DNA of 32,977 nt, from the NCBI GenBank assembly GCA_023485685.1, contig JAMCZK010000040.1:1-32977 (forward strand), in the 5' to 3' direction. A model generated the notes under the pieces. It saw nothing but the letters and a program-made list of their open reading frames with translations. It did no database searches and was not told the DNA's origin. A program made the position numbers and the translations under genes. Within the stretch, counting starts at the first letter, position 1, and each line of letters opens with the position of its first letter. The stretch is from Chloroflexota bacterium. Its GTDB lineage: Bacteria > Chloroflexota > Anaerolineae > Anaerolineales > UBA11579. Of this stretch, positions 1 through 32,977 are shown one piece after another.

Positions 1-1446
1 TGTGGCGACGTGCTCGGCGACAAGTTCGGGGCAGGAGAATTGATCCTGCCCTTTGTGCTGCAATCGGCCGAAGTAATGAAGAAGACCGTCGGCCATCTGG
101 AGAATTATCTCGAGAAGGTCGAGGGCGTGAGCAAAGGCAAGGTGGTGCTCGCCACCGTGTACGGCGACGTGCATGACATCGGGAAAAATCTGGTGAAGAC
201 CATATTGGTGAACAACGGCTACGAAGTCTTCGACCTCGGCAAGCAGGTACCCGCGGAAACCATTATCACCAAAGCGCAAGAAGTGAACGCCACCGCCATC
301 GGATTGAGCGCCTTGTTGGTGAGCACCAGCAAGCAGATGCCACTGATCGTGAACGAATTGCACCGGCGCGGGCTGAACTATCCCGTGCTGATCGGGGGAG
401 CGGCAATCAATCGGCGCTTCGGCTGGCGCATTTTGTATACGGAGGATGGACCGCCATATGCACCGGGTGTCTTTTATTGCCAGGACGCGTTCGAAGGTCT
501 CGAGACGATGGACAAATTGGTCGATGGGCCGAAACACAAAGCGCTGGTCGAAGACATCTTCACCAAGGCGGCGAAAGAGATAGGCCGCGAGGTGAAGCCG
601 CGGCGCACCGCGGCAGTGACCGGGCGCTCGGCTGTGGGTACCGCACCGGATATCCCGACGCCCGACAAATGGGGAACACGCGTGGTGAAGGATATGCCGC
701 TCGAACTGGTCTTCGAGTATTTGTACAAAAACGAACTCTTCCGCCTGTCCTGGGGCGCCAAAAACAAACAGGGCAAAGAATGGGAGCAGATCAAGAAAGA
801 TTTCGAAGCGCGGCTGGCGCGCATGAAGAAAGAAGCGCAGGCCAGCGGCTGGCTGAAGCCGCAGGGCGTGTACGGCTATTGGCCGGCACAAGCCGAAGGC
901 GACAGCCTAGTCGTGTACGATCCCAACACCGTCGGAAACGGCAAGCCGAAGAAGATCACCCAATTCGATTTCCCGCGGCAGCCTAGCGGCGAACTTCTAT
1001 GCTTGGCAGATTACTTTGCCCCCGTAGAGAGCGGGATCATGGACCTGGTCGCCTTGCAGGTGGTAACCGTCGGGCAGGAAGCTACCCGGCGCTTCGAAGA
1101 ATTGCAGGGAAAGAGCGACTACACCGAAGCCTATTTCATGCACGGGCTGGCGGTGCAAACCGCGGAAGCCACCGCGGAATATTTGCACCGCCATATCAAG
1201 CGCGAGTTGGGATTGGCGATCAACCGCGGCAAGCGCTACTCCTGGGGCTACCCGGCCATCCCCGAATTGGAAGACCACACCAAAGTGTTCGAATTGCTGC
1301 CGGCGGAGAAAGAGCTCGGCATGCAGCTCACCGCGGCCTACCAGTTGATCCCGGAGCAATCCACAGCGGCGATCATCGTGCACCACCCCGAGGCCAAGTA
1401 TTACAGCGTAGGCGAGAGCCGCGTCGAGCAGTTGATGAGGGCGTGA
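1..1446 (+). CDS. metH: Cobalamin-dependent methionine synthase, C-terminal part (5' truncated by window edge)
   Basis: The reading frame is open from base 1, so the gene begins outside the window. What is visible is the end of the B12 cap helices, then the cobalamin-binding domain with the DxHxxG motif (DVHDIGKN, the cobalt-ligand His near visible residue 58), the SALLVST segment and the IGGAAINRR loop. After a Pro/Arg-rich linker comes the AdoMet-binding activation domain, recognisable from GYPAIPELEDH, a FELLPAEKELGMQLT-like stretch and the closing HHPEAKYYSVG. Family knowledge: the enzyme moves a methyl group from 5-methyl-THF through cobalamin to homocysteine, and the activation domain repairs oxidised cobalamin with AdoMet. 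The homocysteine and pterin domains would lie upstream and cannot be seen. The fused homocysteine methyltransferase/MTHFR gene at 2502 supports a methionine cluster. Confidence 0.95.
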   Translation, partial: CGDVLGDKFGAGELILPFVLQSAEVMKKTVGHLENYLEKVEGVSKGKVVLATVYGDVHDIGKNLVKTILVNNGYEVFDLGKQVPAETIITKAQEVNATAIGLSALLVSTSKQMPLIVNELHRRGLNYPVLIGGAAINRRFGWRILYTEDGPPYAPGVFYCQDAFEGLETMDKLVDGPKHKALVEDIFTKAAKEIGREVKPRRTAAVTGRSAVGTAPDIPTPDKWGTRVVKDMPLELVFEYLYKNELFRLSWGAKNKQGKEWEQIKKDFEARLARMKKEAQASGWLKPQGVYGYWPAQAEGDSLVVYDPNTVGNGKPKKITQFDFPRQPSGELLCLADYFAPVESGIMDLVALQVVTVGQEATRRFEELQGKSDYTEAYFMHGLAVQTAEATAEYLHRHIKRELGLAINRGKRYSWGYPAIPELEDHTKVFELLPAEKELGMQLTAAYQLIPEQSTAAIIVHHPEAKYYSVGESRVEQLMRA

Positions 1447-1447
1447 A

Positions 1448-1482
1448 GCAGATGACAGTAGGCAGCAAACAGTTGGCAGTCC
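1448..1482. repeat. Heptamer repeat tract, five RCAGNNN units
   Basis: Five consecutive 7-base units of the form RCAGNNN (GCAGATG, ACAGTAG, GCAGCAA, ACAGTTG, GCAGTCC) start 1 base after the metH stop codon. The tract includes the start codon of the following transposase gene and encodes its first residues, MTVGSKQLAV. The period is exact and read directly. The relation to the AGTGANN heptamer tracts elsewhere in the window is by period and setting, not by identical sequence. Confidence 0.6.
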
Positions 1483-2054
1483 AAAAAAGGTCAAAGGAGC
1501 CCGCCCAACCGCAGCGACGTAAGACGCTACGGTTATCAGAATACGATTACTCAAGCCCAGGCGCGTATTTTGTAACGATCTGCGTAAACGGGAAAAGACA
1601 TATTCTCGGAACGATAGTTGGGGAAGAAATTCACCTAAGCAAGGTCGGCGAAATTGTCCAAGAGGTCTGGCACAACTTGTCGAGACATTATGAGAATATC
1701 GAACTCGATGAATTTATCGTGATGCCAAACCATGTCCATGGAATCATATGGATTCTTAGCAATTTACCATCGACAAAATCCGTAGGGGCGGGTCTAAGAC
1801 CCGCCCAATCATCAAGGGAGGGTCTTAGACCCTCCCCTACGAAAATTACCCAACTTAATTTGCCAGAAATCATTAGGGCGTTTAAGTCCTTCTCAGCCCG
1901 TGAAATAAATAAAACCATCAATAGCCCGGATAAATTTTCATGGCAGAGGAGTTATCACGATCATGTCATCCGCAACGATGATGATCTAAACCAGCATCGC
2001 GCGTATATCCAAAACAATCCGCTCAAATGGGCGAAGGACGAGTATTACCTATGA
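1452..2054 (+). CDS. REP-associated tyrosine transposase (RAYT, IS200-like Y1/HUH family)
   Basis: This 200-residue protein has the hallmarks of the Y1_Tnp/RAYT family: an N-terminal YFVTICVNGK strand, the metal-binding HUH motif in MPNHVHGIIW, and a C-terminal helix with the candidate nucleophilic tyrosine in RAYIQNNPLKWA. Family members nick and join single-stranded DNA at REP hairpins. The ATG at 1452 was chosen because it opens the family-like sequence. The frame extends upstream but only through metH coding sequence. A stretch of about 20 residues between the HUH half and the C-terminal half (VGAGLRPAQSSREGLRPSPT) comes from a pair of nested palindromes and looks like an in-frame insertion. 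The gene sits inside the methionine cluster; its stop overlaps the next start as ATGA. It is full length, but activity may be compromised by the insertion. Confidence 0.88.
   Translation: MTVGSKQLAVQKRSKEPAQPQRRKTLRLSEYDYSSPGAYFVTICVNGKRHILGTIVGEEIHLSKVGEIVQEVWHNLSRHYENIELDEFIVMPNHVHGIIWILSNLPSTKSVGAGLRPAQSSREGLRPSPTKITQLNLPEIIRAFKSFSAREINKTINSPDKFSWQRSYHDHVIRNDDDLNQHRAYIQNNPLKWAKDEYYL
1781..1841. repeat. Nested REP-like palindromes inside the transposase gene
   Basis: Two short palindromes (1785-1806, GGGCGGGTCT with AGACCCGCCC; and 1816-1837, GGGAGGGTCT with AGACCCTCCC) are separated by about 9 bases and enclosed by an outer inverted pair CGTAGGGG (1781-1788) and CCCCTACG (1834-1841). The arrangement resembles a REP doublet, which RAYT transposases are known to accompany. 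It lies in frame in the transposase coding sequence and is translated as GLRPA and GLRPS, so it looks like a REP pair inserted into its own mobilising gene. Confidence 0.75.
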
Positions 2055-2509
2055 GCGGCGAAGATTGCTTCGTTTGTCGCAAACATCGCGGCGAGGTCCA
2101 GATACCTGGCGGCGTTATCTATCAGGACGAGCTGCTTTACGCCAGCCACGCGCAAATACCGGAAGGAAAGAACAAGGCTTTCCTCGGAACTTTGTTCATC
2201 GAACCGAAACGGCATGCGGATGCGATGGAGGATCTGACCGAGGAAGAAGCTGCGGCAGTCGGACGCTTGGCGCGCAAACTGAGCCGGGCGCTGAAAGCGG
2301 CGACGAAAGCGGACGGAATTTATTTGTTTCATTTCGGGCACCACGTGCACCATTTCCATTTGTGGTTGGTGCCGCGCTACCCGGGCACACCGAGAAAATA
2401 TTGGGGAACCAAAGTAGATGAGTGGCCCGAAGCGCCATTCGCCGATGCCCAAGAAATCAGCCAATTTTGCGATCAAGTTCGCCTGGAGTTAACGAAAGTT
2501 GATGACTGA
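2051..2509 (+). CDS. HIT-family (histidine triad) hydrolase/transferase-like protein
   Basis: A 152-residue protein starting MSGEDCFVCRKH, with a CxxC of the kind often found at the N-terminus of HIT proteins. It carries the histidine-rich motif FGHHVHHFHLWLVPRY near residue 105. In the canonical HxHxHxx motif the middle His is the nucleophile. Here FHL supplies that His, but the following His position is Trp, so this is a variant triad. Family members hydrolyse or transfer nucleotidyl groups from dinucleotides and nucleotide phosphoramidates; the substrate is unknown here. The ATG at 2051 overlaps the transposase stop by four bases (ATGA). An upstream in-frame start is less likely because it would lie in transposase sequence. 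The end overlaps the next gene by 8 bases, which suggests translational coupling. Confidence 0.85.
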   Translation: MSGEDCFVCRKHRGEVQIPGGVIYQDELLYASHAQIPEGKNKAFLGTLFIEPKRHADAMEDLTEEEAAAVGRLARKLSRALKAATKADGIYLFHFGHHVHHFHLWLVPRYPGTPRKYWGTKVDEWPEAPFADAQEISQFCDQVRLELTKVDD

Positions 2510-4361
2510 GAAAAATGATTTTCTGTCGCAGCTAAAAACGAAGACGCCCATTCTTGCCGATGGCGCCATGGGCACTATGCTGCACGAAGGTGGTGTTGAC
2601 TTTGCGCGCTGTTTCGATGAACTCAACTTAATCCAGCCAGAACTTGTGCAGGAAATTCACTCGGCGTACCTAGATGCCGGCGCTCAACTGGTGATGACCA
2701 ACACCTTTGGCGCCAATCGTTTCCGGTTGGCGGAGCACGGTTTGCAAGACCAGGTCGAGGAGATCAACAAGGCTGGCGTGGAAATCGCGCGCAAGGCAGC
2801 GTTGGAATCCGGAAGGCGCGTGTTTGTAGCCGCCGACGTTGGCCCGCTAGGCGTGCGCCTGGCGCCGTTCGGGCGCGTGCAGCCCGAGCAGGCGCGCGCC
2901 GCCTACGAAGAGCAGATCCGCAGACTGGCGGCGGGCAAACCGGACCTGATCATCATCGAAACAATGACGGACTTGTACGAAGTCCGGGAAGCGATCCAGG
3001 CGGCAAAAGCGGTAAGCGACCTGCCGATCGTGGCCTCGATGACTTTCACCCGTGACGATCGCACCTTGTTGGGCGATACCCCTATCAAAGTGGCGAAGAA
3101 GATCCATCAAGCCGGAGCGGATGTGATCGGCATCAACTGCTCCAGCGGGCCGGCACAGTTGCTGCGCATCCTCAAACAAATGCGGGAAGTGGTGCCCGAT
3201 GCCTTGTTCTCGGTGATGCCGAACGCAGGCTGGCCGGAACAAGCCGGCGGGCGCATCATGTATCCGGCCGGGCCGGATTATTTCGGGCAGTACGCCAATG
3301 CGTTCCGACAGGCAGGCGCGGCCATCATCGGCGGCTGCTGCGGCACTACGCCCGAGCACATTCGCTCCATGAGAATTGCACTGGATCATCCAACGCAGGC
3401 TACCAATGGACAGAACGGGCAGATCCGTGTCATCGAACGCACTGAAGAAGTGGTCGGCGCGGACAAAGGCTCTCAGCTGGCAGAGAAATTCAAAGCGGGC
3501 AAATTCGTAATTTCCGTGGAAATGGATCCGCCGCGCGGTCTCTCGACACACAAGCTGTTGGCAGGGGCAGACTTATTGCAGGAAGCCGGCGCTGACGTAA
3601 TCAACGTGGCCGACAGCCCGATGGCGCGCATGCGCATGAGCCCCTGGGCGGTATGCGATCTCATCCAACGCGAGGTGGGCGTGGACACCACATTGCACTT
3701 TCCCACCCGCGGGCGCAACCTGCTGAGGGTGCAAGGCGACTTGCTGGCGGCACACGCACTCGGCGTGCGCAACATATTCGTGGTGATGGGAGACCCGACC
3801 GCCATCGGCGACTACCCCGAAGCCATGGACAACTACGACCTGGCGCCGACTGGCTTGATCAAATTAATTAAACAAGGTTTCAATGCAGGGATAGACCACT
3901 CGGGTTCCGAGATCGGACAGCCAACATCTTTCCATGTCGGCGCGGCGTTAAATTTCGATCCTGTGGATGAAGCCCGCGAGATCCAATTACTCAGGCGCAA
4001 ATTGGATAGCGGAACCGATTTCTTCCTCACCCAACCGGTTTACGATCCCGCCACAGCCAAGCGTTTCCTGGAGCATTATTCCGACAGCAACGGTGACCTC
4101 GGCAAACCTGTACTGGTCGGCATTTTGCCTATCTACGGTTCGCGGCATGCCAGCTTCCTGCACAACGAAGTGCCCGGCATCGCCATCCCCGAGGCACTGA
4201 GGAAACGCATCGAAGACGCTGGCGACTCTGGCCCGCAAGAGGGCGTGAAGATTGCAGTGGAGATTATTGAGCAGGTTCGCCCGTGGGCACAGGGCGTTTA
4301 CTTAATGCCCCAATTCAGCCGTTATGATCTTTCTGCTGAGATTATCGAAGCGCTGAAGTAA
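2502..4361 (+). CDS. yitJ: Bifunctional homocysteine S-methyltransferase / 5,10-methylenetetrahydrofolate reductase
   Basis: About 619 residues in two domains. Residues 1-300 form a zinc-dependent homocysteine methyltransferase: ADGAMGTML, NTFGANRFRL, GINCSSGP (Cys213) and GGCCGTTPEH (Cys279, Cys280) supply the three zinc cysteines. Residues from about 327 form a MetF-type flavoprotein reductase: VISVEMDPPRG, HFPTRGRN and FVVMGDPTAIGDYP. Family knowledge: the second half makes 5-methyl-THF and the first half methylates homocysteine. The ATG at 2502 was chosen; a TTG immediately before it (2499) would add one residue. The gene overlaps the HIT gene by 8 bases. Together with metH upstream it could supply and use 5-methyl-THF. 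Whether it complements a MetH lacking its own homocysteine domain cannot be seen here. Confidence 0.93.
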   Translation: MTEKNDFLSQLKTKTPILADGAMGTMLHEGGVDFARCFDELNLIQPELVQEIHSAYLDAGAQLVMTNTFGANRFRLAEHGLQDQVEEINKAGVEIARKAALESGRRVFVAADVGPLGVRLAPFGRVQPEQARAAYEEQIRRLAAGKPDLIIIETMTDLYEVREAIQAAKAVSDLPIVASMTFTRDDRTLLGDTPIKVAKKIHQAGADVIGINCSSGPAQLLRILKQMREVVPDALFSVMPNAGWPEQAGGRIMYPAGPDYFGQYANAFRQAGAAIIGGCCGTTPEHIRSMRIALDHPTQATNGQNGQIRVIERTEEVVGADKGSQLAEKFKAGKFVISVEMDPPRGLSTHKLLAGADLLQEAGADVINVADSPMARMRMSPWAVCDLIQREVGVDTTLHFPTRGRNLLRVQGDLLAAHALGVRNIFVVMGDPTAIGDYPEAMDNYDLAPTGLIKLIKQGFNAGIDHSGSEIGQPTSFHVGAALNFDPVDEAREIQLLRRKLDSGTDFFLTQPVYDPATAKRFLEHYSDSNGDLGKPVLVGILPIYGSRHASFLHNEVPGIAIPEALRKRIEDAGDSGPQEGVKIAVEIIEQVRPWAQGVYLMPQFSRYDLSAEIIEALK

Positions 4362-4388
4362 AAATCAACCAAAGCAAAACAGCATGCA

Positions 4389-4523
4389 TTATCGACGCTT
4401 GTCTACTCGCATGCTAAGCCAATAATCCTTTAATTCCAGTGGTCGCCAATTTTCTATATCTGGAATCCAATCGTTAACTTCTTCATTTGTATTTGGTTTC
4501 GGCTCCCTAAAAAACTTGAGGTT
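4389..4523 (-). pseudogene. Unidentified C-terminal coding remnant
   Basis: On the minus strand a stretch between two stop codons reads sensibly only as a protein tail: NTNEEVNDWIPDIENWRPLE followed by LKDYWLSMRVDKRR and TAA at 4389-4391. It has no start codon or ribosome site and cannot be assigned to a family. The surroundings (4362-4673) are markedly AT-richer than the flanking genes, which fits degraded or imported DNA. An 11-base direct repeat AGGTTTTAGTC also occurs twice near 4519-4542. Confidence that it was once coding is modest. Confidence 0.3.
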
Positions 4524-4555
4524 TTAGTCGAAGGTTTTAGTCTTAAGGCTTGATA

Positions 4556-4633
4556 TTATTTTGACAACGCTTGAAGCATTGCATAGTATGCAGCTTTTGG
4601 TTTTAAATTATCGTCAAAAATAGTTGGATTAGG
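4556..4633 (-). pseudogene. Possible C-terminal remnant of a GH10-type xylanase
   Basis: A 25-residue minus-strand tail reads PNPTIFDDNLKPKAAYYAML then QALSK and stop. Glycoside hydrolase family 10 enzymes commonly end with a segment of the form P-x-L/I-F-D-x-N-x-x-P-K-x-A-Y-Y-A-x-x-x-A-L, which this matches well. An in-frame stop lies immediately upstream, so only the tail survives. The match is short; the assignment comes from recognising the terminal motif and should be treated as a hypothesis. It sits in the AT-rich debris between the methionine cluster and the HEPN/MNT pair. Confidence 0.4.
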
Positions 4634-4673
4634 CTAGTGTAAACTATTTTCTGTAAATATTAAAAAGAGTAGG

Positions 4674-4820
4674 TCAGGTATCCTTCAAGGCTTTCTCGGC
4701 CGCCTGTTGGGCTGAAAAGCAAGCGCTGTAGTAAATACCTTCCTTTAGGCTGGCCTGCGTCCAGTCCAGATCATCTTCCGCCCTGGCAAGCCACCGCTTG
4801 ACGGCCTGCTCATTCTCCAT
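4674..4820 (-). pseudogene. Truncated HEPN-domain gene (partner of MNT nucleotidyltransferase)
   Basis: The 48-residue reading frame MENEQAVKRWLARAEDDLDW, then a segment ending in YYSACFSAQQAAEKALKDT, matches the first two helices of HEPN proteins (W-x2-R/K-A-x-x-D-L-x-x-A and C-F-x-A-Q-Q-A-A-E-K-A-L-K). Full HEPN proteins of this type are about 120-140 residues, and the C-terminal RNase motif (Rx4-6H) is absent because a TGA stops translation at 4674. Its ATG overlaps the end of the MNT gene by 11 bases, the usual arrangement for an MNT-HEPN toxin-antitoxin pair. The toxin half is therefore probably inactive. DNA beyond the stop shows no recognisable continuation. Confidence 0.75.
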
Positions 4821-5103
4821 AGACAACTTTGCCCCGTCTCACAATGTCACGTATGAACGGATTATGGACTTGTGATTCCTCGATTTCCTTATTTGTGAAG
4901 ATAAACAAGTCTAGCGGAACTGTGCTTCGAATGAGCCGCCGCGCTTCAATGAGGCGCTCATGGAAAGGTTTATCCGTTTCGGTGATAATGGCGATATCAA
5001 TGTCACTTTCCAGCCCCGCCTCTCCGCCTGCCTGCGAGCCAAACAAAATGATTTTTTCCGGCTCCAAGGTCTTTAACTGCTCAATGATTTCTAAAATATC
5101 CAT
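4810..5103 (-). CDS. MNT-type minimal nucleotidyltransferase (antitoxin-like)
   Basis: This 97-residue protein has the minimal nucleotidyltransferase signature: GSQAGGEAGLESDIDIAI, with Gly22-Ser23 and the metal-binding Asp34 and Asp36. A third acidic residue is likely in PLDLFIF. Family knowledge: MNT antitoxins adenylylate and so inactivate a partner HEPN RNase encoded next to them. The partner here (4674-4820) is truncated, so the antitoxin appears to have outlived its toxin. A TATAAT at 5114-5119 lies only 10 bases from the ATG, so the mRNA may be nearly leaderless. Length and motif are normal for the family. Confidence 0.88.
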   Translation of the reverse strand: MDILEIIEQLKTLEPEKIILFGSQAGGEAGLESDIDIAIITETDKPFHERLIEARRLIRSTVPLDLFIFTNKEIEESQVHNPFIRDIVRRGKVVYGE

Positions 5104-5113
5104 AGATGAAGAG

Positions 5114-5119
5114 ATTATA
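5114..5119 (-). promoter_or_regulatory. -10 box (TATAAT) for the MNT-HEPN pair
   Basis: A perfect TATAAT on the minus strand ends 10 bases before the MNT ATG at 5103, placing the predicted transcription start within a few bases of the start codon. No good -35 hexamer is seen at 16-18 bases. The element is visible; promoter activity is inferred. Confidence 0.45.
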
Positions 5120-5181
5120 CATGTCCTCTTGAACGATAGTTTCGATTTCTGAACCTATCCTTTGTTTCATTGCCACCTTTT

Positions 5182-5209
5182 TTCACTTCTCACTATTCAC
5201 TGCTCACCT
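5182..5209. repeat. Heptamer repeat tract, four YTCACNN units
   Basis: Four exact 7-base units TTCACTT, CTCACTA, TTCACTG and CTCACCT (plus strand; on the minus strand AGTGANN-type). The tract runs over the last codons and stop of the DUF2304 gene and supplies its terminal Val-Ser-Ser-Glu. The same heptamer family flanks the four-helix-bundle gene at 10697-10724 and 11168-11195. Confidence 0.65.
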
Positions 5210-5552
5210 TTTTGCCTTTCTTCTTCCCCTTGGGCTTCTCCGCCTGCAAGATAGCCAACCGACGAGCCAGTTCAGTCAAGCGCACATCCATTTCACGTTG
5301 GCGCGTGTAGAGACTCAGCCAAAGGAATGCCAGGCCGGTGATACCGAGGTAAACGACTAAGTCGGCGCCGCGGCCCACGCCAAGGAAATGGGCGACGGCG
5401 TTCGCCCAATCCGGTCGGGCTACCATCACCACCGCCAACACCGCCAGAAGGAAAAAAAGCACGCGATCCAGCAGCCGGGAGCGCAGGCGATTGAAGTAGA
5501 CCAGCAGCACAACAACTGCTGCAAGGATTAGCAGGATTTGAATTGGGGTCAT
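5193..5552 (-). CDS. DUF2304 membrane protein
   Basis: A 119-residue protein with an N-terminal signal-anchor helix (MTPIQILLILAAVVVLLVYF), a second hydrophobic helix (LFFLLAVLAVVMVARP), a third (VVYLGITGLAFLWLSLYTRQ) and a Lys-rich tail. The layout matches DUF2304, a family usually encoded beside polyprenyl-phosphate glycosyltransferases and thought to work with them in the membrane. Its ATG overlaps the glycosyltransferase stop by four bases (ATGA), which fixes the start at 5552; longer upstream extensions lie inside that gene. The C-terminal residues are encoded by a heptamer repeat tract. Confidence 0.85.
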   Translation of the reverse strand: MTPIQILLILAAVVVLLVYFNRLRSRLLDRVLFFLLAVLAVVMVARPDWANAVAHFLGVGRGADLVVYLGITGLAFLWLSLYTRQREMDVRLTELARRLAILQAEKPKGKKKGKKVSSE

Positions 5553-6256
5553 CGCAATACCCGCCTGATCAAGAGATCCACAAACACGTCGAAAGCATGC
5601 CAAAAACGCTGTCCTTTGAGCAATGAATAATCCGTGTAACGAATGCGCGTGGGACATTCAATGTGGCGCAGACCCAATGCACGAATCTGTTGAAGGATCT
5701 CGGTAGCATGCGCAAAGCCATTTTCGCGCAACACAATGCGTTGCGCCGCCCGCCGGGTCAGCGCCCGGGCGCCATTGTGCGCATCGGTGAGCCACAAGCC
5801 GGTAAGCAGCCAATTGACCGCGACTGCACCCTTGAGCAGCAGGCGCCGGGTTGGCGGCACCGTCTCCCAATCTGCGCGGCGCAGGAAGCGGGAACCGAGC
5901 GCTACGTCGGCGCGACCGGAAATCACAGGCGCCAGCAGGCCCGGGATATCCTCGATGCTATGCTGCCCGTCAGCATCGAAGTGCACGATGTATTTCGCGC
6001 CTTGGGCTAGAGCATAACTTACGGCGGATTGCAAGGCGGCGCCCTGCCCCAGATTGAAGGAATGCCGAAGCCGATGAACGTTCAAGTCTTTCAAATATTT
6101 CCAGGTCTGGTCCTTCGAGCCGTCGTCTACTACCACAATCGAATATCCCAGTTCGATGAGTGGGCGTAGCGTCGCGCGAATGACCGGGCCTTCATTGAAC
6201 GCCGGGACAACCACAAAGATTTCTGAATTTCGAACGGCAGCGGGCATGATTCCCAT
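5549..6256 (-). CDS. GT2 glycosyltransferase, polyprenyl-phosphate sugar synthase (DPM1/GtrB-like)
   Basis: About 235 residues of a GT-A fold enzyme: FVVVPAFNEGPVI at the N-terminus, VVVDDGSKDQT (nucleotide-sugar site), YIVHFDADGQHSIEDI (DxD metal site) and ALGSRFL. No membrane segments are visible, which suggests the soluble or peripheral DPM1-like subclass. Known relatives load mannose, glucose or similar sugars onto a polyprenyl phosphate, providing donors for membrane GT39/GT83-type enzymes; the adjacent gene at 6256 is such a membrane protein. The start at 6256 shares one base with the upstream stop (TGATG); an internal ATG at 6247 is the alternative. The sugar identity cannot be told. 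Confidence 0.9.
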   Translation of the reverse strand: MGIMPAAVRNSEIFVVVPAFNEGPVIRATLRPLIELGYSIVVVDDGSKDQTWKYLKDLNVHRLRHSFNLGQGAALQSAVSYALAQGAKYIVHFDADGQHSIEDIPGLLAPVISGRADVALGSRFLRRADWETVPPTRRLLLKGAVAVNWLLTGLWLTDAHNGARALTRRAAQRIVLRENGFAHATEILQQIRALGLRHIECPTRIRYTDYSLLKGQRFWHAFDVFVDLLIRRVLR

Positions 6257-8061
6257 CAACGTGGGGGGATGCGGATGAGCACGTAATTTGCCTCGGTAAA
6301 AATCACTTGATAGGTCCCCGAGTCTACCTTTAACCAGATTTCGTCTATGATTCTTTGATCGGGTGTCACCGCAGGGACCAGCAACAAGGTGACAGAAGGG
6401 TTATTGAGTAGAGTCTTCTGATAGGTGGCGTAGTCCTGAAATCGCTCGTTGATCCACAAGCCCTCAAGGTCAGGCAGCCACCCGATCGGGTAGCTGGTAA
6501 TTACGGGTTCCGGCCCTTCCGCGCGGCTGAAATATTTGTAGAGCTTGTCATTCAACGTTGGTTCGAATATCTGGCGCTGCTGGCTGATCTGGCGCTGGAT
6601 GATGCGCTCATCATTCAACGCCAGGGTTCCGGCGCCCAGTGCCACCAAGCCGATCAGTAAGACAGCAAATGCCGGGTAAAGGAGCCTTGGGCGATTGACC
6701 CAAAAACCTCGGAGGCGCAGTAACCATTCTTCTGCGGATACGCCAACGGTCATGGAAAGCAAGGGGAGCGCAACAGCCAAGTTGCGCCCCTCATAGCTGA
6801 GGAAGAAAGCCCAAAGGATGGAAAAGGGAAGTATCACCAAAAGGAAAAGTTGGCGGAATCTATTATCCAAAACCAGGAGGGAGAGAAGGGCGAACACATA
6901 AAAATACACATAGCTGCCCAAACCATCGACCGCAGCCATAAAGCGTTCAGGCAATGTTTGCCCTTTGTAAATATCGGTAATGACGTATTGAATATTCGAT
7001 GTGTTAGCTCCGAGGATGATGCGATACTCCATGTAGGCGTACCAGGGAACAACCAAAACCAGCACAAGCAAAAAGTGTTTGCCCAGCAAAAAGAAAGCTT
7101 CGCGGCCTTTGAAAATTTTGTTTCCGCGCAACACCCAGAAATACGCCAGGACCGGATAAAAAGCCATGATGTAAAGACCGGGTTGTTTCGTAACGGCCGC
7201 GGCGGCCGTTGACAGAGAACCCAACAGCAGCGCGGATCTTATTCCCTGCTTGTTGGTCTGTTGGCGGGTCGACAGCAATGTATAAACCGCCATCAAACTG
7301 AAACACGCCACGGGAATATCCACATAGCCCTCAGGGAGATATTTCCCAAGGAACAAATTAATGCTGTAAAGAGCCAATCCAGCGCCGAGCATATAACCAA
7401 AGGACTTGAATTTCTTACCAAGATCGAAAAGCATCAAACCGATGATCAAGGCGAATAACGGCATGATGCTCTTGCCGAAGAATTTCACCGCAGTTGTGCC
7501 AATGAACTTATATGCGAGGGAGTAGGAGACAGGAATCAATTGTGGGTATTCCCAGGTGTCGTCCGGGAAATGATTCCCTGCCCATTTGACTGCCCAACGG
7601 TCCCAGGAAGCCCAGGCGTCCCAAGTCTGGAAAACAGTATTGAAGTTGGATACCCATATCCAGAACACCCAGATCAGCCCGAGGATGGCCAGGGTGCCGA
7701 AAACAAAATAGAGGCTGGCTGACCAGAAATCCCTTTTCACCCAATCCGCAAAGGATTTCAGGTTCCCGGGAATCGAACTTTTTATCCGCGTTCCGCTGCC
7801 ATCCAGGATCTTCACCAGGGATTTGCGGTAAATCCAAAGCAAGGCTGCCACCTGCAGTATGAAGAGAGGCAAGACCACCGCGCGCAGATACAAGCCTATG
7901 CTAACGAGAACAAAGACAACCGCATAATTTGCCAGCAGGCTAAGCATGAAGACGTAAACAAAATTCTGAATAAAGCCGCGCCTGCCGGGGAAAAGGCGAA
8001 TGAGCAACAAACCGGGAAACAATAGCAACTGAAAGACGGAAAGGACGCCTAAGAAAAGCAT
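6256..8061 (-). CDS. Multi-spanning membrane glycosyltransferase, GT39/ArnT-like
   Basis: A 601-residue integral membrane protein with about 11-13 hydrophobic helices and a C-terminal extracytoplasmic domain of about 120 residues. An acidic loop near the first third (SNFNTVFQTWDAWASWDRWA) is in the place where protein-O-mannosyltransferase-like enzymes hold their catalytic Asp/Glu residues. The likely job is to transfer a sugar from a polyprenyl-phosphate donor, made by the downstream GT2 enzyme, to an envelope acceptor. The ATG at 8061 opens directly into the first helix (LGVLSVFQLLLFPGLLLI). The stop is joined to the next start. The family is inferred from topology and context rather than from a decisive motif. 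Confidence 0.75.
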   Translation of the reverse strand: MLFLGVLSVFQLLLFPGLLLIRLFPGRRGFIQNFVYVFMLSLLANYAVVFVLVSIGLYLRAVVLPLFILQVAALLWIYRKSLVKILDGSGTRIKSSIPGNLKSFADWVKRDFWSASLYFVFGTLAILGLIWVFWIWVSNFNTVFQTWDAWASWDRWAVKWAGNHFPDDTWEYPQLIPVSYSLAYKFIGTTAVKFFGKSIMPLFALIIGLMLFDLGKKFKSFGYMLGAGLALYSINLFLGKYLPEGYVDIPVACFSLMAVYTLLSTRQQTNKQGIRSALLLGSLSTAAAAVTKQPGLYIMAFYPVLAYFWVLRGNKIFKGREAFFLLGKHFLLVLVLVVPWYAYMEYRIILGANTSNIQYVITDIYKGQTLPERFMAAVDGLGSYVYFYVFALLSLLVLDNRFRQLFLLVILPFSILWAFFLSYEGRNLAVALPLLSMTVGVSAEEWLLRLRGFWVNRPRLLYPAFAVLLIGLVALGAGTLALNDERIIQRQISQQRQIFEPTLNDKLYKYFSRAEGPEPVITSYPIGWLPDLEGLWINERFQDYATYQKTLLNNPSVTLLLVPAVTPDQRIIDEIWLKVDSGTYQVIFTEANYVLIRIPPR

Positions 8062-8112
8062 GCCGATTTTGTTATCTACCTGGCGGAGATTCCCTTAATT
8101 CGAAGTGGCGTG

Positions 8113-8118
8113 ATTATA
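8113..8118 (-). promoter_or_regulatory. Candidate -10 box for the glycosyltransferase operon
   Basis: A perfect TATAAT on the minus strand lies about 52 bases before the ATG at 8061, in the 87-base gap after pheT. The best hexamer at 17 bases (AAATTG) is a poor -35. A separate promoter here would uncouple the glycosyltransferase genes from the phe operon. Confidence 0.4.
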
Positions 8119-8148
8119 TCTCGCCGCTAGCCGCCCAATTTTGGCTTC

Positions 8149-10680
8149 CTAGCTGCGTAACTGTGCCCCCAGTTCCTGTTCCAGCCGTTTCACAATGCGC
8201 TCTCGCAGCTTGGCTACTTCCTCATCGGTCAGCGTGCGCTCAGGATGCTGGTAGGTGAGCTGGTAGGCCAGGCTCTTTTTGCCAACCCCAATCTGTTCGC
8301 CGCGATACACGTCGAACAGCGACAACCCGGTGAGTAGTTTTCCGCCGGTTTGTCGGATTAACATTTCGACCTGGCCGGCCGGCGTCCCTTCGTTGACAAC
8401 GACAGCCAGGTCTTCAAGCACAGGCGGGTAGGCCGGCACAGGCTCGGAGTCGAAGCGTTCCGGGACGAATTCATAAAGCAAATCCAAGTTCACGCTCGCC
8501 GCCTCTACCGGATGGCTCCCCAGGTCGTATTGAGTCTGCACCTGAGGATGCAGTTCGCCGAACACGCCAAGTTGCTGCTCGCCATGCATCACTTTCGAAC
8601 ATTTACCAGGATGGAAGGAGGGGTGCTCCCCCACCTCGTAGTGCAAATCCCACAGGCCAAGCCCATTCAATAAGTTGGTGACCATTCCCTTTATGTCATA
8701 GAAATCGAAAGGGGTTGTTTCCGCGCCATCCCAATTCGACATGCCGCGCGGTCCGGATATCGCCAACACCAATCGTTGCAACTCATCGGGCAGGGGTCCT
8801 GCTTCGGAAGCATGGAAGATGGGACCCAACTCGAATACCGCTATGCGCTCGCGCAGGCTGGCATTGCGCTCCACGATTTCTAAAACGCTGGCCAGCAGGC
8901 TCTTGCGCAGAACCACGCGATCCTGGGAGATTGGGTTAAGCAAGCGGACATAAGGCTTGTCGTCCGGTGCGATGCCAACCGGCAAGCGCTGCGCCTCTTG
9001 TTCCCCCGTAGTGAGTCGATAGGTGATGATTTCCTGCAGACCCATTCGCGCCAATAGATCGCGGATGCGCTCCTCGATTTCCAAGGTATGGTTGCTTTGC
9101 TGCGGAGGGATCTCATCGCGCAATCGCGTGGCGGCAATCTTTTCGTAGCCATAGATGCGGGCGATTTCTTCCATCAGGTCAGCTTTGCCAACCACCCCTT
9201 CGCCGATATCCAGGCGATAGTCGGGACTGGTAACCATCAGTTTCTTACCCTTCGTTTGCACCTGGAATTCTGAACGGCGCAGGATGGCCGCCATCTCCCG
9301 GGCGCTCAATTCGACGCCCAGCCAGCGGCGTGCATCTTCGGGTCCGATTTCAACCACCGAGGGTTTCTCCGGGCGCGGATATTTATCCACCAGTCCTTGA
9401 TTCACTACGCCTCCCGACCATTGGCGCATCAGATCCAGACTACGTCTAATGCCACGGGGGGCCATCGCCGGATGCACGCCCCGGGAAAAGCGATAGGCAG
9501 CCTCCGAAGAAAAACGCTGCGCGCTCAGGGTTTTGCGGATATTGATGAAATTCCACGCAGCGCCCTCCAAAAGCACGTTGCGGGTCTTCTCGGTGACCTC
9601 AGTCTCAGCACCCCCCATAACCCCAGCGATGGAAAGTGAACCAGCAGTATCACAAACCAGAACGGTGAATTCATCTAGCTTGCGTTCAATTCCATCCAGC
9701 GTGGTAAGCTTTTCCCCTTTCTTTGTCAGGCGGGTGATGATCGTCGGCGCCTTACCACCGGCGCGCTCGACTAGGACATCGTAGTCGAAGGCATGCAGCG
9801 GCTCACCGAGTTCCAGCATGGCGTAGTTGGTGGCATCCACGATATTGTTGATCGGGCGCATACCGGCCAACCGCAAGCGCCGTTGGACCCAATCGGGGCT
9901 GGGTTTGATTTCGATATCCTTGATCAAACCCAGCACAAAGCGAGGATTGAGTTCGGGTTCCTGAATCTCGATCTTGACTTTCCCTTTAATCGTCGGGCCA
10001 TTCGCTTTCACCTTCACCGGCATGGCTTTCAGCTTGCGCCCGGTCAGCGCAGCCACTTCCCGCGCCACTCCATAGATGTTCGCATCTCGTGCGATGTTTG
10101 GAGTGATGGCGATGTTGAAGACCGCGTCCCCCATGTAATCTGCGAGCAGCATCCCCGCTTTCGCATCGGCGCCCAAAAAGAGGATGCCTTCGTGCTCTTC
10201 GGAGATGCCCAGCTCTTTTTCGGAGCAGACCATGGAGTAAGATTCCACGCCGCGGATCTTGGCGCGCTTCAACGTCGTCTTCTGGAAGCCGGGCTGGTGC
10301 CCGTCGTAGATCTCTGCGCCCTCTTTTGCATAAGCCACTTTAAGCGGTTTCTTTAGTTCGCCTCGCCCTTTGAACTCGAACAGGTTCGGTGCGCCGGTAA
10401 GAACGGTGTGTTCTTTCTGGCCGTCGAACAACCTGCAAAGAACGAGCCGGTCCGCGTTGGAATGCGGCAGTACTTCGCGAATTTCCCCTACTACGATTTT
10501 TTCGCGATCCCAGGCGATGCCGCTCAGCTTGGTGATCTGCCGGCCTGTGGGCATCGGCAACCCCACATATTCGATCTCTTCTACCTCGAGCCCGGCCATG
10601 GTGAGGGCATGGGCCAGCTCCTCGATAGAAATACCATCGAGATTTACAAAATCTTTGAGCCAGGAAATGGGTACTTTCAT
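8149..10680 (-). CDS. pheT: Phenylalanine-tRNA ligase beta subunit
   Basis: 843 residues with the standard bacterial PheT order: an N-terminal MKVPISWLKDFV, the tRNA-binding OB domain (about 45-160, KIVVGEIREVLPHSNADRLV), the B3/B4 editing domain (about 210-400, with NNIVDATNYAMLELGEPLHA and GGAETEVTEKTRNVLLEGA), the B5 domain (about 425-500), the core (SQDRVVLRKSLL) and the C-terminal anticodon-binding FDX-ACB domain (about 750-843, VLEDLAVVV through QHPERTLTDEEV). It forms an alpha2-beta2 enzyme with PheS. A Shine-Dalgarno GGAG lies 5-6 bases before the ATG at 10680. It is unusual in being separated from pheS by a repeat-bounded small gene. Confidence 0.97.
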   Translation of the reverse strand: MKVPISWLKDFVNLDGISIEELAHALTMAGLEVEEIEYVGLPMPTGRQITKLSGIAWDREKIVVGEIREVLPHSNADRLVLCRLFDGQKEHTVLTGAPNLFEFKGRGELKKPLKVAYAKEGAEIYDGHQPGFQKTTLKRAKIRGVESYSMVCSEKELGISEEHEGILFLGADAKAGMLLADYMGDAVFNIAITPNIARDANIYGVAREVAALTGRKLKAMPVKVKANGPTIKGKVKIEIQEPELNPRFVLGLIKDIEIKPSPDWVQRRLRLAGMRPINNIVDATNYAMLELGEPLHAFDYDVLVERAGGKAPTIITRLTKKGEKLTTLDGIERKLDEFTVLVCDTAGSLSIAGVMGGAETEVTEKTRNVLLEGAAWNFINIRKTLSAQRFSSEAAYRFSRGVHPAMAPRGIRRSLDLMRQWSGGVVNQGLVDKYPRPEKPSVVEIGPEDARRWLGVELSAREMAAILRRSEFQVQTKGKKLMVTSPDYRLDIGEGVVGKADLMEEIARIYGYEKIAATRLRDEIPPQQSNHTLEIEERIRDLLARMGLQEIITYRLTTGEQEAQRLPVGIAPDDKPYVRLLNPISQDRVVLRKSLLASVLEIVERNASLRERIAVFELGPIFHASEAGPLPDELQRLVLAISGPRGMSNWDGAETTPFDFYDIKGMVTNLLNGLGLWDLHYEVGEHPSFHPGKCSKVMHGEQQLGVFGELHPQVQTQYDLGSHPVEAASVNLDLLYEFVPERFDSEPVPAYPPVLEDLAVVVNEGTPAGQVEMLIRQTGGKLLTGLSLFDVYRGEQIGVGKKSLAYQLTYQHPERTLTDEEVAKLRERIVKRLEQELGAQLRS

Positions 10681-10696
10681 AGAAGCTCCAAAACAT

Positions 10697-10724
10697 AGTG
10701 ATTAGTGAATAGTAAACGGTGATT
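10697..10724. repeat. Heptamer repeat tract, left arm of inverted pair
   Basis: Four 7-base units on the plus strand (AGTGATT, AGTGAAT, AGTAAAC, GGTGATT) end at the stop codon of the four-helix-bundle gene. The first 13 bases, AGTGATTAGTGAA, are the exact inverse of 11183-11195 on the other side of that gene. Confidence 0.7.
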
Positions 10725-11154
10725 AGGATTCAATCTCGTCAACCTCATCAGCAGTGATCGGGTAGGTTTCTCGACTTTCCCGAATGCTCATTTTTGCTTC
10801 CGGTTCATGCTGCCCCGGTTTACTTTTCTTTAGATAGGCAATGTAACCGCTGACGATTCGTTTTATTTCAAATACGCCTACTCGTAGGGATTCAAATAAT
10901 TCCAATGGGAGATAATTCAAATCCAGGGATCCGCGCGCTATGTAAGAAAAGCGAATACCTTCCTGAAAATAGAAACGCCCATAGCCTTCAGCAATATTGG
11001 CTGGGAGGCTCGAGGCAGCACGACGTAACTGGCTGCCCATCGCCCACTTCTCCTCTTTTGGCAACAGCGGAATTACTTCTTTATAAATACGCTTTGCTAA
11101 TTCCATACTCCTTTGCCAAGCCAGTAATCCCTCCAACCCCTTTCGTTCATCCAT
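10723..11154 (-). CDS. Four-helix-bundle protein (S23/IVS-encoded-like)
   Basis: A 143-residue protein of the four-helix-bundle family first known from 23S rRNA intervening sequences: LLAWQRSMELAKRIYKEV, LPKEEKWAMGSQLRRAASSL, PANIAEGYGRF, and a SYIARGSLDLNYLPLELFE helix. The function of the family is unknown; it is common and scattered in environmental genomes. The ATG at 11154 has an AGGAG eight bases upstream, and that AGGAG comes from the edge of the heptamer tract. The gene sits between pheS and pheT, where it would be co-transcribed under the T-box. The repeat-bounded ends suggest it is a passenger. Confidence 0.88.
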   Translation of the reverse strand: MDERKGLEGLLAWQRSMELAKRIYKEVIPLLPKEEKWAMGSQLRRAASSLPANIAEGYGRFYFQEGIRFSYIARGSLDLNYLPLELFESLRVGVFEIKRIVSGYIAYLKKSKPGQHEPEAKMSIRESRETYPITADEVDEIES

Positions 11155-11167
11155 TCAAAGTTCTCCT

Positions 11168-11195
11168 ATTCACTTCTCACTTTTCACTAATCACT
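11168..11195. repeat. Heptamer repeat tract, right arm of inverted pair
   Basis: Four 7-base units on the plus strand (ATTCACT, TCTCACT, TTTCACT, AATCACT). On the minus strand these read AGTGATT, AGTGAAA, AGTGAGA, AGTGAAT, i.e. the same motif as 10697-10724 but inverted. The tract lies 7 bases beyond the pheS stop. Confidence 0.7.
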
Positions 11196-11202
11196 GGCAG
11201 TA

Positions 11203-12258
11203 TTAAAACTGCTCCAGGAATCGTAAATCATTCCGCCAGAAATAACGGATGTCTTCGATGCGATAGCGCAACATAGTCAATCGCTCGGGACCCATTCCAA
11301 AAGCGAAACCGGAATGTCGCCCCGGGTCGTAGCCGCCGTTGCGCAGCACAGTGGGATGCACCATGCCGCTGCCGAGGATTTCCAGCCAGCCGGTATGTTT
11401 GCACACGGAACAGCCGGCGCCATGGCAGACAAAGCATTCCACGTCCATCTCGGCGCTGGGCTCGGTAAACGGGAAGTGGGAAGCCCGGAAGCGGGTGCGC
11501 ACGTCGGCATTGAAGAATCGTTGCGCGAAATCGGTGAGCGTGCCCTTTAGATCGCCGAAGGTGATGTACTCGCCAACGGCAAGTCCTTCCACTTGAGTGA
11601 ATTGAATCTCTGAACGAGCGGTAACTTGTTCGTAGCGGTAACACATACCGGGCAGGATAATGCGCACCGGCGGCGGATTCTTTGGATCCTGCGCGGCGAA
11701 CTCGCGCATGGCGTGAATTTGCCCCGGGGACGTTTGTGTGCGCAGCAGCACGCTGCTCTCTTTGGTGCCGTCATCGATATAGAACGTGTCCTGCATGTCG
11801 CGGGCGGGATGATGGCGCGGGATATTGAGCAACTGGAAGTTGTACTCGTCCGTCTCTACATCGCGCGAGCGATAGACCTGGAATCCCATCTCGGCAAAGA
11901 TGGCGTTGATGCGCCGCATGGTTTGGGTGATGGGGTGCAAGCGCCCCAGGGGGATGGTGCGGCCGGGCAGGGTCACATCCAGGCGCTCAGCACCCAGGGA
12001 TTGCTGAAGCCGCTGTTGGCTGAGGGCAGCTTTGCGTCCTTCGAGAGCAGCCTCCAATGCCTGTTTTACTTCATTGGCCGCCTGGCCCGCTTTCGGACGC
12101 TCTTGAGCGCTCAGACTGCCTAATTGCTTGAGGCTGAGCATCAGGGTGGAGGAGCGTCCCAAGAAGGTGGTGCGCCATCCTTCCAGGGCTGCTTCGTCCT
12201 GCACGCTGTCTAGCGCCTCCAGTGCTTCTCGCTTGATCTTTTCCAAACTTTCCAACAT
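11203..12258 (-). CDS. pheS: Phenylalanine-tRNA ligase alpha subunit
   Basis: 351 residues: an N-terminal coiled-coil tRNA-binding arm (about 1-90), then the class II catalytic core with GRLHPITQTMRRINAIF, the motif 2 region (RIILPGMCYRYEQVTARSE) and a motif 3 region (GFAFGMGPERLTMLRY). A four-Cys insert, CFVCHGAGCSVC followed by GWLEILGSGMVHP, is a zinc-knuckle-like form found in a subset of bacterial PheS. The ATG at 12258 has a GGAGGT Shine-Dalgarno. An upstream in-frame extension is rejected because it would run through the T-box terminator. The gene is preceded by a T-box leader, so expression should rise when uncharged tRNA-Phe accumulates. Confidence 0.97.
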   Translation of the reverse strand: MLESLEKIKREALEALDSVQDEAALEGWRTTFLGRSSTLMLSLKQLGSLSAQERPKAGQAANEVKQALEAALEGRKAALSQQRLQQSLGAERLDVTLPGRTIPLGRLHPITQTMRRINAIFAEMGFQVYRSRDVETDEYNFQLLNIPRHHPARDMQDTFYIDDGTKESSVLLRTQTSPGQIHAMREFAAQDPKNPPPVRIILPGMCYRYEQVTARSEIQFTQVEGLAVGEYITFGDLKGTLTDFAQRFFNADVRTRFRASHFPFTEPSAEMDVECFVCHGAGCSVCKHTGWLEILGSGMVHPTVLRNGGYDPGRHSGFAFGMGPERLTMLRYRIEDIRYFWRNDLRFLEQF

Positions 12259-12289
12259 CAGACCTCCAAACCTGCACTTACTATTAAAC

Positions 12290-12319
12290 AAAAAACCTTC
12301 GCCCTGTGCAGGACGAAGG
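12290..12319 (-). terminator. Terminator hairpin of the T-box leader
   Basis: On the minus strand CCTTCGTCCTG pairs with CAGGGCGAAGG (one G-U pair, short loop) and is followed by six T residues at 12295-12290. It lies 31 bases before the pheS ATG and just after the T-box sequence, as expected for the off state of a transcription-attenuating T-box. Confidence 0.85.
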
Positions 12320-12579
12320 CTACCCAAAACTAACCTCCGCGGTACCACCTGGTTTGGCGGCTCAGCCGCCCACTCTCTCCAACGGCCTTAATAGCGATTG
12401 GCGGCTCTGCTAACGCGGAGCTGGCGACATGGGCTACTAGGCTAACCGGTCATTCACCCGTGTGGCTCGAGAGGGAACTTCGGCGACTTTTTGCAGAGCT
12501 GGGGTTTCAGTCCTTGCCCCGGCCTCCCTGGCAGCTTCCAATCGCGTACTTTCCTCTGTCGCAGCCTTACTATTCGATT
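12290..12579 (-). promoter_or_regulatory. T-box riboswitch (tRNA-Phe sensing) of pheS
   Basis: The minus-strand leader contains the conserved T-box AGGTGGTACCGCGG (12350 to 12337), which pairs with the uncharged tRNA CCA end and forms the antiterminator, directly before a terminator hairpin. Farther upstream are T-box stem I features: an AGTA-type element near the 5' end, a GAGG/GGGG...CCCC apical arm, and a UUC triplet at 12477-12475 in AAGTTCCCTC that fits a Phe specifier codon. The codon assignment is an inference from position and from the pheS context. T-boxes are documented in Chloroflexota as well as Firmicutes and Actinobacteria. Confidence 0.9.
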
Positions 12580-12585
12580 GACGCA

Positions 12586-12613
12586 ATTATCCCCAAAAGA
12601 AATCCTATGTCAA
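12586..12613 (-). promoter_or_regulatory. Promoter of the pheS T-box transcript
   Basis: On the minus strand a perfect TTGACA (12613-12608) is followed after 16 bases by GATAAT (12591-12586). Predicted initiation is near 12579, which starts the T-box leader. Confidence 0.75.
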
Positions 12614-12647
12614 GCGACTGGACGTGCTTAGCGATAAATCGATGCTG

Positions 12648-12653
12648 TATAAT
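12648..12653 (+). promoter_or_regulatory. Candidate -10 box for the parvulin lipoprotein gene
   Basis: A perfect TATAAT on the plus strand, divergent from the T-box promoter; the hexamer at 17 bases (TGCTTA) is weak. Immediately downstream a 6-bp hairpin (CCTGCG 12656-12661, CGCAGG 12666-12671) is followed by GGCTTTTTG, resembling a small terminator, so transcription starting farther upstream may end here. Confidence 0.4.
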
Positions 12654-12716
12654 CTCCTGCGCGCCCGCAGGGGCTTTTTGTTTAGTCATTGTCTATTCTC
12701 CTATTCAGCTGGTGAT

Positions 12717-13697
12717 ATGGCCCGTCAAACTGCATTGACCCCCCATCCCTATAAAGCAAGGTGGAACTTGACAACCGCTAATCCTGTCAAGTTTGCACGA
12801 CCCCAGCCCCCGCGGTCGCGCAACTACAACTTGGCACTCTTTATGGGCGTGCTGGCGGTAGTGACGGTTGCCTGCGGAGCGAACCAGCCTCCCCTCGCGT
12901 CCAGCACGGAACTTCCCACCCCCGTCCAGGTCACCCCAACTCAGCCACCGACCATAGCTGTGGTCAATGGCGAAGAAATCCTCAGTGATATTTATGAAAT
13001 CCATCTCGCCCAATACAGAACTGCACAAGCCGAATCTGGCACGCTTCTGGCATCCGAAGGCGTGGAGCAAATCGTCCTCGACGACCTGATCGGCCGGTTG
13101 TTGCTGGCGCAGGGCGCTCGAGCAGCAGGTTTCGTGCTCGATGAAGCCACGCTAGACCAGCGGCTAAGCGCAGTGATTGAGCAGGCCGGCGACCAGGAAG
13201 CTATTAACGCCTGGTTGGTGGCGCAGGGCTACACGGCGGACCAGTTCCGTGAGGAGCTGGCGTTGGAGATCGAGGCTGGTTGGATGCGGACCCAAATCAC
13301 CGACGGTGTACCGCTGAGCGCTGAGCAGGTGGAGGCCCGCCAGATTTTGCTCAACGACTCTTTCCAGGCGGAGCGGTTGCTGGGCCAACTGCAAGGAGGT
13401 GTACCCTTTGAGCAGGTGGTAGCCAATAACGACCCGCAAGAGCTGGGCTACCTGGGCTGGTTCCCCAGAGGCTACTTACTGCAGCCCGAAGTGGAAGAGG
13501 CTGCTTTCGCCCTGCAACCGGGCGAATACAGCCAGGTGATCGAGACCAACCTGGGCTTTCACCTCATCGAGGTGTTGGCCCGTGACCCGAATCGGGCGCT
13601 GAGCCCGCAGGCCCGACTGGCGCTTCAGCTGCAGGCGCTGGCCGATTGGCTGGAGGCCCAGCGGGCGCAATCTACAATCGAAATTTTGCTGCCCTGA
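12717..13697 (+). CDS. Parvulin-type peptidyl-prolyl isomerase lipoprotein (PrsA/SurA-like)
   Basis: About 326 residues. An Arg-containing segment and hydrophobic helix (LALFMGVLAVVTVACGAN) end in a lipobox-like Cys, so the mature protein is probably a lipoprotein on the outer face of the cell membrane. A Pro/Thr linker leads to a SurA-N-like region (VVNGEEILSDIYEIHLAQY) and a parvulin domain near 200-300 (VEARQILL, GVPFEQVV, LGYLGWFPRG, YSQVIETNLGFHLIEV). It would help fold exported proteins. The start is uncertain: ATG 12717 gives a long positively charged lead; a TTG at 12768 with AGGTGG upstream gives a shorter one. Sequence upstream of 12717 covers the promoter and hairpin and is not coding. 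Confidence 0.85.
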   Translation: MARQTALTPHPYKARWNLTTANPVKFARPQPPRSRNYNLALFMGVLAVVTVACGANQPPLASSTELPTPVQVTPTQPPTIAVVNGEEILSDIYEIHLAQYRTAQAESGTLLASEGVEQIVLDDLIGRLLLAQGARAAGFVLDEATLDQRLSAVIEQAGDQEAINAWLVAQGYTADQFREELALEIEAGWMRTQITDGVPLSAEQVEARQILLNDSFQAERLLGQLQGGVPFEQVVANNDPQELGYLGWFPRGYLLQPEVEEAAFALQPGEYSQVIETNLGFHLIEVLARDPNRALSPQARLALQLQALADWLEAQRAQSTIEILLP

Positions 13698-13701
13698 ATT
13701 C

Positions 13702-13775
13702 CAGCCTTGCGAATTCAGCCTTGCGAAGGGTGGACTTGAATACAGTAATATCGTACATTTAACCTTCGCAAGGCT
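13702..13775. repeat. Direct plus inverted repeat element between two plus-strand genes
   Basis: CAGCCTTGCGAA occurs twice (13702-13713 and 13716-13727), and the second copy belongs to a perfect 13-base inverted repeat AGCCTTGCGAAGG (13717-13729) with CCTTCGCAAGGCT (13763-13775), loop 33 bases, followed by TTTGT. It could be a weak terminator after the parvulin gene or a small palindromic repeat element. The position 5 bases after the stop favours a terminator role. Confidence 0.55.
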
Positions 13776-13793
13776 TTTGTAAATGGAGTAGAG

Positions 13794-14468
13794 ATGGACG
13801 AATTCGATTTCAAAGAAGAAAAAACCAAAAAGCCGCGCAGGTTTGGGGCAGCTCTCTGGAACTGCGGGAGTCTGGTCTTTTTCCTGGGCGCCCTAGCAGC
13901 GGCTGCCTTTTTCATCTTGCTGTTCCTAAACCCATTCAGCGAGTTCAATCCATTCCCCCCAGCCCCTGCCACAGAAATTCCGTCGAGTACCCCAACTCTT
14001 GCAGATGCCACCAACACGCCTACCGAAACCGCCACAGCCACGCCCGAGCCATCCACTGCCACGCCAACAGTTGATGAAGCCGGTGGCTTCTTCCAGATTC
14101 AGGAGGGCAGCCCCGCGGCTATAGACTCAACCGTGTTCCACCCCGAACTAGCTTGCAACTTCATGGGTGTAGCGGGGCAGGCCTTTAGCCTGGACGCGAC
14201 TCCTATTACTGGCCTGCAGGTGCACGTGGCCGGAACGCTGGACGATCAGCCAGTGGACAAGATCGGCCTGACCGGTGCAGCCCCGCAATATGGATCCGGC
14301 GCCTACTACGAAATCCAATTGGCCAACCAGCCCATTGCATCGGAGAACGCCTTGCAGATAACGCTGCTGAACGCAAGCGGCGCGCCGATTTCTGATCCAT
14401 TCAGTTTCAGCACCACCGCGAGCTGCCAGGAAAATCTATTGCTAATTAATTTTAGCGAAATGCCTTAA
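13794..14468 (+). CDS. Membrane-anchored protein with Thr/Pro linker and extracytoplasmic domain, unknown function
   Basis: 224 residues: a short acidic/basic cytoplasmic head (MDEFDFKEEKTKKPRR), one transmembrane helix (about 28-47, LVFFLGALAAAAFFILLFL), a Thr/Pro/Ala-rich linker (about 58-92) and a beta-rich extracytoplasmic domain (about 96-224) with two Cys residues (in ELACNF and TTASCQEN) that could form a disulphide. Such TPT-repeat stalks are common in Chloroflexota surface proteins. ATG 13794 has a GGAG five bases upstream. No family was recognised. The downstream terminator is shared with the convergent aminotransferase gene. Confidence 0.75.
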   Translation: MDEFDFKEEKTKKPRRFGAALWNCGSLVFFLGALAAAAFFILLFLNPFSEFNPFPPAPATEIPSSTPTLADATNTPTETATATPEPSTATPTVDEAGGFFQIQEGSPAAIDSTVFHPELACNFMGVAGQAFSLDATPITGLQVHVAGTLDDQPVDKIGLTGAAPQYGSGAYYEIQLANQPIASENALQITLLNASGAPISDPFSFSTTASCQENLLLINFSEMP

Positions 14469-14470
14469 AC

Positions 14471-14504
14471 AAAAAGAGGCTCGTACTCACCCGAGCCTCC
14501 TTTT
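14471..14504. terminator. Bidirectional rho-independent terminator
   Basis: A perfect 8-bp stem GAGGCTCG (14476-14483) / CGAGCCTC (14492-14499) with an 8-base loop, flanked by five A residues on the left and TTTTA on the right. It serves the convergent genes ending at 14468 (plus) and 14503 (minus). Confidence 0.9.
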
Positions 14505-15693
14505 ATTTGTCCAACGCTTTGGGTATCGCGCTCTGCAATTGTCTGCAAACCAAATCCACTTGATCTTCAATCATCACGCTCGAAAACGGCAGCGCCAGGC
14601 CGCGGCGTCCCAGATCTTCGGCGATCGGGAAGTCACCCGTCCGGTAGCCGAAGCGCTCAATCATGAACGGCTGTAAGTGGATGGGTGCAAAATACGGCCG
14701 CGTAGGAATCCCCGCCTCTGCCAGTAACTGCGCCAGGCGGTCACGCGAAACTTGCGGCGCCAACCGGATCACGTACACGAACCAGCTCATACGCGTAGTG
14801 TTCGCCGCCAGAGGCTGAAGTTCCACAAGGTTCACATCCTGCAATCGCTGTTTGTACCAGGCGGCCACCTGTTCGCGTTTCGTCAGCAGTTCGCCCAGAC
14901 GCTCCATCTGCACGCGGCCCAGCGCGGCGCTTAATTCTGTGAGCCGGTAGTTGTAGCCCAAATGCGTGTGCCGCAGCCAGGAGTCCCCAGGCGCCCGGCC
15001 CTGATTGCGCAGGGCGCGCATGAAGTCGGCCGCAACGGAATCATCCGTAACCACGACGCCGCCTTCTCCCGTGGTGATCTGCTTATTAGGATAAAACGCG
15101 TACACGCCCATCTGTCCAAAGCGCCCCGCCAGTTTTCCTTTGAACTCTGCGCCCAGCGCTTCGCAAGAATCTTCGATGAGCACGAGATCGTGCTCTTTGG
15201 CAATCGCCGTAACAGCATCGTAATCCGCGGGCTGCCCAAATACGTCCACCGCCAAAATCGCCTTCGGTTTTTTGGCGGAAGCTCCTTTGCGAGGCAGCCA
15301 GGTCTCCGCAACCTTGCCACCTTTAGCGAGCTGTTCGGCGACTTGCGCCAGCCGCGTTGGATCGATGTTGCCGGTGTCCATGTCCACATCCACGAAAACC
15401 GGTACCGCGTTCTCATAGAGCAGTACATTGCTGGAGGCGATGAACGAGAACGGCGTGGTAAGCACCAAATCCCCGGCGCCGATGCCCGCGGCCCGCACGC
15501 AGAGGTGTAGGCCGCTGGTCCCGGAGCTCACCGCGATAGCGTGCGCACTACCGCTGAATTTGCATACGGCTTCCTCGAAGGCCTGGGTTTTCTCGCCCAT
15601 GCTAAGCACCGTCGTGACAAGCACCTCCATTACTGCCTGGCGCTCGGCTTCGGTGATGTCGGGCGATGACATGGGAACGCGATTCGTTGTCAA
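14503..15693 (-). CDS. DegT/DnrJ/EryC1/StrS-family PLP-dependent sugar aminotransferase
   Basis: 396 residues with the family pattern: SSGTSGLHLCVRAAGIG (PLP phosphate site), TTPFSFIASSNVLLYENAVP, VDVDMDTGNIDP, LIEDSCEALGAEFKGKLAG and the PLP-lysine motif FYPNKQITTGEGGVVVTDD. Relatives transaminate nucleotide-linked keto-sugars for surface polysaccharides. The start is TTG at 15693, supported by AGGAG five bases upstream; the next Met (MSSPDIT) is eight codons in. No nucleotide-sugar partner genes are adjacent, so the sugar cannot be named; a role in the glycosylation served by the GT2/GT39 genes 8 kb away is only a guess. Confidence 0.92.
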   Translation of the reverse strand: MTTNRVPMSSPDITEAERQAVMEVLVTTVLSMGEKTQAFEEAVCKFSGSAHAIAVSSGTSGLHLCVRAAGIGAGDLVLTTPFSFIASSNVLLYENAVPVFVDVDMDTGNIDPTRLAQVAEQLAKGGKVAETWLPRKGASAKKPKAILAVDVFGQPADYDAVTAIAKEHDLVLIEDSCEALGAEFKGKLAGRFGQMGVYAFYPNKQITTGEGGVVVTDDSVAADFMRALRNQGRAPGDSWLRHTHLGYNYRLTELSAALGRVQMERLGELLTKREQVAAWYKQRLQDVNLVELQPLAANTTRMSWFVYVIRLAPQVSRDRLAQLLAEAGIPTRPYFAPIHLQPFMIERFGYRTGDFPIAEDLGRRGLALPFSSVMIEDQVDLVCRQLQSAIPKALDK

Positions 15694-15721
15694 GAGTTCT
15701 CCTGGGGGCGCGGCGATTATC

Positions 15722-16549
15722 TCACATGAGCATTGTGAACAATCCCACGGCCAGCAGTACGCCGAAGGCGGAGCTCAAAAAATTCACCCAATCATTATCC
15801 AACCAGCGCCAACCGCGATGCAACGTGGTCTGAGTGCCACAATAGTGGACGGGGTGGCGCTCCGTTTCTTTTTTGCATTTAGGGCAAAAATAAATCGCCT
15901 GCACTGTAGCCCCGAGCGCTGAATCCGCAAAGCTGCCCAGCAATCCTGCCAGCCCGACCAGTGGCAGGGCGGCAATCGAGGTCAATCCTAACGACCAGGC
16001 GGAAACCGCAATCAGCAGCGCAGCCGCCAAGGCCGTTGCGCTGCCCAAGAGAGATATACCCCCTGAACTGCCGCGCGGGACTCGCCGACCTGTGGTGGCG
16101 AGAATTGGCTGTTTGGCGCTGAGCACGCCCAATTCGGTTGCCCAAGTGTCGGCTGTTACCGTTGCCAACGCTGCTGCAAACGCAAGCCAAGCCAGCGGCA
16201 CCGGAACCATGCCAACTGCCCCGGCCATCAAACTCGACAATGCCATCCCGCCATTAGCTGCCACCTGAGCCCAATCGCGGCGACCGCCCTTGGCAAAGTT
16301 AGCCGCTAACCGTCGTTTGCGCTTGGCAAAGGCTTTTGACAGCAGGCTTGAGGAAGCAAAGAAAGCAATAAGCAGAGCGGCTGCTGGCAGCCCACCCATG
16401 CCATAGGTGAGGCCACCCACTAGCGTGGCTGCTACCCATCCATTGCCTGACAGGGCTCCCAGACGCCATGCAGCCAAGGCTACGACGGCGGCCAGCGCCA
16501 GACCTATCAACAGGTCGCCCTGTGAGAATTGGATAGCTGGTTCAAACAT
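15722..16549 (-). CDS. DUF92 family integral membrane protein (VTE6-like)
   Basis: 275 residues with about six membrane helices and the DUF92 signatures: TADTWATELGVLS, RRVPRGSSGGISLLG, GSFADSALGATVQAIYFCPKCKK and WLDNDWVNFLSSAFG, with a CxxC...HYCG cluster. Known relative: the plant VTE6 kinase, which phosphorylates phytyl phosphate; the bacterial role is not established and prenol-phosphate phosphorylation is an inference. The ATG at 16549 has no clear Shine-Dalgarno; three DnaA-box-like repeats lie directly upstream. Confidence 0.87.
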   Translation of the reverse strand: MFEPAIQFSQGDLLIGLALAAVVALAAWRLGALSGNGWVAATLVGGLTYGMGGLPAAALLIAFFASSSLLSKAFAKRKRRLAANFAKGGRRDWAQVAANGGMALSSLMAGAVGMVPVPLAWLAFAAALATVTADTWATELGVLSAKQPILATTGRRVPRGSSGGISLLGSATALAAALLIAVSAWSLGLTSIAALPLVGLAGLLGSFADSALGATVQAIYFCPKCKKETERHPVHYCGTQTTLHRGWRWLDNDWVNFLSSAFGVLLAVGLFTMLM

Positions 16550-16554
16550 AGGGC

Positions 16555-16606
16555 TTGTGGATAACTCTACGGGGGTTGTGGAAAACTCTCTTTACCAGGT
16601 GGACAA
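16555..16606. promoter_or_regulatory. Three DnaA-box-like repeats at 21-bp spacing
   Basis: TGTGGATAA (16556-16564) is an exact DnaA box (reverse of TTATCCACA). TGTGGAAAA (16577-16585) differs by one base and GGTGGACAA (16598-16606) by two. The copies start exactly 21 bases apart and share an orientation, i.e. about two helical turns. They fill the 60-base gap between the start of the DUF92 gene and the stop of the PH-like gene. No AT-rich unwinding region or dnaA/dnaN gene is visible, so regulation or titration by DnaA is more likely than an origin. Confidence 0.5.
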
Positions 16607-16609
16607 CCA

Positions 16610-17521
16610 CTATAGGCTAAAAAGCACGGCCCCAAGGTAAAAGAGGCTGGTTATCAGGCTGCTTCCCCACAACAATTGCGAAATTTGGGCGCCTCTGGGT
16701 TCCCGATAAAACAATAGCCCAAGAATAAAGTTTCCCATATAGAAAAATAGATTCAGGGCGGGCAGCAAAAAGAGTTGCACCCCTGCCACCGCGGGCAATG
16801 GCTGCCCGCTGGATCCAAACCCTAATGATACTGTCTCTTGGCCGGGGGCCAGAATTCCAACTAGAATCAGCAATCCTAAAGCAAACAGGCCGCCAGCCAC
16901 CAGCAGCCGCCTGGTTTGCACGTCCGCCCAGGCTTCAACCAGCACGAAAATAGGCTGCACTGAACGGGCGACCACCGGCCGCAGGCTGCCTCGCTCCGAT
17001 TCTCGTTTATAGGCCTCAACAAATTCCTGAGCCCGTACAGGGGAAATGGCAAATACCCGCTCCTTGGTGCCGATCACCACCAATTGTTTTGTTTCCGCAG
17101 CCAGGAATTCCACCAGCCCCAACTCCGCATCTACCCGTTGCCCTACAACGCTGCCGGGCCAAATCCAGCGCGGCAGCACTAGCGGCTGCTCCAGCTCATC
17201 GGCTCGAGCCACATCCACGATGTTGTGATAAGGCAAATCCACCAGCCGCAACCCCCAGCGCAAGCGCACCCCATCCCTGCCCACCCAATAACCGGATTGC
17301 CACAAAGAATACAACCGGTACAGTAAAAGAGGAATCGGGGAACTTAACACTAGCGCGCCCGACAAAGCCAGCACGACCAGCAAGCCGGGCGATTGACTGA
17401 CGGCATAAACGAGCAAAAGCCCAATCGCGGCAAAATCAAGCAGCAGCGCCATTAGATTCAAGGCGAATCCATTGCGCCGCGGAGGGTCAAAGTGAATCCA
17501 GTGGCTCAGGGATGGTTCCAT
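16610..17521 (-). CDS. Membrane protein with a PH-like (YdbS/YdbT-type) domain
   Basis: 303 residues: two membrane helices near residues 22-70 (LNLMALLLDFAAIGLLLVYA and VVLALSGALVLSSPIPLLLY), a beta-rich segment (about 75-180) beginning GYWVGRDGVRLRWGLRLVDLPYHNIVDV, which is typical of bacterial PH (bPH2) domains, and three more hydrophobic helices towards the C-terminus. The family is widespread and of unclear function in membranes. The ATG at 17521 faces away from the eight-gene operon. Confidence in the exact family is moderate; the membrane topology is clear. Confidence 0.6.
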   Translation of the reverse strand: MEPSLSHWIHFDPPRRNGFALNLMALLLDFAAIGLLLVYAVSQSPGLLVVLALSGALVLSSPIPLLLYRLYSLWQSGYWVGRDGVRLRWGLRLVDLPYHNIVDVARADELEQPLVLPRWIWPGSVVGQRVDAELGLVEFLAAETKQLVVIGTKERVFAISPVRAQEFVEAYKRESERGSLRPVVARSVQPIFVLVEAWADVQTRRLLVAGGLFALGLLILVGILAPGQETVSLGFGSSGQPLPAVAGVQLFLLPALNLFFYMGNFILGLLFYREPRGAQISQLLWGSSLITSLFYLGAVLFSL

Positions 17522-17639
17522 CGGCGTTGTATATTAATCTAAGAAAGCGAAAGGTGTGTGACGGCAAGTCAACTAGTCAGTTAGCCCCCCAGTCAATTTC
17601 CTGCGCCCAAGGTTCCGGCCATCCGTATTTGTCCGCGGC

Positions 17640-17666
17640 TTGCTTTTCCTCCAGCCCACATATACA
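17640..17666 (+). promoter_or_regulatory. Candidate promoter of the eight-gene operon
   Basis: CTTGCT/TTGCTT around 17640 is followed 15-16 bases later by TATACA (17661-17666). Predicted initiation is about 17673, essentially at the GTG of the first gene (17675), so the transcript may be leaderless. The -10 is good and the -35 weak. Confidence 0.4.
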
Positions 17667-17674
17667 ATCACACC

Positions 17675-17953
17675 GTGCATTCCTTAACAAGCTCAAACAT
17701 CAATATCACCCAAGATAATGAAGGGCGGGAGTGGCGAGGCTGGGCTCGAGGCCTGCAGCGCTGGGGCTTAGCGGGTCTGGCCTCCACCTTGCTTGAGAGC
17801 GGCGGGGCCTTCACCACACTGGCTGCACAGAGCCTCTACATCGGCCAGCCGCTGCTGGACACTTGGCTGGCGGTCGGCCCACTGGCGCAAATGCTTGAAG
17901 ATCCGCAGCAAACCCAAGCATTTGCCAAAATGTTGCGGGAAGAATCCCAATGA
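17675..17953 (+). CDS. Small protein of unknown function, first gene of the eight-gene operon
   Basis: 92 residues, GTG start, no Shine-Dalgarno, possibly leaderless. A polar head (about 1-25) is followed by an amphipathic/hydrophobic stretch rich in Gly/Ala/Leu (LAGLASTLLESGGAFTTLAAQSLYIGQPLLDTW) and a helical acidic/basic tail ending REESQ. There may be one weak membrane-associated helix. It overlaps the next gene by four bases (ATGA), which argues it is translated. No family recognised. Confidence 0.6.
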   Translation: MHSLTSSNINITQDNEGREWRGWARGLQRWGLAGLASTLLESGGAFTTLAAQSLYIGQPLLDTWLAVGPLAQMLEDPQQTQAFAKMLREESQ

Positions 17954-18693
17954 ATTTATCTGACTTGCAATGGATCGGGTTGTGCCTGGCCCTCATTCTC
18001 CTCTTTTCGGTGTGGGGCAAGAACAACCCACGGCGCGCCTTGCGCTCCATCCCTGCTTTTGTCCAACTGCGCCGCACGATCGAGCTTTCCGTCGAAGACG
18101 GCTCCCGCTTGCAAATCAGTCTGGGCCGCGGTGGCGTACTGGGCCCGGAGTCCGCGGCCGCTTTCGCGGGGCTTACTCTGCTGCGCCAGGTAGCAGAGAT
18201 TGCCGCCGATTCCGACCAGCCACCCATCGCCACCACCGGTGACGGCGCCATCATGCTCCTTGCGCAAGACACCTTGCGCAGCAGTTATCAGCGGCTGGGC
18301 ATCTCGGACCAATATCATTTGCGATTAGCGCAAGCCACTGGGTTGACCCCTTTTTCTTACGCGGCTGGCGCGCTCCCATTCATCCTCGATCGCCGCGTCT
18401 CCGCCTCCGCCTTGGCCGGCAGTTTCGGCGAAGAAGCCGGCTTGTTGACCGCGGCTACCCAACTTTCCGGCGGTTTCAGCCTGGGCGGCAGCGAAAACCT
18501 TAGCGGCCAGTCGATCTTGTTTGCCAGCGCTGACCAGCCTCTGATTGGCGAAGAGATTTTTGCCACCGGCGCTTATATGGACGCAGGCCCAATTCACCAG
18601 GCCAGCCTGCGCGCCCAAGATGTTTTGCGCTGGAGTGTTATCTTGCTACTAATCATTACTTCGCTGCTCCCTTTGTTTGAAGGCTTGCCATGA
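17950..18693 (+). CDS. DUF6754-like membrane protein
   Basis: 247 residues with an N-terminal helix (LQWIGLCLALILLFSVWG), a soluble core and a C-terminal helix (VLRWSVILLLIITSLLPLFEGLP). The core (ELSVEDGSRLQISLGRGGVL, DSDQPPIATTGDGAIMLLAQ, ALAGSFGEEAGLLT, FASADQPLIGEEIFATGAYM) matches my recollection of the DUF6754 domain found mostly in Chloroflexota; its function is unknown. Four-base overlaps (ATGA) on both sides tie it to its neighbours. The assignment to DUF6754 is from memory of the pattern and should be checked by profile search. Confidence 0.6.
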   Translation: MNLSDLQWIGLCLALILLFSVWGKNNPRRALRSIPAFVQLRRTIELSVEDGSRLQISLGRGGVLGPESAAAFAGLTLLRQVAEIAADSDQPPIATTGDGAIMLLAQDTLRSSYQRLGISDQYHLRLAQATGLTPFSYAAGALPFILDRRVSASALAGSFGEEAGLLTAATQLSGGFSLGGSENLSGQSILFASADQPLIGEEIFATGAYMDAGPIHQASLRAQDVLRWSVILLLIITSLLPLFEGLP

Positions 18694-19310
18694 ATCTGCG
18701 CCTGCGCACTCCGTTTTCCGCCGCAGTCGCCATCGCCATTGGGCTCATCGTTCTTGTCAGCTTGCTGTTTCCTGATTTCACGGATTTACGCAACCGCATT
18801 CTAAATTGGGCGATTCTCCTGGCTGCTGTCGCCCTGCTACTAGGTTTTGCAAATCTCTTCCAAGTTCATTTTCAAAAAATGCGCCATGGGGAGAAGCCAG
18901 TCTACAGTTTGATCTTGCTAGCCGGCATGCTGGTGACTTTTATCATCACGTTTTGGGAGGGAAGCCAAGGGTTTACCGCCAGTTGGATTTTCAACAGCAT
19001 CCAACTGCCGATTGAAACGAGTCTCATGGCTGTCCTGGCCATCAGCCTGACCATTGCCGCGGCGCGTTTATTCCAGCAGCGAAAAGATTTGATGAGCATT
19101 GTCTTTTTAGTCACCCTCTTTGTCCTACTGCTTAGCAGCGGGCCTCTGTTTGGCATCGAGCTTCCGCTCTTCACGCGCACGATCGGTCCATACGTGAACA
19201 ACTTTCTCTCTGTGGGCGCTTTACGCGGCCTCTTGATTGGTGTGTCCATTGGCACGTTAGCCACCGGGCTGCGCATCCTACTGGGCGCTGACCGGCCCTA
19301 CGGCGGCTAA
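18690..19310 (+). CDS. Multi-spanning membrane protein of unknown function
   Basis: 206 residues with about six hydrophobic helices (for example FSAAVAIAIGLIVLVSLLF, ILLAAVALLLGFANLF, VYSLILLAGMLVTFIITFW, TSLMAVLAISLTIAAARLF, LMSIVFLVTLFVLLLSSGPL) and short loops; the last helix ends GLRILLGADRPYGG. It is not recognised as a transporter or enzyme. It starts on the stop of the DUF6754-like gene (ATGA), so the two are probably produced together. Confidence 0.7.
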   Translation: MNLRLRTPFSAAVAIAIGLIVLVSLLFPDFTDLRNRILNWAILLAAVALLLGFANLFQVHFQKMRHGEKPVYSLILLAGMLVTFIITFWEGSQGFTASWIFNSIQLPIETSLMAVLAISLTIAAARLFQQRKDLMSIVFLVTLFVLLLSSGPLFGIELPLFTRTIGPYVNNFLSVGALRGLLIGVSIGTLATGLRILLGADRPYGG

Positions 19311-19327
19311 CGGGGCCATTCCTCGCC

Positions 19328-20965
19328 ATGTCCTATCACTCCAACCAAGACCCAGAAAAAAACCTGCCCGATTGGCTCAAGGCTTTACGCAGGCAACAAT
19401 CTAAAGAAACTCCTCAGCCAAAGGGCGCGAAAAGCGAACCCCCCAAGCCTGCCGCGCAAGAACCCGACGAAGAGGAACCTAACTGGCTGCGCGAGATTCG
19501 CGAACGATATGGGCGCCCAGAGACCAAGCAAGAAACGCCCGGAACTGAAGAAACCGAGTCTCCGCTCAGCGATACTCAGCCGATTCCCGCCAGCCGCGCG
19601 GTAGAAACGCGCCCCAAGCCAAGCAAACCCAAGCTGGCGGAGGAACCGCCAGCAGAAGAACCAGTCATAGCTGAACCCCAGGCAGAAACACCTCAGCGCG
19701 ACTTTCCTGATTGGTTGGATGATCTAGGCGAACCTGAGGTAGGAGAGGAAAAGCAAGAGGAAGGAGCGGATACCCACATTCCCGCGTTCCCCCAGGGGTC
19801 CGAGGAGCTCACTCCCGGCGAATTGCCAAGTTGGCTCCAGGCCATCCGCCCTGGCGGTGCTTTCCCGCAGGAAGACACCCGCTCCGGCGAGATGCTGCCT
19901 GGCGTGCAGGAGACCGCCGGGCCACTGGCAGGCCTCAGTGACGTCCTGACTGCGGAGCCAGAAGCCATTCAATCCGTAAAACCACCCATCTACTCAGCCC
20001 GGCTGGAGCTCACCGACAGCCAAAGCCGGCATGTGGCTGCGTTTAAAAAGCTACTCGACGAGGAAGGAAGACCCAAAGAGGACCTGGGCCGCCGGGCCGC
20101 GCTGCCGGCCCGCTTGCTCAATAGCTTCTTAGGCGCTGCCTTGATCCTGGCCGTGCTCCTACCTCTACTGAATCAAAGCCAACTGGTGCCACGGCCGGAA
20201 CCCGATTTCCTACCGGAAAGCGCCGAGGTTTTCAACCGGATCGATACGCTACCCGCTGCAGCCCCCGTGCTGATCGCTTTCGACCTGCAACCCACCTTGT
20301 ATGGAGAGACCAAGGCTGCAGCCTCCGCAGTGTTCGCCCATTTGCTCGACAGGCAAGCCCGACTAGTCTTCATTTCGACCCAGCCCACCGGTCCTGCAGT
20401 CGCTGAACGCCTGCTTCAGGAGGAACTGGCCACGCTACCTGCAATAGCCACAGGCGATTACACGAATCTGGGGTACCTCTCCGGTGGAATGGCCGCTTTG
20501 CGCAGCTTCCTCAGCGACCCGCGCAGCGCCGCGCTCTCGGTGACTGCCTTGGGTATGAATCCGTGGACCAGTTCCACGCTGGAATCGATCAACAGCGTCT
20601 CCAACTTCGCACTCGTGGTTATCGTCAGCAGCAACGCGGATGACGCCCGTATTTGGATCGAGCAGGGCGCGGCCGAGCTGCCCAACGGGCTTATTGCTGT
20701 CACCAGCGCCCAAGCCGCGCCATTGCTGCGTCCTTATCTACTCAGCCAGCCGCAGACATTACAAGGGCTGGTAAGCGGAGTCCAGGGAGCTGTCTTCTAC
20801 GAACGATTGCGATCCCTGGATGGGACAGGGCGAGCGATGTGGGATTCGTATAGTTATGGGTTGGGCGCCATTCTCCTGCTCATCCTTCTGGGTGGTCTAT
20901 ACGGGCGACTGATTCACATGCGACCAGAAAAAGAAACCACTACCGTGAGCAATCGTGCAAATTAG
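19328..20965 (+). CDS. Bitopic membrane protein with four PxWLxxL/I motifs in a disordered N-terminus
   Basis: 545 residues. Residues 1-260 are charged, Pro/Glu-rich and probably disordered, with four short repeats: PDWLKAL (14-20), PNWLREI (51-57), PDWLDDL (127-133) and PSWLQAI (167-173). A helix near 268-286 (LLNSFLGAALILAVLLPLL) crosses the membrane. Residues about 287-515 form an extracytoplasmic alpha/beta-like domain, and a second helix (LGAILLLILLGGLYGRLI, about 517-534) returns to the cytoplasm. The repeats look like docking motifs for a cytoplasmic partner. The function is unknown; the GlmL-like ATPase two genes downstream is a candidate partner by context only. The end overlaps the next gene by 11 bases. 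Confidence 0.75.
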   Translation: MSYHSNQDPEKNLPDWLKALRRQQSKETPQPKGAKSEPPKPAAQEPDEEEPNWLREIRERYGRPETKQETPGTEETESPLSDTQPIPASRAVETRPKPSKPKLAEEPPAEEPVIAEPQAETPQRDFPDWLDDLGEPEVGEEKQEEGADTHIPAFPQGSEELTPGELPSWLQAIRPGGAFPQEDTRSGEMLPGVQETAGPLAGLSDVLTAEPEAIQSVKPPIYSARLELTDSQSRHVAAFKKLLDEEGRPKEDLGRRAALPARLLNSFLGAALILAVLLPLLNQSQLVPRPEPDFLPESAEVFNRIDTLPAAAPVLIAFDLQPTLYGETKAAASAVFAHLLDRQARLVFISTQPTGPAVAERLLQEELATLPAIATGDYTNLGYLSGGMAALRSFLSDPRSAALSVTALGMNPWTSSTLESINSVSNFALVVIVSSNADDARIWIEQGAAELPNGLIAVTSAQAAPLLRPYLLSQPQTLQGLVSGVQGAVFYERLRSLDGTGRAMWDSYSYGLGAILLLILLGGLYGRLIHMRPEKETTTVSNRAN

Positions 20966-21683
20966 TCAAGGGTTCCTGTCTCAAATTGGTGTCTTTTTTG
21001 CCGCGGCGCTGACGCTCATTACGCTTTCGTACGCCTTCCGCGACAATCCGATATTTCGAGCGATACTCCATCTCTTCGTCGGGGTAGCAGCCGGGTACGC
21101 AGCGGCCATCGCCGTGCAAGATGTAGTGCTGCCGCAATTGGTATATCCAATTCTCGATGAGCTTGCGGGCACACCCACTCTCGATATTATTGATTTAGCC
21201 ATTCGCGTCGGACTCACCCTATTGCTGCTGGCGAAACTTTCCCCGCGCACCGCGCGTCTTGGCTCGCCGGTAACTGCGCTGTTGACCGGTGTGGGTGCAG
21301 CGCTCGCCATTGGCGGAGCGGTGCAAGGCACGCTGATCCCACAAATCAGCGCGGCCGCCGGTATCTTCAACGTGGAATCATTTCAGTTGGCGTACCAGGG
21401 CGGTTATTACGGGGAAAGCCTGCAAATTATCTTCGAAGGCAGCTTACTGCTGTTGGCCACGGTGAGCACGCTGGCTTATTTCCATTTTGGGGCCCACAGC
21501 CGCGGCAAACAGGAGCCGCTACGCAATATCTTTGTGGACGCGCTGGCCTGGTTGGGCGCGGTGTTTATTGCCGTCGCTCTAGCTACGTTATTCACCGGTG
21601 TGCTGCAGGCTGCGTTGGGCGCGCTTATCGAGCGCGTTGCCTTCTTGCGCGACGTCGCCAATCTACTGCTCGGGCTGCAATGA
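20955..21683 (+). CDS. Multi-spanning membrane protein of unknown function
   Basis: 242 residues, GTG start inside the end of the previous gene. About seven hydrophobic helices (for example IGVFFAAALTLITLSYAF, ILHLFVGVAAGYAAAIAV, LTGVGAALAIGGAVQGTLI, LLLLATVSTLAYFHFG, WLGAVFIAVALATLFTGVLQ) with a short extracytoplasmic region around residues 58-75. A Lys/Arg-containing loop (HSRGKQEPLR) sits before the last helices. No known family was recognised. Its stop overlaps the GlmL-like gene start (ATGA). Confidence 0.7.
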   Translation: MQISQGFLSQIGVFFAAALTLITLSYAFRDNPIFRAILHLFVGVAAGYAAAIAVQDVVLPQLVYPILDELAGTPTLDIIDLAIRVGLTLLLLAKLSPRTARLGSPVTALLTGVGAALAIGGAVQGTLIPQISAAAGIFNVESFQLAYQGGYYGESLQIIFEGSLLLLATVSTLAYFHFGAHSRGKQEPLRNIFVDALAWLGAVFIAVALATLFTGVLQAALGALIERVAFLRDVANLLLGLQ

Positions 21684-23443
21684 CCAAGTCGAATCCATCT
21701 CAGAGCCGTTCCCTGATTTCGATTGAAGTGGGTAGCGCAAATACGCGTGCCTTATTTTTCGATGCCGTGGAAAGCCGGTATCGGTTCCTGGCTGCCGGGG
21801 AAGCCCCCAGCACCATTGGCGCACCCGCCTTCGATTTGAATCTCGGTGTGCTTGAAGCGCTCGATCAATTGCAGGAATTTACCGGCCGCACTTTTCTGAC
21901 GGACCGCGGCCTGCTGATCTCGCGCGACAACGAAGATGGCGTGGGCGCCAATGCAGTCTGCACCACATTTTCGGGCGGGCCCCCGCTGAAAGTAGTTACC
22001 GTGGGCTTGCTGGGCGAAGTGTCGCTGGAGAGCGTAAACAACCTGGTGCATTCCTCCTATTGTCAGGTGGTGGAGAGCCTTAGTCTAAATGACCGCCGCC
22101 GACCCGAAAGTTTCATCGACGCTATTTGCCAGACTCTTCCTGACTTGGTAGTCGTGGCCGGTGGCACCAACCGCGGCGCCTCACGCTCTGTAGTCCGACT
22201 CGCAAATTACCTGGCTCTGGCGCTTAATCTGATCCCGGAAAAGCAACGCCCACAGGTTTTATTCGTGGGCAACGAAAATTTGCAGGAAGAAATCGACAAC
22301 CTACTCGGCGCGCTAACGAAGCTATATCACAGCCCCAACATCCGCCCGAATCTGGACCAAGAAAGTTTGGGCCCCGCCACGCAAGCCCTCACCTCGATTT
22401 ATTTCGATATTCAATCGCGAAAATTGCATGGCCTGCAAGAGTTGCGTGAATTTTCGGAAGGGCAAATGCTGCCTGCAGCTTCCGCCCTGGGCCGCGTCGT
22501 GCGTTTCCTCAGCACTGTCATCGACTCTCCCAAAGGAGTGCTGGGCATTGATTTGGGGGCGTCCAATACCAGCATAGCCTCCGCGTTCGCCGGAGAACTG
22601 CAATTGCGCGTCTTCCCCGAATTGGGGGTGGGTGGCAGCTTACCAGGCATGATTGCCGAAACCCACTTGCCACAAATCATGCGTTGGCTGCCCTACGATC
22701 TCTCCGACGATTTCGTATTGGACTATCTCCACAACAAACCGCTGTTCGCTCGATCTCTGCCCGCCAGTCCTGAAGAGTTGGCCATCGAGCAGGCTGCCGC
22801 CCGCCAGGTGATGCGCTTAGCCATTGGAAAGAGCCTACCTCTGTTCCCACCGGACGCTATTTATCCACTACCAGGAACCGTGCCATGGTTCGACCGCATC
22901 TTAGTCAGTGGCTCTGCAGTCGCACGCGCCCCGCGCCTGGAGCAAAGTTTGTTGATGATCCTGGATGCCATTCAACCAGTCGGCATCGCCACGGTAATTC
23001 TTGATCAGAACAACCTCGTGAACGCGGTAGGCGCCAGCGCCGAGATCGACCCTTTGCTGGCCGTCCACGTCCTAGAATCCAATTCGTTCATCAACCTAGC
23101 AACGGTGATTTCCCCGGTGGGCAACACCCGCAGCAACGGGAACCCACTACTGCGTATCCAAGTGGTGAGAGATGGCGAAAAGGAAGGGGTGGTCGAAATC
23201 CGGGAAGGCGGGATCACCACCATTCCCTTGCCAATGGGCCGGGTTGCAGATATCTACGTCCAGCCACTGCAAAACGTTAATATCGGCCTGGGCTCCGGCC
23301 GCGGCGGCTGGGTGCGCCGGGTAGTGGGCGGAGTTTTCGGCCTGGTCATCGATGCCCGTGGCAGGCCTATCCAGGTACCCACCTCGCTAACCCGCCGTCA
23401 GGAAATCCTACAAACCTGGCAGGATGCCCTTATTGGAGGTTGA
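21680..23443 (+). CDS. GlmL/MutL-like ASKHA (actin-fold) ATPase, tandem arrangement
   Basis: 587 residues resembling the glutamate mutase L (MutL/GlmL, PF13941-type) family. Two actin-fold halves are visible: phosphate-1-like loops ISIEVGSANTRALFFDAV (about 13-30) and GIDLGASNTSIASAF (about 288-302), with adenosine-loop-like VVVAGGTNRGA (about 157) and ILVSGSAVARAP (about 406). The C-terminal part (500-587) is beta-rich with GLGSGRGGWVRRVVGG. In classical settings GlmL accompanies cobalamin-dependent glutamate mutase subunits. No mutase genes are present here, and it sits instead among membrane-protein genes. An ATP-driven assembly or repair role is therefore an inference. The start shares ATGA with the previous gene. 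Confidence 0.75.
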   Translation: MTKSNPSQSRSLISIEVGSANTRALFFDAVESRYRFLAAGEAPSTIGAPAFDLNLGVLEALDQLQEFTGRTFLTDRGLLISRDNEDGVGANAVCTTFSGGPPLKVVTVGLLGEVSLESVNNLVHSSYCQVVESLSLNDRRRPESFIDAICQTLPDLVVVAGGTNRGASRSVVRLANYLALALNLIPEKQRPQVLFVGNENLQEEIDNLLGALTKLYHSPNIRPNLDQESLGPATQALTSIYFDIQSRKLHGLQELREFSEGQMLPAASALGRVVRFLSTVIDSPKGVLGIDLGASNTSIASAFAGELQLRVFPELGVGGSLPGMIAETHLPQIMRWLPYDLSDDFVLDYLHNKPLFARSLPASPEELAIEQAAARQVMRLAIGKSLPLFPPDAIYPLPGTVPWFDRILVSGSAVARAPRLEQSLLMILDAIQPVGIATVILDQNNLVNAVGASAEIDPLLAVHVLESNSFINLATVISPVGNTRSNGNPLLRIQVVRDGEKEGVVEIREGGITTIPLPMGRVADIYVQPLQNVNIGLGSGRGGWVRRVVGGVFGLVIDARGRPIQVPTSLTRRQEILQTWQDALIGG

Positions 23444-23452
23444 GCCTCTTAG

Positions 23453-24508
23453 ATGATCGCTCCCGTTAGCTACATCCAGCCGCTTACTACTCTGCGCCGC
23501 CAGCGCGTGCTACCCGTGGAAGGCCAAGTGCTAGTCAAGCTCGGTGAGACCGTGCATTCGAGCAACCCGGTGGCTCGTGCCAGCCTGGAGAGTAGGCATC
23601 TCATCTTGGACGCAGCCCGCGCCCTCGGCTTGCCATCCGAAAGAGCCAAGAAACTCATCCAGCGCAGCGTGGGCGAACAAGTGGAGGCGGGTGGCATCAT
23701 TGCCGGCCGCCGCGGAGCCGGGGCCCGCCAATTGCGTGCGCCTGCTTCCGGACAGATTGCCGCTATTAGTGAATCACAGATCTTGTTGCAGGTCAGCGAT
23801 GAATCCTCATTGCTTCAGGCTCGTGTGCCTGGCCTTGTAATTGACATCGACCCCGGCCGCGGCGTGACCATTGAATGTGTCTGTGCCTGGGCCCAGGGCC
23901 TCTGGGGTAACGGTCGCCTGGGCGACGGCATTCTGCACCTGGTAGGCGACAAACCCGAACAAACCCTCACGGCCGACCAGATTGATATGAGCTTGCGCGG
24001 GGCCGTCCTGGTCGCAGGCATCTGCGAACACCGTCAAGCCTTGGAATTGGCTGCCCAGGTACCCATACGCGGCCTGGTGCTGGGCAGCCTGACTACCAGG
24101 CTATTGCCGGTGGCCCTCAAGCAGGCTTATCCTATTGTGCTGACTGAAGGCTTCGGCAACACCCCAATGAATGCCGATGCCTTCAAATTGCTCAGCAATC
24201 ACAATGGTGATCAGGCGACTATCAATGCCCAGCTTTCCAACCCGCTCAACGGAGACCGGCCTGAAGTGATCGTTCCAATCCGAGACTCCGGAAAGCCACC
24301 GCAAGCTATTCCCATGCAGAGTTTCCGCGTTGGGCAGGTGGTGCGCGTAATGGCCGGGTCGGACCGAGGTCTGATTGGCGAAATCACGTCACTATTGCCC
24401 CCCTCGACCTTCTATCCGAGCGGATTGCATGCCCCAGGCGCGTCGGTGAGGTCACAGGGCCGAGATGAGGTGGAATATCCGCTGGCAAACCTGGAACTTC
24501 TAGGATAA
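23453..24508 (+). CDS. Barrel-sandwich-hybrid and KOW-like domain protein, unknown function
   Basis: 351 residues. The N-terminal portion (GQVLVKLGETVHSSNPVARA, residues about 24-43, and LRAPASGQIAAIS near 93) has the look of a lipoyl/biotinyl-type barrel-sandwich hybrid, as in efflux adaptor and RnfC N-termini, without a lipoylated Lys context. The middle (about 140-250) is alpha/beta with AVLVAGICEHRQALELA and RGLVLGSLTTRLLPVALK. The C-terminus (FRVGQVVRVMAGSDRGLIGEI, about 284-304) matches a KOW motif. No membrane helix or signal peptide is seen, so it is probably cytoplasmic. It has GGAGGT inside the end of the GlmL-like gene as a ribosome site. It may be an adaptor of that protein, by context only. 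Confidence 0.6.
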   Translation: MIAPVSYIQPLTTLRRQRVLPVEGQVLVKLGETVHSSNPVARASLESRHLILDAARALGLPSERAKKLIQRSVGEQVEAGGIIAGRRGAGARQLRAPASGQIAAISESQILLQVSDESSLLQARVPGLVIDIDPGRGVTIECVCAWAQGLWGNGRLGDGILHLVGDKPEQTLTADQIDMSLRGAVLVAGICEHRQALELAAQVPIRGLVLGSLTTRLLPVALKQAYPIVLTEGFGNTPMNADAFKLLSNHNGDQATINAQLSNPLNGDRPEVIVPIRDSGKPPQAIPMQSFRVGQVVRVMAGSDRGLIGEITSLLPPSTFYPSGLHAPGASVRSQGRDEVEYPLANLELLG

Positions 24509-24522
24509 AGTAACGCGCTGCT

Positions 24523-25083
24523 ATGCTAGACGACACCGATTTAGATCTCCCCGAGGAGCCGAAGCCAGAACCGCCCAGGCGCTCAGGCAATCGCTTCCTT
24601 GTGGTGGCCGGAACCCTGGGGGGCATCCTGGTGCTGGCTATCATGGCCATCGTAATATATGCCCTCGTGATTCTGCCGGAGCAGCAGGCGGATGAGCCCG
24701 GACCTGCCGCCGCACAGCTGACCGAAACTGCATTGACTCGCGCGATACAAGCGACCAACACGGCTACTTCTACTCGGACATTCACCCCAACTCCCCAGCC
24801 GCCCACTAACACGCCCAGGCCAACCAATACGCCTCTACTCACATCTACGACCGACCCTGCAACCGCCACGGTAAACGCCTTACTCACCCAAGCGGCTCTG
24901 GCGCAAACGCAGGCGGTAACTCCAACCGGCTCATCACCAACACCCGGCACCCCCACTGCGACACCAAGTGCGCTGCCCGACAGCGGCTTCGCCGATGATG
25001 TCGGCGCCCCCGGCTTGCTGGCCGCGGCTGCGATCCTGCTGGTAGTTGTCCTCCTAGCGCGCAGGCTTAGAAACGCAGATTAA
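24523..25083 (+). CDS. Thr/Pro-rich membrane protein with a C-terminal LPDSG sorting-like signal
   Basis: 186 residues: an acidic cytoplasmic head, a transmembrane helix (about 27-50, LVVAGTLGGILVLAIMAIVI), a long Thr/Pro/Ala stalk (about 65-148) and a tripartite C-terminus: LPDSG (151-155), a hydrophobic helix (GLLAAAAILLVVVLLA) and a basic tail (RRLRNAD). This resembles an LPxTG-type sortase signal, with Ser in place of Thr. Sortase recognition is an inference and no sortase is encoded in the window. It is the last gene of the operon, 14 bases after the previous stop. Confidence 0.75.
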   Translation: MLDDTDLDLPEEPKPEPPRRSGNRFLVVAGTLGGILVLAIMAIVIYALVILPEQQADEPGPAAAQLTETALTRAIQATNTATSTRTFTPTPQPPTNTPRPTNTPLLTSTTDPATATVNALLTQAALAQTQAVTPTGSSPTPGTPTATPSALPDSGFADDVGAPGLLAAAAILLVVVLLARRLRNAD

Positions 25084-25255
25084 TATATTAAGATCGCATC
25101 ACCAATGTGGGGCAGGCAAGAAAGACATTGTAGAAGACCGAGTTTGCACACCTTAATTATTTGGAAGACATCGGTTTAGAGGCTCCCCAGCTTTCTTAAT
25201 TATTTCTTGGGTACCTTTCTATCGCCGCCTCGGAGTAACAAGTAGGAAGAAAAAC

Positions 25256-25279
25256 AAAAGCGCTTGCAGCGCTTTTTTT
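25256..25279. terminator. Bidirectional terminator between the eight-gene operon and coaBC
   Basis: An 8-bp perfect stem AAAAGCGC (25256-25263) / GCGCTTTT (25269-25276), loop TTGCA, followed by a total of seven T residues on the plus strand, and with an A-rich left arm for the opposite direction. Convergent genes end on both sides. The gap upstream (25084-25255) shows no gene. Confidence 0.9.
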
Positions 25280-25287
25280 CTGTCGTC

Positions 25288-26505
25288 TCATTCACCCAAT
25301 AAATCAACGACGCGCTCAAGAATGACGCGGGCCACTTCCTCTTTGGACATCAGCGGTAATTGCTGCTGATTTCCTTTTTTATCGAGCAACAACACGCGGT
25401 TGGTGTCCACTTCAAAGCCTGCATCCTCTGCCGAGATATCGTTTGCCACGATTAAATCCAATTTCTTTGCACCTAGTTTCTCTTGCGCATTCTTGATCAA
25501 ATCCTTGCTTTCCGCGGCAAAGCCTACAATCACCTGGGGTTTCTTACCCTTGATTTTGCTAAGCTCCAGCAAGATGTCGGGGTTGGCCACCAATCTTATG
25601 TCTGGAACGCCAGCAGCGCGTTTGATTTTTTGCTTCGACGACCTGCTCGGCCGGAAATCCGCCACTGCAGCCGCCATCAGGAGTACATCTGCGCCTTTGA
25701 CTTTCGAGAGCACTGCCGCGCCCATTTCTTCGGCGCTGATCACCGAGACCAACTTGCAGCCTACCGGCGCGGCTAGTGCAGTGGGCGCAGAAATTAATGT
25801 GACTTGAGCACCCAGATCCACGGCGGCCTGCGCCAGCGCGTAGCCTTGCTTGCCTGAAGAGCGATTGGTGATAGCGCGCACCGGGTCAACGGCTTCCTGC
25901 GTGCCGCCCGCAGTGACCACCACCTCGCGCCCCGCAAGCGGGCCGCTGCGCCCAAGCAGTTGGCGAATGTAGCCAAGCAACTCGCCGGGTTCGGTCATCC
26001 GCCCTAAGGCATTCAACCCCGAAGCCAGATGCCCGCGTTGCGGACCCACGATGGTTGCGCCGCGAGCTTTGAGTATATCGAGGTTGACCTGCGTTGCCGG
26101 ATGCTCGTACATGCCTCCATCCATGGCAGGAGCCAAAAGCAAAGGAGCTTTGCTAGCCAACGCGGCAAGGGTGAGCAAGTTGTCGGCTTGCCCATGAGCC
26201 AGCTTCGCCAAGGTATTGGCAGTAGCTGGCGCAATGGCGATCAGGTCAGCCTGGCGCCCAAGATTCACATGCAATACATGTCCCTCGGCGCCCCACAGGT
26301 TGTTGTCGGTATAAGCGCGACACCCGGTCAAGGACTGAAAGGTGAGCGGCGCGATGAACCGGGTAGCTGCCGAGGTCAATATCACGTTTACCTCGGCGCC
26401 CTGCTGCGCCAGCTTGGACGCCAGGTCGGCCGCCTTGTAGCAGGCAATCGAACCTGTCACCCCGAGCAAAATTCGTTTGGATTTAAGAACAGTCATTCCC
26501 TTCAC
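25288..26505 (-). CDS. coaBC: Bifunctional phosphopantothenoylcysteine decarboxylase / phosphopantothenate-cysteine ligase
   Basis: 405 residues. The N-terminal flavin-dependent decarboxylase (about 1-185) shows GVTGSIACYKAADLAS, IAPATANTLAKLAHG and LAPAMDGGMYEHPA. The C-terminal ligase (about 190-405) shows VTAGGTQEAVDPVRAITNRS, AAAVADFRP and IVANDISAEDAGFEVD. It converts 4'-phosphopantothenate to 4'-phosphopantetheine. The GTG start at 26505 overlaps the ATP-grasp stop by four bases (GTGA); an ATG at 26496 is an alternative. Last gene of the pan/coa operon, followed by the shared terminator. Confidence 0.96.
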   Translation of the reverse strand: MKGMTVLKSKRILLGVTGSIACYKAADLASKLAQQGAEVNVILTSAATRFIAPLTFQSLTGCRAYTDNNLWGAEGHVLHVNLGRQADLIAIAPATANTLAKLAHGQADNLLTLAALASKAPLLLAPAMDGGMYEHPATQVNLDILKARGATIVGPQRGHLASGLNALGRMTEPGELLGYIRQLLGRSGPLAGREVVVTAGGTQEAVDPVRAITNRSSGKQGYALAQAAVDLGAQVTLISAPTALAAPVGCKLVSVISAEEMGAAVLSKVKGADVLLMAAAVADFRPSRSSKQKIKRAAGVPDIRLVANPDILLELSKIKGKKPQVIVGFAAESKDLIKNAQEKLGAKKLDLIVANDISAEDAGFEVDTNRVLLLDKKGNQQQLPLMSKEEVARVILERVVDLLGE

Positions 26506-27377
26506 TCTTTCACAGATAAAGTTTCAATCAAGGCATCGGCAAAACGATCCGCAGCCTGTGGATGCAGCTCAAAAAACAGGTGGGGCTCAATCAGTTCAAG
26601 TTCCATCAATGTGAGTACGCCATTGCGCTCGATTCCATCCACGCGGGCGTAAAGCAAGTCGCCTCCTAGAGTGTCAAGAAGCTCTTTTGCTTGCTGGACA
26701 AGGTGATTAGGGGCCCCAATGGGATGTGTTGTGCCGCCAAAATCGCGTTGCACGCGGAAATCTCCCTCTTGGGGCCGCTTGATAACTGCGTGACTGTATT
26801 TTCTATTGAAGAAAATCAGGGACCATTCGCCGCCCGACGTAATTTCTTCAGCAAAATCCTGAACAATCACGCCACCCTTTTTAAGCAGCCCCTCTAACTC
26901 TCGTTGACGCGCACCTGCTTTTTCCAAAGGAATAATATCGGTATCGTTGGCGGCCGCCGAGATCATTGGTTTGACCACCGCCTGCCCCCAGCCCTTCTGC
27001 CGCATTAGATCGCTCAGGTCAGCCTTCGCGCCCCCCGGCAGCCAAACAGAATCGAGCATAGGGATGCCATTTCCCTGTAGATCGCTGAGATAAGCCTTAT
27101 CCATGTTCCAGTGCACAACTTTGTATGGATTCCAGAGCGGGACTCCTCCACGCTCCAATCTGTCGAGCCACGCGCGGAACTCATCGGCTTTAAGATGGTA
27201 ATCCCAGCAAGAGCGAATCACAACGGCCGAGTAGCTTGACCAATCCACCGCTGAGTCAGTCCACAACGCAGCTTCCACCTGGACGCCGCGCCTGGCCAGC
27301 GCTTCCGCCGCCAGCCTATCGTCATCAGTCAGGCTCGGAAACCCTTGGTAAGTGGCAAAGGCGATTCTTGTTTCCAT
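26502..27377 (-). CDS. ATP-grasp ligase of unknown specificity in the CoA operon
   Basis: 291 residues with the ATP-grasp pattern (COG0189/RimK or DcsG-like): VVIRSCWDYHLKADEFRAWL, VVHWNMDKAYLSDLQGNGIP, AVVKPMISAAANDT, VIVQDFAEEITSGGEWSLIFF, RVDGI and LTLMELELIEPHLFFEL (metal-binding acidic residues). Such enzymes join a carboxylate to an amine or thiol through an acyl phosphate. The gene lies between coaX and coaBC with 3-base and -4-base spacings, so it is transcribed with CoA genes, but it is not one of the known CoA enzymes. Its substrate cannot be read from the sequence. Confidence 0.85.
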   Translation of the reverse strand: METRIAFATYQGFPSLTDDDRLAAEALARRGVQVEAALWTDSAVDWSSYSAVVIRSCWDYHLKADEFRAWLDRLERGGVPLWNPYKVVHWNMDKAYLSDLQGNGIPMLDSVWLPGGAKADLSDLMRQKGWGQAVVKPMISAAANDTDIIPLEKAGARQRELEGLLKKGGVIVQDFAEEITSGGEWSLIFFNRKYSHAVIKRPQEGDFRVQRDFGGTTHPIGAPNHLVQQAKELLDTLGGDLLYARVDGIERNGVLTLMELELIEPHLFFELHPQAADRFADALIETLSVKE

Positions 27378-27380
27378 TCG

Positions 27381-28145
27381 CTACCGGTTAAGACCCCAAA
27401 TGATGCGCAAGCCATCCAGAGTAAGCCAGGGCGCCAGTATTTTGATCACCTTGGTTTCGCGAGCTACCACTTCGGCCAATCCGCCCGTGCCGATCACCTT
27501 CATATCAGGCCCCAGTTCTTCGCGAAACCGGGCGACGAGACCTTCCACGAGACCTACATAGCCGAACAGCAACCCAGACTGCAACGCGTGCGTGGTGTTG
27601 CGTCCAATGACGCCCGGTGGCCGCTGCAGTTCTACCCGCATCAGCTTGGCGCCGGCGGAGAACAGCGCCTCCGCAGCGACGCCGATGCCGGGGGCGATGG
27701 CACCGCCAAGGTATTCCCCCTCGGCATTGATGGCATCGAAGGTGGTGCCGGTGCCGAAATCCACTACACAAGCCGGTCCGCCGTAAAGGTGTTGAACGGC
27801 GGCAGCATCGACGATGCGGTCAGCTCCCACCGCCTTGGGGTCTTCATAGAGGACGCGCACACCTGTCTTTACCCCAGCGTCCACAATGAGGGGATCCTTC
27901 TGCAGGTAATTGCGACAGGCTTCGACCACTTTCCCCGTCAGCGGAGGCACCACGGAAGCCATGCAGATGCCAATCAGCGATTCCATCGGCACGCCAGCGT
28001 GGGCGAACATGCCGATGAACTGCAGCCCATACTCATCAGGCATGCTGGCGTGTTCAGTAGCGATGCGCCAGCGCGGCCCCAGGGTATCGCCATCGTATAG
28101 TCCTAAAGTGATGTTTGTATTACCAACATCAATTGCCAATAGCAT
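27381..28145 (-). CDS. coaX: Type III pantothenate kinase
   Basis: 254 residues with MLLAIDVGNTNITLGLYDGD (phosphate-1 motif with catalytic Asp), GADRIVDAAAV, VVDFGTGTTFDAI and GGAIAPGIGVAAEAL, and the later ASKHA loop VIGTGGLAEVVA. Family knowledge: a monovalent-cation-dependent kinase making 4'-phosphopantothenate that is not inhibited by CoA. It follows the panE-panC gene by 11 bases and is followed by the ATP-grasp gene after 3 bases. Confidence 0.96.
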   Translation of the reverse strand: MLLAIDVGNTNITLGLYDGDTLGPRWRIATEHASMPDEYGLQFIGMFAHAGVPMESLIGICMASVVPPLTGKVVEACRNYLQKDPLIVDAGVKTGVRVLYEDPKAVGADRIVDAAAVQHLYGGPACVVDFGTGTTFDAINAEGEYLGGAIAPGIGVAAEALFSAGAKLMRVELQRPPGVIGRNTTHALQSGLLFGYVGLVEGLVARFREELGPDMKVIGTGGLAEVVARETKVIKILAPWLTLDGLRIIWGLNR

Positions 28146-28156
28146 GAGGCTCCTTA

Positions 28157-29995
28157 TTACTTCAAGAGAAGGTTATCTATCAATCGCGTCTTGCCGACAA
28201 ACACGGCCATGGACAGCAGGGCGCCGTTCTCGACTTTGTCGAGCTCCTGCAGGGTTTGCGCATCTGCGCAGGAAACGTATTGCAGCTTCGCCAGCGGTTC
28301 AGCCTCAATGGTCTTGCGCATGACAGCACGCAGGGCTTCGCCATCGCGCTCTCCCGCGGCATGAACGGCTTGCGCTGCCGACAGCGCCCGATGCAGTACT
28401 GTAGCCGCTTTGCGTTCTGCGGGATTCAGGTAGCTGTTGCGACTAGACAGAGCCAGTCCGTCCGGCTCGCGAACGGTTGGCCCAACGACAATCTCAATCG
28501 GGAAATTCAAGTCGCGCGCCATCTGTTTCAGTACAGCCACCTGCTGGGCATCCTTTTGTCCGAAATACGCCTTGTCGGGCTGGACGACGTTGAAGAGCTT
28601 GGCCACCACTGTGGCAACGCCGCGAAAATGACCGGGGCGCATCGCACCCTCGAGTGGTTCGCTCACACCCACCACGTGGATCCAGGTGTTGAATCCTTTC
28701 GGGTATACGATCTCAGGTGTGGGGAGCCAAACCAAATCCACACCGGCTTCTTGCAGTTTTTTTAAGTCACCGAAGATATCGCGGGGATAAGCATTCAGGT
28801 CTTCGTTGGGCCCAAATTGGGCTGGGTTCACAAAAATGCTGGCGACGACGGACGCGCAATCTTGCTTTGCGAGTGCGACCAGTGAGAGGTGTCCTGCGTG
28901 GAGATAACCCATGGTGGGCACAAAGCCAACTGGATCTTTCAAGGTGCCACGCGCTTGGCGCAATTCCTCCAGCGTAACAACTTGTTTCATCTGTTCCCTC
29001 ATAAGGCGCAAACTTCTCTTGATATCGGCGGTGGAGATTGTTTCCCCCTTCGCTGCGCTCAGGGGCGCACTGACGGAAGGTGTCTCTCGCAGCGCGCTGA
29101 CCAGTTTCCACATGACTTCGTTGATCGGCGTAGGCACACCAACTTCTCGTCCCGCCTCCACCACCGCGCCGCTGATGGTGTCGATCTCGGTGAACGCTCC
29201 GCGGCGGACATCTTGCAGCATTGAAGATTGATTATTTGCCGTCGCGTTAACCACCTCCTCGACAGCTCTGACCGGATCATCAAATGGCAACGAGATTTCT
29301 TTTTTTGTGGCCACCGCGGCCACCTCAGTGGCCAACGCTACGCTTAGTTCTCTGGCCGCAGGGCGGTCCAACAATTCTCCATTCGCCACCCCCAACAGGG
29401 CGGTCAATGGATTCATGGCCGCATTCACCACCAACTTTCCCCAGGCCAACGAGTCTACGTTGTCAGTGGTCTCGATTTGGAAACCGGAAGCAGACAGCGC
29501 CTCGATTAATGGCGCAATGCGTGCGTGGTTTGCAACAGAAGTTTTTCCTTGGCCGCCAGCGCGTACCTGCCCGGGACCCAATAAGCTTGCTCCAACCGTA
29601 GTGACACCGAAGGCTACGCGCTCGGCGCCCAGTTTGTTCACCAGCTTCTCCCGGTTGCCCAGCCCATTCTGCAAGGTGAGCGCTATTCCATCAACAGCGA
29701 GGCAATCGAAGAGTTGGGCGGCGGCTCGTTCCGTTTGCCAAGATTTCACCAGCACCAGCGCCAAGCGAATGCCAGCGAAATCTGACGGATTCGCGCTGGC
29801 CTTTACTGGGTAGCTGCGCAGCGATCCATCCCCCTGCGCCAGAGTGACACCCAGTTTATTCAATGCAGCCAGGCCCTCGGGCCATGTCCCCAGCATTCGC
29901 ACTCGGTGGCTGGCAGCCGCCAAACGCGCCGCAAAGAAACAAGCCAGTGCCCCGGTGCCTGCAATCAGAACGGGCTCGTTACTAGGCTTGTTCAA
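28157..29995 (-). CDS. panE-panC: Fused ketopantoate reductase (PanE) and pantothenate synthetase (PanC)
   Basis: A single 612-residue frame. Residues 1-305 are PanE: VLIAGTGALACFFAARLA (NADPH site), VLVKSWQT, LALTLQNGLGNRE-like and WGKLVVNAAMNPLTALLGV (with the family Lys/Asn). Residues 336-612 are PanC: FVPTMGYLHAGHLSL (HIGH-type), FVNPAQFGPNEDL, YFGQKDAQQVAVLKQM and SSRNSYLNPAERKA. The linker (about 306-335) contains a REP-like palindrome translated as PLSAAKG (311-317). An internal ATG at 28990 with GAGGGA five to six bases upstream could still start PanC alone. The start codon is TTG at 29995; a stop immediately upstream in frame rules out a longer N-terminus. Two successive steps of pantothenate synthesis (ketopantoate to pantoate to pantothenate). 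Confidence 0.94.
   Translation of the reverse strand: MNKPSNEPVLIAGTGALACFFAARLAAASHRVRMLGTWPEGLAALNKLGVTLAQGDGSLRSYPVKASANPSDFAGIRLALVLVKSWQTERAAAQLFDCLAVDGIALTLQNGLGNREKLVNKLGAERVAFGVTTVGASLLGPGQVRAGGQGKTSVANHARIAPLIEALSASGFQIETTDNVDSLAWGKLVVNAAMNPLTALLGVANGELLDRPAARELSVALATEVAAVATKKEISLPFDDPVRAVEEVVNATANNQSSMLQDVRRGAFTEIDTISGAVVEAGREVGVPTPINEVMWKLVSALRETPSVSAPLSAAKGETISTADIKRSLRLMREQMKQVVTLEELRQARGTLKDPVGFVPTMGYLHAGHLSLVALAKQDCASVVASIFVNPAQFGPNEDLNAYPRDIFGDLKKLQEAGVDLVWLPTPEIVYPKGFNTWIHVVGVSEPLEGAMRPGHFRGVATVVAKLFNVVQPDKAYFGQKDAQQVAVLKQMARDLNFPIEIVVGPTVREPDGLALSSRNSYLNPAERKAATVLHRALSAAQAVHAAGERDGEALRAVMRKTIEAEPLAKLQYVSCADAQTLQELDKVENGALLSMAVFVGKTRLIDNLLLK
28988..29000 (-). promoter_or_regulatory. 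Retained internal ribosome site and ATG for PanC
   Basis: GAGGGA (29000-28995) lies four bases before an in-frame ATG (28990-28988) whose downstream protein starts MKQVVTLEELRQA, the normal PanC N-terminus. This suggests panC was once a separate gene and may still be translated alone. Confidence 0.6.
29045..29065. repeat. REP-like palindrome in the panE-panC linker
   Basis: On the minus strand CCCCT and AGGGG arms pair around GA/GA mismatches and a GC-GCA-GC core, a common form of bacterial REP hairpins. It is in frame and encodes Pro-Leu-Ser-Ala-Ala-Lys-Gly at residues 311-317, exactly at the junction of the two enzymes. Confidence 0.5.
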
Positions 29996-30136
29996 TTTTC
30001 AGTACGCTTGCCAAAATAGGGAAGCGGTGACTTGATGTCCAGAAAGATGGCTCTTGTGGAAGACAGCGCAATAGGGTTTCCTCGCTGGTCGGGCTTCCTC
30101 CTTGAGGACATTTCATGGGAACCCGCTCGGAATGAC

Positions 30137-30182
30137 AAAAAAAGATAGACATACAAAAGCGTAAAATAAGCGCTTTTGTATG
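30137..30182 (-). terminator. Terminator downstream of panB
   Basis: A perfect 12-bp stem CATACAAAAGCG (30150-30161) / CGCTTTTGTATG (30171-30182) with a 9-base loop, followed on the minus strand by TCTATC and seven T residues (30143-30137). It separates panB from the panE-panC gene, with a smaller CCGC/GCGG hairpin (30189-30199) just upstream. The remaining gap to 29995 shows no convincing gene. Confidence 0.8.
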
Positions 30183-30228
30183 TATTCTCCGCTAAGCGGG
30201 TTTTGTAAATCATAGATGCACTAAAGGA

Positions 30229-31152
30229 TTAACTACCATTCAACTCTTTGAGCAAAGTTTGCCACTGCTCGTCTTTGATGGACACCGAATGCTCTTCTGT
30301 GGGGAAGCGGCGGCTTTCTACATCGTCCTTGAAACTGGCAAAAGCCTCCGACATCACCGAATGTAAGCTGGCGTATTGTTTGACGAACTTGGGAGTGAAG
30401 CGATCGAAGAGGCCAAGTAAATCATGAGTGACCAACACTTGCCCGTCGCAGCCCAGCCCGGCGCCAATGCCGATAGTAGGGATGCTGAGTTTTTGCGACA
30501 CCCACTCGGCCAAACGGGCAGGCACTGATTCGAGCACCAGGCTGAAGATGCCGGCCTCTTCCAGAGCAAAGGCGTCATCAATGAGTCGCTTAGCAGCCGA
30601 GCTGGTGCGCGCTTGCGGGCGGAAGCCGCCAAAGACATTGACGCTTTGCGGTGTGAGCCCCAGATGCCCCATCACCGGGATGCCGGCGGCCACGATCTGG
30701 CGCACGGCTTCGGCTCGGTCGCGGCCGCCTTCCAGCTTGACGGCATCCATGCCGGCCTCCTGGAGGAAGCGGCCGGCGTTGGCCACCGCTTGCTCCACGG
30801 AAACCTGGTAAGACATGAAGGGCATGTCACCAATCAGCATGGCGTAGCTAGCTCCGCGTGAGACCGCGCGGCAGTGGTGGAGCATGTCCTGCATGGTGAC
30901 CGGCAAAGTGTTCGGGTAGCCGAGAACCACCATGCCCAGTGAGTCGCCGACCAGGATGGCGTCGAAGCCGACACGGTCCACCGCCAGGGCGGTGGGATAG
31001 TCGTAAGCGGTGAGCATGGTGATGGGCAGGCCGTCCTTCTTCTTCTGGCGAAATTCACGGACGGTGACCTTGGTGCGTTCCGCTTCACCAGGCTTGGTTT
31101 TGATTTTAGGGGCTTGTGTGGACACGGTACTCTCCTCCGCAGGTAGAGTCAT
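30229..31152 (-). CDS. panB: 3-methyl-2-oxobutanoate hydroxymethyltransferase
   Basis: About 307 residues with PanB signatures: ITMLTAYDYPTALAVD, ILVGDSLGMVVLGYPNTLPV, MPFMSYQVSVEQA, AVKLEGG, MGHLGLTPQSVNVFGGF, LVLESVP (catalytic Glu) and IPTIGIGAGLGCDGQVLV. It adds a hydroxymethyl group from 5,10-methylene-THF to 2-oxoisovalerate, making ketopantoate. The ATG at 31152 was chosen; a TTG at 31206 would add residues from inside the leader terminator and is rejected. A Thr/Lys-rich N-terminal extension of about 25 residues precedes the conserved VTVREF. Confidence 0.95.
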   Translation of the reverse strand: MTLPAEESTVSTQAPKIKTKPGEAERTKVTVREFRQKKKDGLPITMLTAYDYPTALAVDRVGFDAILVGDSLGMVVLGYPNTLPVTMQDMLHHCRAVSRGASYAMLIGDMPFMSYQVSVEQAVANAGRFLQEAGMDAVKLEGGRDRAEAVRQIVAAGIPVMGHLGLTPQSVNVFGGFRPQARTSSAAKRLIDDAFALEEAGIFSLVLESVPARLAEWVSQKLSIPTIGIGAGLGCDGQVLVTHDLLGLFDRFTPKFVKQYASLHSVMSEAFASFKDDVESRRFPTEEHSVSIKDEQWQTLLKELNGS

Positions 31153-31174
31153 ACTTTCAGAGTGTTGCTTAAAC

Positions 31175-31201
31175 AAAAACCGCCTCTGCTTGGAGAGACG
31201 G
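31175..31201 (-). terminator. Leader terminator (attenuator) before panB
   Basis: On the minus strand CCGTCTCT (31201-31194) pairs with AGAGGCGG (31187-31180) with one U-G pair and loop CCAAGC, then five T residues (31179-31175). It lies 23 bases before the panB ATG, i.e. inside the transcript leader, so it should stop transcription unless overridden. Confidence 0.7.
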
Positions 31202-31335
31202 GACAAGCCACGCAGTTAGCGTGGGTGAACTACGCAAGCGCTTCGCGCTTGCTATTGGAGTTGCTAGCCTGCTTCGCATGCTAACGCAACTCCACCTGAT
31301 GTCCGCCGTCTCAGCCTGTGCAGGTCTAAGCAGCA
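31175..31335 (-). promoter_or_regulatory. Structured panB leader with a candidate antiterminator
   Basis: The leader from about 31335 contains three hairpins read on the minus strand: GGAGTTGC...GCAACTCC with inner TAGC/GCTA (about 31257-31293), GCAAGCGC-GAA-GCGCTTGC (about 31234-31252) and CCACGC/GCGTGG (about 31208-31226). GAGACGG at 31312-31306 is perfectly complementary to CCGTCTC (31201-31195), the 5' arm of the terminator, so an antiterminator is possible. Chloroflexota pan genes are known to carry the Pan RNA motif; whether this is an example was not tested. Confidence 0.55.
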
Positions 31336-31340
31336 AGAAG

Positions 31341-31369
31341 ATTATCGCCTATTTAAGCAAAATCGGCAA
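31341..31369 (-). promoter_or_regulatory. Promoter candidate of the panB transcript
   Basis: On the minus strand TTGCCG (31369-31364), a 17-base spacer and GATAAT (31346-31341). Predicted initiation is near 31334, giving a leader of about 180 bases. An additional candidate lies in the palindrome at 31414-31447. Confidence 0.6.
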
Positions 31370-31413
31370 GAGCCGCGTCAAGTTGTTATTATTACTACTG
31401 GGACGGGGTCATC

Positions 31414-31447
31414 ATTACTTGACAAGAAACGTTTCTTGTCAAGTAAT
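31414..31447. repeat. Perfect 34-bp palindrome with symmetric promoter-like boxes
   Basis: The left arm ATTACTTGACAAGAAAC and its exact reverse complement meet with no spacer (centre 31430/31431). Each strand carries TTGACA, a 17-base spacer and AGTAAT. There is no T-tract on either side, so it is not a terminator. It could be an operator for a dimeric regulator that also covers a -35/-10 pair, upstream of panB. It may instead be a small mobile or recombination site. Confidence 0.75.
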
Positions 31448-31463
31448 TCGCAGCGAAAGCCAT

Positions 31464-31568
31464 CTAGAGTCTGTAGCCCATATCAGCCAAATACGATTCA
31501 AAGGCATCCTTGGCGGCCTTCAATTGGTCAAAAGCAGTAAGGCTTTGGAAAAAAATTACACGCCGCAA
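31464..31568 (-). CDS. Possible 34-residue protein overlapping the next gene's end
   Basis: Minus-strand frame starting at TTG 31568 inside the end of the 31556-32584 gene: MRRVIFFQSLTAFDQLKAAK then DAFESYLADMGYRL. The sequence is protein-like, with an amphipathic helix, but there is no clear Shine-Dalgarno. It could be a tail lost from the preceding gene through a frameshift at the T7 run just after its stop, or a real small protein. Confidence 0.25.
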   Translation of the reverse strand: MRRVIFFQSLTAFDQLKAAKDAFESYLADMGYRL

Positions 31569-32584
31569 CTGCTGCCGCTGCCGGGCGTCTGGGGCAACAG
31601 GTTGCTGTTGGCCAACCATTCGTGCACGGCCTTAAATCCACTGCCGGAAGAATAATTCCGGCTAACCAATTCCTGGCCGTCTACATCGGCAAAATCGCTA
31701 TTCTGTGTTGACTTGAAAAATTGAGCTAACTCCAGAGATTGTGAAGGATACCAAAAGGCATTGGCATACTTTGCTGCCGCGAACATTTCTTCGGTACTGG
31801 CGTCTTGGGAGGCCATTAGCTCGAGCAAGCCCAACATCGCCATTCCGTGGTTGCAGTCGGGGAAATGGGTGGGGTTGTTGCAGCACGGTCGGTAGACTTG
31901 CGTAGCCACCTCTTCTAAACGTTTCTGTTGCGGGGCGGTAAGAGTAACGATCGGCGTGCTTGCGTATAACTCCATGGCCGGTTTGGCGCCCAACGTCCAG
32001 CCGCCTGTTGAGGCGAACCGGCCAATCTGGTCTTCGCCGCTCTGCGCCATTGGCCCCTCAGTCAAAATTGTGTTGTGGTTAGTCAACCCCAGTGCCCAAA
32101 AAAAATTGAGCAGGAAATAGGCGTTTTGTTTATTCAAAACGATCTGTGAATCGCTGCCTTGCTCCAGGATCGCAAGCTGCGCTTCGGTCAATGGCCGGTT
32201 GGCCCCTGCATAGATCTGCACAAAGGCGTCACGGTCGATCGCACCGGCAGTAAGCAACTGTGGGCCAGCGTCGCCGAAGATGGTTTGCAGCGTATAACCT
32301 TCTGGCGGATTTACCTGTTCACCCAAGGCAATATGCGCTGCGTGTTCGTCCTCGCCAGTGGTTTCAATTGCTTCGGTAACTTGCGGTACATCCTCGCGGC
32401 CCCATAAGAGATAACCGCTCCCGAGCCCGACCAAGAACGCAAACATGGCCACGAATACCGCCAAACGCCGCCAATCAGCTCGACCCAACTTCAGTATGAA
32501 AAGAACTTCTTCATGCTGGTCTGTTTTCCGACTCTTTTTTCTTGATTTTATGGCAGAGCGAACTTTTCCAACTTTTTGAGCCAT
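31556..32584 (-). CDS. Membrane-anchored protein with a Cys-Cys/Cys-Asn-His motif, unknown function
   Basis: 342 residues: a basic cytoplasmic head (1-38, KVRSAIKSRKKSRK), one transmembrane helix (about 40-60, LAVFVAMFAFLVGLGSGYLLW) and an extracytoplasmic helical domain. Between residues about 232 and 246 lies YRPCCNNPTHFPDCNHGMAM, whose CC-x8-CNH spacing suggests a metal or redox site; a further Cys is in the C-terminal GSGSSCGV. AAGGAGGA lies five bases before the ATG at 32584, a strong ribosome site. The function is not recognised. Upstream (32585-32853) are only candidate regulatory repeats and hairpins. Confidence 0.75.
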   Translation of the reverse strand: MAQKVGKVRSAIKSRKKSRKTDQHEEVLFILKLGRADWRRLAVFVAMFAFLVGLGSGYLLWGREDVPQVTEAIETTGEDEHAAHIALGEQVNPPEGYTLQTIFGDAGPQLLTAGAIDRDAFVQIYAGANRPLTEAQLAILEQGSDSQIVLNKQNAYFLLNFFWALGLTNHNTILTEGPMAQSGEDQIGRFASTGGWTLGAKPAMELYASTPIVTLTAPQQKRLEEVATQVYRPCCNNPTHFPDCNHGMAMLGLLELMASQDASTEEMFAAAKYANAFWYPSQSLELAQFFKSTQNSDFADVDGQELVSRNYSSGSGFKAVHEWLANSNLLPQTPGSGSSCGV

Positions 32585-32626
32585 CTCATCCTCCTTTTTA
32601 TTGCAAATCGAATTCCGAAGAACCTA

Positions 32627-32661
32627 TCGCATCTGTATAATTCGCATCGGTGGATCGCATC
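32627..32661 (-). repeat. Three GATGCGA direct repeats upstream of the Cys/His protein gene
   Basis: On the minus strand GATGCGA occurs three times (32661-32655, 32648-32642, 32633-32627) spaced 13 and 15 bases apart, in the presumed promoter region of the gene starting at 32584. They could be regulator sites. The plus strand has TATAAT at 32636-32641, but no gene follows it. Confidence 0.35.
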
Positions 32662-32662
32662 A

Positions 32663-32701
32663 GGGCAATTTTGCCCAGCCGAAAAACAGGCATAATTGCC
32701 T
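32663..32701 (-). terminator. Weak terminator downstream of lgt
   Basis: On the minus strand AGGCA (32701-32697) pairs with TGCCT (32692-32688), loop ATTA, followed by G and five T residues (32686-32682). A second hairpin GGGCA/TGCCC (32663-32676) follows. Short stems, so only modest confidence. Confidence 0.4.
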
Positions 32702-32853
32702 ACACACGAAATCCATCCTTGATTGGAGTTAATCTTCTCTGAGTAGAAGCTAAAAACTATTCAGTTTTTGTAAATTGGCTTATTGCAAATTCAGTACCAC
32801 GGTGAACGAATTCACCCAGAACTCAACGAGCTGTCTTGGTTTTTTTGTTCGCC

Positions 32854-32977
32854 TTACCTATTTGATTCTCCCCAAGTTTTCATAAGCAAGATTGCCAGAA
32901 AGAGTATCAGCAAGCCGGCAACCTGAGCAGCACGGAAACCACCGGGCAACACAAAACTATCGCCTCGAAACTCTTTT
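32854..32977 (-). CDS. lgt: Prolipoprotein diacylglyceryl transferase, C-terminal fragment
   Basis: The last 40 residues of a gene cut by the window edge: KEFRGDSFVLPGGFRAAQVA followed by GLLILFLAILLMKTWGESNR. The E-F-x-R-G-D-S segment, the GG-x-R-x-A-Q-V entry into a final membrane helix, and the short charged tail are typical of the Lgt C-terminus. It transfers diacylglycerol to the lipobox Cys of prelipoproteins, such as the parvulin-type lipoprotein in this window. The fragment is short, so confidence is moderate. Confidence 0.65.
   Translation of the reverse strand, partial: KEFRGDSFVLPGGFRAAQVAGLLILFLAILLMKTWGESNR

Follow-up and report, generated by a model that had tools for sequence, protein, structure and literature searches.

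A conserved gene cluster of the Chloroflexota that joins a GlmL/MutL-family ATPase-like protein and its partner to a set of membrane proteins: a candidate envelope-associated system

We have analyzed an eight-gene operon (g1 to g8) from an uncultured member of the Chloroflexota, carried on a stretch of 32,977 nucleotides that was analyzed as a whole and is called the window here. Comparison of families and gene order strongly supports the view that the operon is an undescribed and very conserved set of membrane proteins, accompanied by a chaperone-type ATPase and its partner, that is found across much of the phylum. The initial annotation had proposed that these families form an undescribed system, and this proposal is strongly supported by the conserved gene order, by the co-occurrence of g6 and g7, and by a literature search that returned nothing on DUF6754 or PF13941 and nothing recognisable on the operon. 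We suggest, tentatively and with a probability not far short of an even chance, that the operon encodes an envelope-associated machine of the Chloroflexota, in which the nucleotide cycle of an ATPase core would act on a g2-g5 membrane complex.

A summary of the operon is presented in Table 1. The coordinates of all eight ORFs, from 17675 to 25083, and their location on the plus strand were confirmed. Neighbouring genes overlap by 4 to 11 bases (g1/g2, g2/g3 and g5/g6, -4 each; g4/g5, -11) or are separated by gaps of 9 to 17 bases (g6/g7, +9; g7/g8, +14; g3/g4, +17), in agreement with the tightly packed eight-gene operon first described. When the window is compared with L034, a close relative, all eight genes show greater divergence at third codon positions (0.54-0.66) than at second positions (0.12-0.24), which is the pattern expected for coding sequence. 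The operon is followed by a terminator-like stem; the terminator scan overall was near chance, with 11 sites versus 8.6 (sd 2.8) in shuffled sequences, and a scan for sigma-70-type promoters gave 0 matches versus a shuffle mean of 3.1. Only two of the eight window proteins, g2 and g6, match Pfam models above cut-off.

Table 1. Genes of the operon and the stem that follows it (window coordinates)
Feature	Position	Strand	Description
g1	17675..17953	+	92 aa; conserved first gene; matches no known family and has no TM-like segment
g2	17950..18693	+	DUF6754 (PF20539); TM, ~200-aa domain, TM
g3	18690..19310	+	Six TM-like segments; no family over cut-off
g4	19328..20965	+	N-terminal tail, acidic and proline-rich, with 4 PxWL motifs; then two TM helices on either side of an external Rossmann-like alpha/beta domain
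g5	20955..21683	+	Polytopic membrane protein; hydropathy gives six TM-like segments
g6	21680..23443	+	GlmL/MutL-family (PF13941) ATPase-like protein; ~120 C-terminal residues past the family profile
g7	23453..24508	+	Barrel-sandwich hybrid, RraA-like swivelling beta/beta/alpha domain and KOW, predicted (AF2 model, Foldseek)
g8	24523..25083	+	TM at the N-terminus; stalk rich in Thr and Pro; LPDSG followed by a hydrophobic stretch and RR at the C-terminus
Terminator-like stem (intrinsic type)	25256-25276	both	9 pairs; between g8 and a convergent coaBC-like gene

Neighbourhoods within the order were taken from 53 of the 56 other genomes with matches (G019, G023 and G054 were left out). The phylum-wide samples were 20 DUF6754 loci and 20 loci fetched with g6, picked to cover families and not at random. 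For the order counts, pairs with less than 900 bases of room were excluded, as were L080 (a second GlmL-like gene), L002 and L003. Each neighbouring pair from g1 to g8 is adjacent in 46-52 loci of the order, with 3 misses in total; where there is room on the contig, adjacency is 48/48 for g2-g3, 47/48 for g3-g4 and 52/52 each for g4-g5, g5-g6 and g6-g7. The corresponding counts among the 20 chosen phylum loci are 20/20, 20/20, 15/15, 14/14 and 6/10. A g1 homologue occurs at 46 of the 54 loci from the order and at 17 of the 20 from the phylum. Gene starts in several relatives were placed automatically and may be too early. The idea of a system was to fail if the families did not co-occur in other genomes; the g1-g8 order recurs through the order and g2-g6 in the 20 chosen loci of the phylum, so that this test favours it. 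Most of the recurring flanking genes are limited to relatives near the window, and a phosphoglucomutase/phosphoglucosamine-mutase-like gene found near 13 loci (10 convergent, 3 upstream on the same strand) is too weak a signal to use.

The survey of the phylum covered 301 genomes, all within the Chloroflexota. Both g6 and g7 occur in 168 of these, g6 alone in 15 and g7 alone in 2. The two are found together even when unlinked, lying far apart on one contig in three genomes (G222, G166 and G206). Being nearly always together, g6 and g7 are the deepest core of the system. Among the 20 g6-fetched loci, which come from families with no DUF6754 match, 19 have none of g2, g3 and g5, and g6 and g7 are adjacent in all 19. 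A g4-like protein lies directly 5' of g6 in 11 of these compact loci, with PxWL in 9 of the 11 and CxxC pairs in 10; the other 8 (one of them, L125, cut by a contig end) have no such neighbour. This compact-form adaptor either lacks a transmembrane segment or has a single one close to its end. The full form has an adaptor-type tail fused, in g4, to a two-helix anchor whose alpha/beta domain is external, and it adds g2, g3, g5 and mostly g1. In view of these 19 loci, the operon fits a core with an added membrane module better than a single obligate eight-part complex. The single membrane complex powered by the ATPase that was first proposed receives only indirect support, and both the complex and its function are putative.

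These loci also bear on an alternative in which there is no single machine, and a housekeeping membrane operon is merely co-transcribed with an independent g6-g7 unit. The compact loci favour it, as does the separation of g7 from g6 in some families. It is opposed by the position of g6 after g5 in 14 of 14 DUF6754 loci with room, by the presence of g6 in 66 of the 67 phylum genomes (of 301) that have DUF6754, and by the g4 tail, a counterpart of the zinc-ribbon/PxWL protein that neighbours g6-g7 in many compact loci. We consider this alternative unlikely.

In the membrane module, g2 is a solid member of DUF6754, as first suggested, with 86.2 bits versus a Pfam cut-off of 27. Its positive charges suggest that its large domain is cytoplasmic. 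Profile comparison of g2 with the PDB gave no relative at E<=1, and the g3 and g5 profiles matched no solved structure. The six helices assigned to g3 agree with our count; for g5, a crude hydropathy count gives six TM-like segments in place of the seven first reported. Homology between g2 and g4 was considered and rejected (hhalign probability 6%).

The description of g4 as a bitopic protein with PxWL repeats holds for the repeats and not for the topology: there are two transmembrane helices (residues 263-281 and 511-529), seen by hydropathy and also in the AF2 model, and both termini are thus probably cytoplasmic. The helices flank the external domain in the model of residues 259-545 (pLDDT 91.5, pTM 0.86). 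A Foldseek search with the C-terminal part found no convincing relative; its six matches with E<=0.001 were all TtuA/'sulfurtransferase' (TM ~0.26). The tails of 28 g4 proteins contain 166 PxW[LMIVF] motifs (25 have at least one) versus a shuffle mean of 5.7, and the adaptor consensus is (E/D)(L/V)P(D/E)WLxx(L/I)R. Many g4 relatives have an N-terminal zinc ribbon, absent from the window protein, according to Pfam matches and to the presence of at least two CxxC in 17 of 28. PxWL is also found in the long tails of 2 of 33 g6 proteins. At two loci of family f31 (L113 and L115) g4 has no tail and g6-g7 are still kept, and L134 has g3, g4, g5 and g6 with neither g7 nor PxWL. The motif occurs as well in an unrelated TPR protein, and thus may bind something other than g6 or g7.

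The initial annotation read g7 as a barrel-sandwich/KOW protein. Both Pfam matches are below cut-off (KOW, 22.2 versus 22.3; RnfC_N, 16.3 versus 25.6), and the predicted structure, a confident model (pLDDT 90.3, pTM 0.71), nevertheless points to both folds, with the barrel-sandwich at residues ~1-120 and KOW at ~290-350; it adds an RraA-like domain at ~120-270 that had been missed (boundaries placed by eye from the model). The top profile match of g7, a lysozyme repeat chain (E 4e-7), is spread over three stretches of E ~1-2 each, shares only a short QGxWGNG-like stretch and was taken as chance. Among solved structures the g7 profile finds the KOW of Spt5/uL24. Another explanation is a membrane-bound complex associated with RNA or the ribosome, in which the KOW of g7 and the g4 zinc ribbon would contact the ribosome, RNA polymerase or RNA: many structural and profile matches of the g7 C-terminus are the KOWs of NusG, Spt5, uL24, eS4 and the RNA-binding OapB, and g4 zinc ribbons weakly resemble eL40 (E 5e-4). 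KOW/SH3 domains and zinc ribbons are, however, generic folds, and the Rfam scan of the window gave no match at gathering scores; we regard this explanation as quite improbable.

Assignment of g6 to the GlmL/MutL family stands, with 180.5 bits to PF13941 over residues 13-467 (cut-off 27) and matches to this model (E<=0.01) and to NCBIfam GlmL (E<=0.1) in 33 of 33 aligned members. The tandem actin fold first ascribed to it is predicted from membership in a family of the actin-type clan; the g6 profile matched no solved structure. Conserved stretches are IEVGS (15), GG (161) and GVLGIDLGA (286), and the first of these, as it reads in the window protein, differs from a consensus that has D at that site. 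Pieces shorter than 400 residues were excluded from the g6 tree. Family membership raises the explanation that a B12- or radical-dependent enzyme is kept active by g6 as a reactivating chaperone, the part that GlmL plays for glutamate mutase, and that the other proteins are clients or accessories of g6. Against this, g6 scores 80.8 bits with the GlmL equivalog, far below the cut-off of 475, and aligns only over residues 13-308; glutamate mutase (PF06368) exceeds cut-off in 0 of 20 genomes, with 2 weak matches; and no B12 enzyme family is matched by the eight gene products. A role accessory to glutamate mutase was accordingly rejected, and the broader chaperone explanation is very doubtful.

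Least probable of all, and hardly to be expected, is an Rnf/Nqr-related redox or ion-translocating complex with g7 as its RnfC/NqrA-like part and g3 and g5 as membrane subunits: RnfC_N matches 7 of 30 and NQRA_N 3 of 30 g7 relatives (E<=0.01) and Foldseek aligns g7 with RnfC 8ahx_C (E 1.9e-3, TM 0.17), but the likeness is limited to the barrel-sandwich fold, no cysteine is found among the g7 columns that are invariant or nearly so, and window g3 and g5 match no Rnf/Nqr family, so that membership was rejected.

Mobile or viral spread of g6 and g7 found no support. Pattern scans of viral contigs gave no relatives of either, and a plasmid collection held no match to g7 and seven records matching g6 at 22-27% identity, five annotated as GlmL/glutamate mutase L and two unnamed. 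An anti-phage defence system was likewise rejected, as none of the 8 proteins matches a PADLOC family (E<=0.01).

The LPDSG tail noted in g8, which has two TM-like segments, is a sortase-type signal: 44 of 53 homologues carry LPx[TSA]G within their final 48 residues. Three of the remaining nine look truncated, and the others read, for example, LADTG or VPDTG. Sortase (PF04203) is over cut-off in all 8 genomes searched. L098 is the only locus from beyond the class at which g8 was found. MurG is present (E<1e-15) in 164 of the 168 genomes with g6 and g7 and missing in 36 of the 133 without the pair, counts that are uncorrected for phylogeny; equally uncorrected, 4 of 40 genomes with no good MurG match have the g6-g7 core, and 97 MurG-positive genomes have no g6-g7 pair. 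The MurG model also gives matches in all 14 control genomes, among them archaea, with 9 of the 14 over its cut-off, and only 99 of 301 phylum genomes pass that cut-off; the E<1e-15 line was therefore our own choice, and five weak matches were scored absent. The association may largely reflect wall-less, genome-reduced lineages.

In the envelope-associated machine that we favour, g6 would bind and hydrolyse ATP and, together with g7, would dock on the tail that carries PxWL. The nucleotide cycle of g6 could then assemble, remodel or gate a g2-g3-g4-g5 membrane complex, and sortase would, in the Anaerolineales, link this assembly to the cell wall through g8. The process served is likely cell-envelope biogenesis or integrity. 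A more specific version, to which we give a probability appreciably below an even chance, is an unrecognised envelope machine in which a GlmL-family ATPase with g7 acts on a membrane complex of g1-g5 through PxWL, a dedicated and repeated recruitment motif that a TPR hub protein also carries, with a sortase-anchored stalk tying the complex to the peptidoglycan in the Anaerolineales. We know of no previous GlmL-family role outside B12-enzyme upkeep, and this would be the first. Seven or eight families keep one gene order through an order, g2-g6 do so in loci sampled over the phylum, and g6-g7 occur in 168 of 301 genomes; such conservation suggests an important function. Present annotation probably conceals this function behind names like 'glutamate mutase L' and 'hypothetical protein'. 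Concrete handles for pull-downs and mutants are provided by PxWL, by g6 with g7 and by the wall signal of g8.

Several known systems invite comparison. DUF6754, of which g2 is a member well over cut-off, offers no function to compare. Unlike the GlmL/MutL family at large, g6 has an extra C-terminal region and a near-constant partner in g7. In fold, g7 resembles the RnfC/NqrA barrel-sandwich with its first domain and RraA, a stand-alone protein, with its middle one, and no other Rnf/Nqr features were seen. Like sortase-anchored LPxTG proteins, g8 ends in an LPxTG-type motif, a hydrophobic stretch and arginines, but it differs from them in its N-terminal transmembrane segment after a charged stretch and in having only a short stalk. 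In FtsA-FtsN and PilM-PilN, an actin-fold ATPase works on its membrane partner by way of the partner's cytoplasmic tail. The operon differs from these systems in that no PilM, PilN, PilO or FtsA model is among its matches; its likeness to FtsA-FtsN and PilM-PilN-PilO would be one of architecture, a GlmL-type ATPase paired with a membrane protein that carries a cytoplasmic tail of short motifs.

Eight plus-strand ORFs, g1 to g8, had been claimed in the initial annotation, and all eight were found in place. The junctions between them are overlaps of 4, 4, 11 and 4 bases and gaps of 17, 9 and 14 bases. In every one of the eight genes, divergence from a close relative of the window (L034) is greater at third than at second codon positions. 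A terminator-like stem lies 3' of g8 on both strands, the total for the whole scan being near that of shuffled sequences. The window comes from a draft genome (1.71 Mb, 76% complete); the best named record for g6 belongs to a MAG of the Anaerolineales, an order within the Chloroflexota (74% identity).

A search with the g6 protein gave a match in 57 of 61 genomes, namely the source genome and 60 others of the same order. Neighbourhoods were taken at 54 places from 53 of the 56 other matched genomes, the eight families were assigned by iterated profiles, and a pair was counted only where the contig left room for 900 bases or more. The next gene follows directly in 46/46 loci for g1-g2, 48/48 for g2-g3, 47/48 for g3-g4, 52/52 each for g4-g5, g5-g6 and g6-g7, and 46/48 for g7-g8; L081, L077 and L079 are the sole three order misses. 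One genome of this order has a second, distant GlmL-like gene outside the operon (L080).

Across the phylum, the profile of g2 (DUF6754) matched 67 of 301 genomes under 18 family labels, 66 of them above the cut-off, and none of 14 control genomes. Among 20 loci hand-chosen from the matched genomes, the cases with room gave 20/20 for both g2-g3 and g3-g4, 15/15 for g4-g5, 14/14 for g5-g6, 15/17 for g1-g2 and 6/10 for g6-g7. The g6-g7 misses (L105, L106, L108 and L111) all come from genomes with g7 elsewhere; in two of these (G222 and G206) it is apart from g6 yet on the same contig. Co-occurrence of the families in other genomes, the main test by which the initial annotation could have been refuted, is confirmed by these counts, and its candidate is a real, deeply conserved system.

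The tails of 28 g4 proteins contain 166 PxW[LMIVF] motifs, compared with a mean of 5.7 and a maximum of 14 in shuffles, and the consensus is EE(L/V)PDWLxx(L/I)R. At least two CxxC are present in 17/28 members and zinc-ribbon families match up to 15/28; the g4 of the window itself has no zinc-ribbon family match. The C-terminal part was modelled confidently (pLDDT 91.5, pTM 0.86) as a TM helix, an alpha/beta domain and a second TM helix, with no clear relative in the PDB, and profile searches with g2, g3 and g5 gave no solved relatives. A scan of three genomes by DNA pattern found the motif of g4 in soluble TPR proteins of two, both of the same order, where it sits between two TPR blocks. Either the domain that would read the motif in g4 has another client in these proteins, or the motif has a different binding partner.

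The g6 and g7 profiles matched 183 and 170 of the 301 phylum genomes; 168 genomes have both, 15 only g6, 2 only g7 and 116 neither, counts uncorrected for kinship. Some of the weak g6 matches may be ordinary GlmL proteins. From families without a DUF6754 match we fetched 20 g6 loci, and 19 of these are compact, lacking g2, g3 and g5 and with g7 directly after g6. The pairing is clearly broken in just one of the 20, L134; this locus, from the same class, has g3, g4, g5 and g6 but neither g2 nor g7, and its genome gave no match to the g7 profile. In 11 of these 19 the gene immediately 5' of g6 encodes a g4-like protein, with CxxC pairs in 10/11, PxWL motifs in 9/11 (7-15 each in L118-L122), and no TM-like segment in 7/11 or one in 4/11. 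No such neighbour was seen in the other eight, including L125, which starts at a contig end. These upstream proteins and the tail of g4 in the full operon thus resemble variants of a single adaptor. A tree built from 86 g6 proteins by a quick method and with several long branches and 27 of 83 inner branches unresolved, clusters mainly by family and needs four changes between full and compact labels, versus 17 in shuffles; this grouping and the few changes fit mostly vertical inheritance.

PF13941 matches 33/33 aligned g6 members, the score against the GlmL equivalog model is far under its cut-off, and a profile search of solved structures yielded no relative. Conserved stretches at 15 (IEVGS), 161-162 (GG) and 286 (GVLGIDLGA) are, we assume, nucleotide-site motifs of the actin superfamily. 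In L106 and L109, two loci from a single family, g6 is extended by a long C-terminal tail that itself contains two PxWL motifs. A role for g6 as accessory protein of glutamate mutase is unlikely, since the epsilon subunit (PF06368) exceeded its cut-off in 0/20 genomes, with two weak matches. For the AF2 model of g7 (pLDDT 90.3, pTM 0.71), the sole Foldseek match under 0.001 was NusG (E 5e-6, TM 0.15), followed by RnfC (E 1.9e-3, TM 0.17), RraA 1q5x (E 4.6e-3, TM 0.54 over the target and 0.27 over the query) and many KOW domains. A profile search of the PDB ranked the KOWs of Spt5 and uL24 under a lysozyme repeat, which we judged a chance match. Membership of g7 in Rnf/Nqr fails on the Pfam scores and on the absence of conserved cysteines, and PADLOC matched none of the eight proteins to a defence system. 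None of the pathways tested fits, and literature searches, in the text accessible to them, found no description of the operon.

LPx[TSA]G lies close to the C-terminus in 44/53 homologues of g8, and sortase domains occur in 8/8 genomes searched. The g8 of the window is membrane-protein-like at its N-terminus and sortase-substrate-like at its C-terminus, so it could tether the membrane to the wall. According to PMC10608941, the cluster of division and cell wall genes is missing from D. mccartyi, gene loss in Dehalococcoidia reaches beyond this cluster, and basal lineages retain these genes; the g6-g7 core was therefore compared with MurG. At E<1e-15, MurG is present in 164/168 genomes with the pair, the exceptions being G086, G097, G282 and G352 (80-95% complete), and in 97 of the 133 without it (absent in 36), five weaker matches being scored absent. 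The MurG model is unspecific at low scores, matching 14/14 controls including archaea (9 over its cut-off), a cut-off passed by only 99/301 phylum genomes. The co-occurrence hints at an envelope role, but clade and genome reduction are confounders. Thirteen loci have a phosphoglucomutase/phosphoglucosamine-mutase-like gene, a label checked by Pfam on the L114 copy only, close to the operon; it is convergent in 10 of them and lies upstream on the same strand in three (L113-L115).

Coordinates and loci of features in the window and in related loci
Feature	Location	Strand	Remarks
g8	window 24523-25083	+	
Presumed REP-associated transposase-type protein	window ~1447-2054, in ORF 999-2054 past the first gene	+	GAYFVTICVNG at 1560, VMPNHVHGIIW at 1719
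Second GlmL-like gene	L080 (G060:C1:1244426-1245031)		
TPR protein, 1112 residues (ORF length)	L168:1862-5197	-	7 P[DESNG]W[LMIVF] motifs
TPR protein, 1056 residues (ORF length)	L169:2870-6037	-	10 P[DESNG]W[LMIVF] motifs
Phosphoglucomutase-like gene, convergent	L046, L048, L049, L052, L055, L057, L058, L065, L067, L070		

What is observed is the order of the genes, their co-occurrence, the domains of their products, the repeated motif and the sorting signal, and we infer a function as follows. The g6 protein would hydrolyse ATP and form a complex with g7; this complex would dock on the PxWL motifs and act on the membrane complex of g2 to g5, and g8 would link the assembly to the wall. As a working analogy, the nearest is the action of an actin-fold ATPase on a membrane partner through the partner's cytoplasmic tail, as in FtsA-FtsN or PilM-PilN, with no claim that the system belongs to either family.
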